Below the pieces are notes generated by a model, which saw only the letters and a list, made by a program, of their open reading frames with translations, was not told the DNA's origin and made no database searches. Shown piece by piece: positions 1 to 64,000 of a DNA stretch of 64,000 nt (position 1 is its first letter; every line of letters begins with the position of its first letter). Source of the DNA: Actinokineospora sp. NBRC 105648 (GTDB lineage Bacteria > Actinomycetota > Actinomycetes > Mycobacteriales > Pseudonocardiaceae); the NCBI RefSeq assembly GCF_030269645.1, contig NZ_BSTR01000043.1:1-64000 (forward strand), written 5' to 3'. Both the position numbers and the translations under genes were made by a program.

Positions 1-2
1 CG

Positions 3-59
3 GTGTTCAGGTTCTTCTTGGTCGACGAACCCTTTACCGGAGACCTCGCCCATTCTTGA
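3..59 (+). CDS. Possible C-terminal fragment of a gene entering from the left edge
   Basis: The first bases read in frame as a short hydrophobic-acidic tail (VFRFFLVDEPFTGDLAHS) followed by TGA at 57-59. Codon third positions are mostly G or C, as in the real genes of this window, so this may be the 3' end of an upstream gene. Only 18 codons are visible and no family can be recognised. It could also be chance. Confidence 0.3.
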   Translation: MFRFFLVDEPFTGDLAHS

Positions 60-150
60 TCACCGACACACCCGACAACGCCAAAATCCAGGTCAGGCAG
101 TCACAGCAACTTCGATACAGGCCCTAGACGGGCGCGGTCATCTCGACGCC

Positions 151-190
151 GCCGACAGGCCTCCGCCCTCTCGGACGGAGGCCTGTCGGC
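151..190 (-). terminator. Perfect 15-bp inverted repeat downstream of the 81-aa gene
   Basis: Positions 151-165 and 176-190 are perfect reverse complements (GCCGACAGGCCTCCG and its complement) around a 10-nt loop. The hairpin starts 5 nt past the stop of the minus-strand gene at 195-440. It has no U-tract, as is common for actinobacterial terminators. Confidence 0.75.
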
Positions 191-194
191 CGGA

Positions 195-440
195 TCAGCC
201 AGCCGGGACCTCGTCCGCCCGCAACTCACGCATGAGCGCCCGCGCATTCGCCGCCACCTCGATCAAGTTGTCGAGGCCGACATCAGTCAACGCCAGTTCC
301 ACACCGGGCCGCGGCTCGGCCGACAAGTGCTCCGTGGCATCACCGAAGTGCAGGAAGACCCGGTCCTCGTCGACTGTGTAGTGGACCTCGCCGGGTGATT
401 CGATCGTGAACCAACTGCTGACGCTGATACTGGTGCTCAC
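195..440 (-). CDS. Small acidic protein of unknown function (81 aa)
   Basis: I do not recognise the family. The 81-residue protein is acidic, has no membrane segment or signal peptide, and ends in a likely helix (NLIEVAANARALMRELRADE). It starts with GTG at 440, preceded by a good ribosome-binding site (GAGAGGA), and is followed at once by a strong hairpin at 151-190. These make it a credible monocistronic gene. It is divergent from the XRE-type regulator at 639, from which it is separated by about 200 bp, so shared promoter control is possible but not shown. Confidence 0.7.
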   Translation of the reverse strand: MSTSISVSSWFTIESPGEVHYTVDEDRVFLHFGDATEHLSAEPRPGVELALTDVGLDNLIEVAANARALMRELRADEVPAG

Positions 441-638
441 GGGTGTCCTCTCAACTCACGTCGGGCGTTCGGCACGCTGCCGGCGCCCACGTCGACTCAA
501 CCGCTGAGCGCAGCGGCGAAACCAGGGCACTTCCGTTGCACTGTTGCCGCATCGAGCGCCGCGACCAGGGCGTTCACCGACGCAGCGAGTTACCGTTGGC
601 GCACTGGACGTTCGAGGCGATTGCGAGGACGGCAAAGC

Positions 639-1784
639 GTGGTCGGCAAGCGCGCGCGGTTGGCAGCACTCCGGCGGTCGATCGGTCTGAGCCAGGAAGC
701 CCTGGCCGAGCGGCTGGGAGTCGACCGGACGACCGTCGCCCGCTGGGAGTCAAGCGACACCTCACCACAGCCGTGGGCTCGCCCTCGGCTTGCCGCGCTA
801 CTCAGCCTCGCCCCCGCAGACCTCGATGATCTGCTCGCGCCCGCGCGAAATCCAGCAACACCGGCAGATCATTCGAGCGGGCCCGCTCTCGACGACCTTC
901 GTCGGGCCGTGCTCAGCGGAGCCGATCCAAGCCAGGTCGGCGCGCGGTCCAGCGAGGTCTGCGCCGCCCATGACAGCTACCAACGGGCCGACTACGACAG
1001 TGCCGCCCGCCTGCTGTCCACCCTGGTCCCCCGGTTGGTGGGGCCATCGGACATCCGCTGCGCCGGCTACCTCGCAGCCGCCAAACTGGCCACCAAGGTC
1101 GGGGACGCCGGCCTGGCGTGGGTTTGCGCCGACCGCGCGCTGGCAGCGGCCGAGGACACCGAACGCGCGTGTCTGCTCGGCGCAGCGCGCTATCAGGTGG
1201 CCTGTGCGTTGCTGTGCCGCGGGAACACCGCAGACGCTCAACGGGTAGTCGACGAGGCCATCGAGGAGATCGCAAGGCACTCGGATAACCACCGGACCAC
1301 CGCGGTCCACGGGTCCCTCCTGCTGCTGGCCGCGGTCTTGGCCGCCCGCACGGAATCGGACACCGGTGCACAGCAGTCACTTCGTGCGGCGCGCGCCCTG
1401 GCCGCGGGCCTCGGTCGGGACGGCAACTGGCTCTGGACCGGCTTCGGGCCGACGAATGTGGCGATCCACGAGTTGTCCGTGGCCGTGGACCTGAGCGACA
1501 CCACTCGGGCACGAGCGCTGGGCGACGCGGTGGACATCGGCGGGCTGCCGAGCGCGCTGGTGGGGCGGCGGTCGCAGGTCCACCTCGACCTCAGTCAGAC
1601 GGCACTGGTCGACAACGACGACGGGTTGGCCGTCTTGCACCTGCTCGAAGCGGAACGCCTCGCAACGCAGGCGGTTTCGCGCAACGCCCGTGCGCTCGGG
1701 ATCGTGGGTGCGCTCCTGACCCGTGAGCAGCGCAGTCGCACGCCGGGACTGCGTGCGCTCGCCGAGCGTGCGGGTGTCGGATGA
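639..1784 (+). CDS. XRE-family helix-turn-helix regulator with TPR-like C-terminal part
   Basis: DNA-binding transcription regulator of about 381 aa. Residues ~5-60 form a typical XRE helix-turn-helix (LSQEALAERLGVDRTTVARWE). The rest is alpha-helical and Ala/Leu-rich, like the TPR-type sensor part of actinobacterial XRE regulators. GTG at 639 was chosen because a GCGAGGA ribosome-binding site sits 10 nt upstream; an in-frame TTG at 621 is less likely. Its TGA overlaps the ATG of the next gene by 4 nt (ATGA), so the flavoprotein is almost certainly co-translated and is the likely functional partner. The ligand is unknown. Confidence 0.85.
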   Translation: MVGKRARLAALRRSIGLSQEALAERLGVDRTTVARWESSDTSPQPWARPRLAALLSLAPADLDDLLAPARNPATPADHSSGPALDDLRRAVLSGADPSQVGARSSEVCAAHDSYQRADYDSAARLLSTLVPRLVGPSDIRCAGYLAAAKLATKVGDAGLAWVCADRALAAAEDTERACLLGAARYQVACALLCRGNTADAQRVVDEAIEEIARHSDNHRTTAVHGSLLLLAAVLAARTESDTGAQQSLRAARALAAGLGRDGNWLWTGFGPTNVAIHELSVAVDLSDTTRARALGDAVDIGGLPSALVGRRSQVHLDLSQTALVDNDDGLAVLHLLEAERLATQAVSRNARALGIVGALLTREQRSRTPGLRALAERAGVG

Positions 1785-2266
1785 CGCGAGGGGTGCTGTA
1801 CATCGTCGCCTGCGCCGCTCCCCCGGTGCGGACCACCCGCGAACTCGTGGCGGCCCTGCCGGAGTGGACGATCTGCGTCATCCTCACGCCCACTGCCGCC
1901 GAGTGGGTCGACGTGGACGCCTTGGCGGAGCAGACCGGTTTCCCCGTGCGCAGCGCGCCTCGCGGACCGGACGATCCGCGGAAACTCCCGCCCGCCGACC
2001 TCGTCCTGGTGGCCCCCGCGACCTTCAACACCGTCAACAAGTGGGCCGCGGGCATCTCCGACAACCACGCCCTGGGTGTCCTCAACGAGGCCATCGGACT
2101 TCGGCTGCCCGTGCTGGTCGGCCCCTGGGTGAAGCCGACCCTCGCCGCGCACCCGGCCTTCGGGGCCAGTCTGGCCAAGCTGGAGTCTTGGGGTGTGACG
2201 CTGCTGCCGAACGAACACGACAACCCGGTCGACGCGGTCAACCGGTGGAGCGTGGGCGGGCGATGA
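1781..2266 (+). CDS. Flavoprotein of the phosphopantothenoylcysteine-decarboxylase-like fold
   Basis: 161-aa protein resembling the flavoprotein family (homo-oligomeric flavin-containing Cys decarboxylases). It opens with a Rossmann-like strand and turn (LYIVACAAPP). It contains the family's central signature around residues 84-110 (LVLVAPATFNTVNKWAAGISDN), where PATFNTVNKWA matches the PASANTxxKxA loop, and a later GPWVKPTLAAHP segment. It is shorter than CoaBC and lacks a synthetase domain, so it is not the CoA enzyme; a small-molecule decarboxylase or oxidoreductase is more likely. It is coupled to the XRE regulator upstream. Its last 29 nt overlap the 3' end of the opposing P450 gene. Confidence 0.8.
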   Translation: MTRGVLYIVACAAPPVRTTRELVAALPEWTICVILTPTAAEWVDVDALAEQTGFPVRSAPRGPDDPRKLPPADLVLVAPATFNTVNKWAAGISDNHALGVLNEAIGLRLPVLVGPWVKPTLAAHPAFGASLAKLESWGVTLLPNEHDNPVDAVNRWSVGGR

Positions 2267-3536
2267 CCCGGGCTCCCTTGGCGGGCACCAGGGTGATGTT
2301 GCGGGACTTCGCCGGTTCCGGTGCCCCGACCGGCTCCAGGTCGTAGCGGGTCAGCACCGCGCGGAGGACGGCGGCGGCTTCCTGGAGGGAGAAGCCCGCT
2401 CCCAGGCACCGGCGGACGCCGCCGCCGAAGGGGATCCAGGTGCCTGCTTCGGGTTGGCCGCCGATGAAGCGCTCCGGGCGGAAGACTGCCGGGTCCGGGT
2501 GGTGGTCGGGGTCCTGCTGCACGAGCCCGATGCTGGGCGTGACCACCGTGCCCTTGGGTAACAGGTGCCCGCGCACCAGGGTCGGCTCGGTCAGTCGGCG
2601 GGCGACGCTGTAGATCACCGGCCGCAGCCGCATGGCTTCCTTGGCCACGGCCTGCAGGTAGTCCTCGTCGCCGGTGTCGGCGGCGGCCTGGGCGCGGCGC
2701 TGGACGTCGGGGTGGCGGGCGAGTTCGTGGAACGACCAGGCCAGCGCGGTCGCGGTGGTCTCGTGGCCGGCCAGGAGCAGGGTCATCATGTGGTCGCGCA
2801 GCTCGGCCTCGGGCGCGTCCGGGTCTGCGGCGAGCAGCCGGGACAGCACGTCCCCGCGCTCGGCCAGGCCCGGTTGTCCCCGCCGGTCGCGGATCTCGGC
2901 GTAGAGCAGTTCGTCGGCGGCGCGCAGGTTGGCCACGTCCCGGCTCCACGGCCAGTAGCGCGCCAGCCTCGGGTTCGTCCAGCCCAGCACCGAGACCGGG
3001 CCGATCGAGGTGACCTTGGTGATCAACGGCCGGAGCCGGGCCAGCCGCTCCCCCTCGGACAGGCCGAACACGACGCGCAGGATGATCTCGAGGGTCACCG
3101 CGTTCATCGGCTGGTGGACGGCGATCGGCCTGCCGATGGGCCACTTGGCGGCAGCCTCCTCGGCCAGCTCGGTCATCATCCCGGCGTACCCGCGCAGCGC
3201 GGCACCGTTGAAGGCGGGCATCAACCGCTTGCGGGCACGCAGGTGTTCGTCCTCATCGAGGATCAGCACCGAGTGCTCCCCCATGACCGGCGCCAGGATC
3301 CCGTTGCCCTCCCCCGCCCGGAACACCGACGGCCGCCCGGCGAACACCTCCCGGATGTCCTCCGGCCTGGTGACCGCGACAACCGTCCGCCCAGCCGCGA
3401 GTTGAACGGTGAAGGTGTCCCCGTACCGAGCCCGCCACCGCGGCCCGAACCGGTGCCGAGCGCGCAGGAACAGGACGGTCTGCACAGCCCTGGGCCACCG
3501 TGGCCCAGCAGGCAGCGACTCGACCACATCGGACAC
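2238..3536 (-). CDS. Cytochrome P450 (432 aa)
   Basis: Haem-thiolate monooxygenase. Visible P450 signatures are the I-helix oxygen-binding motif (LLLAGHETTATALAW), the K-helix ExxR (EAMRLRP), the PERF motif (FRPERFIGG) and the haem loop with the cysteine ligand (FGGGVRRCLGAG). The FGGGxRRCxG loop and the overall layout resemble mycobacterial CYP135/138-type enzymes more than the CYP105/107 pair at 17.3-19.9 kb. The GTG start at 3536 follows GGGGAGG. It is divergent from a TetR gene 75 bp away that is likely to control it. The substrate cannot be inferred. Confidence 0.95.
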   Translation of the reverse strand: MSDVVESLPAGPRWPRAVQTVLFLRARHRFGPRWRARYGDTFTVQLAAGRTVVAVTRPEDIREVFAGRPSVFRAGEGNGILAPVMGEHSVLILDEDEHLRARKRLMPAFNGAALRGYAGMMTELAEEAAAKWPIGRPIAVHQPMNAVTLEIILRVVFGLSEGERLARLRPLITKVTSIGPVSVLGWTNPRLARYWPWSRDVANLRAADELLYAEIRDRRGQPGLAERGDVLSRLLAADPDAPEAELRDHMMTLLLAGHETTATALAWSFHELARHPDVQRRAQAAADTGDEDYLQAVAKEAMRLRPVIYSVARRLTEPTLVRGHLLPKGTVVTPSIGLVQQDPDHHPDPAVFRPERFIGGQPEAGTWIPFGGGVRRCLGAGFSLQEAAAVLRAVLTRYDLEPVGAPEPAKSRNITLVPAKGARVIARPRSTG

Positions 3537-3570
3537 CGGTACCTCCCCAAGACGACGACCAGCACCGATT

Positions 3571-3604
3571 TATACATCCGTATAGATCGACGGGCAACTA
3601 CGAT
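3571..3604 (+). promoter_or_regulatory. Putative TetR operator and leaderless -10 box
   Basis: Positions 3571-3584 read TATACATCCGTATA, two perfect 5-bp arms around 4 nt. They lie between the divergent P450 and TetR genes. A TACGAT box (3599-3604) sits 6 nt before the GTG at 3611, the layout of a leaderless actinobacterial gene, so the palindrome would cover the upstream part of that promoter. This arrangement suggests autoregulation and control of the P450. It is inference; the site is short. Confidence 0.5.
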
Positions 3605-3610
3605 CCACGG

Positions 3611-4198
3611 GTGGGACATCGGGAACAACTCATCGTCGCGGCACGCAGACTGCTGGAGGACAAGGGCTACGCGCACATCACCGCGCGCGACCTCGTCGCC
3701 ACCTCGGGCACCAACCTGGCCTCCATCGGCTACCACTTCGGTTCCAAGGCAGGCCTGCTGAACGAGGCCCTCGGCGTCGTCTTCGAGGAATGGACCACCC
3801 AACTAGCCGAAGTGGCCATGGCCGACCCGAACGCCACCCCGATCGGCCGCGCACACCTGACCTGGGCCACCGTGCTGCGCAACCTGGAGGACAAGCGAGC
3901 CCTCCTGCTCAGCTTCGTGGAAGCACTGGCCCAGGCAGACCGCGACCCGGCACTGCGCGAACAACTGGCAGCGGTACAGCACCGAACCCGCACCCGCATC
4001 GCAGAGATGGTCGCGAGGTCCTACGGATCGGGGATTTCGGCGGAAGATCCCCGCTGCATGGCGGTGGCAGGTTTCGTGTTGGCAGTGTGCGACGGCCTGG
4101 CCATGCAATGGCTATTGGACCCGACACGCGCCCCAAAACCAGACGACTTACTGCACGGACTATCAGACCTGGTCAAATTGTCACAAGACAACAACTGA
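3611..4198 (+). CDS. TetR/AcrR-family transcription regulator
   Basis: 195-aa repressor-type regulator. Residues ~4-50 form the TetR helix-turn-helix (REQLIVAARRLLEDKGYAHITARDLV, then SGTNLASIGYHFGSKAGLL). The remainder is a helical ligand-binding domain. GTG at 3611 is preferred because translation from further upstream would run through the intergenic palindrome and add a non-homologous leader. A TACGAT -10 box 6 nt upstream suggests a leaderless transcript. It is divergent from the P450 at 2238-3536, the obvious candidate target. Its 3' end faces nadC across the repeat compound at 4364-4842. Confidence 0.92.
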   Translation: MGHREQLIVAARRLLEDKGYAHITARDLVATSGTNLASIGYHFGSKAGLLNEALGVVFEEWTTQLAEVAMADPNATPIGRAHLTWATVLRNLEDKRALLLSFVEALAQADRDPALREQLAAVQHRTRTRIAEMVARSYGSGISAEDPRCMAVAGFVLAVCDGLAMQWLLDPTRAPKPDDLLHGLSDLVKLSQDNN

Positions 4199-4410
4199 AC
4201 CGAACCCTCGATCAACCCGATATCCACAACACAATCCACCCAACCCCAACCCCAATCCCACCGCCAGCGCCACCAGAGTCTCCGCCCTACCCACCCCACA
4301 CAACCAAAGCAGAATCCGCTCCACCACCCCCGGTCGAATCCTGTCCCGCCCCACCCACCAAACCGCAGCGGATAGGCCGACCACGCTGGTACGCAAGTCC
4401 CGTTACGGAT

Positions 4411-4549
4411 GCTCGATCTAGTGGACTCGCTTCGCGTGGGGGGAGAGTGCCGCTAAACTTGCCGTGGGTGGGGATGCCCTTACCCTGCCCTTTTCTCTCC
4501 ACCGCGGTGCTCTAGGGGCCCCGCACGAAGCGAGTTCACTAGATCGAGC
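4411..4549 (+). repeat. Hairpin element copy A1a (139 nt)
   Basis: 31-nt outer arms (4411-4441 and 4519-4549) differ from perfect complementarity at three places, two of them G-U compatible. The inner stem is AGAGTGCCGC (4444-4453) against GCGGTGCTCT (4504-4513). The loop carries the conserved CTAAACTTGCCG and GGATGCCCTT blocks. The one-sided AGGGG bulge lies on the 3' side. Confidence 0.9.
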
Positions 4550-4649
4550 CCTGCTTGTAAATCGGGCAGCCCAAGCGATGAGCCGCCGAAGACGGTCGAC
4601 CGTAGGTCGGTGTGCGGCACACCCCACGAGCTGCCCAAGTAAGAGCGGG

Positions 4650-4789
4650 GCTCGATTGGCTGGACTGCCTTCGCGTGGGGCCCCTAGAGCACCGCGGTGG
4701 TGAAAAAAGGGCGGGTGAAGGGCATCCCCACCACACGGCAAGTTTAGCGGTGCTCTCCCCCCACACGAAGGCAGTCCACCCAATCGAGC
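4650..4789 (-). repeat. Hairpin element copy A1b (140 nt), inverted
   Basis: Same architecture as A1a but in the opposite orientation. Outer arms 4650-4680 and 4759-4789 have two mismatches. The inner stem AGAGCACCGC (4686-4695) and GCGGTGCTCT (4747-4756) is perfect, whereas A1a uses G-U pairs there. The bulge is read as CCCCT on the plus strand. Confidence 0.9.
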
Positions 4790-4870
4790 ACAAACGTAAC
4801 GGGTCTTACATACCAGCGAGCTCGGCATTTAGGAATTGAGAAGCAAGGGACAAAGATTGAGGGCCTGGCT

Positions 4871-5719
4871 CTAGCCCTGGCTTTGGAGGTCCATTCCTAG
4901 GTCCAGGGCCGGTGAGGAGTGGGTTAGGCCGCCTACCGCCAGGTAGTCGACCCCGGTCTCCGCGTATGCCCTGGCCACGTCCAACGTCAAACCGCCGGAG
5001 GCCTCCAGTCGTGTTCCCGTGCCCGCCGCCCGTCGGACCGCCTCCACACATCCGTCGACCGTGAAGTTGTCCAGCAGCACCAGTTCCGCTCGTTCAGCCA
5101 GTGCCTCGTCCAGCTGATCGAGACTGTCCACTTCCACCTCGCACGGCAGTTCAGGCGCGTGCGCCCGCGCTGCCGCCAGGGCCTTGGCGACCGAGCCTGC
5201 GGCGATCACATGGTTGTCCTTGATCAGGATTGCGTCGCCCAGGCCCATCCGGTGGTTCACACCTCCGCCGCAGCGGACCGCGTACTTCTCCAGTAGGCGC
5301 AGGCCGGGCAAGGTCTTGCGGGAATCCCTGACTGCGGCGCCGGTTCCGACGATGGCCGACACCCACGCCGCTGTCGCCGTGGCGACGCCGGAGAGGTGGC
5401 AGAGGAAGTTCAGTGCCGTTCGCTCGGCGGTCAGCAGGGCGCGGGTGTTGCCGCGCACCACCAACGCGGGTACGCCGGGGACCGCTGTCGATCCGTCCTC
5501 CACAGTGGACACAACGGTCAGGTCCGGGACGACTTCGGCGAAAACGGCCAAGGCCACTGGCAGGCCGGCCAGTACCCCCGCCTTGCGCGGCGTCAGTTCG
5601 GCCACGGCGGTCGCGTCGGCCGGGACCGTTGCCTCCGTTGTCGCGTCTGGGCCGTAGCGCAGGTCTTCGGCCAGTGCCGTGGCGATCACGCGGGACAGAT
5701 CTTGTTGGTCGATGGTCAT
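4871..5719 (-). CDS. nadC: Nicotinate-nucleotide pyrophosphorylase (quinolinate phosphoribosyltransferase)
   Basis: Third step of de novo NAD synthesis: quinolinate + PRPP to nicotinate mononucleotide, CO2 and PPi, in the cytosol. The 282-aa length is normal. The family core is clear: RDSRKTLPGLR, then EKYAVRCGGGVNHRMGLGD and ILIKDNH supply the basic residues that bind quinolinate and PRPP. EASGGL and VDYLAVGGLTHS follow near the C-terminus. ATG at 5719 overlaps the nadB stop as ATGA, which fixes the start. It is the last gene of the nadA-nadB-nadC operon. Its 3' end faces the repeat compound A1. Confidence 0.97.
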   Translation of the reverse strand: MTIDQQDLSRVIATALAEDLRYGPDATTEATVPADATAVAELTPRKAGVLAGLPVALAVFAEVVPDLTVVSTVEDGSTAVPGVPALVVRGNTRALLTAERTALNFLCHLSGVATATAAWVSAIVGTGAAVRDSRKTLPGLRLLEKYAVRCGGGVNHRMGLGDAILIKDNHVIAAGSVAKALAAARAHAPELPCEVEVDSLDQLDEALAERAELVLLDNFTVDGCVEAVRRAAGTGTRLEASGGLTLDVARAYAETGVDYLAVGGLTHSSPALDLGMDLQSQG

Positions 5720-7338
5720 GCGGCACCTCGTAGGGCGTCCGGGCTGCCGAGTACCGGCTGGCCGGAGGGGTTGAGCCGGACCAGCAGGCTGCGGCGCCAA
5801 GCGTCGTCCCGGGTCGGGAAGTCGGTGCGCACGTGGCAACCGCGCGACTCAGTGCGGGCGGCGGCTGAGGCGATCAAGGCGCGGCCGACCAGGGTCAGGG
5901 CGGCGTCCTCGACCAGTGCCCGGGTGCTGAGCCCTCTGTCCACGGCGGACACGTCGAGCACCGAGCCGACCACCGCCAGGCCCTCGGCCTCGCGGCCGAT
6001 GGCGGCGTAGCGGCTCATGACGCGTTGCAGTGAGTCGCGGTCGGCGACCGGGGCGGTCGGCAGGTCGAGGACCACCGCGAGCCTCGGGTCGGCGAGCAGC
6101 CCGCAGGCCAGGTCGGCCGCGACCGCCTCGGCGGCTCGGGTGCCGACGACCAAGCCCTCCAGCAAGCTGTTGGAGGCCAGTCGGTTCGCGCCGTGCAGGC
6201 CGGTGCTGGCGACCTCGCCTGCCGCGTAGAGGCCCGCGACCGGAGTTCGTCCGTCTACATCGGACACCACGCCACCGCAGGCGAAGTGGGCGGCGGGGGC
6301 CACCGGGATCGGGTCGACGGCCGGGTCGACGCCTGCCGCGACGCAGGCCGCGTGCACGGTGGGGAACCTGGTCCGGAAGGTCGCGCCGGACAGGTGTGTG
6401 GCGTCGAGGAAGACATGGTCATCGATCCCGCCGCGTTCCAGCGCCATGTGCCGGGTGATCGCGGCGGCGACCACGTCGCGCGGGGCTAGATCGGCCAGTG
6501 GGTGCACGCCTTCCATGACGCGTGCGCCAGTGGCGTCCACCAGGACCGCGCCCTCGCCGCGAACGGCCTCGGTGACCAGCGGGCACCGGCCGCGCGCGCC
6601 CTGACCGGTGTAGAGCACGGTCGGGTGGAACTGGACGAACTCGATGTCGGCCACCGGCGCGCCTGCCCGCAGCGCCAGCGCGAGGCCGTCGCCGGTCGCG
6701 ACCTCGGGGTTCGAGGTCGCCTGGTACAGGTGCCCCAGCCCGCCGCTGGCCAGCAGCACGGCGGGTGCGGTCAGCACACCGGGCACGCCGGAGGCGTCGA
6801 GCACCAGCAGCCCGGCGACAGCCCCGGACGCCGTGCGCAGCGCCTGCACGGCGATGTGGTTCTCCAGCACCGGAACGCGGCCGTCGCGGGTCGCCGCCAG
6901 CAGCGCCCGTTCGACCTCGGCCCCGGTGGCGTCGCCGCCCGAGTGGACCACGCGGAACGCGCTGTGCCCGCCCTCCCGGGTGCGGGCCAAGTGCCCGTCG
7001 GCCCCGGCGTCGAACACCGCGCCCAGGTCGCGCAGCCGGGTGACCGCCGCCGGGCCGTCGGCGATGATCGCCCGCACGGCGGCCTCGTCGCACAGGCCGG
7101 CGCCGGCGACCAGCGTGTCGGCCACGTGCCGCTCGACGGTGTCGCCCTCGTCGTGCTCGTCGGGCAGCACCACGGCCACCCCGCCCTGCGCCCAGCGGGT
7201 GTTGCCGTCCTCGGCGGCGGCCTTGGTGACGACCAGGACGCGCAGGCCGAGCGCGTGGGCGCGCAGTGCCGCCGTCAGGCCGGCGACCCCGGTGCCGACG
7301 ACCAGCAGGTCGGCCCTGGCCTCCCAGCGCGGGCTCAC
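5716..7338 (-). CDS. nadB: L-aspartate oxidase
   Basis: FAD enzyme of 540 aa that oxidises L-aspartate to iminoaspartate, the first step of de novo NAD synthesis. The N-terminal dinucleotide-binding motif is [26 protein letters not shown], the substrate-binding region with HSGGDATG, and the C-terminal [23 protein letters not shown] and [16 protein letters not shown] blocks are typical of the succinate dehydrogenase/aspartate oxidase family. The GTG start overlaps the nadA stop (GTGA), and its stop overlaps the nadC start, so the three genes are translationally coupled. NadB passes iminoaspartate to NadA. Confidence 0.97.
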
Positions 7339-8342
7339 TCGCCGCCGCCCGGCTTGCCGATCTCGATCATGCGCTGGACCGCGCCGCGGGCCCGGCGGGC
7401 CGTCTCGGCGTCGACGTGCACCTCGTCGCGGCCCTCGCGCAGCGAGCGCAGCAGCGCCGCCGGGGTGATCATCTTCATGTACCGGCAGGAGGCCCGGTCG
7501 TTCACCGCGTTGAACTCGATGCCGGGGGCGGCCTTGCGCAGCTGGTGCAGCATGCCGATCTCGGTGGCCACCAGGACCGACTTCGCCTTGGTGGCGCGCG
7601 CCTGGGTGACCATGTCGCCGGTCGAGAGGATCTTGACCCGGTCGCTGGCGACGATGCCCTCACCGGCGAGGTAGAGCGCCGAGGTGGCGCAGCCGCACTC
7701 CGGGTGGATGAACAGGTCCGCGTCGGGGTTGGCCGCCGCGCGCTCGGCCAGCTCGGGGCCGTTGATGCCCGCGTGCACGTGGCACTCCCCCGCCCAGATG
7801 TGCATGTTCTCCCGGCCGGTCTCGCGCTTGACGTGCGCGCCGAGGAACTGGTCGGGCAGGAACAGCACCTCGCGGTCGGCCGGGATCGAGGCGACCACGT
7901 CGACGGCGTTGGACGAGGTGCAGCAGATGTCGGTCTCGGCCTTCACCTCGGCCGTGGTGTTCACGTACGACACCACCACCGCGCCCGGGTGCTCGGCCTT
8001 CCAGGCGCGCAGCTGGGCGCCGGTGATCGAGTCGGCCAGCGAGCAGCCCGCGCGCTCGTCCGGGATGAGGACCGTCTTCTCCGGGCTGAGGATCTTCGCG
8101 GTCTCGGCCATGAAGTGCACGCCGCAGAAGACGATGGTGGACGCCGGGCTCTGCGCGGCGATCCGGCTCAGCGCGAGCGAGTCGCCGGTGAAGTCGGCGA
8201 TGTCCTGGATCTCCGGGAGCTGGTAGTTGTGCGCCAGCAGGACAGCGTCCCGCTTCTTCGCCAGCGCGCGCACTTCGTCCCGCCACTCGGCGTTCGCCTC
8301 GACCCCGCCGTAGGGGGTCAGGTCGATCAGCTCCGCGGTCAT
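7335..8342 (-). CDS. nadA: Quinolinate synthase A (4Fe-4S)
   Basis: Condenses iminoaspartate with dihydroxyacetone phosphate to quinolinate using a 4Fe-4S cluster. The 335-aa protein shows [22 protein letters not shown] at the N-terminus, the [14 protein letters not shown] block with the first cluster cysteine, the ICCTSSNA cysteine region, and HPECGC with the third. ATG at 8342 was chosen because a strong AGGAGGA ribosome-binding site precedes it; longer in-frame starts would run into the NrtR operator. It is the first gene of the nad operon, divergent from nrtR with a 60-bp gap that holds the likely repressor site at 8380-8402. Confidence 0.97.
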
Positions 8343-8379
8343 CGGGTCCTCCTCGTGTTGTCCGATTTCCGATCCCGAG

Positions 8380-8402
8380 GTTTTCGCCTTAGGATCGAAA
8401 AC
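8380..8402. promoter_or_regulatory. Putative NrtR operator overlapping a leaderless nrtR promoter
   Basis: GTTTTCG (8380-8386) and CGAAAAC (8396-8402) are perfect inverted 7-bp arms with a 9-nt spacer. The right arm ends at the base before the nrtR ATG (8403). A TAGGAT -10 box (8390-8395) lies inside the palindrome 7 nt from that ATG. A bound repressor would block nrtR directly and could also block nadA, whose start is 38 nt to the left. That NrtR is the binder is inference from context. Confidence 0.7.
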
Positions 8403-9110
8403 ATGACCGATGCTACCACCGACCCCAGCCCACTCGTCCACGAAGTGCTGGCCGCGGTACTGCAGGTGAGGCAGGGATCACTGCAGGTGCTGCTGTGGGA
8501 GCGCGCTCTGGAACCGCACGCGCACCGGTGGTCACTCCCGGGCGGCAGGCTCGGCGCGGACGAGGACGTGGAGACCTCGATCCGCCGCCAGCTGGCCGAG
8601 AAGGTCGATGTGCGGCAGGTCTCACACGTCGAGCAGCTGGCCGTCTTCAGCGCGCCCGACCGGGTGCCCGGGCCGCGGGTCGTGGCCACCGCGTTCCTGA
8701 GCCTGGTCCCCTCGCACATGGACCCCGAGCTGCCCGGCGACACCGCCTGGCACCCGGTGTCCGCGCTGCCGGAGACCGCGTTCGACCACGGCGCCATCGT
8801 GCTGCGCGCCCGCAACCGGCTGCGCGCCAAGCTGTCCTACACCAACATCGGCTTCGCGCTGGCCCCACCGGAGTTCACCGTCTCGGCGCTGCGCTCGGTC
8901 TACTCCGCCGCTCTCGGCTACAAGGTCTCGGCCACCAACCTGCAACGGGTCCTCTCCCGGCGCGGCCTGCTGGAGCACACCGGCGAGACCACGAAGCCCG
9001 GCCGGGCGGGCGGGCGGCCCGCCGCCCAATTCCGTTTCGCGGACAGCACGATGGCCGTGACGGACCCGTTCGCGGTGCTCAAGCCACCCGCCGCGCCCAA
9101 GGGGCAGTAG
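8403..9110 (+). CDS. nrtR: NrtR-type Nudix/winged-helix regulator of NAD synthesis
   Basis: 235-aa protein with an N-terminal Nudix fold (residues ~10-140) and a C-terminal winged helix (~150-225), the layout of NrtR regulators that sense ADP-ribose and repress NAD genes. The Nudix box is present but degenerate: [21 protein letters not shown] has Gln and Lys where the catalytic box REUxEE needs Glu, leaving one Glu of the pair. That fits a sensor rather than a hydrolase. It is divergent from nadA-nadB-nadC, and a palindrome abuts its start codon. The assignment as regulator of this operon is strong by context. A plain Nudix hydrolase is the alternative. Confidence 0.9.
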
Positions 9111-9152
9111 GCCGGACGCCGCAATCGGGCAGCGGGCCGAGTCGCTTCGTCG

Positions 9153-9158
9153 TAGCGT
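9153..9158 (+). promoter_or_regulatory. Leaderless -10 box of the LON-domain gene
   Basis: TAGCGT (TANNNT consensus) ends 6 nt before the GTG at 9165, and no Shine-Dalgarno sequence is present. This suggests transcription starts at or next to the start codon. Confidence 0.55.
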
Positions 9159-9164
9159 TGTCGC

Positions 9165-9845
9165 GTGCCTGATTCGCTTCCGTTGTTCCCGCTGCGGGCG
9201 GTGCTGCTTCCCGGAGCGAACCTGCCGTTGCACATCTTCGAACCCCGCTACCGCCAGCTGACCGTCGACCTGGTCACCGGCGCCCTGCCCGACCGGCGCT
9301 TCGGCGTCATCGCGCTGCGCCCCTCGGTCGACCACGAGGTCACCGACATCGGGCAGCTGCGCGCGGTCGGTTGCTCGGCCGAACTGCGCCAGGCCAAGCG
9401 CCTGCCCGACGGCCGCTTCGACATCGTCACCACCGGCGAGCGCCGGTTCCGGCTGCTGGAGCTCGACGCCACCTCGGCGCCGTACCTGATGGGCACCGTG
9501 GAGTGGGTCCCGGACACCGAGCAGCCGACGCTGGCGGCCGACTCGGTGTCGCTGCTGGCCGAGTCGGCCCGGTCCGCGCACCGGCGCTACTGCACGGCGG
9601 CGTGGCAGCGGGAGGACTGGAGCGAGCCCGCCGCGGACATCGAGACCGTGCAGCTGGCGCACGCGCTGGCGGCGGATTGTCTGCTGAGCCTGGACGACCG
9701 GCAGCGACTGCTGGAGGAGACGCGGCCGCTGCACCGGCTGCGCCTGGTGGGCAAGCTGCTGAACCGGGAGGCGGGGATCATCTCGGCACTGCGGGCGGTA
9801 CCGGCGCCGCCGTCGGAGTTCAGCGCGCCGATCTGCCTGAACTGA
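9165..9845 (+). CDS. Stand-alone LON substrate-binding domain protein
   Basis: 226-aa protein consisting of the N-terminal substrate-recognition domain of Lon protease only; there is no AAA+ ATPase and no Ser-Lys protease part. The domain is recognised by PLFPLRAVLLPGANLPLHIFEPRYRQL at residues 6-32, FGVIAL, and TGERRFRLLELD near residue 95. Such short LON proteins are common in actinobacteria and their role is not established; a partner to a separate protease or chaperone is a possibility. The start is GTG with a leaderless promoter. It follows nrtR by 54 nt, but its own -10 box suggests a separate transcript. It ends before repeat element B. Confidence 0.88.
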   Translation: MPDSLPLFPLRAVLLPGANLPLHIFEPRYRQLTVDLVTGALPDRRFGVIALRPSVDHEVTDIGQLRAVGCSAELRQAKRLPDGRFDIVTTGERRFRLLELDATSAPYLMGTVEWVPDTEQPTLAADSVSLLAESARSAHRRYCTAAWQREDWSEPAADIETVQLAHALAADCLLSLDDRQRLLEETRPLHRLRLVGKLLNREAGIISALRAVPAPPSEFSAPICLN

Positions 9846-9901
9846 TCGCTTCGGGGCTTGGCTGGACTCGCTTTGGGCTTACCTGCGTGTGCTTGGTCGA
9901 G

Positions 9902-10004
9902 CGTGTGCCGTCGGGATCTGCTGTGGGCGTGTGCCACCGGGCTTGCTTTGGGCGTGTGCCGTCGGGGCTTGCTGTGACGGTGTGCCGTCGGGGCTTGCTT
10001 TGGT
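9902..10004 (+). repeat. Four tandem copies of a ~26-bp unit
   Basis: Units at 9902-9927, 9928-9952, 9953-9978 and 9979-10004 share the pattern cGTGTGCCGTCGGGGCTTGCT. They stand directly before hairpin element B in the 3' region of the LON gene. There is no spacer/repeat alternation as in CRISPR. A degenerate earlier copy may lie around 9885. The role is unknown. Confidence 0.85.
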
Positions 10005-10010
10005 GGTGGT

Positions 10011-10150
10011 GCTCGATTGGGTGGACTGTCTTTGTGCGGGGCCCCTGGGCGACCGCCGGTGGGAGGGCGGGTGGGGAAGGGATCCACCCACGCGCCGGGC
10101 AGCTTAGGCGGTCGCCCTCCCCCACACAAAGACAGTCCACCCAATCGAGC
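10011..10150 (-). repeat. Hairpin element copy B (140 nt)
   Basis: This copy lies between the convergent LON gene and DUF2567. The outer arms 10011-10041 and 10120-10150 match at 30 of 31 positions. The inner stem GGGCGACCGC (10047-10056) and GCGGTCGCCC (10108-10117) is perfect and differs from element A by compensating changes (GCA/TGC replaced by CGA/TCG). The conserved loop block CTAAGCTGCC and the GGATCCCTT turn are on the minus strand. The rest of the 426-bp gap is the tandem array and featureless sequence. Confidence 0.9.
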
Positions 10151-10271
10151 AGACAGGCAGATCGGTGCGGCTTCGGCGGTGGGCGGGTCTGGTGCAGAGC
10201 GGCCGGTGGATGCTGTCGGCTGGCTGGTGCGGCTCCGTGAGGGACTCGCGCAACCACGTCGGCCAAAAGTC

Positions 10272-10874
10272 CTAGCCGAGTCTGCGGCCCAGGTCGTCTC
10301 GGCCGTTCCAGGCCGCGGCTATGCCGTAGGCGAGGGTGGCGCCCAGGGGCCAGGCCAGGACGAACCAGGGTGACTCCAGCCTGGGGGCCAGGGTCAGCAC
10401 GTCGCCCACCGCCGGGGAGGCTGGGAGGGGGAACCTGCCCTGTGCCCAGGCGAGGCCGACGATGTTGGCCATCCAGGCCGCGGTGGCGGAGCCGCCGACG
10501 GTGGCTATCAGGAAGACCGGGCCCCGGCGTTCGCGCAGCAGCCAGGCCGCCGCGCCGGTGAGGACGCCCGCGGCGAGGGTGAGCAGGAGGAACAGGGCCA
10601 GGGCGTCGAAGCGGTGGTAGCTCTCGGTCCGCAGGGCGGCGGGTTTGCCGTCCTCGAGGACCTGGACCAGCACGCCGGGCGCGAGCCTGGACCACAGCCA
10701 GCCGACCGCGAGGCCGAACAGGGCGACCGTGGACAGCATGCTCACGGCGGGCAGCAGGTCGCGCTTGATGATCACGCGGGCCGGGCGGGGGCTCCAGTAG
10801 GTGTACTCCGGGGGTGGGGTCACCGTGCGTACCGAACCGTCGGCCTGGGGGGACCGGGTCGGGTCGTCCGTCAC
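10272..10874 (-). CDS. DUF2567 integral membrane protein
   Basis: 200-aa membrane protein with about four hydrophobic segments (LSTVALFGLAVGWLW, LALFLLLTLAAGVLTGAAAWLL, FLIATVGGSATAAWMANIVGLAW and a C-terminal SPWFVLAWPLGATLAYGIAAAW). The same order bioB, small zinc-ribbon gene, DUF2567 is found in Mycobacterium tuberculosis (Rv1589-Rv1591), which supports the call. The GTG start at 10874 has GGGAGG upstream; the frame stays open into bsaP but that is not coding. The function is unknown. The conserved linkage to biotin synthase suggests a role in biotin or lipid-linked metabolism, but this is only inference. Confidence 0.85.
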   Translation of the reverse strand: MTDDPTRSPQADGSVRTVTPPPEYTYWSPRPARVIIKRDLLPAVSMLSTVALFGLAVGWLWSRLAPGVLVQVLEDGKPAALRTESYHRFDALALFLLLTLAAGVLTGAAAWLLRERRGPVFLIATVGGSATAAWMANIVGLAWAQGRFPLPASPAVGDVLTLAPRLESPWFVLAWPLGATLAYGIAAAWNGRDDLGRRLG

Positions 10875-10930
10875 GTTCTGACCTCCCGCTGACGCGCTGG
10901 GCGGGACCGGCGCCGGCCCCGCCCGCGAGA

Positions 10931-11134
10931 CTAGTCCGTCAGCGCCGGGACGCCCGCGCTGGTGGTCTCGCCGTGCCTGCTGCAGCGCGCGGACCACCCG
11001 CTCGGGATCACCTGGACCACCATCCGCCGGGCGCACTCGGGGCAGAAGCGCGGCGGCTCCAGGGCCGCTCGCGCGCCCCGGCAGGACGGGTGGTCTCCCT
11101 CGGCCTCTGGTAGACCGCAGTGCACGCAGAACAC
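10931..11134 (-). CDS. bsaP: Biotin synthase auxiliary protein (BsaP-like)
   Basis: 67-aa cysteine-rich protein encoded directly after bioB. Cysteines occur as CVHC at the start, a central HPSC, FCPEC, and a final CSRHG, so it probably binds metal or an iron-sulphur cluster. It matches the position and size of M. tuberculosis Rv1590, which has been reported as an auxiliary protein that actinobacterial BioB needs to convert dethiobiotin to biotin. The GTG start at 11134 follows GGGGAGG and lies 12 nt from the bioB stop, so the two are co-expressed. The call rests on gene order and the cysteine pattern, not on an alignment. Confidence 0.85.
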
Positions 11135-11146
11135 CTTGCGCCTCCC

Positions 11147-12181
11147 CTACAGCGTGTCGCTGAGCGCCTTGATCGGCATCTTCAGGTCGGCGAGCATGTC
11201 CAGGTCCTGCTGGGCCGGACGGCCGAGGTTGGTCAGGTAGTTGCCGACGATGATCGCGTTGACCCCGCCCAGCATGCCCTTCTCGGCGCCCAGGTCGCCC
11301 AGGGTGAGCTCGCGGCCGCCCGCGAAGCGGAGCATCGTGCGCGGCATGGCCAGCCGGAACGCCGCCACCAGGCGCAGCGCGTCGCGGCCCGCGATCGGCT
11401 CGTACTGCTCGTAGGGGGTGCCCGGCTGCGGGATGAGGAAGTTCATCGGGACCTCGTGCGGGTCCAGCTCGGCCAGCTGCACGGCGAACTCGGCGCGCTG
11501 CTCGTCGGTCTCGCCCATGCCGAGGATGCCGCCGGAGCAGACCTCCATGCCCGCCTCGCGCACCATCCGCAGGGTGTCCCAGCGCTCCTCCCAGGAGTGC
11601 GTGGTGACCACCTGCGGGAAGTGCGAGCGCGCGGTCTCGAGGTTGTGGTTGTAGCGGTGCACGCCCATGCCGACCAGCTCGTCGACCTGGGCCTGGGTGA
11701 GCATGCCCAGCGAGCAGGCGATCTGGATGTTGTTGCCGGAGTCGCGGATCGCCTTGATGCCCTCGCGCACCTGGGAGAGCAGCCGGGCGTCCGGACCGCG
11801 CACGGCGGCGACGATGCAGAACTCGGTGGCGCCCGCGTCGGCGGTCTGCCGGGCGGCCTTGACCAGACCGGGGATGTCCAGCCAGGCCGAGCGGACCGGG
11901 CTGGGGAAGCGGCCGGACTGCGAGCAGAAGTGGCAGTCCTCCGGGCAGCCGCCGGTCTTGAGGCTGACGATGCCCTCGACCTCGACCTCGGGCCCGCACC
12001 ACTTCATCCGGACCTCGTGCGCGAGCGCCAGCAGGTCGTCGAGGCGGTCGTCGGCCAGGCGCAGCACGGTGAGCACCTGCTCCTCGGTGAGGCCGACACC
12101 CCGGTCGAGCACCTGCTCACGGGCAGCGGCGAGCACGTCGGTGGTCGCGCGGTCGTCGGTGCGCTCGGCGGCTGCCGTCAC
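11147..12181 (-). CDS. bioB: Biotin synthase (radical SAM)
   Basis: 344-aa radical-SAM enzyme that inserts sulphur into dethiobiotin, the last step of biotin synthesis. The radical-SAM cluster motif CxxxCxxC is visible as [16 protein letters not shown], and conserved BioB blocks follow ([24 protein letters not shown] is typical, as is the [17 protein letters not shown]-binding loop). The GTG start at 12181 is preceded by AGGAGGA. It heads the bioB-bsaP-DUF2567 operon and lies 90 nt downstream of bioD on the same strand. The biotin genes of the window therefore run on one strand, except that bioA is 0.9 kb further upstream. Confidence 0.97.
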
Positions 12182-12271
12182 GGGGTTCCTCCTGTGAACT
12201 GCCTACAACTGCAACGGTCGTGTTCGGGGGCCAGTCTGCCGCATGTGACTGACAACCATCAGCGATGAATC

Positions 12272-12988
12272 TCACGCGGGATGCGCGTCGGCGAAGTCCT
12301 TCGCGTCGAACTCCCCACCGAGCGACGGCGCCAGCGCACGGCGCGCGACCTCGGCGAACTCGGTGGCGGAGAGCGCACCAGAGCCCTCGGGAAAGGCCCC
12401 GACCAGCGGGGCTTGGGCGACCTCGGGCAGATCTTCCACGTTGCACCGCGACGCAAGATCGGGTTCAGCGGGCCAGGAACCGATCACGATCCCGGCACAG
12501 GTGACACCACGCCTGCGCAACGCCTCAGCGGTGAGCGCGGCGGTGTTCAGCGTCCCCAACCCCGCGTGCGCGACGACGACGACCGCCGCCCCCAGCGCCC
12601 ACGCCACGTCGGCCAACGTGCCGCCATCGGGGTCGAACCGCACCAACAACCCGCCGGCGCCCTCGACGAGGACCAGGTCGTGGTCCTGATCGAGCTCCAC
12701 CGCCGCCGAGGCGACCTCCGAGGGCCGAACCGGCGGCATCCCGGCCCGACGAGCGGCCGTGTCCGGCGCCAACGGCTCGGCGAACCGACGCAGCTCGCGC
12801 GTCGTGACCTCCCCGGCCAACCGCACGACATCGGCCAGATCGCCCGGCTCGGCGGCCGCGACCCCGGTCTGAGCGGGCTTGAGCACAGCCACCCGACGCC
12901 GCGCCGACCGAGCGAGCGCGGCGATCCCGGCGGTGACGACGGTCTTGCCGACGCCCGTGCCGGTCCCGGTGATCACGAGGACACTCAC
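12272..12988 (-). CDS. bioD: ATP-dependent dethiobiotin synthetase
   Basis: Carboxylates 7,8-diaminopelargonate to dethiobiotin using ATP and CO2. The 238-aa protein begins with the P-loop ([21 protein letters not shown]) and shows the KPAQTG substrate block and the [11 protein letters not shown] motif typical of BioD. GTG at 12988 was chosen so that the P-loop is at the N-terminus; the frame continues upstream without homology. TAGCCT 8 nt before it suggests a leaderless transcript. It is divergent from the glutaredoxin gene. With BioA and BioB it gives three steps of biotin synthesis; bioF is not in the window. Confidence 0.95.
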
Positions 12989-12996
12989 GGTGCAAC

Positions 12997-13053
12997 AGGC
13001 TAGCCCCTGGCAACTGGTAGGGAACCTCGGCTCCGCCTCCCCGGCGTTATCGT
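12997..13053. promoter_or_regulatory. Divergent leaderless promoters of bioD and the glutaredoxin gene
   Basis: On the minus strand TAGCCT (13002-12997) lies 8 nt before the bioD GTG. On the plus strand TATCGT (13048-13053) lies 7 nt before the glutaredoxin GTG at 13061. Neither gene has a ribosome-binding site. The two -10 boxes share a 72-bp region and no clear operator palindrome is visible. Confidence 0.5.
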
Positions 13054-13060
13054 TGGGAGC

Positions 13061-13303
13061 GTGACCAGTGAACCCGTGGTGATCTACAGCGCTGAGTGGT
13101 GTGGAGACTGCAGGCGAGCCAAGTCCTGGCTGACCCGCAACGAAGTACCGTTCACCCTCATAGACGTCGAGAACGACACAGCGGCACGAGAACGAGCGGC
13201 AGAACTCGCGGGAGGACGGCACAACATCCCGGTGGTCGTCCTGCCAAGCGGTTATGTGCTGGTGGAACCGACGAATACCGAACTGGAAACAGCATTGGGA
13301 TAG
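13061..13303 (+). CDS. Glutaredoxin-family small redox protein
   Basis: 80-aa thioredoxin-fold protein. The redox motif is WCGDC at residues 13-17 (Cys14 and Cys17), followed by the cis-proline loop NIPVVV and the C-terminal GYVLVEPTN segment, as in mycoredoxin/NrdH-like glutaredoxins. CGDC differs from the more common CPYC, CVQC or CGYC, so the partner (mycothiol or thioredoxin reductase) cannot be assigned. There is no signal peptide, so it is cytosolic. It is divergent from bioD and faces bioA across the repeat compound A2. Confidence 0.9.
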
Positions 13304-13430
13304 CGTTCCCCGCGAGCCTGCCCCCTCCCCTCGGGCTTCCCGGCCATCCATAGCGGAAAGGTCGCCCTCGCCCCCCCTAATACCGCAGCGGATAGGCCGA
13401 CCACGCTGGTACGCAAGTCCCGTTACGGAT

Positions 13431-13569
13431 GCTCGATCTAGTGGACTCGCTTCGTGTGGGGGGAGAGTGCCGCTAAACTTGCCGTGGGTGGAGATGCCCT
13501 TACCCTGCCCTTTTCTCTCCACCGCGGTGCTCTAGGGGCCCCGCACGAAGCGAGTTCACTAGATCGAGC
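13431..13569 (+). repeat. Hairpin element copy A2a (139 nt)
   Basis: Direct equivalent of A1a. One outer-arm base differs (TTCGTG instead of TTCGCG near 13455), which restores a base pair that is mismatched in A1a. The inner stem, CTAAACTTGCCG loop block and bulge are unchanged. Confidence 0.9.
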
Positions 13570-13668
13570 CCTGCTTGCAAATCGGGCAGCCCATGCGATG
13601 AGCCGCCAACAAGGTCGACCGTAGGTCGGCGTGCGGCACACCCCACGAGCTGCCCGAGTAAGAGCGGG

Positions 13669-13808
13669 GCTCGATTGGCCGGACTGCCTTCGCGTGGGGC
13701 CCCTAGAGCACCGCGGTGGCGAAAAAAGGGCGGGTGAAGGGCATCCCCACCACACGGCAAGTTTAGCGGTGCTCTCCCCCCACACGAAGGCAGTCCACCC
13801 AATCGAGC
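13669..13808 (-). repeat. Hairpin element copy A2b (140 nt), inverted
   Basis: Direct equivalent of A1b, with only single-base differences. The outer arms are 13669-13699 and 13778-13808. The inner stem AGAGCACCGC with GCGGTGCTCT is perfect. Confidence 0.9.
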
Positions 13809-13914
13809 ACAAACGTAACGGGTGTTGCGTACCAGCGGGCTCGGCATTTAGAGATTGAAAGAATAAAGACTCAGACCGAAGGACAGGGACAAGGGCGAGG
13901 GGCAGGGGCAGGGG

Positions 13915-15180
13915 CTATGCGCTGGCTGCTGCCAGGATTGCCTGTGTGATTGTGTCTATGTCTTCGGTTGTGCTGATGAATGGGGGCATGGTGTAGATCA
14001 GGTCTCTGAATGGTCTTAGCCAGACACCCTTGTCAACTGCTGCCTTGGTTGCCTTGGCCATGTCGACCTCGTGGTTCAACTGCACCACTCCGATCGCGCC
14101 CAGGACTCGTACGTCTCGGACGTTGGGGAGGTCTTGTGCCGGGGCCAGGCCATGGGTCAGTTCGGACTCGATTCGTTTGACCGTGGTCTGCCAGTCCTGG
14201 GACAGGAGGAGGTCGATCGAGGCGAGGGCGACCGATGCGGCTAGGGGGTTGCCCATGAAGGTCGGGCCGTGGGCGAGCACTGGGACTTCGCCCTGCGAGA
14301 TCCCGTTGGCCACTCGGGAGGTGCACAGGGTCGCGGCCATGGTGAGGTATCCGCCGGTCAGGGCCTTGCCGACGCACATGATGTCCGGGCTGATGTTCGC
14401 GTGGTCGGCGGCGAACAGCTCTCCCGTGCGGCCGAAGCCGGTGGCGATCTCGTCGAAGATCAGTAGGACGTCGTGTGCCAGGGTCAGTTCGCGGAGCACG
14501 TGGAGGTAGCGGGGGTCGTGGAAGCGCATTCCGCCCGCGCCTTGGACTACCGGCTCGATGATGACGGCGGCCAGGTCGTCCGCGTGGGTTTCCAGGAGTT
14601 CGGCCAGGTGGGCGACGTAGTCGTGCTCGAAGGCCGTGGGTGGGGCGTCTGCGAACTGTTGCACCGGCAGGACGCCGCGCCAGAGGGAGTGCATGCCTCC
14701 TTCTGGGTCGCAGACGGACATCGGGTTGAACGTGTCGCCGTGGTATCCGCCGCGCCAGGTCAGGAGTTTTGTCTTGCGGTCGTGGCCGAGGGAGCGCCAG
14801 TGCTGCAGGGCCATCTTGATCGCGACCTCGACGCCGACCGAGCCGGAGTCGCACAGGAAGACGTGCTGGAGCGGGTCCGGGGTGATCTCCACGAGGCGCT
14901 GCGCGAGGCGGACCGCCGGTTCGTGGGTGAGGCCGCCGAACATCACGTGGCTCATCCGACCGAGCTGGTCCGTGACAGCGGCGTCGAGCACCGGGTGGCG
15001 GTACCCGTGGATCGCGGCCCACCACGATGACATGCCGTCTACCAGCTCGCGACCGTCGGCCAGGCGCAGCCGCACGCCTTGCGCGGACTCGACCACCAGC
15101 GGGTCCTGGGTGCCCGGCATCGGTCCGTACGGGTGCCACACGTGCGCTCGGTCGAGCGCGACCAACTCCTCAGGGCTCAC
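13915..15180 (-). CDS. bioA: Adenosylmethionine-8-amino-7-oxononanoate aminotransferase
   Basis: PLP enzyme of 421 aa that converts KAPA to 7,8-diaminopelargonate with S-adenosylmethionine as amino donor. The N-terminus [13 protein letters not shown], the substrate/cofactor blocks [16 protein letters not shown] and [10 protein letters not shown], the aspartate motif [14 protein letters not shown] and the PLP lysine in [12 protein letters not shown] are all BioA hallmarks. The GTG start at 15180 lies 10 nt after the stop of the membrane-protein gene upstream, so the two are probably one transcript. The last ~100 codons use more A/T-ending codons than neighbouring genes. Confidence 0.96.
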
Positions 15181-15189
15181 CCGAGCAGG

Positions 15190-15918
15190 CTACCGAGCCG
15201 CGATGCCGGCCAGTTCCTTGCGGCGGGCGACCAGCCGGGCGATCTCCCGGCCGTGGTCGGTCGGCAGGATCCACTCCCCCGGCGGCACCATGATCCGCAC
15301 AGCGGGCCCCGGCGTGACCGTCACCCGCAACTCCCCGACCCCGGGCAGCGGCAACGTCGCCCGCCGGGCCACCATCACCTGCTCCACGGCGCCTACCCCA
15401 CTGAGTGCCACCATCGGCCGCACCAACCGGAACGGCCCCCGCCCACCGGACAACGTGATCCGGTCGTGGGAGACGAGCAGCTCCAGCCCGCGAGCCCCCC
15501 GCGCCTGCCACGGAACCTCAACCAACGAATCAGCCAACTCAGGCGTGTACGGCCGCAACACCTGCGCCCGAGCTCGCCCGGCGGCCAACCACCCCAAACC
15601 ACCGAGCACGAAAGCCATCGGCGCGAGCCAAGGGGAGACAAGGGTCAGGTAGGCACCACTGAGCGCGCCGAGCACGGCTCCGGCCACCGGCCACCGGCGC
15701 GGCCGAAACCGCCGTGACCGGAAGTAAGCGACCCCGGCACCGGCGAGCGCCAACGGCACAGCGAGCCAACCCGGCTGCCCACCCCAGAGCACCGTGAGCA
15801 CCGCGCCGAGCACCGGTCCCAGGGCAGCGACCAGCACCAACCTGGGCCGCACCCGCCGCAACCGGTCGGCCACCACCCCCGCTACCTCACGCTCACCCTG
15901 CCCCCGCACAGCCGCCAC
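15190..15918 (-). CDS. Hypothetical membrane protein upstream of bioA
   Basis: I do not recognise the family. It has about 242 aa with basic residues at the N-terminus. About four hydrophobic stretches follow in the first half (LVLVAALGPVLGAVLTVLW, LAVPLALAGAGVAYF, WPVAGAVLGALSGAYLTLV, LAPMAFVLGGLGWLAAG). The soluble C-terminal half is beta-rich (ELLVSHDRITLSG...VEQVMVARRATLPLPG...TVTPGPAVRIMVPPGEW). The start is uncertain: GTG at 15918 is used, and GTG at 15909 fits a TAGCGT leaderless promoter better. The stop lies 10 nt before bioA, so they probably share an mRNA, but no functional link to biotin can be claimed. Confidence 0.75.
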   Translation of the reverse strand: MAAVRGQGEREVAGVVADRLRRVRPRLVLVAALGPVLGAVLTVLWGGQPGWLAVPLALAGAGVAYFRSRRFRPRRWPVAGAVLGALSGAYLTLVSPWLAPMAFVLGGLGWLAAGRARAQVLRPYTPELADSLVEVPWQARGARGLELLVSHDRITLSGGRGPFRLVRPMVALSGVGAVEQVMVARRATLPLPGVGELRVTVTPGPAVRIMVPPGEWILPTDHGREIARLVARRKELAGIAAR

Positions 15919-16102
15919 GCTACCCAACCGACCCCGCGAACCCCGGCATTGACCAGCCACCGCGCCGGAGTGTCACCCACGCCGTCAGCCGTGTCCCAGG
16001 CGACCAGGGCCCTGCGGAATCCACAGAGGACCGCACCACCCCGCCACCCAGGTCAGTCCACTCGCGACACCAGACACACCTGACGCCGATCGTCGAGATC
16101 AA

Positions 16103-16134
16103 GCCCTTCGCGCACCGAGGAATCGAGGAAGGGC
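16103..16134 (-). terminator. Hairpin in the gap left of the small unknown gene island
   Basis: GCCCTTC (16103-16109) and GAAGGGC (16128-16134) form a 7-bp stem with an 18-nt loop. This lies in the 233-bp stretch 15919-16151, which otherwise shows nothing convincing. It could end the minus-strand transcript of the island at 16152-17252. Confidence 0.4.
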
Positions 16135-16151
16135 GCTAGACAGTCCCATCG

Positions 16152-16340
16152 TCAAGATTCAGAACGAGACTCCGTTGACACATAGGCCGCCGATGACCGA
16201 GAATCCCTGCCGATCGCCCGTACCAAATTCGGCGACGGCCCCGAAATTTCGCAGCGGGAATGCCCTGGGATTCTCACCCACGACATCGTGCGGATTTCCG
16301 CCTGCGGATCTCCCGTCAACGCGGAGGGACCGAGGCTCAC
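16152..16340 (-). CDS. Possible small third gene of the unknown island (62 aa)
   Basis: Its GTG start overlaps the stop of the 183-aa gene by 4 nt (GTGA), as expected of a coupled gene. However, its codon third positions are less GC-rich than those of certain genes, and the sequence (MSLGPSALTGDPQAEIRT...) has no recognisable feature. It is kept at low confidence. Confidence 0.25.
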   Translation of the reverse strand: MSLGPSALTGDPQAEIRTMSWVRIPGHSRCEISGPSPNLVRAIGRDSRSSAAYVSTESRSES

Positions 16341-16888
16341 TCGGCCACAGGATTCGCGATCATCGGAGCCACCCCGGACACCAACCGCAACTCCCCCGCC
16401 CTGGCTGCGCCCAGGGCACGCGGACCAACCCGGTACTCCAAGGCCGCCCGGGTCACCCCACCGGGGAGGAGCATGCTCGCCTGGTTGTCCGTAAGCCGGA
16501 AGAGGATCCGGAAAAGACTGCGGACGAACTTCTGCATCTCGACGTCTTCACTGTCGAACACCGCCGCCCACCGCCCCGAACTCAACACCCCCGGCGTCTT
16601 CTCGCGGCTGCGGAGCCACTGGACCAGCGGATAGCCCGAGGGCCCCCGAAGGAGCCCTTCGTCGGACACCGTGACACACAGTTGAGGAAACATCTCGCGA
16701 TGCCACATCATGGCATTCACCCTGCAGTCCGAAACCTCAGCCCGAACAGGCGGGCAGTCGTCTTTCGACCACGCCCCGCTGTCTTCCACAAGGGCGACCG
16801 CAGGATGCACCGCAAGGACAGCGTCATAGATCTCCCGCTCGTCCTCCGGGAGCAGCATCACCTGCGCCTGCTTGGTTCTTCTCGCCAT
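16337..16888 (-). CDS. Protein of unknown function (183 aa), island gene
   Basis: I do not recognise the family. The protein is soluble and mixed alpha/beta, with five cysteines or so, a Trp-rich middle (GYPLVQWLRSREKTPG, SSGRWAAVF) and a helical basic stretch (MQKFVRSLFRILFRLTDNQ). There is no signal peptide. ATG at 16888 lies 10 nt after the stop of the 117-aa gene, which suggests a two-gene operon. The DNA here is less GC-rich and less biased at third codon positions than its neighbours, which suggests acquired or fast-evolving genes. A pair such as toxin and immunity protein is conceivable but not supported by any motif. Confidence 0.65.
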   Translation of the reverse strand: MARRTKQAQVMLLPEDEREIYDAVLAVHPAVALVEDSGAWSKDDCPPVRAEVSDCRVNAMMWHREMFPQLCVTVSDEGLLRGPSGYPLVQWLRSREKTPGVLSSGRWAAVFDSEDVEMQKFVRSLFRILFRLTDNQASMLLPGGVTRAALEYRVGPRALGAARAGELRLVSGVAPMIANPVAE

Positions 16889-16898
16889 TGCCAGTCAG

Positions 16899-17252
16899 TC
16901 AGCTCGACAGATGAGCGGCAAGTTTGTCGATCACGGCACACCCAGATTTCTCGACAGCACCCCAAAGACCATCCTTGCGCTGGTTCAGCACCCCGAGGGC
17001 GTTGTACGGCGTAACGTTCCGCCCAAGCGCAACAAGAAAGGACACATCGCCTCCCACCTGCGCCGAAGACAGCGCCGACCCCACCACCCGCGCGGCTCGC
17101 GCGATGGCCTCGGCCACCTTCTCGCGGACATCACGAGCGATCTCGACCGACAGCACCTCGACGTCGCCCGGGACAGCGACCCCTTGGAGCACGGGCCAAC
17201 CCTGGATGCCTTCTCGAACTATCCGCACACCCTCAATGATCACTGTGTCCAT
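16899..17252 (-). CDS. Small protein of unknown function (117 aa), island gene
   Basis: The first gene of the two- or three-gene island; no family is recognised. The N-terminal half looks beta-stranded (TVIIEGVRIVREGI, VLQGVAVPGDVEVLSVEI), followed by a helical Ala/Arg-rich stretch (VREKVAEAIARAARVVGSAL). ATG at 17252 has only a weak ribosome-binding site. It sits directly upstream of the 183-aa gene and is transcribed with it. No promoter can be pointed out with confidence in the 93 bp to the P450 gene. Confidence 0.6.
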   Translation of the reverse strand: MDTVIIEGVRIVREGIQGWPVLQGVAVPGDVEVLSVEIARDVREKVAEAIARAARVVGSALSSAQVGGDVSFLVALGRNVTPYNALGVLNQRKDGLWGAVEKSGCAVIDKLAAHLSS

Positions 17253-17345
17253 GCTTCGCCGGAGTCAGAGCACCCTGACGACCACACCAAGAGCACCCGC
17301 ACATGGCAACCATAGCGCGGGCACCCTCGGCTAGTTCTCCATCAG

Positions 17346-18572
17346 TCAGGACAGCAGTACCGGCAAGGAGTGCAATCCGCGGACGACCGTGCTCTCGTGC
17401 CACACCAGGTCAGCGGGGTCCGCGGCGAGGGAGATGTTCGGGAAGCGCGAGAGCAGGCCCGCCAGGGCGACCTCGCCCTCCAGCCGGGCCAACGGTGCGC
17501 CGACGCAGAAGTGCACGCCGTGGCCGAAGGCCAGGTGGGCCGCGGGGGCGCGGGTGATGTCGAGCCGATCCGGGTCGGGGAACTTGTTCGGGTCGCGGTT
17601 GGCCGCGGCCAGGGGGGCGACCACCAGTTCGCCCGCCGGGATCGGTACGCCGCCGATCTCGACCGGCTCCAGGGTGTGCCGGACGGTCGGGATGTTCACC
17701 GACCCCTCGAAGCGCAGGAACTCCTCGATGGCTCCGGGCAGTAGACCCAGGTCCGAGCGCAGCAGGGCAAGCTGGTCCGGGGCCTGCAGCAGCGAGAGCA
17801 TCCCGCTGGCGATCAGGTTGACCGTGGTCTCGTGGCCCGCCAGCAGCAGCAGGAACGTCATCGACACCAGCTCGCGGTCGCTGAGCCGGTCGCCGTCGTC
17901 GCGGGCGTCGATCAGCGCGGTCAGCAGGTCCGCACCGGGCTCCTCGCGCTTGCCCGCCAGCAGCCTGACCATGTACTCCGCCATCGCCGTGCGGGCGTCG
18001 CGGATGACCTCCGGCGGGCTGGCCGACAGGATCGTCGAACCCCACTCGCGGAAGGCGTCGCGGTCGGTGTCCGGGACGCCGAGCAGCTCGCAGATCACCG
18101 TGATCGGCAGCGGGAAGGCGAAGTCGGCGATCAGGTCGAACTCCCGCTCGCCCGCCGCGACCCGCGCCGCCAGGCCGTCGAGCAGCTCGGTGCTGAGCTC
18201 CTCGATGCGCGGCCGCAGGTGCCCCACACCGCGCGCGGTGAACGCCTTGGTGACCAGCTTGCGCAGGCGGGTGTGCTGGGGCGGGTCGGAGTTGAGCATG
18301 TGCGTGGACAGCGCGGCGTCGAACTTCACCGGGGGCTTGTCGGGGTCGCGGTGGTGCTCGAAGGCGGGCTGCGCGCGGGAGATGTCGTTGCTCAGCCGCA
18401 GGTCCGCGAGCGTGGCGCGGACGTCGGCGTAGTTGGTCACCATCCACACGTGGGTGCCCTGCGGGAGCACCACCTTGCGCACCGGGCCCGCGGTGCGCAG
18501 CTCGGCGTAGATCTCGTAGGGGTCCTGGAAGAAGCTCGCGTCGAGACGGGTCACGGCGTCGGGCAAGGTCAT
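17346..18572 (-). CDS. Cytochrome P450, tandem paralogue 1 (408 aa)
   Basis: Soluble bacterial P450 of CYP105/107-like layout. Motifs: oxygen-binding I-helix LLLLAGHETTVNLIA, ExxR in EEFLRFEGS, and the haem loop LAFGHGVHFCVGAPLARLEG with the Cys ligand. ATG at 18572 is preceded by GGGGGAAG and gives an N-terminus (MTLPDAVTRLD) that aligns with that of the neighbouring P450, confirming the start. It lies 77 bp downstream of its paralogue at 18650-19888 and shares long identical stretches with it (for example HLAFGHG, SMTFLLLLAGHETTVN), so the pair arose by tandem duplication. No ferredoxin or reductase gene is adjacent. Confidence 0.95.
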   Translation of the reverse strand: MTLPDAVTRLDASFFQDPYEIYAELRTAGPVRKVVLPQGTHVWMVTNYADVRATLADLRLSNDISRAQPAFEHHRDPDKPPVKFDAALSTHMLNSDPPQHTRLRKLVTKAFTARGVGHLRPRIEELSTELLDGLAARVAAGEREFDLIADFAFPLPITVICELLGVPDTDRDAFREWGSTILSASPPEVIRDARTAMAEYMVRLLAGKREEPGADLLTALIDARDDGDRLSDRELVSMTFLLLLAGHETTVNLIASGMLSLLQAPDQLALLRSDLGLLPGAIEEFLRFEGSVNIPTVRHTLEPVEIGGVPIPAGELVVAPLAAANRDPNKFPDPDRLDITRAPAAHLAFGHGVHFCVGAPLARLEGEVALAGLLSRFPNISLAADPADLVWHESTVVRGLHSLPVLLS

Positions 18573-18649
18573 GACTTCCCCCGCTAGGTGGCGGAAAACC
18601 GCGTGCGGGAGCCACGTTAGCGAGACCTGGCGGAGATAAACCCGGCTAA

Positions 18650-19888
18650 CTACACCTCGACTGGGTCGATAGGAGTTGCGGATAGCCGCACCGGCAGCGT
18701 GTCGAGCGCCCGGACGATGGTGCTCTCCCGCCACACCAGCTCCACCGGGTCGCCCGCGAGGGCCAGGTCGGGGAAGCGGCGCAGCAGCGAGCCGAGCGCG
18801 ATCTCCCCCTCCATCCGCGCCAGCGGCGCGCCCACGCAGTAGTGGATCCCGTGCCCGAACGCCAGGTGCGCCGACGGCGCGCGGGCCACGTCCAGTCGAT
18901 CGGCCTCGGGGAAGCGCTCCGGGTCGCGGTTCGCGGCACCGAGGGACACCAGCACGAACTCGTTGGCGGGCACCTCGATGCCGTCGAAGTCGACCGGCTC
19001 GGTGGTGTAGCGCATGGTGGCGAGGTTGATCGGGCCCTCGTAGCGCAGGAACTCCTCGATCGCGCCGGGCAGCAGGCCGGGGTCGGCGCGCAGCGCGGCG
19101 AGCTGCTCGGGGTTGCGCAGCAGCGCGAGCACGGAGTTGCTGATCAGGTTGACCGTGGTCTCGTGGCCCGCCAGCAGCAGCAGGAACGTCATCGACACCA
19201 GCTCGACCTCGCTGAGCCGGTCGCCGTCCTCACTCGTCTCGATCAGCGCGGTCAGCAGGTCGTCGCCGGGCGCGGTGCGCTTGTGCGCCAGCAGCTTGAC
19301 CAGGTACTCGGCCATCGCCATGCCCGCGGCCTGGATCTGCTCGAACGGCGCGGTCGAGGTGACCGTCGAGGTCCAGCCGCGGAAGGACTCGCGGTCGGCG
19401 TCGGGGACGCCGAGCAGCTCGCAGATCACCGTCATCGGCAGCGGGAAGGCGAACTCGGCGATCAGGTCGACCTCGCCGCGCTCGGCCAGGGCGTCGAGCA
19501 GCCCGTCGGTGATCTGCTGGACCCGGGCGCGCATCGGCTCGATCCCGCGCGCGGTGAACGCCCTGTTCACCAGCTTGCGCAGGCGGGTGTGGTCGGGCGG
19601 GTCCATGTTGAGCATGTGCGCGGCCAGCTCGCCGCCGAACTCCGGCCGCCTGCTGCCCGGTTCGCGGTTGGTCTGCATCAGCGTCCCGGCGGCGGCGACG
19701 TCCTTGCTCAGCCGGGGATCGGCGAGCGCGGCGCGCGCGTCGGCGTAGCGGGTGACCAGCCACGCGTAGACGCCCTGCGGCATCAGGACCTGGCGCACCG
19801 GCCCGGTCTCGCGCAGCTCGTCGTAGAGCGCGTACGGGTCCTGGAAGAACCCCTCGTCCAGCCTGAGCACGTCTTCGCGCAGCGACAC
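18650..19888 (-). CDS. Cytochrome P450, tandem paralogue 2 (412 aa)
   Basis: Paralogue of the P450 at 17346-18572. Motifs: I-helix LLLLAGHETTVNLIS, ExxR in EEFLRYEGP, and the haem loop LAFGHGIHYCVGAPLARMEG. GTG at 19888 (MSLREDVLRLDEGFFQDPYALY) was preferred to GTG at 19903 because GGGGGA lies just before it and it aligns with the start of paralogue 1. A 17-bp palindrome at 19907-19923 stands immediately upstream and may be an operator. Natural-product or steroid/fatty-acid oxidation are usual roles of such enzymes; none can be chosen here. Confidence 0.95.
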   Translation of the reverse strand: MSLREDVLRLDEGFFQDPYALYDELRETGPVRQVLMPQGVYAWLVTRYADARAALADPRLSKDVAAAGTLMQTNREPGSRRPEFGGELAAHMLNMDPPDHTRLRKLVNRAFTARGIEPMRARVQQITDGLLDALAERGEVDLIAEFAFPLPMTVICELLGVPDADRESFRGWTSTVTSTAPFEQIQAAGMAMAEYLVKLLAHKRTAPGDDLLTALIETSEDGDRLSEVELVSMTFLLLLAGHETTVNLISNSVLALLRNPEQLAALRADPGLLPGAIEEFLRYEGPINLATMRYTTEPVDFDGIEVPANEFVLVSLGAANRDPERFPEADRLDVARAPSAHLAFGHGIHYCVGAPLARMEGEIALGSLLRRFPDLALAGDPVELVWRESTIVRALDTLPVRLSATPIDPVEV

Positions 19889-19906
19889 CGCTCCCCCATC
19901 CACGCC

Positions 19907-19923
19907 GGTGAACCCCGTTCACC
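19907..19923. promoter_or_regulatory. 17-bp palindrome upstream of the tandem P450 genes
   Basis: GGTGAAC-CCC-GTTCACC has perfect 7-bp arms. It lies 19-35 nt upstream of the chosen P450 start, which suits a repressor site or, less likely, a small hairpin. Confidence 0.45.
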
Positions 19924-19926
19924 GAA

Positions 19927-19956
19927 CACCGTACCCGTGATCACCCGGGCACGGTG
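19927..19956 (-). terminator. Terminator hairpin of dnaE
   Basis: CACCGTACCCG (19927-19937) pairs with CGGGCACGGTG (19946-19956) with one mismatch and an 8-nt loop. It starts 2 nt past the dnaE stop codon on the transcribed strand. Confidence 0.7.
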
Positions 19957-19958
19957 CG

Positions 19959-22900
19959 CTAGGACAGGCAGCCCGGACCGAGCAGCGCCTTGAGGTCGCC
20001 CATCAGCGACGGCGACGGGCTGACCCGCAGCGCGTCGTCGAGCTTGAGCAGGGTCTGCCGCGGCCCGTTGATCAGCTTGAGGTGCACCTCGGTGGTGCCC
20101 GGGTGGTTGCCCAGCACGTCCTTGAGCTGCGCCACCAGCGGCGGCGTGCACTTGGTGGCGGCCATGCTCAGCCGGAACGGCGCCCCGGCGGCGTTGGACA
20201 GGTCCGGCACCGCCAGGTCGTTGGCGATCAGCGAGGTGCGGTCGTCCCGCTTGGCCACCCGGGCCTTGACCAGCACGATCGCGTCCTCGAGCACCCCCAT
20301 GCCGATCACCGCGTAGGTCTTGGGGAAGAACAGCACCTCGATGCCACCGGCCAGGTCCTCCAGCTGCGCGGAGGCCCACGGCTCGCCGTTGCGGTTGACC
20401 CGGCGGTTGACCGAGGCGAGGATGCCGCCGATCACGACCTGCGCGCCGTCGCCGATGCCGCCCTCGAGGATGGCCGCGATGGAGGTGTCGGACTGCGCGG
20501 TGAGGATGTGCTCCACGCCGTTGAGCGGGTGACCGGAGACGTAGAGGCCGAGCATCTCGCGCTCCAGCGTCAGCTGGTGCTTGCTCTCCCACACGTCGTC
20601 GGGGACGCGGACGTCGAAGACGCTGGAGACGCTCTCGTCCGCGCCGCCCGCCGCGCCGAACAGGTCGAACTGGCCGACCGCCTCGGCCTTCTTCGTCTCC
20701 ATGATCGCGTCGATGGCGTCGGTGTGGATCAGGAACAGGCCCTTGCGCGGGTGCTTGAGCGAGTCGAACGCGCCCGACTTGATCAGCGACTCGACGACCT
20801 TCTTGTTGCAGCCGGAGGCGTCGACCTTGCGCAGGTAGTCGGAGAAGTCGGCGAACTCGCCCTTCTCGGTGCGCGCCTTGATGATCGAGTCGACCACGTT
20901 GGCGCCGACGTTGCGGATCGCGCCGAGGCCGAAGCGGATGTCGCCGCCGACCGGGGCGAACTCCTTCTCCGACTCGTTGACGTCCGGCGGCAGCACCGTG
21001 ATGCCCATCTTGCGGCACTCGGCGAGGTAGACCGCGGCCTTGTCCTTGTCGTCGCGGACGCTGGTGAGCAGCCCGGCCATGTACTCGGCCGGGTAGTTCG
21101 CCTTCAGGTAAGCGGTCCAGTACGACACCAAGCCGTACGCCGCCGAGTGCGCCTTGTTGAACGCGTAGTCGGCGAACGGGACCAGGATGTCCCACAGGGT
21201 CTTGATCGCGTCCTTCGGGAAGCCGCGCTTCTCCATGCCGCCGGAGAAGTTGACGAACTCCGCGTCCAGGACCTCCTTCTTCTTCTTGCCCATCGCCCGG
21301 CGCAGCAGGTCGGCTTGGCCGAGCGTGTAGCCCGCCAGCTTCTGCGCGATGGCCATGACCTGCTCCTGGTAGACGATCAGGCCGTAGGTCGTGCCGAGGA
21401 TGTCCGCCAGGTCCTCGGCCAGCGACGGGTGGATCGGGGTGATCTCCTGCTGCTTGTTCTTGCGCAGCGCGTAGTTGGTGTGCGACTTGGCGCCCATCGG
21501 GCCCGGCCGGTAGAGCGCGCCGACCGCGGAGATGTCCTCGAAGTTGTCGGGGCGCATGAGGCGCAGCAGGTCGCGCATGGGCCCGCCGTCGAGCTGGAAC
21601 ACCCCGAGCGTGTCACCGCGGGAGAGCAGCTCGTAGGTGGCCTTGTCGTCCAGGCCGAGGGTCTCCAGGTCGGGCACCGGCTTGCCGTTGCGCTCGATGT
21701 TGCGCAGCGCGTCGTCGATGACGGTGAGGTTGCGCAGCCCCAGGAAGTCCATCTTCAGCAGCCCGAGCGACTCGCAGGTCGGGTAGTCGAACTGGGTGAT
21801 GATCGAGCCGTCCTGCGGGCGCTTCCACAGCGGGATCGTCTGCATCAGCGGCTCGGCCGAGAGGATGACCGCGCAGGCGTGCACACCGGCGTTGCGGATC
21901 AGCCCCTCCAGGCCGCGGCCGGTGTCGATGATCTCCTTGACCTGCGGGTCGGAGTTGTAGAGCTCGCGGATCTCGGTGGCCTCGTTGTACCGCTTGTGCT
22001 GCGGGTCGAACAGCCCGTTGAGCGGGATGTCCTTGGCCATCACCGCGGGCGGGTACGCCTTGGAGATCTTGTCCGCGATCGCGTAGCCGGGCTGGCCGAA
22101 CAGCACCCGGGCGGAGTCCTTGATCGCCGCCTTGGCCTTGATCGTGCCGAAGGTGATGACCTGGGCGACCTTGTCCGCGCCCCACTTCTCGGTGGTGTAG
22201 CGGATGACGTCGCCGCGGCGGCGCTCGTCGAAGTCGATGTCGATGTCCGGCGGGCTCACCCGGTCCGGGTTGAGGAACCGCTCGAAGATCAGCCCGTGCG
22301 CCAGCGGGTCCAGATCGGTGATGCCCATCGCGTAGGCGATCAGCGCGCCCGCGGCCGACCCCCGGCCGGGGCCGACCCGGATGCCGTTGTTCTTGGCCCA
22401 CTGGATCAGGTCGGCGACCACCAGGAAGTAGGCCGGGAAGCCCATCTGCAGGATGACGCCGATCTCGAACTCGACCTGCTTGGTGTGCACGTCGTCGATC
22501 CCGTCCGGGAACCGGCGGCGCATGCCCTCCCAGACCTGCTCGCGGAAGTACTCGTCCTCGGTCTTGCCGTCCGGGATGGGGAACTTGGGCATCAGGTTGC
22601 GGAACTCGAACATCCCGCCGATGTCGACCTTCTCGGCCACCAGCAGGGTGTTGCGGCACCCCTCCTGCCAGGGGTCGGAGGCGTCCACCGCGCGCATCTC
22701 CTCCGGCGACTTGAGGTAGTAGCCGTCGCCGTCGAACTTGAACCTGGTCGGGTCCTGCAGCGTCTTGCCGGTCTGCACGCACAGCAGCGCGTCGTGCGAC
22801 TCGCGCTCGCCCTTGAACGTGTAGTGCGAGTCGTTGGTGACCACGAACGGGATGTCGAGCTTGCGGGCCAGGTCGACCAGGCCGGAGCGGACCCGGCTCT

Positions 22901-23492
22901 CGATCTCGATCCCGTGGTCCATCAGCTCGACGAAGAAGTTGCCCTTGCCGTAGACCTCGTGCCACATCCCGGCGGCCGCCACGGCCTCGTCGAACTGGCC
23001 CAGCCGCAGCCGGGTCTGCACGTCGCCGGAGGGGCACCCGGTGGTGGCCATCAGCCCGGCGGAGTTCTCGGCGATCAGCTCGCGGTCCATCCGCGGCCAC
23101 TTGCCCAGCTGCCCCTCCATCGAGGCCAGGCTGGACAGCTTCATCAGGTTGCCCAGGCCGGTGGCGTCGCGGGCCCAGATGGTCTGGTGGGTGTAGGCAC
23201 CGGAGCCGGACACGTCGTCGCTCTTCTGGCCCGGGTCGCCCCAGCGGACCCGCTGCTTGCTGAACCGCGACTCCGGCGCGAGGTAGGCCTCGATGCCCAG
23301 GACGGGCTTGATGCCCGCGGCCTTGGCCTGCCGGAAGAAGTCGTAGATGCCGTTCGTGTGGCCGTGGTCGGTGATCGCGACCGAGGTCATCCCCAGCCGC
23401 TCGCACTCGGCGAACATGTCCTTGAGCTTGGCCGCCCCGTCGAGCATCGAGTACTCGGTGTGCACGTGAAGATGAGCGAAGGAGTCAGCCAC
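19959..23492 (-). CDS. dnaE: DNA polymerase III subunit alpha
   Basis: Replicative DNA polymerase catalytic subunit, 1177 aa. The N-terminal PHP domain starts [15 protein letters not shown]. The polymerase active site is visible in [23 protein letters not shown] and [18 protein letters not shown]. The fingers and thumb include [32 protein letters not shown] and [29 protein letters not shown] helix-hairpin-helix and OB-fold tail follows. Length and motifs fit the essential DnaE1 rather than the mutasome DnaE2. The GTG start at 23492 has a TAGGTT box 6 nt upstream and no ribosome-binding site, so it is probably leaderless. A hairpin follows the stop. Confidence 0.98.
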
Positions 23493-23498
23493 CCGGAC

Positions 23499-23504
23499 AA
23501 CCTA
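23499..23504 (-). promoter_or_regulatory. Leaderless -10 box of dnaE
   Basis: TAGGTT on the minus strand ends 6 nt before the dnaE GTG at 23492, so the start of transcription and translation should nearly coincide. Confidence 0.55.
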
Positions 23505-23610
23505 TCTCCCGGCGAGATCACCTTGGGGAGGCCCCCTCGGCGAGTCTCGAACGTGTTGGTACAACGGGAAAGGCGCGAGTGTAGGACAGCCGACCGACAA
23601 GACTGGGGCC

Positions 23611-24246
23611 ATGAGATTCCGACCGGTGTCACCCGATGTGCTGGCCCGTGAGCTGACCGCGATGGTCGAGGCGCGCGAGCGTGCCGAGTGGACCCGGGTG
23701 ATCTTGGACGGCGCCCCGCCCACCGGCCCCGGCGCCCTCGCCGACGAGGTCGGGGCGCGGCTGCGGGTGCTGGGCAGGCCGGTCCTTCGGGTGTCCGCGG
23801 GCGACTTCCTGCGCCCCGCGTCGCTGCGGTTCGAGCGGGGCAGGCAGGACGCCGACGCCCGGTACGACCTGTGGCTCGACGAGGGGGCGCTGCGCCGGGA
23901 GGTGCTGGCACCGCTGGGCCGCGGCGGATCCGGGCGGGTGCTGCCCGCCCGCTGGGACGCGGTCACCGACCGCGCCACCCGGGCCGACTACCTGGACCTC
24001 GCCCCGGGCGGCGTCCTGCTGCTCGACGGCGAGCTGCTCCTCGGCCGCGGCCTGCCGCACGAGGTGTCGGCGCACCTGTGGCTCTCCGCCCCCGCCCTCG
24101 CCAGGCGGCTGCCCGCCGAGGAGCACTGGGCCCTGCCCGCCTTCGCCCGCTACGACGCGCAGGTGCGGCCGCTGCACACCGCCGACGTCGGGGTCCGGGT
24201 GGACGACCCCCGCCACCCGGCGGTGCTCGACGACGCCCCGGTGTGA
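23611..24246 (+). CDS. Uridine-kinase-like protein with a degenerate P-loop
   Basis: 211-aa protein resembling the uridine kinase family: a core strand with a P-loop-like turn, the SAGDFLRP block in the position of the nucleoside-binding YDDFY-type motif, ARYDLWLDEGALRREVLAPL, DYLDLAPGGVLLLDGELLL (Walker B-like), and a final HPAVLDD. The P-loop reads ILDGAPPTGPGALA: the Lys-Ser/Thr of GxxxxGKS is replaced by Gly-Ala. Phosphotransfer is therefore doubtful; a structural or binding role is possible. ATG at 23611 is divergent from dnaE. Confidence 0.75.
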   Translation: MRFRPVSPDVLARELTAMVEARERAEWTRVILDGAPPTGPGALADEVGARLRVLGRPVLRVSAGDFLRPASLRFERGRQDADARYDLWLDEGALRREVLAPLGRGGSGRVLPARWDAVTDRATRADYLDLAPGGVLLLDGELLLGRGLPHEVSAHLWLSAPALARRLPAEEHWALPAFARYDAQVRPLHTADVGVRVDDPRHPAVLDDAPV

Positions 24247-24332
24247 GCGGATGATCACCCAGGGCCAAGATCACCGTGTCACCGCCCGGCTTCCGGCGCG
24301 CTCACCGGGGCGACCGGGTAGCGTCCACGGGC

Positions 24333-25271
24333 GTGACGGATCCGGTTGATGCCCGCCTGCTCGGTGTGGTCGCCGAAATGGGCAGGGCAGCGGTGCACGA
24401 GGTCGCCGCGCGGCTGGGCATGGACCCCCGCGAGGTCGCCTCGCGCCTGGTCGCGCTCTCCGGCGCGGGCCTCCCGCTGCTCGTCGGCGTCGAGTGCGAC
24501 CCCCACGGCCTGCGCGCGGCCCTGGCCAGGATGACCGGCCCGGTCGGCTACTACGGCCAACCCGCCCCCGGCGGCTACCAGCAGCAGCCCCCGCCCCAGC
24601 CCCAACCGGTACCGCTGCCGTTCTCCCCGCCGCCGCCGATGTACCACCACAGCGGCCCCGTCCGCACCGGCCCGCCCAGCACCCCGTTCCCAGTGCCCAC
24701 CGGCCCCCCGAGCCAGCCCTTCCCGGTGGCCAGCGAGCCCATCAGCACCTGGGGCCCACCCCAAACCTCAACCTGGGCACGCGGCGACCAACCACCGTCG
24801 ACCGGCGGGTCGATGGACCGCACCCAGCCCGCCACCCGCGTCATGGCCTCCCGCCAGGGCAAGGTCGGCGCCACCCTGGAGACCTCCGGCCTGGAGGGCG
24901 AACGCCTCGCCATCCAGCTGGTGGAGGTCGTCGACCCCGCCGACTACCTCTTCACCGCCGCCGGCTACCGCCTACAACCGGGCGAACGCTCGATCGTCGT
25001 GCACACCGAGCTCACCAACCGGGGATCAGTGCCGTTCGCGACTCTGCCCGACCTGTACCTGGTCCTGGTCACCCCGGACAACCAGCCGATCTCCAAGGCA
25101 CCGGTCTCCCTGTCCTCCAGGCCCCCGCACCGCATCGGCGTGCAGCCCGGCGAGACGGCGGGCGGCCACACGGTCTACGTGGTCCCCGAGGACACCGTGA
25201 TCACCAAGGTCAGCTGGAGCCCCCGCCCCGACGAGGAATCCCTGACCCTCACCTGGACAGTCGACACCTGA
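24333..25271 (+). CDS. Pro/Gln-rich protein with N-terminal HTH-like and C-terminal beta-sandwich domain
   Basis: About 312 aa in three parts. Residues 1-75 resemble an AsnC-type winged helix (VDARLLGVVAEMGRAAVHEVAARLGMDPREVASRLVAL). Residues ~80-180 are a low-complexity Pro/Gln/Gly linker (QQQPPPQPQPVPLP). Residues ~185-312 form a beta-sandwich like DUF4352 (YLFTAAGYRLQPGERSIVVHTELTNRGSVPF...DLYLVLV). There is no signal peptide or membrane segment, which is odd for a DUF4352-like domain. GTG at 24333 is chosen because a TAGCGT box (24319-24324) lies 8 nt before it; a longer start at 24276 would begin before this promoter. The function is unknown. Confidence 0.8.
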   Translation: MTDPVDARLLGVVAEMGRAAVHEVAARLGMDPREVASRLVALSGAGLPLLVGVECDPHGLRAALARMTGPVGYYGQPAPGGYQQQPPPQPQPVPLPFSPPPPMYHHSGPVRTGPPSTPFPVPTGPPSQPFPVASEPISTWGPPQTSTWARGDQPPSTGGSMDRTQPATRVMASRQGKVGATLETSGLEGERLAIQLVEVVDPADYLFTAAGYRLQPGERSIVVHTELTNRGSVPFATLPDLYLVLVTPDNQPISKAPVSLSSRPPHRIGVQPGETAGGHTVYVVPEDTVITKVSWSPRPDEESLTLTWTVDT

Positions 25272-25352
25272 TCAGCCGGAGAGCACCCGCCACGCACACG
25301 CAGAGGCTCCCCACCCGCAGACCCGTCACACCTGCGACCCCAGGCCCGGCCC

Positions 25353-25394
<42 letters not shown>

Positions 25395-25480
25395 AAACCT
25401 ATACACACGCAACGCCCCACTGGGCTAAACCCCAACCAGGCAACCCCACACGACTTCAGTCCCCAACCACCCCGCCAAGT

Positions 25481-25622
25481 GCTGGATTGGGTGAAACTGC
25501 TTTGTTTGGGGAGAAAAGAGGCGCTAGCCTAGTTCGGCGGTGGGTATCCCTTTCCCACCCGCTCTACCCACCGCGCCTCTTTTCTTAGGGGCCCCAAACA
25601 AAGCAGTTTCACCCAATCCAGC
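25481..25622 (+). repeat. Hairpin element copy C (142 nt), perfect arms
   Basis: The outer arms 25481-25511 and 25592-25622 are perfectly complementary over all 31 nt. The inner stem AGAAAAGAGGCGC (25512-25524) and GCGCCTCTTTTCT (25573-25585) is perfect over 13. The one-sided TAGGGG bulge (25586-25591) and the loop block TATCCCTTT match the other copies. Arm sequences differ from elements A and B with compensating changes (CTGG/CCAG instead of CTCG/CGAG). It lies between the convergent genes ending at 25271 and 25662. Confidence 0.93.
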
Positions 25623-25661
25623 CCCCGGCGCAATCCAGCCGCACAGAACAAACAAGCAAAC

Positions 25662-26591
25662 TCAGTAATCCGCCGCCAGCACGTCCAACGCCCCAGCCAA
25701 ATCAGCCGGGTACTCGCTGAAGAACTCCACCCACTGCCCATCAGCAGGGTGGTGGAACCCCAACGACCGGGCGTGCAGCCACTGCCGCGACAGCCCCAGC
25801 CGCTTGGCCAACGCCGGGTCCGACCCGTAGGTCAGGTCCCCCACGCACGGGTGCCGCAACGCCGAGAAGTGCACCCGGATCTGGTGCGTCCGCCCGGTCT
25901 CCAGCTTCACGTCCAACAACGACGCGGCCCGGAACGCCTCGATCGTCGAATAGTGCGTGATGCTGGGTTTCCCGCCCGCGACCACAGCCCACCGGTAATC
26001 GTGCCGGGGGTGCCGGTCGATGGGCGCGTCGATCGTCCCCTCACTGGGATCAGGATGCCCCTGCACCAGTGCGTGATAGCGCTTCTCCACGGTCCGTTCC
26101 TTGAACGCCCGCTTCAGCACCGTGTAAGCGTGCTCGCTCTTGGCCACCACCATCACCCCGGTGGTGCCCACGTCCAGCCGGTGCACGACCCCTTGCCGCT
26201 CAGCAGCGCCCGAGGTCGAGATCCGCAGCCCCGCGGCGGCCAGCCCGCCGATCACCGTCGGACCGCTCCAGCCCGGGCTCGGGTGCGCGGCGACCCCGAC
26301 CGGCTTGTCCACGACCACCACGTCGTCGTCCTGGAAGATGATCTCCAGGCCCTCCACCGCGACCGCCTTGAGCTCCACCGGCCGCTCCGGCTCGGGCAGC
26401 GTGACCTCCAGCCAGGAGCCCGCCAGCAGCCGGTCGGACTTGCCCGCGGGCCTGCCGTCGACCAGCACGCCGCCGGACTCGGTGATGGCGACGACGACCG
26501 TGCGAGACAGGCCGAGCAGCTTGGACAGGCCGGCGTCGACGCGCATGCCGTCGAGGCCGTCGGGTACGGGCAGTGTGCGGGACTCGCTCAC
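25662..26591 (-). CDS. rluD: RluA-family 23S rRNA pseudouridine synthase
   Basis: 309-aa enzyme that isomerises uridines in rRNA to pseudouridine. Residues ~10-70 form an S4 RNA-binding domain ([21 protein letters not shown]...[12 protein letters not shown]). The catalytic domain has the family motif with the essential Asp in [18 protein letters not shown] and later [19 protein letters not shown]. The GTG start at 26591 overlaps the lspA stop (GTGA), the common actinobacterial lspA-rluD pairing. Assignment to RluD rather than another RluA member is by gene order only. Its stop faces repeat element C. Confidence 0.93.
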
Positions 26592-27175
26592 TCGGCCACC
26601 TTCTTCTTCGTGGTCAGGGAGCCGTCGTAGTCGCGGCCGAGCAGGGCCATCAGCACGATCAGGACGCCGCCGACGGAGATCCCGGCGTCGGCGACGTTGA
26701 AGACCGGGAAGAAGTCGCCGTCGGGGGCGAACACCGAGACGAAGTCGACCACGTGGCCCTGGAAGACCGCCGGGGCGCGGAACACCCGGTCGGCCAGGTT
26801 GCCCAGCGCGCCCGCGAGCACCAGGCCCAGGCCCAGGGCCCAGCCGGTGGAGCGCAGCTTGGGCATGATCCACACGATGGCGACCACGACCCCGGTCGCG
26901 ATGAGGGTGAACAGCCAGGTCATCCCGGTCGCCATCGAGAACGCGGCGCCCGGGTTGCGCACCAGCTGCAGGTAGACCGCGCCGCCGAGCAGCCGGACCG
27001 GCTCGTGGCCTTCCAGCGTGGCGGTCACGATGACCTTGGTGACCAGGTCGAGGGCGAACCACACCAGCGCGGTGACCAGCAGGATCGCTCCCCGGCGCTT
27101 CGGCGGTGCCGGGGCGGCTTGCTCGGCCACCACCTCCGGCTCGGTGTCGGTACCAGGATCGTCGCCGTGTTCCAT
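26588..27175 (-). CDS. lspA: Prolipoprotein signal peptidase
   Basis: Aspartyl protease of the inner membrane that cleaves signal peptides of lipoproteins after diacylglyceryl transfer. The 195-aa protein has four predicted membrane helices and the conserved blocks [16 protein letters not shown] (first catalytic Asp) and FNVADAGI (second Asp). The cytosolic N-terminus is extended and acidic. Starts at 27175 (ATG, used here) and 27190 (ATG, giving MGPVSM) cannot be separated with certainty. It is coupled to rluD. Its upstream neighbour on the same strand is the class V aminotransferase, whose stop is 41 nt away. Confidence 0.95.
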
Positions 27176-27216
27176 GCTCACCGGGCCCATTGTCCACGCA
27201 GGCCCCGGCGGGTCGG

Positions 27217-28581
27217 TCAGCGCACCTCGCGCAGGAACGCGGGCAGCGGTCGCGGGTCGTTCACGGGCGCCCAGCGGCCGTCGACGAGCACGTACTCGGC
27301 ACCCGGTCCGTCGGCGACCAGGCCGCGCAGCGCGCCGACCAGCCGGTCCACGTGCTCGGCCGTGGTGCCCAGGCCGACGCTGACCCGCAGCGCCCGCTGC
27401 TCGTGCGCGCCCACCCGGCCCAGCAGCCTGCGGGTGGCGATGTGCGCGCAGAAGGCGCCGTCGCGCACCCCGATGCCGTGCTCGGCGGAGAGCACCGCCG
27501 CGGCCAGGCCCGCGTCGATCCCGTCGATGGTGAAGCTGACGACCCCGACCCGGTCGCTGTCCGAGCCGAACAGGCTCAGCGAGCGCAGCCCGGGCACGGT
27601 GGCCAGCCCGGCGCGCAGCTTGCGCAGCAGCACCCGCTCGTGCGTGACGATCCCGTCCCAGTTGCGCGACAGCGTCTCGCAGGCCACTGCCAGCGCGTGC
27701 GCGCCGACGACGTTGGGCGAGCCGGCCTCGTGCCGCTCCGGCACCGCCGACCAGGCGACGCCGAGCCGGTCGCCCCAGTCCACGACCTGCGCGGTCGCCC
27801 CGCCGCCGACCAGGTAGGGCTCGGCCGCCTTGAGCCAGTCCGCGCGCCCGACCAGCGCGCCGCAGCCGAACGGGGCGTAGACCTTGTGCCCGGAGAGCAC
27901 CACGTAGTCCACCCCCAGCGCGCCGATGTCGATCGGGCGGTGCGGGGCGAGCTGGGCGGCGTCGAGGACCACCCGGGCGCCGTGGGCGCGGGCGACCGCG
28001 GCCAGCCTGGCGACCGGCCACACCTCGCCGGTGACGTTGGAGGCGGCGGTCAGCACGACCAGCCGGGGCCCGGTGGGGCACTCGGCGAGCGCGTCGCCGA
28101 GCGCGACGACCGCGTCGCCCGGGCCGGCGGGGGTCTGGATCCGGCGCACCCGGGGGCCGCGCCAGGGCAGCAGGGCGGCGTGGTGCTCGGTGTCGAACAG
28201 CACCACCGATGTGTCCTTGGGCAGCGCCCTGGCCAGCAGGTTCAGGCTGTCGGTGGTGTTGCGGGTGAACACCACCGCGTCGGTGCCGCGGGCGCCGACG
28301 AAGCGGCGCAGCACGTGCCGGGCCTGCTCGTAGACCTTGGTGCTGACCTGGGAGGCGAACCCGGCGCCGCGGTGCACGCTGGCGTACCAGGGCAGCAGCT
28401 CGTCGACGGCGTCGCGCACGGTGTCCAGGCACGGCGCGCTGGCGGCGTGGTCGAGGTTGGCGTAGCCGGTCCGGGTCCCGTCCACCAGCGGCACGACCAG
28501 CCGGGCACCGGCGACGGTGGGCAGCAGCGGCTCCGGCAGCGGGGTGGCCTCGGTGCGGGCGGTGGGCACGGCGAGCGTCAC
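27217..28581 (-). CDS. Class V aminotransferase / cysteine-desulfurase-like PLP enzyme
   Basis: 454-aa PLP enzyme of the NifS/SufS superfamily. [11 protein letters not shown] at the N-terminus, the cofactor loops [12 protein letters not shown] and [21 protein letters not shown], and the PLP lysine in [13 protein letters not shown] are clear. A cysteine in DGAFCAH aligns roughly with the SufS active-site Cys, so sulphur transfer from a Cys-type substrate is possible. GTG at 28581 has GGAGG 8 nt upstream. Its leader carries a SAM-IV-type riboswitch, so expression should follow S-adenosylmethionine level, pointing to sulphur amino-acid metabolism. The exact substrate is unknown. Confidence 0.9.
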
Positions 28582-28730
28582 GGCTGACCTCCAGGGTCCT
28601 GGGGACCCCGTGGGGCCCGCGCTTGCCCGTCCCGCACTGCGCGGGAGGACCAGGTCTTCACCCGGGGCACCCCACCGCGGAGGAGGGTTGCCGGCCAGCA
28701 AACCGGGGCTTGACGCTGGCACTCATGACC
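28582..28730 (-). promoter_or_regulatory. SAM-IV-type riboswitch leader
   Basis: On the minus strand the aptamer runs from 28730 to about 28650. It shows conserved blocks I associate with SAM-IV: GTCATGAGTGCCAGCGTC, CAAGCCCCGG, GCTGGCCGGCAACCCTCC and GGTGGGGTGCCCCGGGTGA. The 5' GGTC and 3' GACC close the outer stem. Downstream, AGGACC and the ribosome-binding AGGTC just before the GTG can pair with the aptamer 3' strand GACCTGGTCCT, leaving a 4-nt bulge. That suggests control of translation initiation. The gene class (PLP sulphur enzyme) agrees. Confidence 0.85.
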
Positions 28731-28795
28731 TACGGGATGAAAGTAGCGGACCCGCGCCCGGGGATCGAGCACCCGTCCGGGGGATGAGAGCAGCG

Positions 28796-30277
28796 TCACG
28801 CCCGGCCGGTCTCGCCCTTCCACTTCGCGTAGCGGCCCGCCCGGTCGACCGCGCGGATGCGGGTCTCGGTGGCCTCGCGCGCCTGCTGGGTGGCCACGAT
28901 CAGCACCTGGTCGTTCTCCTGCAACCGGGTGGTGCCGACCGGGGTGAACGCGCCACCGGCCCGGGCCACCAGGCTCACCGTGGCACCCGGTGGCAGCCGC
29001 AGCTCGGAGAGGTAGACGCCGTGCAGCTTCGACCCGGGCGGGATGGCGACCTGCAGCAGCTCGGCGTCGAGCTCGTCGAGGGTGGCCACGTCGACCTCGA
29101 CCTCCCTGGCCCGCGCGCCGGTCTCCAGGCCGAGCGCCTTGGCCAGCACGCCGAGGGTGCCGCCCTGCACCAGGGTCAGCACGATCACCAGCACGAACAC
29201 CGCGTCGACGAGCCGCTGCGCGCCGGGCACGCCCTGCGAGAGCGGGATCATCGCCAGCACGATGGGCACCGCGCCGCGCAGCCCCGCCCAGGACAGGAAG
29301 ACCTGTTCGCGCCAGGGGACGCGGAACGGCGCGGTGGACAGCCACACCGACAGCGGTCGGGCGACCAGCGTCACCACCGCGCCCGCGACCAGGCCGGGCA
29401 CCAGCGCGTCGAGCAGCCGCGAGGGCGAGGCGAACAGTCCCAAGAGGACGAACAGGCCGATCTGGGCCAGCCAGCCCAGTCCCTCGGCGAAGGAGACCGT
29501 GTCCGAGCGGTGCGGCAGCCGGGAGTTGCCCAGCACCAGGGCGGCGAGGTAGGTGGCCAGCAGCCCGGAGGCGTGCGCGGCCTGCCCGCCCGCGAAGGCC
29601 AGCACGCACACCGCGACGGTGGCCAGCGGGTACAAACCGGTGGCGGGCAAGGCGGCCCGGCGCAGCGCGTGCGTGCCCAGCCACCCCAGCCCGAGCCCGA
29701 TGAGCGCGCCCGCGGCCAACTCGTAGAGCACGGTCAGCGGCAGGCTCCAGGCGACCGGGTCGACCGAGGCCAGCACCACCACGGCGATGTAGCTGGGCGC
29801 GTCGTTCATGCCGCTCTCCAGCTCCAGGGAGCCGACCAGCTTGCGCGACACCGACAGCCCGCGCAGCACGCTGAACACCGCCGCGGCGTCGGTCGAGGCG
29901 AGCACCGCGCCCCACAGCAGGGCGTAGCGCCACTCGAAGCCCAGGATCCAGTGCAGCCCGGCGCCGGTGACCCCGATGGTCACCACGACGGCCACTGTGG
30001 ACAGCACGATCCCGGGCAGCAGCGCGGCCTTGACCTCGTGCCACCGGGTGGTGAGCCCGCCCTCGGTGAGGATCAGCACCAGCGCGGCCAGGCCTAGCGC
30101 CTGGGTCAGCTCGGCGTTGGAGAACTGGATGCCCAGCCCCGCCTCGCCGATCAGCACACCGATCCCGAGGTAGAGCAGCAGCGAGGGCAGGCCCAGCCGG
30201 ACCGAGACCCGCACCGCGAGCACGGACAGCAGCAGCACGGCCGCCCCGATCCCCAGCGCCATGGTCAGTCCGTCCAC
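28796..30277 (-). CDS. K+/H+ antiporter of the CPA1 (NhaP2/CvrA-like) type with TrkA-C domain
   Basis: 493-aa transporter with about 12 membrane helices. The sodium/hydrogen exchanger core is clear: LGLPSLLLYLGIGVLIGEAGLGI, ILTEGGLTTRW and the ASTDAAAVFSVLRGLSVSRKLVGSLELESGMNDAPSYI segment with the ion-binding Asp residues. Residues ~400-470 form a TrkA-C-like cytosolic domain (GSKLHGVYLSELRLPPGATVSLVARAGG...TRLQENDQVLIVA) that usually binds a nucleotide or cation. GTG at 30277 follows GGGGGAGG. It lies upstream of the SAM-IV leader on the same strand but is a separate unit. Confidence 0.92.
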   Translation of the reverse strand: MDGLTMALGIGAAVLLLSVLAVRVSVRLGLPSLLLYLGIGVLIGEAGLGIQFSNAELTQALGLAALVLILTEGGLTTRWHEVKAALLPGIVLSTVAVVVTIGVTGAGLHWILGFEWRYALLWGAVLASTDAAAVFSVLRGLSVSRKLVGSLELESGMNDAPSYIAVVVLASVDPVAWSLPLTVLYELAAGALIGLGLGWLGTHALRRAALPATGLYPLATVAVCVLAFAGGQAAHASGLLATYLAALVLGNSRLPHRSDTVSFAEGLGWLAQIGLFVLLGLFASPSRLLDALVPGLVAGAVVTLVARPLSVWLSTAPFRVPWREQVFLSWAGLRGAVPIVLAMIPLSQGVPGAQRLVDAVFVLVIVLTLVQGGTLGVLAKALGLETGARAREVEVDVATLDELDAELLQVAIPPGSKLHGVYLSELRLPPGATVSLVARAGGAFTPVGTTRLQENDQVLIVATQQAREATETRIRAVDRAGRYAKWKGETGRA

Positions 30278-30377
30278 GCCACCTCCCCCGTCGTCCGCCC
30301 GGATAGCGAGCATTGTCCCTTGCCGAGCGGACCGCGGTCGCACCGGGAACCCCGGCGCGACCGGGATGGGACCACCG

Positions 30378-30659
30378 TCACGGTGCCGCGGCCAGCATTC
30401 TGTCCAATGTGGTCAGTGCGCCCGGCGGTTCCGGGTCGAGCTCGACCACCTTGTCCCGGCCGCGTTCCCCGGCCACGATCAGCACGTCCCGCCCGCGCAC
30501 ACCGAACGCCTCGGCGAGCGCGCGCCGGACCGCCTCGTTGGCCTTGCCCTCCACCGCGGGCGCGGCGACGGCGACCACGAGCGCGCCCGCGCCCCACCGC
30601 CCGCCCACGGCGGTCCGGCGCGCGCCGGGCTTGACCCGCACCGCGAACCGGAACGCCAT
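30378..30659 (-). CDS. DUF167 (YggU-family) protein
   Basis: 93-aa protein of the DUF167/YggU family. FAVRVKPGARRTAVGGRW at the start and VAVAAPAVEGKANEAVRRALAEAFGV in the middle are the family pattern. The role is unknown in bacteria. ATG at 30659 shares its A with the TGA of the upstream TetR gene (TGATG), so they are translationally coupled. The 100-bp gap on its other side leads to the antiporter promoter. Confidence 0.92.
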   Translation of the reverse strand: MAFRFAVRVKPGARRTAVGGRWGAGALVVAVAAPAVEGKANEAVRRALAEAFGVRGRDVLIVAGERGRDKVVELDPEPPGALTTLDRMLAAAP

Positions 30660-31234
30660 CAGTGCTCCACCGGGTCGACCAGCAGCACGCGCAACACGTC
30701 GGCGACGTGCGCGCGCCGCGCGGCCGCGGAACGGGGCACCAGCTCGGGCGCCGCGCGGTGCAGCTGCCCCTGTCCAAGGTAGATCGAGTAAGCGGTCAAC
30801 GCCCGTCGCCTGGACTGCGCGCGGGTGAACCCGAGCAGGCCGTACTGCGCCGCCAGGTAGTCGACCCGCCGCTCGCCCACCCGCGCCAGCACGGCGGCCA
30901 CCAGCGGCTCCCCCGCCGAGGCGAGCAGTGCGAGCTCGACCTCCGGCGCCGACTCCGGGCGCCACACGGCCTCGAACAGCAGGCGCAACCGCTCACCCGG
31001 GTCCGCCCCGCGCTCGGCGAACTCGATCACGGCCCCGGCGTGCTCGCGCTCCCAGCGCAGCAGCGTCGCCTCGACGAGCGCGTCCCGGGTCGGGAAGTGC
31101 CAGTAGAGACTGCCTTTCGTGGCGCCCGCCCTGGCCGCCAGCGGTTCCACGGCCACCGCGGCGAGACCGCCCTCGGCCAGCGCCACGAGCGCGATGGCCG
31201 TCCAGTCGTCCCGGCCGCGCCTGCTCCCCACCAC
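30659..31234 (-). CDS. TetR-family regulator with strong tandem operators
   Basis: 191-aa regulator. Residues ~10-55 are the TetR helix-turn-helix (WTAIALVALAEGGLAAVAVEPLAARAGATKGSLYWHFPTRDALVEATL); the rest is a helical ligand-binding domain. GTG at 31234 is chosen because the next upstream base begins a 26-bp perfect palindrome, and TAGCGT inside it lies 8 nt from the GTG, giving a leaderless, self-repressed promoter. It is coupled to the DUF167 gene. The plus-strand glycosyltransferase-like operon begins 320 bp away and could be a second target, but that is speculative. Confidence 0.92.
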   Translation of the reverse strand: MVGSRRGRDDWTAIALVALAEGGLAAVAVEPLAARAGATKGSLYWHFPTRDALVEATLLRWEREHAGAVIEFAERGADPGERLRLLFEAVWRPESAPEVELALLASAGEPLVAAVLARVGERRVDYLAAQYGLLGFTRAQSRRRALTAYSIYLGQGQLHRAAPELVPRSAAARRAHVADVLRVLLVDPVEH

Positions 31235-31260
31235 AGTTCCATACGCTAGCGTATGGAACT
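31235..31260. promoter_or_regulatory. 26-bp perfect palindrome, TetR operator 1
   Basis: All 26 bases are self-complementary, centred on GCTAGC, with half-site CCATACG. It directly abuts the tetR start codon and contains its TAGCGT -10 box. Confidence 0.85.
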
Positions 31261-31280
31261 TCCATACGCTGTCGTATGGA
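31261..31280. promoter_or_regulatory. Second TetR operator in tandem
   Basis: TCCATACG-CTGT-CGTATGGA repeats the CCATACG half-sites of operator 1 right next to it, with a centre-to-centre distance of about 23 bp, roughly two helical turns. This suggests two dimers binding side by side. Confidence 0.8.
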
Positions 31281-31553
31281 GAGCGCTCACCGCGGCGAGT
31301 CCGAGTCGACCTTGACCGGTCTACCCGGACGGTCTGCGCATGCACCCGAACAGACCAGTCAGGACTGCTGCATCACCCGTAAGGACCTGGCCATTCGCCA
31401 CAGAAAGTTGCACTACGCAATGGCTCGATCACCGGTCTAGCATGGGTCGACCGCAGCGCGCGGCGGTGTTCGACCTTCCGCCGGATCGCCCACCGAAGGA
31501 GGTTCCGGCTCGCTCCCGACCACACCGGCCGGGACCGCCGAGCGGGCAGCCAC

Positions 31554-33389
31554 ATGACCTCACACCGCTGGAGCGCCGACTCCTCGGACCGGTTGACCGC
31601 GCGCTCCTGGCGCACCGCGGCCGAGGCACGCACCAGGGCCCTCGACCGCGACATCCTCGCCGTCGCCGCGCTGGCCGCCCTCGCGGGTGGGTCCGCCGTG
31701 CTGCGCCTGGGCGCCGCCGACGCCCCCGCCCAGGCGGGCGAGGGCCGCAACGTGGCCCAGGCGTTCGCCGTGGACACCCTGGGCGGCCTGGTCGACTCCG
31801 TCGCCTCCCCGCTCGCCTGGCTGCAGGTCGGCGCCTACACCGCGGCGACCGAGGCCTACGAGCGGCACACCGCCGTGCTCGCCGCCGTTCGCGAGCCGAT
31901 GGTCCTGGCGGCCGCCGGCACAGCCGTGCTGCTGTGGGTGCTCGCCCGGCGGATGGGCCTGTCCCGCACGACGGCCGCCGCCGCGGTCGCGATCACCGCC
32001 GTGTCCCCGATGGCGCTGGGCCTGCAACTGGGCGTGCGGCCGGAGAACGTGGCGATGCCCTGGGCCCTGGGCGCGCTGGCCCTGCTGTGGACACCGCGCA
32101 GGCACCGCAGGCTCGCCCCGGACCTGTGGGCGGTCACCTGCCTGGTGATCGCGGTGATCACCGCGCCGCTGACCATGGTGCTCGCGGTGACCGCGGCCTG
32201 GTTGGTCTGGCGGCGGCGGCGCAAGCGCCTGTCGCTCATGCTCGCCTGCCTGTTCACCCTGGGCGTGGGTATCGGCCTGGGCGCGGCGTCCGCGCTGAGC
32301 GGGATCCGGCTGGCCGCCGAGGGCCCGCCGTCGGCGCACTGGCTCGAGGTGGACCCGTTCCTGTGCGCGGTCGGCCTGGTCGCGGCGATCGCGGCGCTTG
32401 GCTCGTTCCGGCTGCGGCCGCTGGCCGCCGGGGTGCTGGCGCTGACCGCGGTGGCGGCGATCCCGAACGGACCGGGTACCGGAGCCCTCGTGCTGGCCGT
32501 GGCGCCCGCCGCGCTGGCGGTGGTCGGGACGGTGGAACGCGCGCTGGGTCACCGCGCGCGAGCGGGCAGGCACACCTGGGCGCGGCCGCTGCGGCTGCCC
32601 GTGGCGGTGGCGGCCCTGGTCATCGCCATCGTGGCCGTCCCGACCTGGTACGCCGGTGCCCGGGCGGCGGTCGCCGCCCGCACGGACCCGGCACCGCTGG
32701 CCCAGGCCCGGCTCTGGCTGCTCGCCAACCTGCCCACCGAACCGCTGGTGACCGACGGGATCAGCTGGGTGGAGCTCATCCGCGCGGGCCGGTCGGTCGC
32801 GGCCACCACCCGACCGGCCGACTGCGCCGACACCTGTTCGGCCCAGTCGTGGTTGCTGGTGACCCCGGCGATGCGGCCCGTCCTCGAGCGCAGGCCCGCG
32901 CTCGCCGCGGCCGCCGCCGCGGCGGAGACCGTGGCCGTGTTCGGCTCGGGCGCCGACCTGGTGGAGATCCACCGGCCCGCCGCGGCGGGCGCGGGCACCG
33001 TCGCCATGGACGAGCAGCGGGCCCGGTCGCGGGCCGGGGAGCGGATCGCCGACTCGGCGCGGATCGCCGCAGGCGGCGAGGTGCTCGACACGCTGCGCGC
33101 GGGGCGCACCGACCCGCGGCTGCTGGCAACGCTTTCCGCGCTCGGCTCGACCCGCCCGGTGCGCGTCGTGGCCCTGCCCGCGGTGCCGGGTGAGGACGCG
33201 GCGGGCCAGCCGCGCAGGCAGGCGCTGCTGGCCGCGGCGGGCGAGCAAGCCGAGCAGCTCGTGCTGTTCTTCACCGGCCAACGCGGGGTCTTCCGGCCGG
33301 AGTCGGTCACCAGCACCTCCGACGGCGTGCTCGTGCGCTACCCGGCAGGCTCACCGGCGGGCCTGCTCACCCCGTTCGACACCCCCTGA
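31554..33389 (+). CDS. GT-C-like integral membrane protein (611 aa)
   Basis: Large membrane protein with about 8-10 hydrophobic helices in the first 360 residues and an extracytoplasmic C-terminal domain, the layout of polyprenyl-phosphate-dependent (GT-C) glycosyltransferases. The segment GEGRNVAQAFAVDTLGG near residue 62 stands where such enzymes carry a catalytic acidic motif. No sugar donor can be named and the family match is weak. ATG at 31554 has GAGCGGGC upstream. The 273-bp region before it (31281-31553) holds the TetR operators' flank, a possible TAGCAT box at 31438 and nothing else evident. It is followed by DUF4397 and sortase genes on the same strand. Confidence 0.8.
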   Translation: MTSHRWSADSSDRLTARSWRTAAEARTRALDRDILAVAALAALAGGSAVLRLGAADAPAQAGEGRNVAQAFAVDTLGGLVDSVASPLAWLQVGAYTAATEAYERHTAVLAAVREPMVLAAAGTAVLLWVLARRMGLSRTTAAAAVAITAVSPMALGLQLGVRPENVAMPWALGALALLWTPRRHRRLAPDLWAVTCLVIAVITAPLTMVLAVTAAWLVWRRRRKRLSLMLACLFTLGVGIGLGAASALSGIRLAAEGPPSAHWLEVDPFLCAVGLVAAIAALGSFRLRPLAAGVLALTAVAAIPNGPGTGALVLAVAPAALAVVGTVERALGHRARAGRHTWARPLRLPVAVAALVIAIVAVPTWYAGARAAVAARTDPAPLAQARLWLLANLPTEPLVTDGISWVELIRAGRSVAATTRPADCADTCSAQSWLLVTPAMRPVLERRPALAAAAAAAETVAVFGSGADLVEIHRPAAAGAGTVAMDEQRARSRAGERIADSARIAAGGEVLDTLRAGRTDPRLLATLSALGSTRPVRVVALPAVPGEDAAGQPRRQALLAAAGEQAEQLVLFFTGQRGVFRPESVTSTSDGVLVRYPAGSPAGLLTPFDTP

Positions 33390-33430
33390 AGTCGTTGTCC
33401 ACCAAGCATTCCCGATCTGGAAGGACCCGG

Positions 33431-34252
33431 ATGCGCCTGCGCTACCCCCTCGGCGCCGCGGTGGCCCTGCTCGCCGCCCTGACGCCCACGGCCGCCGCCC
33501 AGCCCGCCCCCGGCGCCGACCTGGGCTGGGTCCGGCTCGGCCACCTCTCCCCCAAGGCACCGCCGGTCGACATCTACCTGGCCGCTTTCGGTGGCCCGGA
33601 ACAGGTTGTGGTGCGCAAGGCGGGCTACGGCGCGGTGACGCCGTACTCGGCGCTCAAGCCCGGCGCCTACACCGTGGCGATGCGCCCCGCCGACGCCGGA
33701 CCGGAGACCCCGCCCGCGCTGAGCGCCACCGTGGAGATCGCCCGCGGCACCGCCTACTCGCTGCTGGTCTTCGCCACCGGCCCCGACGGCGCGCTGCGCG
33801 GGGACCTGGTGATCGACGACCTGACCGCGCCCGCCCCCGGCACCGGGCGGCTGCGCGTCGTGCAGGGCGCGACCGCCGAGGTGACCGCCGAGGTCGGCAC
33901 GGGGCCCGCGCTGGCCGACGGCGCCGCGTACGGCATGACCACGCCCTACGCCCAACTGGCCCAGGGCCGGTACCCGCTGCGCCTGCGCGGCGGCTCAGCC
34001 GACAGCGTGGCCGCCAGCGTGGCCGAGGTGGACGTCCGGCCGGGCACCTCGACGACCCTGCTGGTCACCGAGTCCGGCGGCGCGCTCACCGCCAAGCCGT
34101 TGACCGACAGCGCGGGCCCGGCGACCACGCCGCTGCTCGGCGTGGAGACCGGCGGCGGGGGCACCGCGCCCGACAACTCCCCGACCTGGCTGCTCGGCGT
34201 GCTCCCGGTGGCCGCGCTCGCCGCGTGGGCACTGGGCAGGCGAGTTGCGTAG
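33431..34252 (+). CDS. Secreted DUF4397 protein with C-terminal membrane anchor
   Basis: 273-aa surface protein. The N-terminal signal peptide is basic then hydrophobic (MRLRYPLGAAVALLAALTP, cleavage after AAA). Two DUF4397 repeats follow (WVRLGHLSPKAPPVDIYLAAF...YGAVTPYSALKPGAYTVAMRP, and GRLRVVQGAT...AAYGMTTPYAQLAQGRYPLRL). A disordered Thr/Gly linker and a transmembrane helix (WLLGVLPVAALAAWALG) precede a short basic tail. ATG at 33431 follows GGAAGGA. It lies in an operon with a sortase, but no LPxTG-like motif stands before the membrane helix (the sequence is PDNSPTW), so it may not be its substrate. Confidence 0.9.
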   Translation: MRLRYPLGAAVALLAALTPTAAAQPAPGADLGWVRLGHLSPKAPPVDIYLAAFGGPEQVVVRKAGYGAVTPYSALKPGAYTVAMRPADAGPETPPALSATVEIARGTAYSLLVFATGPDGALRGDLVIDDLTAPAPGTGRLRVVQGATAEVTAEVGTGPALADGAAYGMTTPYAQLAQGRYPLRLRGGSADSVAASVAEVDVRPGTSTTLLVTESGGALTAKPLTDSAGPATTPLLGVETGGGGTAPDNSPTWLLGVLPVAALAAWALGRRVA

Positions 34253-34817
34253 CCGCATCCCCCTCACGTTGCTCGTGTGCGCCCTCACCGCGTGCACGAC
34301 ACCGGAAACCATTGCACCGCAAGCACAACAGCCCACCCTCGCGGGGCCGCGCCCGATCCCGGTGTCGACCGTGCGCCCGGTCGGGCTCAGCGTGGCGGCG
34401 ATCGGCGTCGAGGAGTCCGAACTGGTCCCGCTCGGACTGGGCGGGGCGGGCGAGCTGCTCCCACCCGCGGACTACGCCCGCGCCGGGTGGTACGCCGACG
34501 GCCCGGTGCCCGGCGACCCCGGGCCGGCCGTGCTGGCCGGGCACGTGGACTCCAAGGCCGGGCCCGCGGTGTTCTTCCGGCTCGGCGACCTGCGGCCCGG
34601 CGACCGGATCGTGGTGCGGCGCTCGGACGGTGCCGACGCGGTCTTCGCCGTCGACACCGTCCAGCGCCACCCGAAGGACGCCTTCCCCACCGGGGCCGTC
34701 TACGGCCCGGTCCCCGGCGCGGCCCTCCGGTTGATCACCTGCGGCGGTTCGTTCGACCGCCGTCGATCGTCCTATCGGGACAATGTGGTCGTCTTCGCCT
34801 CGGCGCTGCCCGGTTAG
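34245..34817 (+). CDS. Class F-type sortase, lipoprotein-like N-terminus
   Basis: 190-aa cysteine transpeptidase. The catalytic His is in VLAGHVDS, the nucleophile in RLITCGGSF (TLTC-like), and the Arg in SSYRDNVVVFA, as in class F/E sortases of actinobacteria. The N-terminus looks like a lipoprotein signal (LLVCALTAC), so the enzyme may be lipid-anchored instead of carrying a normal transmembrane anchor. The TTG start at 34245 overlaps the DUF4397 gene by 8 nt and follows GGCAGG, so it is coupled. The stop overlaps that of the opposing penicillin-binding protein gene (TTAG). Confidence 0.92.
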   Translation: MRSRIPLTLLVCALTACTTPETIAPQAQQPTLAGPRPIPVSTVRPVGLSVAAIGVEESELVPLGLGGAGELLPPADYARAGWYADGPVPGDPGPAVLAGHVDSKAGPAVFFRLGDLRPGDRIVVRRSDGADAVFAVDTVQRHPKDAFPTGAVYGPVPGAALRLITCGGSFDRRRSSYRDNVVVFASALPG

Positions 34818-36451
34818 CCCAGGGCGCCGAGGAACTTCCCGGTCACCCCCACCGCGGGCGCGGCCGCGCCCGCGTCCTCCACCAGCACCGCGAACGCCAC
34901 GTCGCCGCGGTACCCCGCGAACCAGCCGTGCGCGGTGGAGCCGTCACCGAACTGCGCCGTGCCGGTCTTGCCCGCCACCGCCCCGTACTGGCGCAGCGCC
35001 TCGCCGCGGCCCGCCGTGACCACCTCGCGCATCATCGTGCGCAGCGCGGTGGTGGTCGCGCCGGACGGCCCCTGGTACCCGACCTTCACCGTCGTGCGCA
35101 CGTCGGTGAACAGCCCCGGGGTCACGGCCGACCCCTTGGCCACCGTGGCGGCCATCAGCGCCAGCCCGAACGGGCTCACCTGCACCGTACCCTGTCCGAT
35201 GCTGTTCTCCACCTGGGCCGGGACCCCCGCCGCGGCGTCCACCCGGCCGGTCTCGGTGGTCAGGCCGGGGATCTCGAAGTCCGCCGCGAGCCCGAACTGC
35301 GCGGCCGCCCTGGGCAGTGCGTCCAGTGGCAGCCCGGCGGCCAACGCGGCGAAGGTCGTGTTGCAGGACTTGGCGAACGCCGTGCGCAGCGGCACCGGCC
35401 CCAGCTCGAAGTCCGCGTTGCGGATCGTCCGGGTGCCGATCACCTGCGAACCCGGGCACGGCAGCACGGTGTCGACCCCCGCTGTGCCCGCGCCCAGGAC
35501 AGCGGCGGCGGTGACGACCTTGAACGTCGACCCGGGCGGGTAGAGCCCGTTGAGCGCCTTGGGCGCCGTGCCTGCCGCGCTGTTCTGCGCGACAGCCAAG
35601 ATCCCGCCGGTCGAGGGCTGGATGGCGACCAGGTAGGCGGGCGCGGACACGGTGTCGACCGCCGCCTGGGCCGCTGCCTGCGTGCGCACGCTCAGCGTCG
35701 ACTTCTTCGGCTCCACCGACACCGGCGCACCGACGGTCCCGAACAGGTTCTCCACCTCCTTGCCCGCCGCGTCCACCAGTGCGACGCGGTTCGTTCCCGC
35801 CCCCTCGTCCTGCGCGGCGCCGGTGGCGTTACCGCGCAGCGCGGGCATCAGCAGCGGCGCGAAGGCCGGGTCTACCGCCTTCGGGCCGCCTGCCTGCCAG
35901 GTCAGCACGGGTTTGCCGTCCCGGTCGACCACCGCGTTCACCGCACCCCGCGGCACCGGGGCGAGCAGGGCCAACTGCCTGCCCTCGACGAGCTTCGGGT
36001 GCACCGCGGTCGGTGCCCACCTGACCCGCCACCGCGTGTCCTTCTTGACCAGGGTGACCACGCTCGCGTACTCCCAGACCCCGCCGGAGGCCAACTGCCA
36101 GTCGTACTTGAGCTGCAGCGTCGCCTCGGTGGCGGTCTCGGTGGCGGGCGGCGCGGACACCACCAGCGAACTCGGCTGCAGCGTGGTGTCCGCCTTGGTC
36201 AGCTGGGCCTCGGCGGCCACCGGGTCGTCGGTCAGCTGGGCCGCCGTCCGGTAGCGGCGGGCGGACAGCGCCGAGACGAACTCCGTGCCCACCTGGCCCG
36301 CGGTGCGGGTCGGTGTCACGGCCGTGGAGCCGGTCGCCGCGGCAGGCCGCGGCGGGTCGCCGGGCAGCAGCACGTACACCGCCAGCCCCAGGCAGACGAC
36401 GACGGCCAAGCCCCCCAACGACAAGATCCAGCGCTTGCGTGTTGTGGACAC
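34814..36451 (-). CDS. Penicillin-binding protein with NTF2-like domain
   Basis: 545-aa transpeptidase anchored by an N-terminal helix (WILSLGGLAVVVCLGLAVYVLL). Residues ~50-150 form the NTF2/MecA_N-like domain (VGTEFVSALSARRYRTAAQLT...LKYDWQLASGGVWEYAS). The transpeptidase domain carries SxxK as PPGSTFKVV, SxN as KSCNTTF and KTG as AGKTGTAQ. It resembles the mycobacterial PBP Rv2864c type. It is not part of the dcw cluster. The GTG start at 36451 follows GGGGGTAAGG. It lies 116 nt downstream of ileS and overlaps the sortase stop at its 3' end. It probably crosslinks peptidoglycan during elongation or envelope stress. Confidence 0.93.
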   Translation of the reverse strand: MSTTRKRWILSLGGLAVVVCLGLAVYVLLPGDPPRPAAATGSTAVTPTRTAGQVGTEFVSALSARRYRTAAQLTDDPVAAEAQLTKADTTLQPSSLVVSAPPATETATEATLQLKYDWQLASGGVWEYASVVTLVKKDTRWRVRWAPTAVHPKLVEGRQLALLAPVPRGAVNAVVDRDGKPVLTWQAGGPKAVDPAFAPLLMPALRGNATGAAQDEGAGTNRVALVDAAGKEVENLFGTVGAPVSVEPKKSTLSVRTQAAAQAAVDTVSAPAYLVAIQPSTGGILAVAQNSAAGTAPKALNGLYPPGSTFKVVTAAAVLGAGTAGVDTVLPCPGSQVIGTRTIRNADFELGPVPLRTAFAKSCNTTFAALAAGLPLDALPRAAAQFGLAADFEIPGLTTETGRVDAAAGVPAQVENSIGQGTVQVSPFGLALMAATVAKGSAVTPGLFTDVRTTVKVGYQGPSGATTTALRTMMREVVTAGRGEALRQYGAVAGKTGTAQFGDGSTAHGWFAGYRGDVAFAVLVEDAGAAAPAVGVTGKFLGALG

Positions 36452-36567
36452 GCCTTACCCCCAGAACCATCCCCAGTGCGCGGCGATCGCGCTTCGAACA
36501 CCATGCCAGGGAACGGCTTCCCGCAACCAGACCGATCGCGGAAAGCCGCAGCCCCGACACAGCTCCG

Positions 36568-39500
36568 TTACGCCTTGCGCACATCCACCCGCACGGTCAG
36601 ACCGTCGCCGACGGTGCCCTCGGACGCGCTCGCCGCCCCGTAGGCCACCGCGTCGGCCAGGGTCTCCCCCGCCAGGAAGGCCTCGTACGCCTGGATCGCC
36701 TCGACGACCTCGGCGGGCGCGTCGACGGTGATCAGCACCCGGTCGGAGACGTCGAGCCGGGCGTCCCGCCGGGCCTGCTGCACGACCCGCACCAGGTCAC
36801 GGGCCACGCCCTCGGCCGCCAGCTCCGGGGTGACCTCGGTGTCGAGGACCACCAGCCCGGAACTGCCCGGCAGCTCCGCGGTGGCACCGGCGTCGGTGGC
36901 CACCAGGCGCCGCTCGTACTCGCCGTCGAGCAGCTCGATGCCCGCCGCCACGACCGCGCCGGAATCAGTGGTCGACCACTCGCCCGCCTTGACCGAGCGG
37001 ATCACCTTCTGCACGTCCGCGCCCAGCCGCGGCCCGCAGGCGCGGGCGTTGACAGCCAGCTCGAAATGCCCGTGCGCGGCGACGTCGGTGGTCAGCTCGA
37101 CCGCCTTGACGTTCACCTCGTCGCGGATCAGGTCGCTGAACGGCGCCAGCACGGCCGAGTCCTCAGCCGCGACGAGCAGCCGCGCCAGCGGCAGCCGCAC
37201 CCGCAGCTTGTTCGCCTTGCGCAGCGCGAGCGCCGCCGAGCACACCTGGCGCACCCGGTCCATGCCCGCGACGAGCGCGTCGTCGGCGGGCAGCGAGTCG
37301 ACGTCCGGCCAGTCGGCCAGGTGCACCGAGCGGCCGCCGGTGAGCCCGCGCCAGACCACCTCGGTCGTCAGCGGCAGCAGCGGCGCGGTCAGCCGGGCCA
37401 CGATCTCCAGCACGGTGTGCAGGGTGTCGATCGCGTCGGTGTCCCCCGCCCAGAACCGGTCCCGCGAGCGGCGGACGTACCAGTTGGTCAGCACCTCCAG
37501 GTACTCGCGCGCCGTCTGACACGCCCCGGAGATGTCGTAGGAGTCCAGCGCGCCGGTCATCGACTGCACGAGCTGGCGGGTCTTGGCCAGCACGTACCGG
37601 TCTAGCACGTGCGTGGAATCCGTGCGCCACGTGCCTTCCTTGCCCTCTGCGTTGGCGTAGAGGGCAAGGAAGTAGTACGAGTTCCACAGCGGCAGCACCG
37701 ACTGGCGCACCGCGTCGCGGATCCCGCGCTCGGTGACCACCAGGTCGCCACCGCGCAGGATGGGGCTGGCCATCAGGAACCAGCGCATGGCGTCGGAGCC
37801 GTCGCGGTCGAAGACCTCGTTGACGTCCGGGTAGTTCTTGCGCGACTTGGACATCTTCTGCCCGTCGTCGCCCAAGACGATCCCGTGCGCGGCGCAGTTG
37901 AGGAACGCGGGCCGGTCGAACAGCGCGGTCGCCAGCACGTGCATCGTGTAGAACCAGCCGCGGGTCTGGCCGTTGTACTCGACGATGAAGTCGCCCGGGT
38001 AGTGGTCCTCGAACCACTCGCGGTTCTCGAACGGGTAGTGCACCTGGGCGAAGGACATCGCGCCGGACTCGAACCAGCAGTCCAGCACCTCCGGCACCCG
38101 GCGCATGGTCGAGGCCCCGGTCGGGTCGTCCGGGTTGGGCCGGGTGAGCTCGTCGATCGAGGGCCGGTGCAGGTCGGTCGGGCGCACGCCGAAGTCGCGC
38201 TCCAGCTCGTCGAGCGAGCCGTAGACGTCCACCCGCGGGTGGTCCGGGTCGTCGGAGACCCACACCGGGATCGGCGAGCCCCAGAACCGGTTGCGCGAGA
38301 TGTTCCAGTCCCGCGCGTTCTCCAGCCACTTGCCGAACTGGCCGTCCTTGATGTGCCCGGGCACCCAGTTGATCTGCTGGTTCAGCTCGACCATCCGGTC
38401 CTTGAACGTGCTGACCGCGACGAACCAGGACGACACCGCCCGCTGGATCAGCGGGTTGTCGCAGCGCCAGCAGTGCGGGTACGGGTGCACGTAGGTCTCG
38501 TGCCGCAGCAGCAGGCCAGCGTCCTTGAGGTCGCGGATGATCTGCTTGTTGGCCTCGAAGACGTGCGTGCCCGCGTACGGCGGGACCTCGGCGGTGAACC
38601 GGCCGTGCGGGTCGACCGGGACCACGACCTCGATGCCCGCGGCGTCGGTGACGGCCTTGTCCTCCTCACCGAAGGCGGGCGCGATGTGCACGACACCGGT
38701 GCCGTCCTCGGTGGTGACGTAGTCGGCGGCGAGCACCTGGTGGGCGTTGGTACGCCCCACGAAGAAGTCGAACGGCGGCGTGTAGCGGGTGCCGATCAGG
38801 TCGCTTCCCTTGTACCGCCCGACAACCGGCACGTCCTCGCCCAGCTCGCGGGCGTACGCGCCGACCCGCGCCTCGGCGAGCAGGTAGCGCTGGCCGCCGG
38901 ACTCGACCACCACGTAGTCCACGTCCGGGTGCACGGCGGCGGCGAGGTTGGACGGCAGCGTCCACGGCGTGGTCGTCCACACAAGTGCCCGCACACCGTC
39001 CAGCTCGGTGCCCGGCGCGGTCAGCGGCAGCCCCACCGTGACGGCCGGGTCCTGCCGGTCGCGGTAGGTGTCGTCCATCTTGGTCTCGGTGTTCGACAGC
39101 GGCGTCTCACACCGCCAGCAGTACCAGAGCACCCGGAAGCCCTCGTAGACCAAGCCCTTGTCGTGCAAGGACTTGAAGGCCCACATGACCGACTCCATGT
39201 AGTCCAGGTCGAGGGTCTTGTAGTCGTTGTCGAAGTCCACCCAGCGGGCCTGCCGGGTCACGTAGGCGCGCCACTGGTCGGCGTAGCGCAGCACCGAGGT
39301 GCGGCAGACCTCGTTGAACTTCTCGATCCCGAAGGTCTCGATGTCGCTCTTGGACGAGAACCCGAGCTGCTTCTCCGCCTCCACCTCGGCGGGCAGGCCG
39401 TGGGTGTCCCAGCCGAACCGCCGCTCCACCCGGTGCCCGCGCATCGTCTGGTAGCGCGGCACCAGGTCCTTGACGTAGCCGGTGAGCAGGTGGCCGTAGT

Positions 39501-39699
39501 GCGGCAGGCCGTTGGCGAACGGCGGGCCGTCGTAGAAGACGTACTCGTTGGCGCCGTTGTCGCCCGCCGGCCGGGCGTCCACAGAGGCCTGGAACGTCCG
39601 GTCGGCCGCCCAGTGGTCCAGGACGGCGGTCTCGAGCTGGGGGAAGGACGGCTGGGCGGGCACGGTCGGCTCGCCGGTGAACGCCCTGGGGTAGCCCAT
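36568..39699 (-). CDS. ileS: Isoleucyl-tRNA synthetase
   Basis: 1043-aa class I synthetase that charges tRNA-Ile. HIGH appears as [20 protein letters not shown], the editing domain follows ([16 protein letters not shown]), and KMSKS is in [13 protein letters not shown]. Length and sequence suit the eukaryote-like ileS2 type common in actinobacteria, which lacks a conventional C-terminal zinc finger. ATG at 39699 has GAGGAG 8 nt upstream; the sequence between them is the arm that pairs with the T-box core. Expression is controlled by the T-box leader at 39700-39919. Confidence 0.97.
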
Positions 39700-39919
39700 G
39701 GGTGGTACTCCTCGTACGGATCGGTCGGACCCACACGGGGACGACGATCGACGGCTTTCCGTTGCCGCCGCGCGCCGCGGTACCACCCCGCTTGCCACCG
39801 GAACTCCGGTGACCTCTCTCGGCCGGCTGTGACGGGCCGGTCCCGTCCGGTTCTACTGGGGCTCGCGCCTGTTCCTCCGGAGGCTCCCCGGTGATGGCCG
39901 GATCAGCGCCTGTACGACG
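39700..39919 (-). promoter_or_regulatory. Translational T-box riboswitch of ileS
   Basis: The minus-strand leader contains the T-box core GGGTGGTACCGCGG (39788-39775) and, further upstream, a short Stem I with a likely ATC (Ile) specifier in GGCCATCACCGG. The core GGGTGGTAC is exactly complementary to GTACCACCC (39708-39700), which lies between the GAGGAG ribosome-binding site and the ATG. Uncharged tRNA-Ile binding would free the start region, so this is a translational T-box as in mycobacterial ileS. A TAAACT -10 box (39925-39920) overlaps the stop of the upstream gene. Confidence 0.9.
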
Positions 39920-39922
39920 AGT

Positions 39923-40573
39923 TTAACCCGGTGTGGCAAACCGGTTCTCAGCCGCCCGGTCCGCCGCGACCCTGATCAGCAGGTAGAGCACCGCGGCGTT
40001 GAGCACGTGCCAGGCGAAATGCGTGCCCAGCGGGAACGCCGCGCACACCCGGCTGTCGACCGTGCGCAGGGTCAGCGACACCGCGAACAGCCCGGCGGTC
40101 CCCGCGAACCACAGCGCGTACCGCCGCTCCCGGCGCACCGCCGTGATCACCGCCAGCGCCACCATGCCCAGCAGAGCCGGGAAGTAGGCGCCACCGAGGC
40201 GGACCACCAGACCGGTCAGCGCGGCGAAGGCCACGAACAGCGGCGCCCCCAGCCACGCCCACCGCCACCGCAGCCCGAGGAACAGCCGGGGAAAGATCAC
40301 CACATAGGTGAGCATGAAGGCGATGATCGGTGCGGTGTCGAACACGGCCGCCCACCGGGTGGCGACGGTATGGAAGACGAAGCTGCCCAGGCCGATCGCC
40401 ACGAGCAGCACGACGAGCGCGCCTACGCAGCGCGGAGCGCCCCGCCGGACGACGTAGCGGTAGGCGAAGAACGCCGCCACCAGGAAGGCGAGGTTGGTCA
40501 GCGCGTTGACGGGCTCGGACCAGAACTCCGGCCCGGTGCGCTCGCAGTACCCGTCGACCGGCATGTCGCCCAC
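39923..40573 (-). CDS. Ceramidase-like integral membrane protein
   Basis: About 216 aa with seven hydrophobic helices. The N-terminal YCERTGPEFWSEPVNALTNLAFL matches the alkaline ceramidase/PAQR-like pattern (CER...EPxNxxSN). Conserved histidines follow in SFVFHTVATRW and near the C-terminus in HFAWHVLNAAVLYLL, as expected of the zinc site. The substrate in actinobacteria is unknown. GTG at 40573 has GAGGG at a good distance; ATG at 40564 is the alternative. It lies 8 nt after the MFS gene and is probably co-transcribed with it. Confidence 0.88.
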   Translation of the reverse strand: MGDMPVDGYCERTGPEFWSEPVNALTNLAFLVAAFFAYRYVVRRGAPRCVGALVVLLVAIGLGSFVFHTVATRWAAVFDTAPIIAFMLTYVVIFPRLFLGLRWRWAWLGAPLFVAFAALTGLVVRLGGAYFPALLGMVALAVITAVRRERRYALWFAGTAGLFAVSLTLRTVDSRVCAAFPLGTHFAWHVLNAAVLYLLIRVAADRAAENRFATPG

Positions 40574-40581
40574 CCTGACCC

Positions 40582-41856
40582 TCAGTCGTGTACGGCCGGT
40601 GTCGGCTCGGCGAACATCGAGGGCCGGAAGGTCCGCCACACGCACGCGGTCAGCACGACCATCGCCACCCCGGCCGCCCAGAACGGCGCGGTGACCCCGA
40701 AGCCGCGGGCGACGAACCCGCCGACCAGCGAGCCGATCGCCGCGCCGCCGCTGATCAACAACGCGTAGACGCCGCCGACCCGCCCGCGCAACCGGTCGGG
40801 CACCGCACGCTGCCGCGCCGAGACCAGCACCACACCGAACACCGCGCCGTGCAGCCCGAATACCGCGAAGATCGTCCCCGCCACCCACGGGCTGTGCGTC
40901 AGCGCCAGGCCGAAGTGGGTGGCCGTCTCGATGAGCAGCCCGATCCGGACCAGCAGGCTGTCGCCGAACCGCCGCTGCAACGGCGCCGCCACCACGCTGC
41001 CAAGCAGCCCGCCGACCGCGGTCGAGGCGATCAGCAGGCCGAACGCCGCGTCCGGCAGCCCGAGCTGCTCGCGCGCGTAGAGCACCAGGACCGCCAAGGC
41101 GCCCATCAGCGCGATGTTCATCAGGCACAGCGACACCGCCATCGCCCGCAGCAGCCGGTGCGACCACGCCCAGCGCAGGCCCTCGACGATCTCGGTGCGG
41201 ATCGCCACCCGGGCATGCTCGGTGCGCGGCCGCGGCCGGTAGCGCACGGTCGCCATCAGCAACGCCCCGATGACGAACAGGCCCGCGTTGACGCCGAACG
41301 GCACCGCCGCGGCGAGCACGAACAGCGCCGCGCCGACCGGCGGCGCGACGAACATGTTCCCGACCACCACGACCGCGGTGAGCCTGCCGTTCGCCTTGGG
41401 CAGCGCGTCCGGGGCGACGATCGCGGGCACCAGCGCGCTGCTCGCGCTGTCGGCCACCGTCTCGGCCGTGCCGATGAGGAAGAACGCCGTGTACACCAGC
41501 GGGATCGTCACGTTCCCGGTCGCCACGGCCACCGCGGGGCCACCGATCACCACGGCGCGCAGCAGGTCGGCGGTGATGATCAACCTGCGCCGGTCGACCC
41601 GGTCGACCAGGACGCCGCTGAGGATGGCGAACAGCAGCCACGGCAACTGCTGGACGAACGCGGCACCGCCGATGGCGGCCGGGTCGTCGGTCAGGCTCGC
41701 GACCAGCAGCGGCCCGGCGGCCAGGGTGATGCCGTCACACAGGTTGGTGACGGCCGAGGCCGACCAGAGCCGGGCGAAGTCGGGCCCCAGCTTCGGCGTG
41801 GCAGGGATGGCTGTGCGGGTTGTCACAGCTCCCAGCATGCCCACATCACGGGACAC
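40582..41856 (-). CDS. MFS transporter (EntS/multidrug-exporter-like)
   Basis: 424-aa major facilitator with twelve predicted helices. It has the typical loop 2-3 motif (GVLVDRVDRRRLIITADLLRA) and the family region FARLWSASAVTNLCDGITLAAGPLLVASLT at the N-terminus. Export of a siderophore or drug is the usual role of this branch; the substrate is not known. The start is uncertain (GTG at 41856 or ATG at 41838). The downstream ceramidase-like gene follows within 8 nt. Confidence 0.9.
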   Translation of the reverse strand: MSRDVGMLGAVTTRTAIPATPKLGPDFARLWSASAVTNLCDGITLAAGPLLVASLTDDPAAIGGAAFVQQLPWLLFAILSGVLVDRVDRRRLIITADLLRAVVIGGPAVAVATGNVTIPLVYTAFFLIGTAETVADSASSALVPAIVAPDALPKANGRLTAVVVVGNMFVAPPVGAALFVLAAAVPFGVNAGLFVIGALLMATVRYRPRPRTEHARVAIRTEIVEGLRWAWSHRLLRAMAVSLCLMNIALMGALAVLVLYAREQLGLPDAAFGLLIASTAVGGLLGSVVAAPLQRRFGDSLLVRIGLLIETATHFGLALTHSPWVAGTIFAVFGLHGAVFGVVLVSARQRAVPDRLRGRVGGVYALLISGGAAIGSLVGGFVARGFGVTAPFWAAGVAMVVLTACVWRTFRPSMFAEPTPAVHD

Positions 41857-41885
41857 CCGGGTCGCGCGCTGCCGTCAGCTGAAGA

Positions 41886-42518
41886 TCATGTGGTTTCCGG
41901 GCGCGGCTGCCGGGCGCCCCGACCCTCGCGGTGCCGCGCGGCCAACACCGCGTCGGGACCGCAGAACGCGCACGGCGTGAAGCCCAACTGGCGCGCCTCG
42001 GCGACCGGCAGCGTGATCGTCGGCCTGCCGCCCACCCAGGCGCACCGGGGCAGGTGGTAACGCGGACGCTCGTCGAGCACCCGGACGTCCACCCGCAGGT
42101 CGGAGATCACCAGCAGGTCGGCGGCGTCGGTCGCCTCCTCGGGCGGCTCCCGGTCGGGGTCGTCGACCCCGATGGGCGCCTCGGCCTCCGCGTGCGCGGG
42201 GGCCGTGGGCACCTCGACCGGTACCGGCGGCCGAGCCTCGACGTAGTCGTCGGCCCGGTACTCGTCGACCGGCGGCAGCACCACCGAGGACTCCGAAGAG
42301 CCAGCGGTGTTCGCGATACCCACCGGCTCGGCCACCTCAGTGGCACCGGCCTCGGCCGGTGCCCGTCGGCGGTTGCCGATCCAGTCGACGACCAGGATCC
42401 CGGCGGCCACCAGCGAGACGGCGACCGAGATCCACGCCCACAGCGTGTTGGCCGTGGTGAGCGCGGCGACCAGCAGCCCGAGGGCGCCGAGCACCAGCAA
42501 CAGGACGATGAACAGCAC
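41886..42518 (-). CDS. Membrane protein with C-terminal HxxxC...CxxC metal-binding motif
   Basis: 210-aa protein with two N-terminal helices (LFIVLLLVLGALGLLVAALTTA and LWAWISVAVSLVAAGILVV). An acidic disordered linker (residues ~50-140) leads to a compact C-terminal module YHLPRCAWVGGRPTITLPVAEARQLGFTPCAFCGPD, which looks like a zinc-binding fold (H, C, C, C) similar to the Ada N-terminal Cys motif. The GTG start is at 42518. It lies directly downstream of wag31, a position suggesting a link to polar growth or cell-wall synthesis, but the role is unknown. Confidence 0.85.
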   Translation of the reverse strand: MLFIVLLLVLGALGLLVAALTTANTLWAWISVAVSLVAAGILVVDWIGNRRRAPAEAGATEVAEPVGIANTAGSSESSVVLPPVDEYRADDYVEARPPVPVEVPTAPAHAEAEAPIGVDDPDREPPEEATDAADLLVISDLRVDVRVLDERPRYHLPRCAWVGGRPTITLPVAEARQLGFTPCAFCGPDAVLAARHREGRGARQPRPETT

Positions 42519-42530
42519 CGGGTGCCCCGT

Positions 42531-42589
42531 GACGGGCTCAGGTGGCCCGGCGAGGCGCTAGCCGCCCCGCCGAGACCCCGTGAGCCGTC
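42531..42589 (-). terminator. Nested hairpin at the end of wag31
   Basis: Outer arms GACGGGCTCA (42531-42540) and TGAGCCGTC (42581-42589) pair with one bulge. The inner arms CGGCG (42548-42552) and CGCCG (42568-42572) enclose a further small GC stem. It overlaps the wag31 stop codon, so termination would fall in the gap to the next gene. Confidence 0.5.
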
Positions 42590-43409
42590 AGCCCGCCTCG
42601 GCCCGGGGGCCGAACGAGTAGCCGCTCTGCTGCCCGGCCCGGCCCTCGGTCGTCGGCGCCGCGGAACCGCGGTCGCCGAGCTCGCGCAGGCTGGACTCCA
42701 GGAACGTCTTGAGCCGGGTGCGGTACTCACGCTCGAAGGTCCGCAGCTCGTCGATCTTCTTCTCCAGCGTGGTGCGCTCCGCCTGCACCGCGCCGATGAT
42801 CTCGGTGTGCTGCCGCTGGGCGTCGCGCTCCAGCGTGGTGGCCTTCTCGCGCGCCTGCCGCTCCAGCGTCTCCGCCCGGGTCCGCGCGTCGTTCAGCATG
42901 GTCTCGGCCCGGGTGCGGGCCTCGTTGACCATGGTGTCGGACTTCGCGCGCGCCTCGGACAGCAGCTGCTCGGACTTGGTCCGCGCCTCGGCGAGCATCC
43001 CGTCCGCCTCGGCCTTGGCCTCACCGGTGAGCCGGTCGGCCATCTCCTGGGCGAGCCCGAGGACCTTGGCGGCCTGCACGTGGTGATCACCGCCGCCACC
43101 GGGGCTGGTCTGCTCCAACGAGCTCGGCGGCGGAACGGGCTGCAAGCGGCGCGGCGGCTCCTCGACCTGGCGCGCGGGTGCCACAGCGGCACCCGAGCGC
43201 GCGTCGTCGAGGTCGGCGCGAGCCGACTCGAGCTGCGCGTCGAGCTGCTCGACCTGCGCGCGCAGGTCGTTGTTCTCCTCGATCAGGCGGGAGAGCTCCA
43301 CCTCGACCAAGTCGAGGAACGCGTCCACCTCGTCCTCGTTGTAGCCCCGCTTGCCAATGGGAGGCTTGCTGAACGCGACGTTGTGCACGTCAGCGGGGGT
43401 CAACGACAT
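42588..43409 (-). CDS. wag31: Cell-pole growth protein Wag31 (DivIVA)
   Basis: 273-aa DivIVA homologue that binds curved membrane at the poles and recruits cell-wall enzymes in actinobacteria. The membrane-binding N-terminal domain is [43 protein letters not shown] Pro-rich linker (~80-110) precedes a long coiled coil with an 11-residue EARTK/RAETM-type pattern ([42 protein letters not shown]). ATG at 43409 has GAGGTGA upstream. It is followed by a hairpin and preceded by yggT. Confidence 0.97.
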
Positions 43410-43456
43410 CTGATCACCTCACGCACTCCAGGGCTGCAGGCACCCAGGTTTCCCCG

Positions 43457-43741
43457 TCACCTGGGATACGCCAGTCGCATCAGAATGAATACGACCAACA
43501 GCAGCACCATAATCGATAGGTCCAGGCCCACGCCTCCGATCCGGATCGTCGGGATGAGCCGACGAACAAGACGTACCGGAGGATCGGTCACTGTGTAGAT
43601 GGTCTCCAGCGTTACCGCAACCCCACCCGCCGGACGCCACTCCCGGGCGAACGTGCGGACGAGCTCCACCACGACGCGCGCGGTGAGCAACAGCCAGAAG
43701 GCGAACAACACCCAATAGACGGCGAGTAGCACTGGTTCCAC
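43457..43741 (-). CDS. YggT-family membrane protein
   Basis: 94-aa protein with two membrane helices (LLAVYWVLFAFWLLLTARVVVELV and LDLSIMVLLLVVFILMRLAY) flanking the loop TDPPVRLVRRLIPTIRIGGVGLDLS, the YggT signature. It is a standard member between sepF and wag31 in actinobacteria, where a role in division or osmotic stress is assumed but not proven. The GTG start is at 43741, 19 nt after sepF. Confidence 0.93.
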   Translation of the reverse strand: MEPVLLAVYWVLFAFWLLLTARVVVELVRTFAREWRPAGGVAVTLETIYTVTDPPVRLVRRLIPTIRIGGVGLDLSIMVLLLVVFILMRLAYPR

Positions 43742-43760
43742 AGCTCAACTCTGCCATCAC

Positions 43761-44399
43761 CTAGCTTCGGGTGGTGTACCCGCCCTCCGCCAACCGCCGC
43801 TTGTCCTCCGCGGTGGGGTCGGCGTTGGGGGGTGAGATCAAGAACACCTTGTTCGTGACCTTGTCCATCGAGCCGCGCAGGGCGAAGACGAGCCCGGCGG
43901 CGAAGTCGACCAGCCGCTTGGCGTCGGCGTCGGCCAACTCGGTCAAATTCATGATCACCGGGCGGCCGTCCCGGTAGTGCTCGCCGATCGTGCGCGCCTC
44001 GCTGTAACTGGTCGGGTGCAGCGTGATCACCCGACCGAGCGGGTAGCCGGTGCTGACCGGCTGGTCGATCGGGCGGTGCCGGGGCGCCGGGTCACGGCGG
44101 GGGTCCATCGCGAGGGCTCCATGGGTCTGTGCGTCGGGGCCCGCCGCCGGTGCCGACCACGCCGGGCGTGGCCTGCGCTCGGCGGGCTCGTAGTCCTCGT
44201 CGAACTCCCCGCCGCCGCCGTGCTCGGCCCGTTGGCCGAACCACCGCCTGCGCGCGGGGTAGTCGTCGAACTCGTCGTCGGCCGCGTACTCCGGTCGGCG
44301 GTCGTAACCGCGGCGGTCGTAGTCGTCGGCCTCGTACTCGTCGAGCTCGTCGGCCGGGACCATCCCGAAGTAGGCCTTCAGCTTCTGCAGCGTACTCAT
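43761..44399 (-). CDS. sepF: Cell division protein SepF
   Basis: 212-aa FtsZ-anchoring protein. The amphipathic membrane-binding helix is at the N-terminus (STLQKLKAYFGMVP). A long acidic, Asp/Tyr/Arg-rich linker spans residues ~17-115. The SepF core follows (LGRVITLHPTSYSEARTIGEHYRDGRPVIMNLTELADADAKRLVDFAAGLVFALRGSMDKVTNKVFLISPPN in pieces). ATG at 44399 has GGAGGAA upstream. In actinobacteria lacking FtsA and ZipA it is the main membrane tether of FtsZ. Confidence 0.96.
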   Translation of the reverse strand: MSTLQKLKAYFGMVPADELDEYEADDYDRRGYDRRPEYAADDEFDDYPARRRWFGQRAEHGGGGEFDEDYEPAERRPRPAWSAPAAGPDAQTHGALAMDPRRDPAPRHRPIDQPVSTGYPLGRVITLHPTSYSEARTIGEHYRDGRPVIMNLTELADADAKRLVDFAAGLVFALRGSMDKVTNKVFLISPPNADPTAEDKRRLAEGGYTTRS

Positions 44400-44507
44400 G
44401 GCGTTCCTCCGCGACTCCCCGGCAAGGTCCAACGTGCGTCGACTACCACGTCAGCGCACGTCCCAACCCCCGCTCCCGGGGATCTTGCTACCCGGAACCT
44501 CTCTTTG

Positions 44508-45236
44508 CTATGGGGAGGCTAGCTTCCGGCTCCCGAGCAAGGCGGTTCCGACACGCACGCACGTCGACCCGTAGTCGATGGCGACTTCCAGATCGTTACT
44601 CATGCCGCAGGAGAGCTCCACAGCCGTCGGATGACCAGCTCGGACCCGTCGCGCGGCACCCGACAAACGATCGAACGCCGCCCGGGGTTCCATGCCCAGC
44701 GGCGCCACGGCCATGATCCCGCGGAGGCGAAGATCACCCGAACGAATTACCTCGTCGGCGAGCGCCGGGAGGTCCTCGAGCGGGCAGCCGCCGCGGGCCG
44801 GGTCGCCGTCGACGCTGGCCTGCAGCAGCACGTCCAACGCCCCGGCGCGCTCCCCCGCGGCGATCGCCGCCGCCGTGGCGCGACCCAGCGCCTCGGCCAG
44901 CCGGGCGGAGTCGACCGACTGGACCTCGGCGGCCCAGCGCACGACCGAGCGGGCCTTGTTGCGCTGCAGCCGCCCGACCATGTGCCAGCGCGGCGCCACC
45001 GCGGGGCGCAGCCCGGCCACCGCCTCGGCCTTGGGCCCGGCCTCCTGCTCGCGGTTCTCGGCGAGGTCGAGCACACCGAGGTCGGTGAGCACGGCGGCGT
45101 CCTCGGCCGGGAAGGTCTTGGTGACCGCCAGCAGCCGCACCTCGTCGACCGACCGACCCGCCGAGGCGCAGGCGGCGGCGATCCGGGCGCGCACGTCGGC
45201 GAGGTTGGCCGCGATCTCGGCGGCGCGGTCGGTCAC
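44508..45236 (-). CDS. yggS: PLP homeostasis protein (YggS/PROSC family)
   Basis: 242-aa PLP-binding protein with an alanine-racemase-like barrel. The PLP lysine is in LLAVTKTFPAED, and the family motifs WHMVGRLQRNKAR, SVDSARLAEALGR and ELSCGMSNDLEVAIDYGSTCVRVGTALLG are intact. It buffers free PLP and protects pyridoxal-dependent enzymes. The GTG start at 45236 overlaps the pgeF stop (GTGA). The pgeF-yggS-sepF-yggT-wag31 order is standard. Confidence 0.95.
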   Translation of the reverse strand: MTDRAAEIAANLADVRARIAAACASAGRSVDEVRLLAVTKTFPAEDAAVLTDLGVLDLAENREQEAGPKAEAVAGLRPAVAPRWHMVGRLQRNKARSVVRWAAEVQSVDSARLAEALGRATAAAIAAGERAGALDVLLQASVDGDPARGGCPLEDLPALADEVIRSGDLRLRGIMAVAPLGMEPRAAFDRLSGAARRVRAGHPTAVELSCGMSNDLEVAIDYGSTCVRVGTALLGSRKLASP

Positions 45237-45955
45237 GAGACCGGACCCCGCTCCGGCTCCACCCAGGTGACCGCGGCCAATCGCCCAGTGGTCCCCTCCC
45301 TGCGGTGACTGAACAGCGTGGGCTCCTCGTTCGTGCACCGCGGGTCGAGCCCGATCCGCGCCACCCCGGCGTCGGCGAGCTGGCGCCACAGGCCCGCGCG
45401 CAGATCGATCCCCGGGGTGCCCTTGCGGGTCCGGCACGCGCTGCCGGGCAGGTGCCGCTCCACGTCGGTCTGCATGTCCTGCGGGACCTCGTAGCAGTCG
45501 CCGCACACCGACGGGCCCAGCAGCACCTCGACCCGGCGCACGTCGGCGCCCGCCTCGACCATGGCCGCCAGGGCCGCGGGGACCACCCCCACCCGCGCGC
45601 CGACCCGGCCCGCGTGCACGGCACCGACCACCCCGGCCTCCGGGTCGGCCAGCAGCACCGGCACGCAGTCGGCCACCAGCACCACGAGCGCGAGCCCGGG
45701 CTCGGCGGTCACCAGCGCGTCGGTGGCCTCCACCGGCCCCGCGACCGGTCCGTCGACCACGCCGACCGTGCGGCCGTGCACCTGCTCCATCCACACCAGG
45801 CGGTCGGCCGGGAGCCCCAGCTCACCGGCCAGCCGGGTGCGGTTGGCGGCCACCGCGGCGGGGGCGTCCCCGACGTGGTCGCCCAGGTTGAACGAGGCGT
45901 AGGGCGGCTCCGAGGCGCCGCCCTCACGTGTGGTGACCACCCGGCGAATCCGCAC
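45233..45955 (-). CDS. pgeF: Peptidoglycan editing factor PgeF (multicopper-oxidase-like, YfiH)
   Basis: 240-aa purine nucleosidase/laccase-domain protein that removes wrongly incorporated L-Ser from muropeptides in other bacteria. Key residues: His in WMEQVHGRTVGVVD, Cys in VADCVPVLL and His in GAVHAGRVGARVG. The usual HAGWRG is here HAGRVG, a small deviation. GTG at 45955 is preferred because GGAGGAG lies just before it; GTG at 45970 would place that site inside the gene. It is coupled to yggS and separated from ftsZ by a strong hairpin. Confidence 0.93.
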   Translation of the reverse strand: MRIRRVVTTREGGASEPPYASFNLGDHVGDAPAAVAANRTRLAGELGLPADRLVWMEQVHGRTVGVVDGPVAGPVEATDALVTAEPGLALVVLVADCVPVLLADPEAGVVGAVHAGRVGARVGVVPAALAAMVEAGADVRRVEVLLGPSVCGDCYEVPQDMQTDVERHLPGSACRTRKGTPGIDLRAGLWRQLADAGVARIGLDPRCTNEEPTLFSHRREGTTGRLAAVTWVEPERGPVS

Positions 45956-46010
45956 CCGTAACTCCTCCACCCTCCGGCGAGCCCGGCGGGCCCGCTGCTA
46001 GACCACGACA

Positions 46011-46042
46011 GCGAACCCCGGCGGGGGAACGCCGGGGTTCGC
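46011..46042 (-). terminator. 13-bp perfect hairpin after ftsZ
   Basis: GCGAACCCCGGCG (46011-46023) and CGCCGGGGTTCGC (46030-46042) are perfect complements around GGGGAA. It lies 20 nt after the ftsZ stop on the transcribed strand, with no U-tract. Confidence 0.8.
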
Positions 46043-46062
46043 GGGAGCCACAGGTCGGGGAA

Positions 46063-47439
46063 CTACCTGCGCATGAACGGGGGGACGTCGACCTCGTCGT
46101 CGGGGTCCTCGGTCACCGGGACGGCGCGCCCGGGCAGGCTGCCCTGGCTGGCGCGCACGTTGGGCAGCGGCTGCGCGGCGGCGTGCGCGGGCTGCTGGTG
46201 GGTCTGGGTCTGCTGGACCGGCGCGGTCGCGGGCGGGTAGCCGCTCGAGCGGTAGCCCGTCTGCGCCTGCTGGCCCTGCTGCTGCGACTGGTCCGGCTGC
46301 TGCCCGTAGGAGTTCTGCTGCGGGAAGCTCGTCTCGCGCTGCTGCGGCGGGGCCTGCTCCTGGCGCTGCTCCTGCACCGGCGGCTGGGTCTGGGTGCCGG
46401 TCCCGCCGACCTGGCCCGCGGCGCCGGTCGCGGTGGCGCCGGTGGCCGCGCGGGAGCCGAAGCCGGTGGGGTCGAGCTTCTTGTGCGTCGGGCCGCCGCT
46501 GTCGAACCCGGCGGCGATCACCGTCACCCGCACCTCGTCGCCGAGCGAGTCGTCGATGACCGTGCCGAAGATGATGTTGGCCTCCGGGTGCGCGGACTCC
46601 TGCACCAGCGAGGCGGACTCGTTGATCTCGAACAGGCCGAGGTCGGAGCCGCCCGCGATGGCCAGCAGCACGCCGTGCGCACCGTCCATCGAGGCCTCCA
46701 GCAGCGGCGAGTTGATCGCCTTCTCGGCCGCCTGCACCGCCCGGCCCTCACCGCGCGCGGAGCCGATGCCCATCAGCGCGCTGCCCGCGCCGGACATGAC
46801 GCTCTTGACGTCGGCGAAGTCGAGGTTGATCAGACCGGGGGTGGTGATCAGGTCGGTGATGCCCTGCACGCCGGAGAGCAGCACCTCGTCGGCCGAGCGG
46901 AAGGCGTCCATCAGGCTCACGCCGACGTCGCCGAGCTGCAGCAGCCGGTCGTTGGGGATCACGATGAGCGTGTCGCACTCGTTGCGCAGCGCCTGGATGC
47001 CGTCCTCGGCCTGCTTCGCGCGGCGCTTGCCCTCGAAGGAGAACGGGCGGGTCACCACGCCGATGGTCAGCGCGCCGAGCTTGCGGGCGATCGAGGCCAC
47101 CACCGGCGCGCCGCCGGTGCCGGTGCCGCCGCCCTCGCCCGCGGTCACGAACACCATGTCGGCGCCCTTGATGACCTCTTCGATCTCCTCGCGGTGGTCC
47201 TCGGCGGCGCGGTGGCCGACCTCCGGGTTGGCGCCGGCGCCCAGACCCCGGGTCAGCTCGCGGCCGATGTCGAGCTTGACGTCGGCGTCGGACATCAGCA
47301 GCGCCTGCGCGTCGGTGTTCACCGCGATGAACTCGACGCCCTTGAGGCCGACCTCGATCATCCGGTTGACGGCGTTCACGCCGCCGCCACCGATGCCGAC
47401 GACCTTGATCACGGCGAGGTAGTTGTGCGGGGGCGTCAT
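46063..47439 (-). CDS. ftsZ: Cell division protein FtsZ
   Basis: 458-aa tubulin-like GTPase that forms the Z-ring. The nucleotide signature is in [42 protein letters not shown] opens the Rossmann core and NPDR-type NDRLLQLGD follows. A long Gln/Thr-rich disordered linker (residues ~335-445) leads to the conserved C-terminal peptide [11 protein letters not shown], which binds SepF. ATG at 47439 has AAGGAAGG. A promoter-like TTGACATAAT lies about 80 nt upstream, so ftsZ is probably transcribed separately from the mur genes. Confidence 0.98.
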
Positions 47440-47514
47440 CGAAGCCGCCTTCCTTTCGTGGTCCTTGCGTGTGCCCGATCCGGGAGAACCCTCAACCTCA
47501 ACCAGAGAGTGAGA

Positions 47515-47524
47515 ATTATGTCAA
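47515..47524 (-). promoter_or_regulatory. Promoter-like element upstream of ftsZ
   Basis: On the minus strand TTGACATAAT (47524-47515) combines a perfect -35 hexamer with a near-consensus CATAAT. It is a rare AT-rich block in this region, about 80 nt before the ftsZ ATG. Which part acts as -35 or -10 cannot be decided by eye. Confidence 0.5.
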
Positions 47525-47614
47525 CCCCGGACCTGCAAGGAAGGTAGGCACAGGACAGGCCGCGATCCAGCCGCCACGCCGTGCGGGGCGCCGGTTGTTG
47601 GTCACCGACCGCGC

Positions 47615-48121
47615 TCACTCGCCGGTGGTGCCGTCCAGCAGCTCGCGGATCACGTCGAGGTGCCCGGCGTGCCTGCCGGTCTCCTCGATCATGTGCAGCA
47701 GCACCCAGCGCAGGTTGAGCCGCTTGTCGCCGCGGAAGGCGACCGTGTCGTCGAGCCCCAGGCCCGCGGCGATCACCCGGCTGCGCTCGCACTGCTCGGC
47801 GTAGTCGGCCAAGAGCTGGTCGAGGGTCAGCTCGGCGGCGATCTCGAACTCGCCGTCGGGGTGCTCGGCGTTGTAGGGCGCGCGGTCGGGGTTGCCCGCG
47901 AGCACCACGTCGAACCAGTACGCCTCGACCCAGCGCAGGTGCGAGAGCAGGCCCGCCACCGTCATCAGCGGCGAGGGCAGCACCGGGCGGTGGGCGTCCT
48001 GTTCGGACAGGCCCGCCGACTTGAGCGCGATGGTGCCGCGCAGGAAGTCGAGGAACGCGCTGGTCTGCTCGAGCTGGCCACCGTCGAACGGCGGGTCCAC
48101 CCGGGTGCTGGTGTCGGTCAT
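47615..48121 (-). CDS. DinB-superfamily (DUF664) protein between ftsQ and ftsZ
   Basis: 168-aa four-helix-bundle protein of the DinB/DUF664 group. Residues LLSHLRWVEAYWFDVVLAG and RWVLLHMIEETGRHAGHLDVIRELLDG supply the typical metal-binding His triad. Many relatives are thiol-dependent (mycothiol or bacillithiol) metalloenzymes; the substrate here is unknown. ATG at 48121 lies 70 nt after ftsQ. This gene is an unusual insertion in the highly conserved ftsQ-ftsZ junction, and a promoter for ftsZ is placed downstream of it. Confidence 0.88.
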   Translation of the reverse strand: MTDTSTRVDPPFDGGQLEQTSAFLDFLRGTIALKSAGLSEQDAHRPVLPSPLMTVAGLLSHLRWVEAYWFDVVLAGNPDRAPYNAEHPDGEFEIAAELTLDQLLADYAEQCERSRVIAAGLGLDDTVAFRGDKRLNLRWVLLHMIEETGRHAGHLDVIRELLDGTTGE

Positions 48122-48190
48122 GGCGCGGAGTGTGGCCCACCGCACCGACGATCGCGAGGCATTATCCGCACCGTCCACACGGGACGGTGG

Positions 48191-48934
48191 TCAGGACACC
48201 GTCGGGAAGTCCGGCGCGGCCACGTCGTAGGTCTTGCCCGGGCGGGTCAGCAGCGGGCCCAGCACCGCGGACTTGCGCTCGGTGTCCCGCGCGTCGCCCC
48301 ACTTGACCACGCGCCCGTCGGCCAGGGTCAGCCGGATGTCGCTGGTCCCGTTGGCCGCCACCGCGGTGACCTGCCCGGTGAGCTGGGCCGGGATCCCGGC
48401 GAGCACGCTCACCGCGGCCGTCGAGGCGGCGGCGTCCTTGGCGGTGAGCCGCGGCAGGCCGGGTGGCGCAGCCGGGATCACGCCGTAGTCGACCCCTGCC
48501 GCGTCGAGCAGGTGGGCACCGTCGGGGCTCACGACCACGGCGACCGGGGTGCGCTCGGAGATCGCGATCTCCACCGTGCCCGGGTAGGACCGGCGCACCT
48601 CGACCGAGCCGACCCTGGGCAGCGTGCGCACCCGCTGGGCGATCTCGTCGGTGTCCAGCCGCACCAGCGGAGTACCCGGCTCGATCGCGGCCGCGGCGCG
48701 GACGTCGTCGGCCGACAGCTCCTTGACACCCAAGACATCTACGCCGCGCACTCCCAAGAGGGAGGTGAAGAAGATGGAGTACGCCAACGCGAGCACGGCC
48801 AAGACCGAGCCGAGCACCGTCCACCGGCGGACGAGGTACCGGCGGTGCGTGCGCCTCTTGCGCACGGCCCGCTCGGTGGACCGCGGCCCGCGCCGCGGTC
48901 GCTGCCCCGCCCGGCCGGGGACGGTGCTGGTCAT
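48191..48934 (-). CDS. ftsQ: Cell division protein FtsQ
   Basis: 247-aa divisome protein with an Arg-rich cytosolic tail (residues 1-37). One membrane helix follows ([23 protein letters not shown]), then the POTRA domain ([23 protein letters not shown]...) and the FtsQ beta-domain ([27 protein letters not shown]). It bridges early and late divisome components. ATG at 48934 overlaps the murC stop by 4 nt (ATGA). Confidence 0.95.
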
Positions 48935-50340
48935 CGCGCCGCCGTCCGCCGCTCCAGCTCGGCCAGCACCTCGGGGCCGAGCATGGTGACGTCGCCCGCG
49001 CCCATGGTGAGCACCAGGTCGCCCTCGGCGGCCAGGTCGGCCACCAGCGCGGGCACCCGGTCGAACGCGGGCTCGTAGTGCACCCGTTCCGCGGGCAGCG
49101 GCACCGCCTCGGCGACGAGCGCGCCGCTCACGCCGGGCCGGGGCTCCTCGCGGGCGCCGAACACGTCGAGCACCACGACCTCGTCGGCCAGCGCGAGCGC
49201 CGCGCCGAACTCGGCCGAGAAGGTCTCAGTGCGCGAGTACATGTGCGGCTGGAACACCACCAGGACCCGGCCACCCGCGGCGGCGGGCCGCACCGCGCGC
49301 AGCTGCGCGTCCACCTCGGTGGGGTGGTGGGCGTAGTCGTCGTAGACCCGGACGCCTGCGGCGGTGCCCTTGTACTCGAACCGCCTGCGGACCCCGCCGA
49401 ACGCGGCGATGCCCTCGCCCAGCTCGGCCAGCGGCGCGCCCAGCTCCAGACCGGCCAGCAGCGCGGCGAGCGCGTTGCCCGCCATGTGCTCGCCGGGCAC
49501 CGCGACACCGAGCTCGACCTCTTGGCCGCCGATGGCGACCCTGGCCAGTCCCCCGCCGTCGGCGGGCCGGTAGTCCACCAGCGTGGCGTCGTCGGCGCCG
49601 GTGGCCTGGCGGCCGTAGCGGCGGACCCGGATGCCCTTGGCGGCGGCCCGGTCGGCCAGCGCGGCCGACCCCGGGTCGTCGGCGCAGGCGATCAGCACCC
49701 CGTCGGCGGTGATCCGGTCGAGGAAGGCGTCGAACACCGACACGTACGCCTCGACCGTGCCGTGGTGGTCGAGGTGGTCGGCCTCGACGTTGGTGACCAC
49801 CGCGACCGACGGCGCGAACACCAGGAACGAGCCGTCGCTCTCGTCGGCCTCGGCGACGAAGATCCCGCCCGAGCCGTGGTGGGCGTTGGCCCCGGACTCG
49901 TTGAGGTCGCCGCCGATGGCGAACGACGGGTCGAGCCTGCAGTGCTGCAGCGCCACGGTGAGCATCGAGGTGGTCGAGGTCTTGCCGTGCGTGCCCGCGA
50001 TGCAGGCGACCCGGTGGTCGGCCATCAGCTCGGCCAGCGCCTGCGAGCGGTGCAGCACGGTCAGCCCGCGCCTGCGCGCCTCGGCCAGCTCCGGGTTGGA
50101 CTCCTTGATCGCGGTGGAGACGACCACCGCGGTCGGCCCGCCGGGCAGCAGGTCCAGGTTCCCCGCCGCCTGCCCGACCGTGATCAGCGCGCCCTGGGCG
50201 CGCAGGGTCAGGAAGGCGCGGGTCTCCTTGGCGTCGGAACCGGACACCGCGTGCCCGCGGGCGAGCAGGATGCGGGCGATGCCGCTCATCCCCGCCCCGC
50301 CGATGCCGACCAGGTGGGCCCGCTCCAGCGGGCCGGTCAC
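48931..50340 (-). CDS. murC: UDP-N-acetylmuramate-L-alanine ligase
   Basis: 469-aa Mur ligase that adds L-Ala to UDP-MurNAc. The N-terminal [28 protein letters not shown] binds the nucleotide sugar. The ATP loop is [12 protein letters not shown], and the central EADESDGSF and [11 protein letters not shown] and the C-terminal [11 protein letters not shown] are typical of MurC. The GTG start overlaps the murG stop (GTGA). First of the four amino-acid ligases of this cluster. Confidence 0.97.
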
Positions 50341-51467
50341 GAGCGGCCCTTGGCGGCGGCCTCGAGCACCATGCGGGCCAGCACGTCGGCCGCCTCGCGG
50401 TGGCCGGTGCCCTGGGCCGAGGCGCTCATCGAGGCCAGCCGCGCCCGGTCGGAGAGCATCGGCACGACCAGCTCGGCGACCTTGGCAGGCGTCAGGTCCG
50501 CGTCGTCGACCAGGAACGCGCCACCGTTGGTGACAACCGGACGAGCGTTAAGAGCCTGCTCACCGTTGCCGTGCGGGAGGGGGACGTACACGGCGGGCAG
50601 TCCTACCGCCGACACCTCCGCGACCGTCATCGCGCCGCAGCGGCACAGTGCGGCGTCCGCGGCGGCGTACGCGAGGTCCATGCGCTCCAAGTAGGGCACC
50701 GCGACGTAAGCGGGCGCACCCGGAACCTCTTGCACCGCAAGGGTGTTCTTGGGTCCGTGCGCGTGCAGCACGCCGATGCCCGCGTCGGCCAGCGCGCGCG
50801 CGGCGCCGGAGACGGCGTTGTTGATCGAGCGGGCACCCTGCGACCCGCCGAAGACAAGCAGCGTCGGCGCGGTCGGGTGCAGCCCGAAGAACTGCCGCGC
50901 CTGCGCCCGCAGCGCGGCCCGGTCCAGGTTGATGATCGACTCGCGCAGCGGGATGCCGATCACCTCGGCGTCCGGCAGGCCCGAGTCGGCCACCGCGACC
51001 GCGACCCGCTCGGCGAACCGGGCACCGACCTTGTTGGCCAGGCCGACCTTGGCGTTCGAGTCGTGCACCACGATCGGCACCCGGCCGCGGGCGGCGAGGT
51101 AGGCGGGCAGCGCGACGTAGCCGCCGAAGCCGACCACCACGTCCGCGCCGACCCGGTCGAGCACCTCACGGGTGGTCTTGACCGCCGCGCGCACCTTGAG
51201 CGGCAGCTTGAGCAGGTCGACGTTCGGCTTCCTGGGCATGGGGACCGGCGGGATCATCTCCAACGGGTACCCGCGAGCGGGCACGATGGTCTTCTCCAGG
51301 CCGCGCTCGGTCCCCAGCGCGACCACGCGGGCGTCCGGGCGCAACCGCATGACCGCGTCGGCCAGCGCCAGCGCGGGCTCGATGTGCCCGGCCGTGCCAC
51401 CCCCCGCGATCACCACGCACGGGCCCTTGCGGGTCGGCTGACTCCCACCAGTGGGACCAACGGTCAA
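50337..51467 (-). CDS. murG: Lipid II synthase MurG (GlcNAc transferase)
   Basis: 376-aa peripheral membrane glycosyltransferase that makes lipid II from lipid I. The N-terminal [21 protein letters not shown] is the G-loop; [31 protein letters not shown] (UDP-GlcNAc) and [27 protein letters not shown] follow. The rare TTG start at 51467 is supported by an excellent AAAGGAGG ribosome-binding site at correct distance and by a TTGA overlap with the ftsW stop. Confidence 0.97.
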
Positions 51468-52945
51468 CGACGTCCTCCTTTAGCGGTCCGCGGGTTCCCG
51501 CGGCTTGCCTTCTGCCGGGCCAGGGGCGCACCGCCACCCGCCCGTCCGTATCCGTTGCGCTCCGGCGCGCGGCCGCGGTGCTCCGCGGGCGGCGCGCCCC
51601 GCCGCTGCGACAGCCCGGTCGGCCGGTCGGCGCCCCGCGGTGGGGCGGACGGCCGCGCGGGCTTGCGCTTCTTCGGCGGCTGGTAGGGGTCCGGCGCGGG
51701 CAGCCGCATGAACTTGCCGAAGCGGCCCGGTCCCTGTGAGCGTAGCGCCGAGACCGCCTCGGGCTCGTGCCGCGCGCAGTTGGCCAGGATGCCGAACACC
51801 AGCATGGTCACCACCACCGAGGTGCCACCGGAGGAGATCAGCGGCAGCGTGATGCCGGTGACCGGCAGCAACCCGACCACGTAGCCGATGTTGATCGCCG
51901 CCTGGGCCACCAGCCACACGGTCAGCGTCGCGGCGACCATCCGGATCCACGGGTCGATGTTGCGGGTGGCGATCCGCATGCCCACCACCGCGAGCATGGC
52001 GAAGAGCCCGAGCACCAGCCCGCAACCCAGGAAGCCCAGCTCGTCACCGATCAGCGCGAAGATGAAGTCGTTGTGCACGTTCGGCAGGAAGTTGAACTTG
52101 GACGGCCCCTGCCCGAGCCCACGTCCGAACAGACCGCCGTCGGCCAGCGCCAACTGCGCTTGCACTGCCTGGTAGCTCTTACCGCTGAGGTCTTCGTCCG
52201 GGCTGAGGAAGCTCACCACGCGGTCGAGCCGGTAAGCGGTACCGACGGCCAAGAGGGCCACACCCGCTAGCCCGCCCGCGGCGAGCGCGCCGAAGAGCCG
52301 CAGCGGGGCGCCCGCGAACCACAGCAGGGCGATCAGCACCACGCCCAGGGTGACCGTGCCACCGAGGTCGGGCTGCAGCATCACCAGCGCGAACATCAGC
52401 AGCGCCACCGGCACCACGGGGACCAGCAGGTGCCGGTACTTGTGCAGCACGGTCCGCTTGACCACCAGCACGTGCGCGCCCCACAGCGCCAGCGCCAGCT
52501 TGCAGACCTCGACCGGCTGGAAGGAGAACGGGCCGAACTTGAACCAGCTCTGCGTGCCGTTGAGCCGGGCGCCCAGCGGGGTCAGCACGGCCACCAGCAG
52601 CAGCACGCCGATCACCATCGCGGTGGGGCTGAACTGGCGGATGCGCGGCAGCGGCACGCGCAGCGCGAGCCAGAACAGCACCGAGCCGACCAGCACGTAG
52701 AGCAGCTGCTTCTTGAAGATCGTGTAGAGCCCGGAGCCCGGGGTGTTCAGCGAGGCCACCGGGGAGGCGGAGAGCACCATCACCAGACCGAGCACGGTGA
52801 GCAGGCCGAAGACCGCCAGCACCAGGTGGAACGAGGCCAGCGGCCTGCCCAGCCACGCGGTCAGCGCGATCCGGACGGCGTGCAGCCTGCCCAGCGCGCG
52901 CACGGCCCGGCGCGGGCGCGCGGCGGTGTCGGTCGCGGCCATCAC
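51464..52945 (-). CDS. ftsW: Peptidoglycan glycosyltransferase FtsW
   Basis: 493-aa SEDS-family protein with ten membrane helices that polymerises lipid II at the septum with its partner FtsI. Typical blocks are [70 protein letters not shown] and [15 protein letters not shown]. The C-terminal tail of about 85 residues is basic and Pro-rich and probably cytosolic. The GTG start at 52945 gives the GTGA overlap with murD seen elsewhere in the cluster; ATG at 52942 (TGATG) is equally possible. Confidence 0.96.
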
Positions 52946-54393
52946 AGCGCCCCGGGGGCGCCGTCGTCCTCGCGCGCCAACCGCAGCACGGCCTCGGTGA
53001 AGACCTCGCCGCGGTGGGCGTAGCTGCGGTACATGTCCAGGGAGGCGGCGGCGGGCGCGAGCAGCACGACGTCACCCGGACGTGCCATGGCGCCTGCCGC
53101 GCGAACCGCTTCGATCATGGGGTCATCGTCTCCCGGCGCCACCCGCTCGACGGGGACATCGGGGGCGTGTCGCGCCAGCGACGCGCCGAACACCGGGGCG
53201 TCGGCGCCCAGCACGACGACACCGCGCAGCCTGCCGCCGACCTCCCGCACAAGATCATCGACGGTGGCCCCCTTGAGCTGTCCGCCCGCGATCCACACCA
53301 CCGACTCGAACGCGCGCAGCGAGCCCGCCGCCGCGTGCGGGTTGGTCGCCTTGGAGTCGTCGACGTAGCGCACCCCGCCGAACTCGCCCACCGGGACCGC
53401 GCGGTGCGCCCCCGGCTGGAACGCGCGCAACCCCGCGAGCACGGCCTCCGGCGGCACCCCGTGCGCGCGCGCCAAGGCCGCGGCGGCCAAGGCGTTGGCG
53501 ACGTTGTGCGGGCCCGCAGGCCGGACGTCGGACAGGGTGGCCAGTTCCTCGGCCGCGTGCGCCGGGTCGGTGACGAAGGCGCGGTCGACCAGCAGGTCCT
53601 CCACCACGCCGAGCTCGCCGGGGCGCGGCACGCCGAGCCCGAAGCCGACCCGGGTGCCCGCGTGTTCGGCGGCGAGCTTGCCGGACCACTCGTCACCGGT
53701 GTTGTGCACGACCGTGCGGGCGCCCGCGTACGCGCGGCCCTTGGCCCGCGCGTACTCCTCGATGGTGCCGTGCCAGTCGAGGTGGTCCTCGGCGACGTTG
53801 AGCACCACCGCGGCGTCCGCGCGCAGCGAGGACTGCCAGTGCAGCTGGAAGCTCGACAGCTCGACGGCCAGCACGTCGTGCCCGGAGCGGATCGCGTCGA
53901 CCACGGTGAGCCCGACGTTGCCGCAGGCCACCGCGTTCGCGCCGGCCGCCTCCAGGATGGCCTCGAGCATGCCGACGGTGGTGGTCTTGCCGTTCGTGCC
54001 GGTGACCACCAGCCAGGTCGGCCGGGTGGGCAGCCGCTCCCCCATCCGCCAGGCCAGCTCGACCTCGCCGATGACCTCGATACCCGCCGCCGCGGCCGCC
54101 ACCAGCAGCGGGCTGCTCGGCCGCCAGCCCGGGCTGGTCACGACCAGGTCGGTGCCCTCGGGGGGCGTGGTCAACCCGGGGACCAGCTCGGCGCCGAGGT
54201 CGGCCAGCTCGGCCAGCCGCTCGGCGTTCCCGTCGGTGATGGTGACCGCGGCGGCGCCCATGTCGAGCAGCGCCGCCCCCACCGAGCGGCCGGTGACCCC
54301 GGCCCCCGCCACGAGCACGCGAAGACCGGCGACCAGCCCGTCGTACCGCTCGGTCACGCCGTACTGCTCGGTCACCCGGTACCGCTCGGTCAC
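52942..54393 (-). CDS. murD: UDP-N-acetylmuramoylalanine-D-glutamate ligase
   Basis: 483-aa Mur ligase that adds D-Glu. The N-terminal [30 protein letters not shown] binds UDP-MurNAc-Ala; the ATP loop is [24 protein letters not shown] and [11 protein letters not shown] follow. The N-terminus is odd: three 18-bp repeats each encode VTERY or VTEQY and each begins with GTG in frame, so there are three possible starts (54393, 54375, 54357). The first overlaps the mraY stop (GTGA) and is used here. Confidence 0.96.
54340..54393 (-). repeat. Three 18-bp tandem repeats over the murD start
   Basis: On the minus strand GTGACCGAGCGGTACCGG is followed by two near-copies. Each unit carries an in-frame GTG, so the repeat multiplies the start codon without shifting the frame. 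The murD core begins directly after it. Confidence 0.9.
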
Positions 54394-55475
54394 ACGCCGC
54401 CGCCCGCCGAGAGCCAGTCGGCGTAGAACAGGCCCAGGCCGAACATCGCGCAGACCCCCGCGAGCAGCCAGAACCGGATGATGACCGTGGTTTCCGCCCA
54501 CCCGGCGAGCTCGAAGTGGTGGTGGAACGGGGCCATCCGGAACAGCCGTCGGCGGGTGGTGCGGAAGATCGCGATCTGCAGCACCACCGAGACCATCTCG
54601 ACCACGAACAGGCCGCTGATCACGATCATCAGCAGCTCGGTGCGGGTGGCCATGGACAGCCCGGCCACCAGACCGCCGAGCGCGAGCGAGCCGGTGTCGC
54701 CCATGAAGATCTTCGCGGGCGCGGCGTTCCACCACAGGAAGCCGATGCAGGCGCCCATCGCCGCCGCGGCCACGATCGCCAGGTCCAGCGGGTCGCGCAC
54801 GTCGAAGCAGGCCGCCTCGCGGACCCGCGAGCAGTCGTGGCTGAACTGCCAGAACGAGATGACCACGTAGGTGCCCAGCACCATCGCCGACGAGCCGCCC
54901 GCGAGGCCGTCGAGGCCGTCGGTGAAGTTCACCGCGTTCGACCAGGCCGAGACCGCCAGGTAGCAGAAGACGATGAAGCCGATGCCGCCGAAGGAGACGA
55001 TGGTGATGTCGCGGACGAAGGACAGGTTGTCCGAGGCCGGGGTCAGCTGCCGCTCGTCGGGGAAGCGCAGCGCCAGCACGGCGAAGGCGATCGCCACCAC
55101 AAGCTGGCCGACCAGCTTCGCGGTCTTGTTCAGCCCCAGGTTGCGCTGCTTGCGGATCTTGATGAAGTCGTCCAGGAAGCCGACCAGGCCCAGCCCGGTG
55201 GCCAGCATCAGCACCAGCAGCCCGGACGCGGTCGGCGAGTCGCCGCGCGCGGACATGGCGTTGACGATGTGCGAGACGCCGTACCCGGCCCACATGGCGA
55301 TGATGATCGCCACGCCGCCCATGGTCGGGGTGCCGCGCTTGCTCTTGTGGCCCTCCGGGCCCTCTTCGCGGATCTCCTGCCCGAAGCCCTGCCGGGAGAA
55401 GACCCGGATCAGGTACGGCGTCAGCAGGATCGCGACGACCATGGCGATCGCCGCGGCGATCAGGATGCTCTTCAC
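54390..55475 (-). CDS. mraY: Phospho-MurNAc-pentapeptide translocase MraY
   Basis: 361-aa ten-helix enzyme that transfers phospho-MurNAc-pentapeptide to undecaprenyl phosphate, making lipid I. Signature loops are [58 protein letters not shown] and PFHHHFE. The GTG start at 55475 overlaps the murF stop (GTGA). A short extra loop with [18 protein letters not shown] contains two cysteines and lies between helices, as in other actinobacteria. Confidence 0.97.
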
Positions 55476-56935
55476 CGGGCGTCCTCCACCAGCAGCGCGT
55501 CGGCCACCCGCCACAGGGCGGCGGCCTTGGACGCCTTCACGAGCACAACGTCACCGGGTGCCAGTTCGGCGCGCAACAGCGCCACCGCGGCATCGACGTC
55601 CGGCACGAGCACCGACTCCTCTCCCCACGAGCCCTCGAGGCTCGCCCCCTGGTGCATGGCCCGGGCCTGGTCGCCCACCACCACCAAGCGGTTGATGTCC
55701 AGTCGAACGGCGAGCCTGCCGATCTCGTCGTGCCCCCGCACCGACTCCTCGCCCAGCTCGCCCATCACCCCGAGGACGGCCCAGGACCGGCGCCGGTTGC
55801 CTGCGCGGGCCATCGTGGCCAACGTCTTGAGCGCGGCGCGCATCGACTCGGGGTTCGCGTTGAACGAGTCGTTGACCACCGTGACGCCGTCGGCACGCGT
55901 GGTCACCTCCATCCGACGAGCGGAAACACGCTGCGCGTCAGAAAGCCTGTCCGCCACCTCTTGCACTGTCGCGCCCAACTCGAGCGCGATCGCCGCGGCG
56001 GTAAGAGCGTTGCCGACGTGGTGCGCACCGTGCAGCCCGAGCGCCACGTCGGCTTCACCGCCCGCGGTGACCAGCCGGAAGCTCGCACGGGCCTGCTCGT
56101 CGAGGGTGATCCCGACAGCGCGCACGTGGGCCGCCTCGGCCTCGCCGACCAGCACCACCCGGGCCCCGGTCCGCTCGGCCATCGCGGCCACCAGCGGGTC
56201 GTCGGCGTTCAGGACCGCCACCCCGTCGGCGGGCAGCTTCTCGACGAGCTCGCCCTTGGTGCGGGCGATGTCCTCGCGGGTGCCGAACTCGCCGAGGTGG
56301 GCGGTGCCCACGTTGAGGACCGCGCCGATCCGCGGCGGCGCGGTGTCGCACAGCGCCGCGATGTGGCCGGGTCCGCGCGCGGACAGCTCCAGCACGAGGT
56401 GGCGGGTGTGCTCGTCGGCGCGCAGCACCGTCCAGGGGTGGCCCAGCTCGTTGTTGAACGAGCCCGGCGGCGCCACGGTGGGGCCCATCGGGGCCAGGAG
56501 CTGGGCGATCAGGTCCTTGGTGGAGGTCTTGCCGGACGAGCCGGTGATCCCGACGACGGTGAGACCCGCCTCGGTGAGCCGGTCGGCGACCAGGCGCGCG
56601 AGCGCGGCGAACCCGGCCAGCACGGCGGCTCCCGAGCCGTCCTTGTCGCCGGTGAGCGCGACCGAACGGGAGTGCGCCTCGGCGACCGGCGGCACGATCA
56701 CCGCGGGGGCGTCGACCGGCCGCGCGGCGAGGACCGCGACGGCGCCCGCCTCGACGGCCTTCGCGGCGAAGTCGTGGCCGTCCACCTTGTCGCCGGGCAG
56801 GGCGACGAACAGGCCGCCCTCGGTCAGCTGCCGGGAGTCGAACTCGACGCCGCCGGTGACCGCGGTGTCGGGGTCGGCGTGGTGCAGGGTGCCGCCGACG
56901 GCGGCGGCGATCTCGCTCAGGGTCAGCCGGATCAT
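55472..56935 (-). CDS. murF: UDP-MurNAc-tripeptide-D-alanyl-D-alanine ligase
   Basis: 487-aa Mur ligase that adds the D-Ala-D-Ala dipeptide. The N-terminal domain shows [21 protein letters not shown]; the ATP loop is [45 protein letters not shown] and [20 protein letters not shown] are MurF blocks. ATG at 56935 overlaps the murE stop (ATGA). The product feeds MraY, encoded next. Confidence 0.97.
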
Positions 56936-58509
56936 CCGGTCACCGGGCCCAGTCGTTCGCGGATGGCCGCCTCCAGTTCGTCGCGGTCGGAGAACGGGTG
57001 GACGACCCCGGCGACCTCCTGGCCGCTCTCGTGTCCCTTGCCCGCGATGACGACGACGTCGCCCGCGGTCGCGCGCGCCACCGCCGTCGCGATGGCCTGC
57101 CTGCGGTCCCCGATGTCGATCACCTCGCCTCGCTCGGCCCGCGGGACCCCCTCGGCCCCGGCGCGCATGGCGGCCCGGATCGCGGCCGGGTCCTCGCTGC
57201 GCGGATTGTCGTCGGTGACGACCAGCAGGTCGCTGCGCCGCGCCGCCGCCGCGCCCATCAGCGGTCGCTTGGCGGTGTCGCGGTCGCCACCGCAGCCGAG
57301 GACGGCGATCACCTTGCCGTCGGTCCGCGCGCGCATGGCGTCCAGCGCCACGGCCACCGCCTCGGGCTTGTGCGAGTAGTCCACGACGGCGGTGAAGTCC
57401 TGGCCCAGCGCCACCCGCTCCATCCGGCCGGGGACCTGCACCGCGGCCAGGCCGGCCACGATCGCCTCGACCGGCACGTCCGTCGCGTCCAGGACCGCCG
57501 CGGCGACCAGCGCGTTGGCGATGTTGAAGGTGCCCGGCATCGGCAGCGTCGCGGGCAGCACGCGGCCGTCCGGGGTGTGGATCACGAACGACTGCTCGCC
57601 GCTGAGCGAGACCCGCACGTCCGAGGCGGTCCACCCGGCCGGGCCGGTGGTGGCCACGGTGACGGTGTCCGGGGTGACCAGGCGGCGGCCCCACTCGCCG
57701 TCGACGCAGACCACCTCGGCGGCGGACCGGCCGTCGAACAGCAGCGACTTGGCCTGGAAGTAGTCCTCCATGTCCGGGTGGAAGTCCAGGTGGTCCTGGG
57801 AGAGGTTGGTGAACGCGCCGACCGCGAACCGGGTGCCCGCCACCCGGCCCAGCCGCAGCGCGTGGCTGGAGACCTCCATCGGCACGTGCGTCACGCCGCG
57901 CTCGAGCATCACCGCGAGCAGCGCCTGCAGGTCCGGGGCCTCGGGGGTGGTGAACGCGCTGGCGATCCGGGCGCCCGCGATGCGGGTCTCGACGGTGCCG
58001 ATGAGACCGGTGGTGCGGCCCGCGGCGGCCAACCCGGACTCGACCATGTAACTGGTCGTGGTCTTGCCCGAGGTCCCCGTCACCCCGAGGACTGACAGCG
58101 CCAGCGAGGGCTCGCCGTAGATCCAGGCGGCGACGGGACCGAGCGCGGCCCGCGGGTCCGGGTGCACCAGCACGGGCAGGCCCGCGGCGAGCACGGCGGG
58201 TCGCTGGGCGCCCGCGGCGTCGGTGAGGACGGCCACGGCGCCTGCCTCGGCGGCCTGGGTGGTGAAGTCCGCACCGTGCGCCCGGGCACCGGGCAGGGCG
58301 GCGAAGAGGTCTCCTGGGAGGACATGCTGTGCGCGCAGCGTCGCGCCCGTGACGGCCACATCGGACACCGGGGTCCCCGAGGTGGCACTGCCCCGTGGCG
58401 TCGAGAGCCCGGCCTCGGCGCGCGCGGCGAGCGTCGCGAGCGGGACGGGCTGGGTCCGGGTGGGGCGAGGCGGCGCTGTGACAGCCTTGCCTTCGAGCTT
58501 GGCGGGCAC
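56932..58509 (-). CDS. murE: UDP-MurNAc-dipeptide-2,6-diaminopimelate ligase
   Basis: About 525 aa. The ATP loop is VTGTSGKTTTSYM and the substrate region AFTNLSQDHLDFHPDMEDYF. DDNPRSED carries the DNPR motif that selects meso-diaminopimelate over lysine, so the cell wall is of the DAP type. The start is uncertain: GTG at 58509 was used because the frame upstream lacks homology, but no ribosome-binding site is visible; upstream GTG codons cannot be excluded. A gap of 267 bp separates it from ftsI, the only sizeable break between cluster genes on this side, so murE may have its own promoter. Confidence 0.94.
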   Translation of the reverse strand: MPAKLEGKAVTAPPRPTRTQPVPLATLAARAEAGLSTPRGSATSGTPVSDVAVTGATLRAQHVLPGDLFAALPGARAHGADFTTQAAEAGAVAVLTDAAGAQRPAVLAAGLPVLVHPDPRAALGPVAAWIYGEPSLALSVLGVTGTSGKTTTSYMVESGLAAAGRTTGLIGTVETRIAGARIASAFTTPEAPDLQALLAVMLERGVTHVPMEVSSHALRLGRVAGTRFAVGAFTNLSQDHLDFHPDMEDYFQAKSLLFDGRSAAEVVCVDGEWGRRLVTPDTVTVATTGPAGWTASDVRVSLSGEQSFVIHTPDGRVLPATLPMPGTFNIANALVAAAVLDATDVPVEAIVAGLAAVQVPGRMERVALGQDFTAVVDYSHKPEAVAVALDAMRARTDGKVIAVLGCGGDRDTAKRPLMGAAAARRSDLLVVTDDNPRSEDPAAIRAAMRAGAEGVPRAERGEVIDIGDRRQAIATAVARATAGDVVVIAGKGHESGQEVAGVVHPFSDRDELEAAIRERLGPVTG

Positions 58510-58776
58510 GACGCGGAAGGCTACCTGCGCACGCAGGGCGACCGCGCGGGCCCTCGATAGCGCGAGCCGCACCCCATGCGGTAGGGCGCGGACAGTATCG
58601 GCCGCCACCCGATCGCAGGAAGCACCGTGCACGACCGGGTGATAGCTGTTTTCGCAGGCCAGAACGTCGATTTGACCGGTAGAGTCGAACACGTGTTCAG
58701 CACCCCGAACCCCTGCGCCTGCGGCGGGCCCGACCCCCGGCCGGACCCGCCGCCCGGCACCGTCCTCATGCGACGG
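58510..58776 (-). other. ftsI-murE intergenic region (267 bp)
   Basis: On the minus strand the region is less GC-rich in its first part (GGTCAAATCGACGTTCTGG, GCGAAAACAGCTATC). It contains a possible -10 (GATACT near 58600) before the murE start. It is a reasonable place for an internal promoter of the murE-to-ftsQ block. No gene is credible here. Confidence 0.35.
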
Positions 58777-61020
58777 TCATGGCTTGACCAGCGGCACGAT
58801 CGGCGTCTGCTCCCGCGAGAGCGGGATGTTGTACCGCTGGGTCAGGAAGGTGGCCACGTCGTGGAAGAACGGCGCGGCCGAGTGACCGTCCGGAGTGGAG
58901 TACACCGGGGTGTCGTAGACCATGCCCACCACGAACCTGGGGTTGTCGGCGGGCACGATCCCGGCGAAGGTGATCCAGTACTTCGAGTCGCTGTAGCGGC
59001 CGATCGCGGCGTCGAACTGCTGCGCCGTGCCGGTCTTGCCCGAGATCTGGTAGCCCGGCACCGCGGCGGCGGGCGCCGTGCCGCTGTTCTGGTTGGGCGC
59101 CTTCTGCGTCACGGCGCGCAGCATGTCGCGCGTCGCGCGGGCGGTCTCGGGGCTCACCACGCGCACGCCCTCCGGGCGCGGCTCCGCGACCTCGGCGCCG
59201 TCCGGGGCGACCTTGGCCTTGATGATCCGCGGCGGCACCCGCACGCCGTCGTTGGCCACGGCCTGGTACATCCCGGCCATCTGCAGCACGGTCATCGACA
59301 GGCCCTGGCCGATCGGCAGGTTGCCGAAGGTGCTGCCCGACCACTGGCTCTGCGGCAGCAGCCTGCCCGGGCTCTCGCCGGGCAGCCCGACGCCGGTGCG
59401 CTTGCCGATGCCGAGCCGTTCCAGCAGGGCGGCGTACCGGTCCGGCCCGACCTGGTCGGCCAGCATCAGGGTGCCCACGTTGGACGACTTGGCGAAGATG
59501 CCGGTGGTCGTCAGGTTCAGCCTGCCGTGGTCCCAGGCGTCACCGACCACCCGGTCGGCCACCTTGATCGAGCCCGGCACCGAGGTCACCGCGTCCGGTG
59601 TGGTCACCCCGTACTCCAGCGCGGCCATGGCCGTGACGACCTTGTTGACCGAACCGGGCTCGTAGGGCGTGGTCACCGACGGGTCCGCGGTGACCTTCGG
59701 GTCGAGGCCACCGGCCGTGGGGTCGAACGCCTTGTCGTTGGCCAGCGCGTAGACCTCGCCGGTCTTGGCGTCCATCACCACAACGCTGACGCTCTTGGCA
59801 CCGCTGCGCTTGCCGTACTCGGCCGCCTTCTGCTGCACGAAGTACTGCAGGTCCGCGTCGATGGTCAGCTCCAGGTCAGACCCGTTCACCGCCGCGACCA
59901 CGTCGCGCTCGCTGCCCGGGATCACCACGTCGGTGCCCTCGGAGGTCTCGACCTGCTGGCTGCCCGGGTTGCCCGCGAGGTCGTTGTCCCGCAGCATCTC
60001 CAGGCCGACCAGGCCGTGCAGGTTGTGCTTCTGCTGGTCCGGCTCGTCCTTGCGCCAGTTCGCGAAGCCGACGATGTTGGAGGCCAGGTAGCCACCCGGG
60101 TACTCGCGCTTGGCCCGGTACTCGACGTTGAGCGCGGGGAACGCCTGCTTGAGCTCGCGCGCCTTGGCGGGCTCCACGTCCTGGTCGAGGTAGACGAACG
60201 TGTCGTCCGACCGGAGCTTGGCCAGCATGTCCTGTTCGGACACCCGCGGGCCGAGCTCGTGCACCAGGGCCTTGGCCAGGTCGGCCGTCTCCTGCTCGAA
60301 GGACAACGGCTTGGCCGGCTTGGTCTTGTTGAACGCCTCGATCTCGGCCCGCTGGGCGTTGGGCCGGTAGGCCAGGGCGCGCGTCTCCACGCTGAAGGCG
60401 AGCTTGACGCCGTTGCGGTCCACGATGGACCCCCGGGAGGCGGGGATCGGGATCTTGGTCACCCGCTGCCGCTCGGCCCTGGCCGCGAGCGCCTCGGCCT
60501 CGAACCCCTGCACCTGCACCAGCTTCAACCCGGCCGCCACCAACGAGGCGATCAGCAGGAACCGCGACACCACGACCCGGACCCGGTGGTCCGTCCCGGT
60601 CGCCCGCTTGCTGACCCGCCGCACCCGACCGGGGCCCGCCCCCTCGCGCTTGACCTTCGGCGCCGCGGCGCGCTTCCCCTGCGGCACCCCCGCCCGCTTG
60701 GCGCGAGGAGCGGCAGTCCGCTTCTCGTGCGACACACCGTCCGGCTTCGCCCGGGTCGCTGCCCCTCGCTTCCCCTGCGGCACCCCGTCCCGCCCCGCGC
60801 CGCGCCTGGCCTGCGGCGCACCATCCCGCTCACCCCGCGCCGGGGCACCACGGCGCACTGGCGGCACGCCGTCCTGCTCGCCCCGTCCCGCGCGACGCCT
60901 GGCCTGCGGAGCCTCCCGCGGATCCCCCACGGCCCGCTTGGCCGTCCCGCCACGCCCCGTGGCCGATCCTGGCCCACCCCGCTTGCCGTGCGCCGGAGTC
61001 CCACGCCTCTCCTGGACCAC
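58777..61020 (-). CDS. ftsI: Septal penicillin-binding protein FtsI (PbpB)
   Basis: About 747 aa, a class B PBP that crosslinks septal peptidoglycan with FtsW. One membrane helix (VSRFLLIASLVAAGLKLVQV) is followed by ASRGSIVDRNGVKLAFSVETRAL and the transpeptidase motifs SxxK (YEPGSVNKVV), SxN (KSSNVGTLML) and KTG (ISGKTGTAQQF). The cytosolic N-terminus is unusually long (about 148 residues) and strongly basic, built of 16-residue repeats. The start is uncertain: GTG at 61020, which shares a G with the stop of the odd reading frame upstream (TAGTG), was used; later GTG codons would shorten only the repeat tail. Confidence 0.95.
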   Translation of the reverse strand: MVQERRGTPAHGKRGGPGSATGRGGTAKRAVGDPREAPQARRRAGRGEQDGVPPVRRGAPARGERDGAPQARRGAGRDGVPQGKRGAATRAKPDGVSHEKRTAAPRAKRAGVPQGKRAAAPKVKREGAGPGRVRRVSKRATGTDHRVRVVVSRFLLIASLVAAGLKLVQVQGFEAEALAARAERQRVTKIPIPASRGSIVDRNGVKLAFSVETRALAYRPNAQRAEIEAFNKTKPAKPLSFEQETADLAKALVHELGPRVSEQDMLAKLRSDDTFVYLDQDVEPAKARELKQAFPALNVEYRAKREYPGGYLASNIVGFANWRKDEPDQQKHNLHGLVGLEMLRDNDLAGNPGSQQVETSEGTDVVIPGSERDVVAAVNGSDLELTIDADLQYFVQQKAAEYGKRSGAKSVSVVVMDAKTGEVYALANDKAFDPTAGGLDPKVTADPSVTTPYEPGSVNKVVTAMAALEYGVTTPDAVTSVPGSIKVADRVVGDAWDHGRLNLTTTGIFAKSSNVGTLMLADQVGPDRYAALLERLGIGKRTGVGLPGESPGRLLPQSQWSGSTFGNLPIGQGLSMTVLQMAGMYQAVANDGVRVPPRIIKAKVAPDGAEVAEPRPEGVRVVSPETARATRDMLRAVTQKAPNQNSGTAPAAAVPGYQISGKTGTAQQFDAAIGRYSDSKYWITFAGIVPADNPRFVVGMVYDTPVYSTPDGHSAAPFFHDVATFLTQRYNIPLSREQTPIVPLVKP
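60643..60870 (-). repeat. Basic 16-residue repeats in the FtsI N-terminus
   Basis: Five in-frame units, four of 16 codons and one of 12, read GVPPVRRGAPARGERD, GAPQARRGAGRD, GVPQGKRGAATRAKPD, GVSHEKRTAAPRAKRA and GVPQGKRAAAPKVKRE. They give a highly positive, disordered cytosolic tail before the membrane helix. Confidence 0.9.
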
Positions 61021-61784
61021 TACTGCCCGCCCCCGCTCATGCCGTCCACCCGACCGACTCCGTCCCTCTCCGGTGCCCCCGCACCGACCACACCCACCGG
61101 CGCCCCGTACACCCCCGCTACCCGCACTCCCACCCACCGATCACGAGCCAACGACACCCACCCGCGCCCTGCCCCCGCGTCCGCCGCCATCCCGACAACC
61201 ACATCCGCCCCCGTACGCCCACGACCTAGCCCCGCCGGAACAGCCATCCCGATGGAATCCCCACGGCACCCAGCGACAGGCACCGACCCGACCCGCCTTC
61301 GAGCAGCGATCACACCCACTACTCCCCGAGTCCCACCCACAGTCGCCACACCGACCCTCGCGCGAACAGCAGTCCCACTGAGGCAGCCCGCAACCCCGCC
61401 CTCAGCCGCAGACCGCGGCACTGCCCTCGCCCACGGGGACCCCGCCGACCACCCACGCCCCATCGACATCACGCCACGTCCGGCCACCACCGCCGAACCG
61501 GCCCTCGTACCACCGGCGCGAGCCGACAGCGTCCAGCCGGGTCCCGGCGCCTGGTCCACAACCGCGCGCGCCACCCGACCCGCGCACCCACGAACAAAGC
61601 CGGTGTGGGCGCCCATGTCCACGGCCGTGGCGAGGCGTCGGCCGTCGGGCGTCGATCGGACTCGTGTTCGACGCGTGGTCGTACCGGGACAGTGCGTGAC
61701 CCGTCCCTCAGACGGCGAAGCGCCTGTCCAGTGCCGGCACGGGGCCGGACGCCGGGCAGGCGCTCGTCGGGACAGGCGGGGCAT
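61020..61784 (-). CDS. Orphan 254-codon reading frame between ftsL and ftsI (doubtful)
   Basis: An open frame whose ATG shares a base with the ftsL stop (TGATG) and whose TAG shares a base with the GTG used for ftsI (TAGTG), exactly as a coupled gene would. The translation ([19 protein letters not shown]...) is Gly/Arg/Val/Ala-rich with no recognisable domain. By my rough hand count of 48 codons, G/C is highest at the first codon position (about 80%) and lowest at the third (near 60%), the opposite of the certain genes here. It may be decayed or non-coding DNA in a place where relatives have a short gap. I record it because 650-760 bp of the cluster are otherwise unexplained. Confidence 0.25.
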   Translation of the reverse strand: MPRLSRRAPARRPAPCRHWTGASPSEGRVTHCPGTTTRRTRVRSTPDGRRLATAVDMGAHTGFVRGCAGRVARAVVDQAPGPGWTLSARAGGTRAGSAVVAGRGVMSMGRGWSAGSPWARAVPRSAAEGGVAGCLSGTAVRARVGVATVGGTRGVVGVIAARRRVGSVPVAGCRGDSIGMAVPAGLGRGRTGADVVVGMAADAGAGRGWVSLARDRWVGVRVAGVYGAPVGVVGAGAPERDGVGRVDGMSGGGQ

Positions 61785-62644
61785 CAGCCGCCTCCGCCCG
61801 CCGGCGGTGGGGTGGCGGCGTTGGGCGAGCTCGCTCCAGCAGGCGTGCCACCAGCGGACGCGGCCCCACCAGCAGGAGCGGCACCGGCCGGTGCTTCAGC
61901 CGCGGGGGCCCCAGCAGCCGGAACACCAACAGCCGGTGCGGCGCCCGCGGGCGTGCCTGCCGCGGGCACTCCAGCAGCGGCAGCGCCTTCAACGGGCTGG
62001 CCCGCTGTGGGCTGGCCCGCTGCGGGCGGCAGGATCACCGGGTCCACCGGTGCGGGCGGGACCGTGGCGGGCTTGGGCTCGCCGACCACCGTCACCGAGC
62101 CGTCCGGGTTGACCACGAGTCTGGGGGCGTCGCCCGCCGGGACCATGCCCAGGGCGCGGGCGCGTTCGGCCAGTGCGGGCGCGGCCTCCTGCTTCGTGAC
62201 CTCCTGCTGCAGCTGCGCGGCCTGCTCGGCGAGGACAGTGGCCTCCTGCTTCGCGGTCTCCAGCTTGAAGGAGTCGGCGATGGCCTGCGTGGTGAGCCAC
62301 AGGGTGGCGGCGACCCCCACGGCGAGCAGGGCGATCACCAGCACCACGAACGAGGCGCGGCCGGAGCCCGCGTCGTCGGCGGTGGTCGTCGACGGCGTCA
62401 CGTGCGAGCGGGTGCCCTCGCGCTGGGCGCGGCGGGCGTAGGCGCGCTCGGCCGCGGCCGTGCGGGGGCGACCGGTGGTGCGCTCCGTCCGCGACGGCTT
62501 GACCGGGGCGTCGACGGTGCCGACCGCGCCGGTGACGTCAGTGGTGTCCGTGGGCGGGGCCTGCTTGCGGGCGCGGCGCTGGGGCTGCTCCGGTGCGCGG
62601 CGGCCGGTGCGCGTGGCGTTGGTGCTGCGCGCTGGCGCGGTCAT
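61784..62644 (-). CDS. ftsL: FtsL-like septum protein with long Ala/Pro/Gly tail
   Basis: 286 aa with a basic disordered cytosolic part (1-95), one membrane helix ([22 protein letters not shown]) and a coiled coil ([31 protein letters not shown]), then [21 protein letters not shown], the FtsL/FtsB-type end. A tail of about 90 residues follows, built of [14 protein letters not shown]-like repeats. It stands at the ftsL position, between rsmH and ftsI. Small FtsL proteins are poorly conserved, so the symbol rests on position and layout. ATG at 62644 overlaps the rsmH stop (ATGA). Confidence 0.85.
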
Positions 62645-63597
62645 GATGCCTCCCGGATGCGTTCCGCGGCTCGCAGTCGGACCGACTGGGCGCGGGGGTT
62701 GTGTTCGATCTCTTTCTCGTCGGCGACCTCAGCACCCCTGGTGAGCAGGCGCAGGTGCGGACCGTGGCCGGGCAGCTCGACCGGCAGGCCGGGGGGCGTG
62801 GTGGACTTGGCGAGCTCCGTGATCGCCCGCTTGACGATCCGGTCCTCCAGCGACTGGTAGGCCTCGACGACGATGCGGCCGCCGACGGCGAGGGCGCCGA
62901 GGGCCGCCGGGATGGCCCGGCGGAGCACGTCGAGCTCGGCGTTCACCTCGATGCGCAGCGCCTGGAAGGTGCGCTTGGCGGGGTGGCCGCCGGTGCGCCT
63001 GCTCGCGGCGGGCACCGCGTCGTAGAGCAGCTCCACCAAGCGGGCGCTGGTGGTGAACGGTTCGCGGTCGCGTTCGGCCACCACGGCCTTGGCGATCCGC
63101 GCCGCGAAGCGCTCCTCGCCGTACTCGCGCAGGACGCGGGCCAGTTCGCCCGCGGAGTAGGTGTTGAGCACGTCGGCGGCGGTCGGCCCGGTGGTGGGGT
63201 CCATCCGCATGTCCAAAGGAGAGTCCCGCGAGTAGGCGAACCCGCGGTCGGCCACGTCGAGCTGCATCGACGACACGCCCAGGTCGAACAGCACACCCTC
63301 CACTCGGGACAGTCCGAGGTCGGACAGCGCGTCCGGGAGTCCGTCGTAGACGGTGTGCACGAAGTGCACCCGGTCGCCGTGCCGGGCCAGCCGCTCGCGC
63401 GAGAGCGCCAGCGCGTTGGGGTCGCGGTCGAGCCCGATCAGCGTGAGCCGCGGGTACGCCGAGAGCAGCGCGTCGGAGTGGCCGCCGAGGCCGAGGGTCG
63501 CGTCCACCAGCACAGCGGGGCGGTCGGCGAGCGCGGGGTCGAACAGCTCGAGGATGCGGTCCACCAACACCGGCTCATGCCGCGGCTGCTCCGCCAT
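62641..63597 (-). CDS. rsmH: 16S rRNA (cytosine-1402-N4)-methyltransferase
   Basis: 318-aa SAM-dependent enzyme (MraW) that methylates C1402 of 16S r[16 protein letters not shown], the SAM motif [40 protein letters not shown] and [14 protein letters not shown] are the family blocks. ATG at 63597 was chosen because the conserved N-terminus (HEPVLV) begins 7 residues later; a GAGGGGG ribosome-binding site lies upstream. It overlaps ftsL and follows mraZ by 154 nt. Confidence 0.97.
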
Positions 63598-63751
63598 CAC
63601 CACCACCCCCTCTCGAACACCGCCCGGCTCGGGCCGGGTGCCGCCAGGTCCCCGCCCGCTCGTCGGACTTGGCACCGGGGAAGGTGTGCCAAGGCCGAAA
63701 GCGAGCGGACCGAGGCCTCACGGCACCCGCGTCCCTGCTGTTCCCCACTGC

Positions 63752-64000
63752 TCAGAACACGCCGGGCAGGACCTCCTCCCGCGCTTGCGAGTAGCTGTCC
63801 TCGTGCTCGTCCAGGTAGGCCTGCCACGCCTGGGCGTCCCAGATCTCCAACCTGGTGATCGCCCCGATGACCACGCAGTCCTTGGTCAGCCCCGCGTACT
63901 TGCGCAGCTCCGGTGCGACCGCGATCCGCCCCTGCCCATCCGGCCGCTGCTCGTCCGTTCCGGCGAACAGGTACCGCTGGTAGGCGCGGACCGCCTCGTT
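63752..64000 (-). CDS. mraZ: Transcription regulator MraZ, C-terminal part (cut by window edge)
   Basis: The last 82 codons of a MraZ protein are visible. RAYQRYLFAGTDEQRPDGQGRIAVAPELRKYAGL is the second SpoVT/AbrB-like half (DGQGRI and the Gly-rich turn), followed by CVVIGAITRLEIWDAQAWQAYL and an acidic tail ending DSYSQAREEVLPGVF. About 60 N-terminal residues lie outside the window. MraZ binds repeats in the dcw promoter and opens the cluster. Confidence 0.93.
   Translation of the reverse strand, partial: NEAVRAYQRYLFAGTDEQRPDGQGRIAVAPELRKYAGLTKDCVVIGAITRLEIWDAQAWQAYLDEHEDSYSQAREEVLPGVF

Follow-up and report, generated by a model that had tools for sequence, protein, structure and literature searches.

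NEMIS, RPE, and bcr elements are large dispersed hairpin repeats, intergenic palindromes of about 100-170 nt. The published REP units associated with RAYT transposases are 20-40 bp sequences tagged with GTAG/CGTC (PMC3733652). For the single-strand (minus-strand) origins (sso) of rolling-circle elements, activity is reported to be orientation-specific and structure-dependent in ICEBs1 and pBAA1 (PMC4595007). A 2011 survey of AICEs (PMC3218068) makes no use of the term "sso".

Here, we analyze hairpin elements found in the window, a 64,000-nt stretch of the Actinokineospora sp. NBRC 105648 genome (contig NZ_BSTR01000043.1, positions 1 to 64,000), for which the first-pass annotation knew no described family. 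The hairpins constitute a real and apparently hitherto undescribed family of dispersed DNA repeats: no Rfam (release 15) family scores above its gathering threshold at the window elements, and no description of the family was found in the open-access literature searched. At E <= 1, a search of nine loci against Rfam gave mir-627 on one element (35.1 bits, threshold 86) and ar14 (24.6 bits, threshold 58.8), which we read as a generic likeness of long hairpins. The first-pass annotation, based on sequence alone, missed both the mobile-looking, REP-like nature of these repeats and the existence of an architectural relative on rolling-circle elements.

Hairpin elements in the window

Six hairpin copies had been proposed in the window, and all of them are borne out in position and structure, including the 31-nt outer arms, the inner stem, and the one-sided (U)AGGGG bulge. 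From 5' to 3', the layout is P1 - P2 - unpaired motif - inner hairpin - P2' - one-sided bulge - P1', with the following features: (i) the outer stem P1 is about 20-31 bp or longer, usually with a GGGG/CCCC end, and P2 is about 10-13 bp, (ii) the unpaired motif is (C)UAARCUnGC-like and reads, e.g., CUAGCCU or CUAAACUUG in the window copies, (iii) the inner hairpin is often followed by a CUUUU-like stretch, and (iv) the bulge before P1' is (U)AGGGG-like, e.g., UUAGGGG or UAGGGG.

The type A copy at 25481..25622 (+) defines the canonical orientation. It has a 31-bp outer stem, a 13-bp inner stem, a loop with CUAGCCU, and a UUAGGGG bulge, and it occupies the gap between the convergent called genes 24366-25271(+) and 25662-26546(-). 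This is the copy with 31 Watson-Crick pairs out of 31 in the outer stem. The first-pass annotation had ascribed complete pairing to the minor-type copy at 10011..10150 (-), the outer stem of which, read on the canonical strand, has Watson-Crick pairs at 30 positions and a wobble pair at the remaining one. The latter copy likewise separates two convergent genes, 9183-9845 (+), with a LON substrate-binding domain, and 10272-10874 (-), with DUF2567.

The remaining four copies are of type B and form two close pairs, 4411/4650 and 13431/13669, each pair being an instance of the same larger unit of about 470 nt, in which both the spacer of about 100 nt and the outer flanks are conserved (flanks and spacers were compared across the pairs of the genome, leaving out 4 of 53 pairs without flanks). 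In the first pair, the left member (4411..4549, +) and the right member (4650..4789, -) stand tail to tail around the conserved spacer (4550..4649), which has a small inverted repeat of its own. The whole BIME-like unit of flank, element, spacer, element, and flank extends over approximately 4362..4831, with ends set by eye, in a convergent gap between a TetR-type gene, 3611-4198(+), and a quinolinate phosphoribosyltransferase-like gene, 4871-5719(-). The second unit, at approximately 13382..13850 as set by homology with the first one, comprises the left member 13431..13569 (+), located in a gap flanked by two minus-strand called genes, and the right member 13669..13808 (-). Type B units are followed on their right side (at 4832-4900 in the window, for example) by variable A/G-rich low-complexity stretches, GATTGAGAGATT-like, that stand in a window of 72% GC. 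Two known Rfam families are also present in the window, a SAM-IV riboswitch at 28614-28730 (-) and an mraW RNA at 63639-63725 (-).

Copy number and genomic context

A covariance model of 42 pairs (R1), built from 28 copies in canonical orientation, has at least 150 matches in the genome of the window, and 147 of those listed are matched end to end; a chance origin of the family is thereby excluded. The window copies at 4411 and 13431 are absent among the R1 matches listed, so the true copy number is higher than listed; a rough extrapolation gives about 225 copies. The copy set used below comprises 147 of the listed matches and these two window copies, 149 in total, 3 of 152 places outside the retrieved stretches being omitted. 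A local profile search of the retrieved stretches found 189 distinct places, 188 of them longer than 90 nt. The copies thus number 188 or more and occupy 135 sampled sites, of which 82 are single and 53 double. The members of a double site stand tail to tail in 47 of 53 cases.

None of the 135 sites overlaps a called gene. The sites are distributed among 69 convergent, 44 tandem, and 10 divergent gaps, and 12 are at contig edges, whereas the 245 element-free gaps of the same stretches include 22 convergent, 176 tandem, and 47 divergent ones. The convergent share is therefore 69 of 123 non-edge element sites against 22 of 245 element-free gaps, as judged from gene calls by our own codon-usage script and with background gaps taken from element-bearing stretches. 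Single copies in tandem gaps are on the gene strand in 47 cases and on the opposite strand in 20, and single copies in convergent gaps are nearer to the opposite-strand gene in 55 cases against 17.

On the canonical strand, the flanks of single copies in the genome of the window are A/C-rich and G/T-poor on both sides and in any gene arrangement, and flanks in the other copy sets lean the same way. The T fraction in the first 40 nt downstream ranges from 0.067 to 0.098 and equals 0.076 for the 82 single copies. Since the sequence directly 3' of the hairpin is T-poor, an intrinsic (U-tract) terminator was rejected. The base at position -1 is T in 95% of copies, the next positions not being conserved as a tetranucleotide, and no promoter was seen by eye in the conserved upstream flank. 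Flank composition and orientation fit a fold of single-stranded nucleic acid and do not choose between RNA and single-stranded DNA.

Covariation and strand asymmetry

The covariation of the arms suggested by the first-pass annotation is strongly supported. In an alignment of 31 sequences drawn from 15 congeneric genomes (A2), 98.6% of P1 cells are paired and two-sided changes occur in 24 of 31 pairs; shuffling gives means of 78.1% and 15.0 pairs, respectively, and none of 500 shuffles reaches either observed value. Two-sided changes are found in 26 of 31 pairs in a further alignment (A3), again with none of 500 shuffles attaining this. Across genera (32 sequences), pairing amounts to 96.1% in P1 and 72.0% in P2, where all nine modeled pairs show two-sided changes even though type B is shifted by one column.

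The exceptions to Watson-Crick pairing are distributed unequally between the strands. Among 146 of the 149 copies (the other three were too short and were left out of the arm-pair counts), with 31 pairs each, the canonical strand has 142 G·U pairs, 4 A·C pairs, and 39 other mismatches, 31 of which are G·G at one position. Because the copies are related, such raw counts overstate significance, and the construction of R1 in canonical orientation could slightly favor G·U copies. Counted over distinct arm pairs, the bias is 67 G·U against 4 A·C for 76 arm pairs of the genome of the window and 17 against 1 for 22 arm pairs of 13 other species of the genus, while the four distinct arm pairs of genome G014 are all Watson-Crick. 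The counts are 17 against 3 in the Streptomyces-type set, which is partly out of register, and 4 against 6 in other genera, where the arms are not well in register.

A G·U pair in the fold of one strand corresponds to an A·C mismatch in the fold of the other one, so the constraint falls on one strand. The constrained object is thus one strand folded alone, as RNA or as single-stranded DNA. This upholds part of the initial proposal of a structured RNA or a cruciform under selection: a cruciform is strand-symmetric, whereas the observed mismatches are not, and it was rejected.

Arm copying by template switching

Template switching, in which one arm is written from the other in a single event, is a published source of compensatory changes in hairpins (PMC8794818). 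Several features of the family bear its mark. As many as 5 arm types occur with an identical core, and a single arm type is combined with up to 21 cores. Arm pairs differing at one or two positions show 43 GC/CG or AT/TA flips, 92 other two-sided changes, and 173 one-sided changes. In one copy of the genome of the window (C9:134474-134623), the bulge sequence is also present in the 5' arm, yielding a symmetric hairpin. Given this mosaicism of arms and cores, the common GC-to-CG flips, and the copied bulge, arm-to-arm template switching plainly contributes to the complementarity of the arms, and for this reason covariation alone is no proof of selection on RNA here. Template switching cannot explain the strand bias or the persistence of the bulge.

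These observations bear directly on the possibility that the repeats have no present function, being dead palindromes kept self-complementary only by template switching between the arms during replication. The two-sided flips, the arm/core mosaicism, and the copy with the duplicated bulge are what such a process would leave. Template switching is, however, strand-blind and should in general level G·U with A·C and remove the bulge, whereas nearly all copies read have kept the bulge and G·U outnumbers A·C by 142 to 4. This explanation is already disfavored, and we hold it to be very improbable.

Distribution among Pseudonocardiaceae

The search of relatives with covariance models, proposed as a check in the first-pass annotation, yielded many intergenic copies. 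R1 has matches in 15 of 61 genomes, all 15 being among the 16 genomes of the genus of the window; the only exception in the genus is G012. Two copies from Actinokineospora inagensis, read among at least 40 stretches of a loose pattern scan, belong to the family. A genus-wide model (R2), applied with a cut of E <= 0.001 per genome, matches 40 of 249 Pseudonocardiaceae genomes in 11 of 46 genera, i.e., the genus of the window and 10 further ones, with about 0.25 false genomes expected among the 249 and with E-values that are rough. A closer search of nine genomes found 83 matches in G098, 25 in G181, 22 in G069, 20 in G022, 8 each in G093 and G187, 7 in G144, 2 in G214, and none in G012.

The 28 matches read from seven other genera follow the same plan with variable P1 length and arm sequence, and most of them have a UAARCU-like motif near the P2 end and a GGGG-type bulge. 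Subfamilies are species-specific. In the other genomes of the genus, 56 loci include 28 convergent and 21 tandem gaps, no divergent gap, and 7 edge positions; the 28 loci of other genera are less convergent (7 convergent, 14 tandem, 2 divergent, and 5 edge). The family is thus a high-copy, non-coding, dispersed hairpin family of Pseudonocardiaceae.

A hairpin of the same architecture beside RepSA genes

A cross-genus model (R3), built from 32 sequences of the family and used with a cut of E <= 1e-4, matches 16 of 394 genomes of the class: 13 in another family-level group, f33, which is Streptomyces-like, two in the genus of the window, and one in group f27. The 13 f33 hairpins were read and possess P1, P2, a GUAAGCU motif, and the inner hairpin, most of them with a UUAGAGG- or UUCGAGG-like bulge; they score only modestly with R3, at 39-51 bits. 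When one f33 hairpin was used as a DNA query, 18 plasmid records were retrieved, 17 from Streptomyces and one labeled Kutzneria but titled Streptomyces. The matches are mostly partial, with 3 of 18 covering at least 80% of the query, and the same kind of search found no match in a phage collection. R3 confirms four of the five plasmid stretches tested, the exception being L343. Three of the four confirmed plasmids encode a RepSA initiator (Pfam), and the fourth is a 141-kb record of which the first 7.1 kb were examined. The partial matches in NZ_CP108877, NZ_CP108879, NZ_CP108875, NZ_CP109576, and NZ_CP109579 are located near record ends, at about 2 kb in four of these plasmid records and at 0.1 kb in the fifth (L343).

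Comparison of 16 chromosomal regions, 15 from 10 f33 genomes and one from G355, revealed an R3 match in 15 regions and, as judged by similarity to the plasmid proteins, RepSA in 13, an FtsK-type transfer gene in 12, and a recognizable integrase in 7. This gene set suggests that the regions are AICEs. The canonical strand of the hairpin coincides with the RepSA coding strand in all 13 RepSA-containing regions and all three RepSA plasmids (16 of 16); the f33 hairpins resemble each other as members of one lineage, so the 13 regions do not amount to 13 independent events. Copy numbers by DNA search are 1, 1, and 3 in three f33 genomes, and two places were matched in one plasmid record. The architecture of the repeats therefore recurs at low copy number in a hairpin on Streptomyces plasmids and in chromosomal regions of the Streptomyces-like group beside pSAM2-type RepSA. 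A hairpin kept in a single orientation on a rolling-circle element has the appearance of an sso.

Evidence against the link comes from 20 RepSA regions from the order of the window (17 from its family): 19 have no convincing R3 match within about 9 kb of RepSA, and the twentieth (L392, from the genome of the window) contains two dispersed copies and a different hairpin. Searches for RepSA gave no hit in G005, G006, G013, and G015, four genomes of the genus that are rich in copies, so the repeats can persist without RepSA elements. No match above 14.3 bits was found in the sso-bearing plasmid pIJ101.

The different hairpin in L392 belongs to a second large hairpin family near RepSA genes of the family of the window, characterized by arms like CCATCCCGTCGACCT, small side hairpins, and a long inner stem. 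By motif it is found in 4 of 412 loci, corresponding to 3 distinct places: L392:5093-5223 (C49 of the genome of the window, the same place as L367:1088-1218), L399:18334-18469, and L382:1169-1299. Reading of folds adds similar structures at L401:2686-2860, L402:19314-19470, and L407:6949-7102. The second family could be the replication hairpin of those RepSA elements.

Mobility and search for a mobilizing enzyme

In a syntenic stretch of 400 kb, G014 and G006 have six and two copies, respectively, with one copy at an orthologous place. At least two G014 sites have no copy in G006, and these sites differ otherwise as well; three more G014 copies and one G006 copy are ambiguous, and no clean empty site was found in this stretch. 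Among 30 copies retrieved from G014, which are among its best-scoring ones, 10 are identical. The strand of the copies shows no clear replichore signal in G014 (plus strand in 13 of 35 copies of the first half and 28 of 60 of the second half, the origin position being assumed).

Searches for target-site duplications found 0 of 146 copies with a duplication of k = 2 (4.85 expected by shuffling) and none at k = 3-9, and no combination of end offsets of up to 3 bases with k = 4-6 exceeded 12 copies. Genes next to the copies were compared using 56 relative loci and 131 stretches of the genome of the window: grouping the 623 called proteins by similarity gave 21 groups of at most three members each. 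The Y1 transposase domain PF01797 has no match in the genome of the window and was found in G006 and G014 alone of the 16 genomes of the genus, once in each, so that it is lacking in 13 of the 15 element-bearing genomes. No mobilizer was found by the PF01797 and neighbor-gene searches. A candidate autonomous version at C46 was rejected, as it is a hairpin copy interrupted by an insertion sequence of the ISL3 family (L072:2971-4379 of the genome of the window, PF01610) that is flanked on both sides by the 8-base direct repeat TAAGAAAA.

Possible origin and role of the repeats

We tentatively favor, at somewhat less than an even chance, the interpretation that the repeats are REP-like and related to a single-strand origin, with an RNA function as the main rival. 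Common ancestry of the chromosomal repeats and the RepSA-linked hairpin is likely, and the repeats may derive from a signal that starts DNA copying. The RepSA-linked hairpin would then be a putative sso: rolling-circle replication would displace the plus strand, the hairpin would fold on it, and the unpaired motif together with the bulge would recruit a priming enzyme. The chromosomal repeats would be related to this signal and would have spread in a REP/REPIN-like manner, as non-autonomous passengers carried by single-stranded DNA. Their arms would stay complementary through template-switch copying combined with selection on the single strand whose folding is required, and copies would survive mostly at gene 3' ends because insertion elsewhere is presumably harmful. 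A bolder extension, that chromosomes of actinomycetes were colonized, in hundreds of copies, by mobile single-strand origins that escaped from rolling-circle conjugative elements, seems doubtful to us, and equally doubtful is its corollary that the only cargo of such a selfish element is a second-strand start signal.

The main rival places the function at the RNA level: the canonical strand would be transcribed at mRNA ends, and the element, having spread selfishly, would be kept where it stabilizes messages, either as a stable hairpin that blocks 3'-5' exonucleases after Rho-dependent termination or by otherwise setting transcript ends. The tolerance of G·U on one strand, the excess of convergent gaps, the preference of tandem single copies for the gene strand (47 to 20), and the A/C-rich, G/T-poor flanks of the canonical strand, which would be unstructured as RNA, all agree with this explanation. 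The T-poor downstream flanks, however, leave it without the U-tract of an intrinsic terminator, the proximity of convergent single copies to the opposite-strand gene (55 versus 17) is odd for a sense-strand 3' end, and the fixed strand beside RepSA is left unexplained; we regard it as rather unlikely. Two explanations based on transposases are much less probable. A Y1 (RAYT/IS200) transposase that used the single-stranded hairpins as substrates and mobilized them as REP/REPIN-type repeats would account for the high copy number, the intergenic and 3'-biased location, the tail-to-tail pairs, the strand-specific bulged hairpin, and the missing target duplication. The distribution of PF01797 largely refutes such an enzyme as the current mobilizer, and the size and arms are unlike those of the published tagged REPs (PMC3733652), making this scenario very unlikely. 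An ordinary MITE, in which the arms would serve as the terminal inverted repeats of a non-autonomous DDE transposon derivative, would explain the 31-nt inverted repeats, the high copy number, and the species-specific subfamilies. It is at odds with the lack of target-site duplications (0 of 146, k from 2 to 9), the conserved internal motif, the asymmetric bulge, the strand-asymmetric arm mismatches, and the absence of a recurrent neighbor gene, and we give it little credence.

With well over a hundred copies in one genome, extreme covariation, and model matches in 11 of 46 genera, the family provides a clear example from nature of how template switching can be distinguished from strand-specific selection. 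If the RepSA-linked relative is an sso, it would be a candidate second-strand origin for pSAM2-type conjugative elements and would outline a possible route from plasmid replication signals to chromosomal repeats. If the RNA-level explanation holds, the repeats would represent a widespread signal of message 3' ends in bacteria in which terminators with a U-tract are considered scarce.

Comparison with known systems

In size and intergenic palindromic nature, the family is similar to NEMIS, RPE, and bcr elements, as likened by their general description alone. It shares the presence of terminal inverted repeats, here the 31-nt arms, with MITEs and differs from them in having no target-site duplication. 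With REP, BIME, and REPIN sequences associated with RAYTs, it has in common the high copy number of intergenic palindromes near gene 3' ends, the frequent arrangement in inverted pairs (188 copies with 53 pairs), the bulged hairpin, and the species-specific subfamilies, and no target duplication is seen in the hairpin family. It differs from them in its length of 139-150 nt, in the nested stems with a conserved internal loop motif, in having no unpaired GTAG or CGTC tag at one end, and in the lack of a Y1 transposase in most hosts examined, including the genome of the window. Membership in the RAYT/REP group was rejected, since two of the three REP features examined are absent, although the behavior is REP-like.

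The family differs from the sso of rolling-circle plasmids and ICEBs1 in its well over a hundred chromosomal copies, and the sso role proposed here is putative; to our knowledge, no sso with that many chromosomal copies has been described. Among the 20 RepSA regions from the order of the window, convincing matches to the hairpin were confined to the two dispersed copies in L392. As in the sso, the hairpin is strand-specific and has unpaired motifs, and on the Streptomyces-type elements, which are related and hence not independent of each other, it keeps one fixed orientation relative to the Rep gene.
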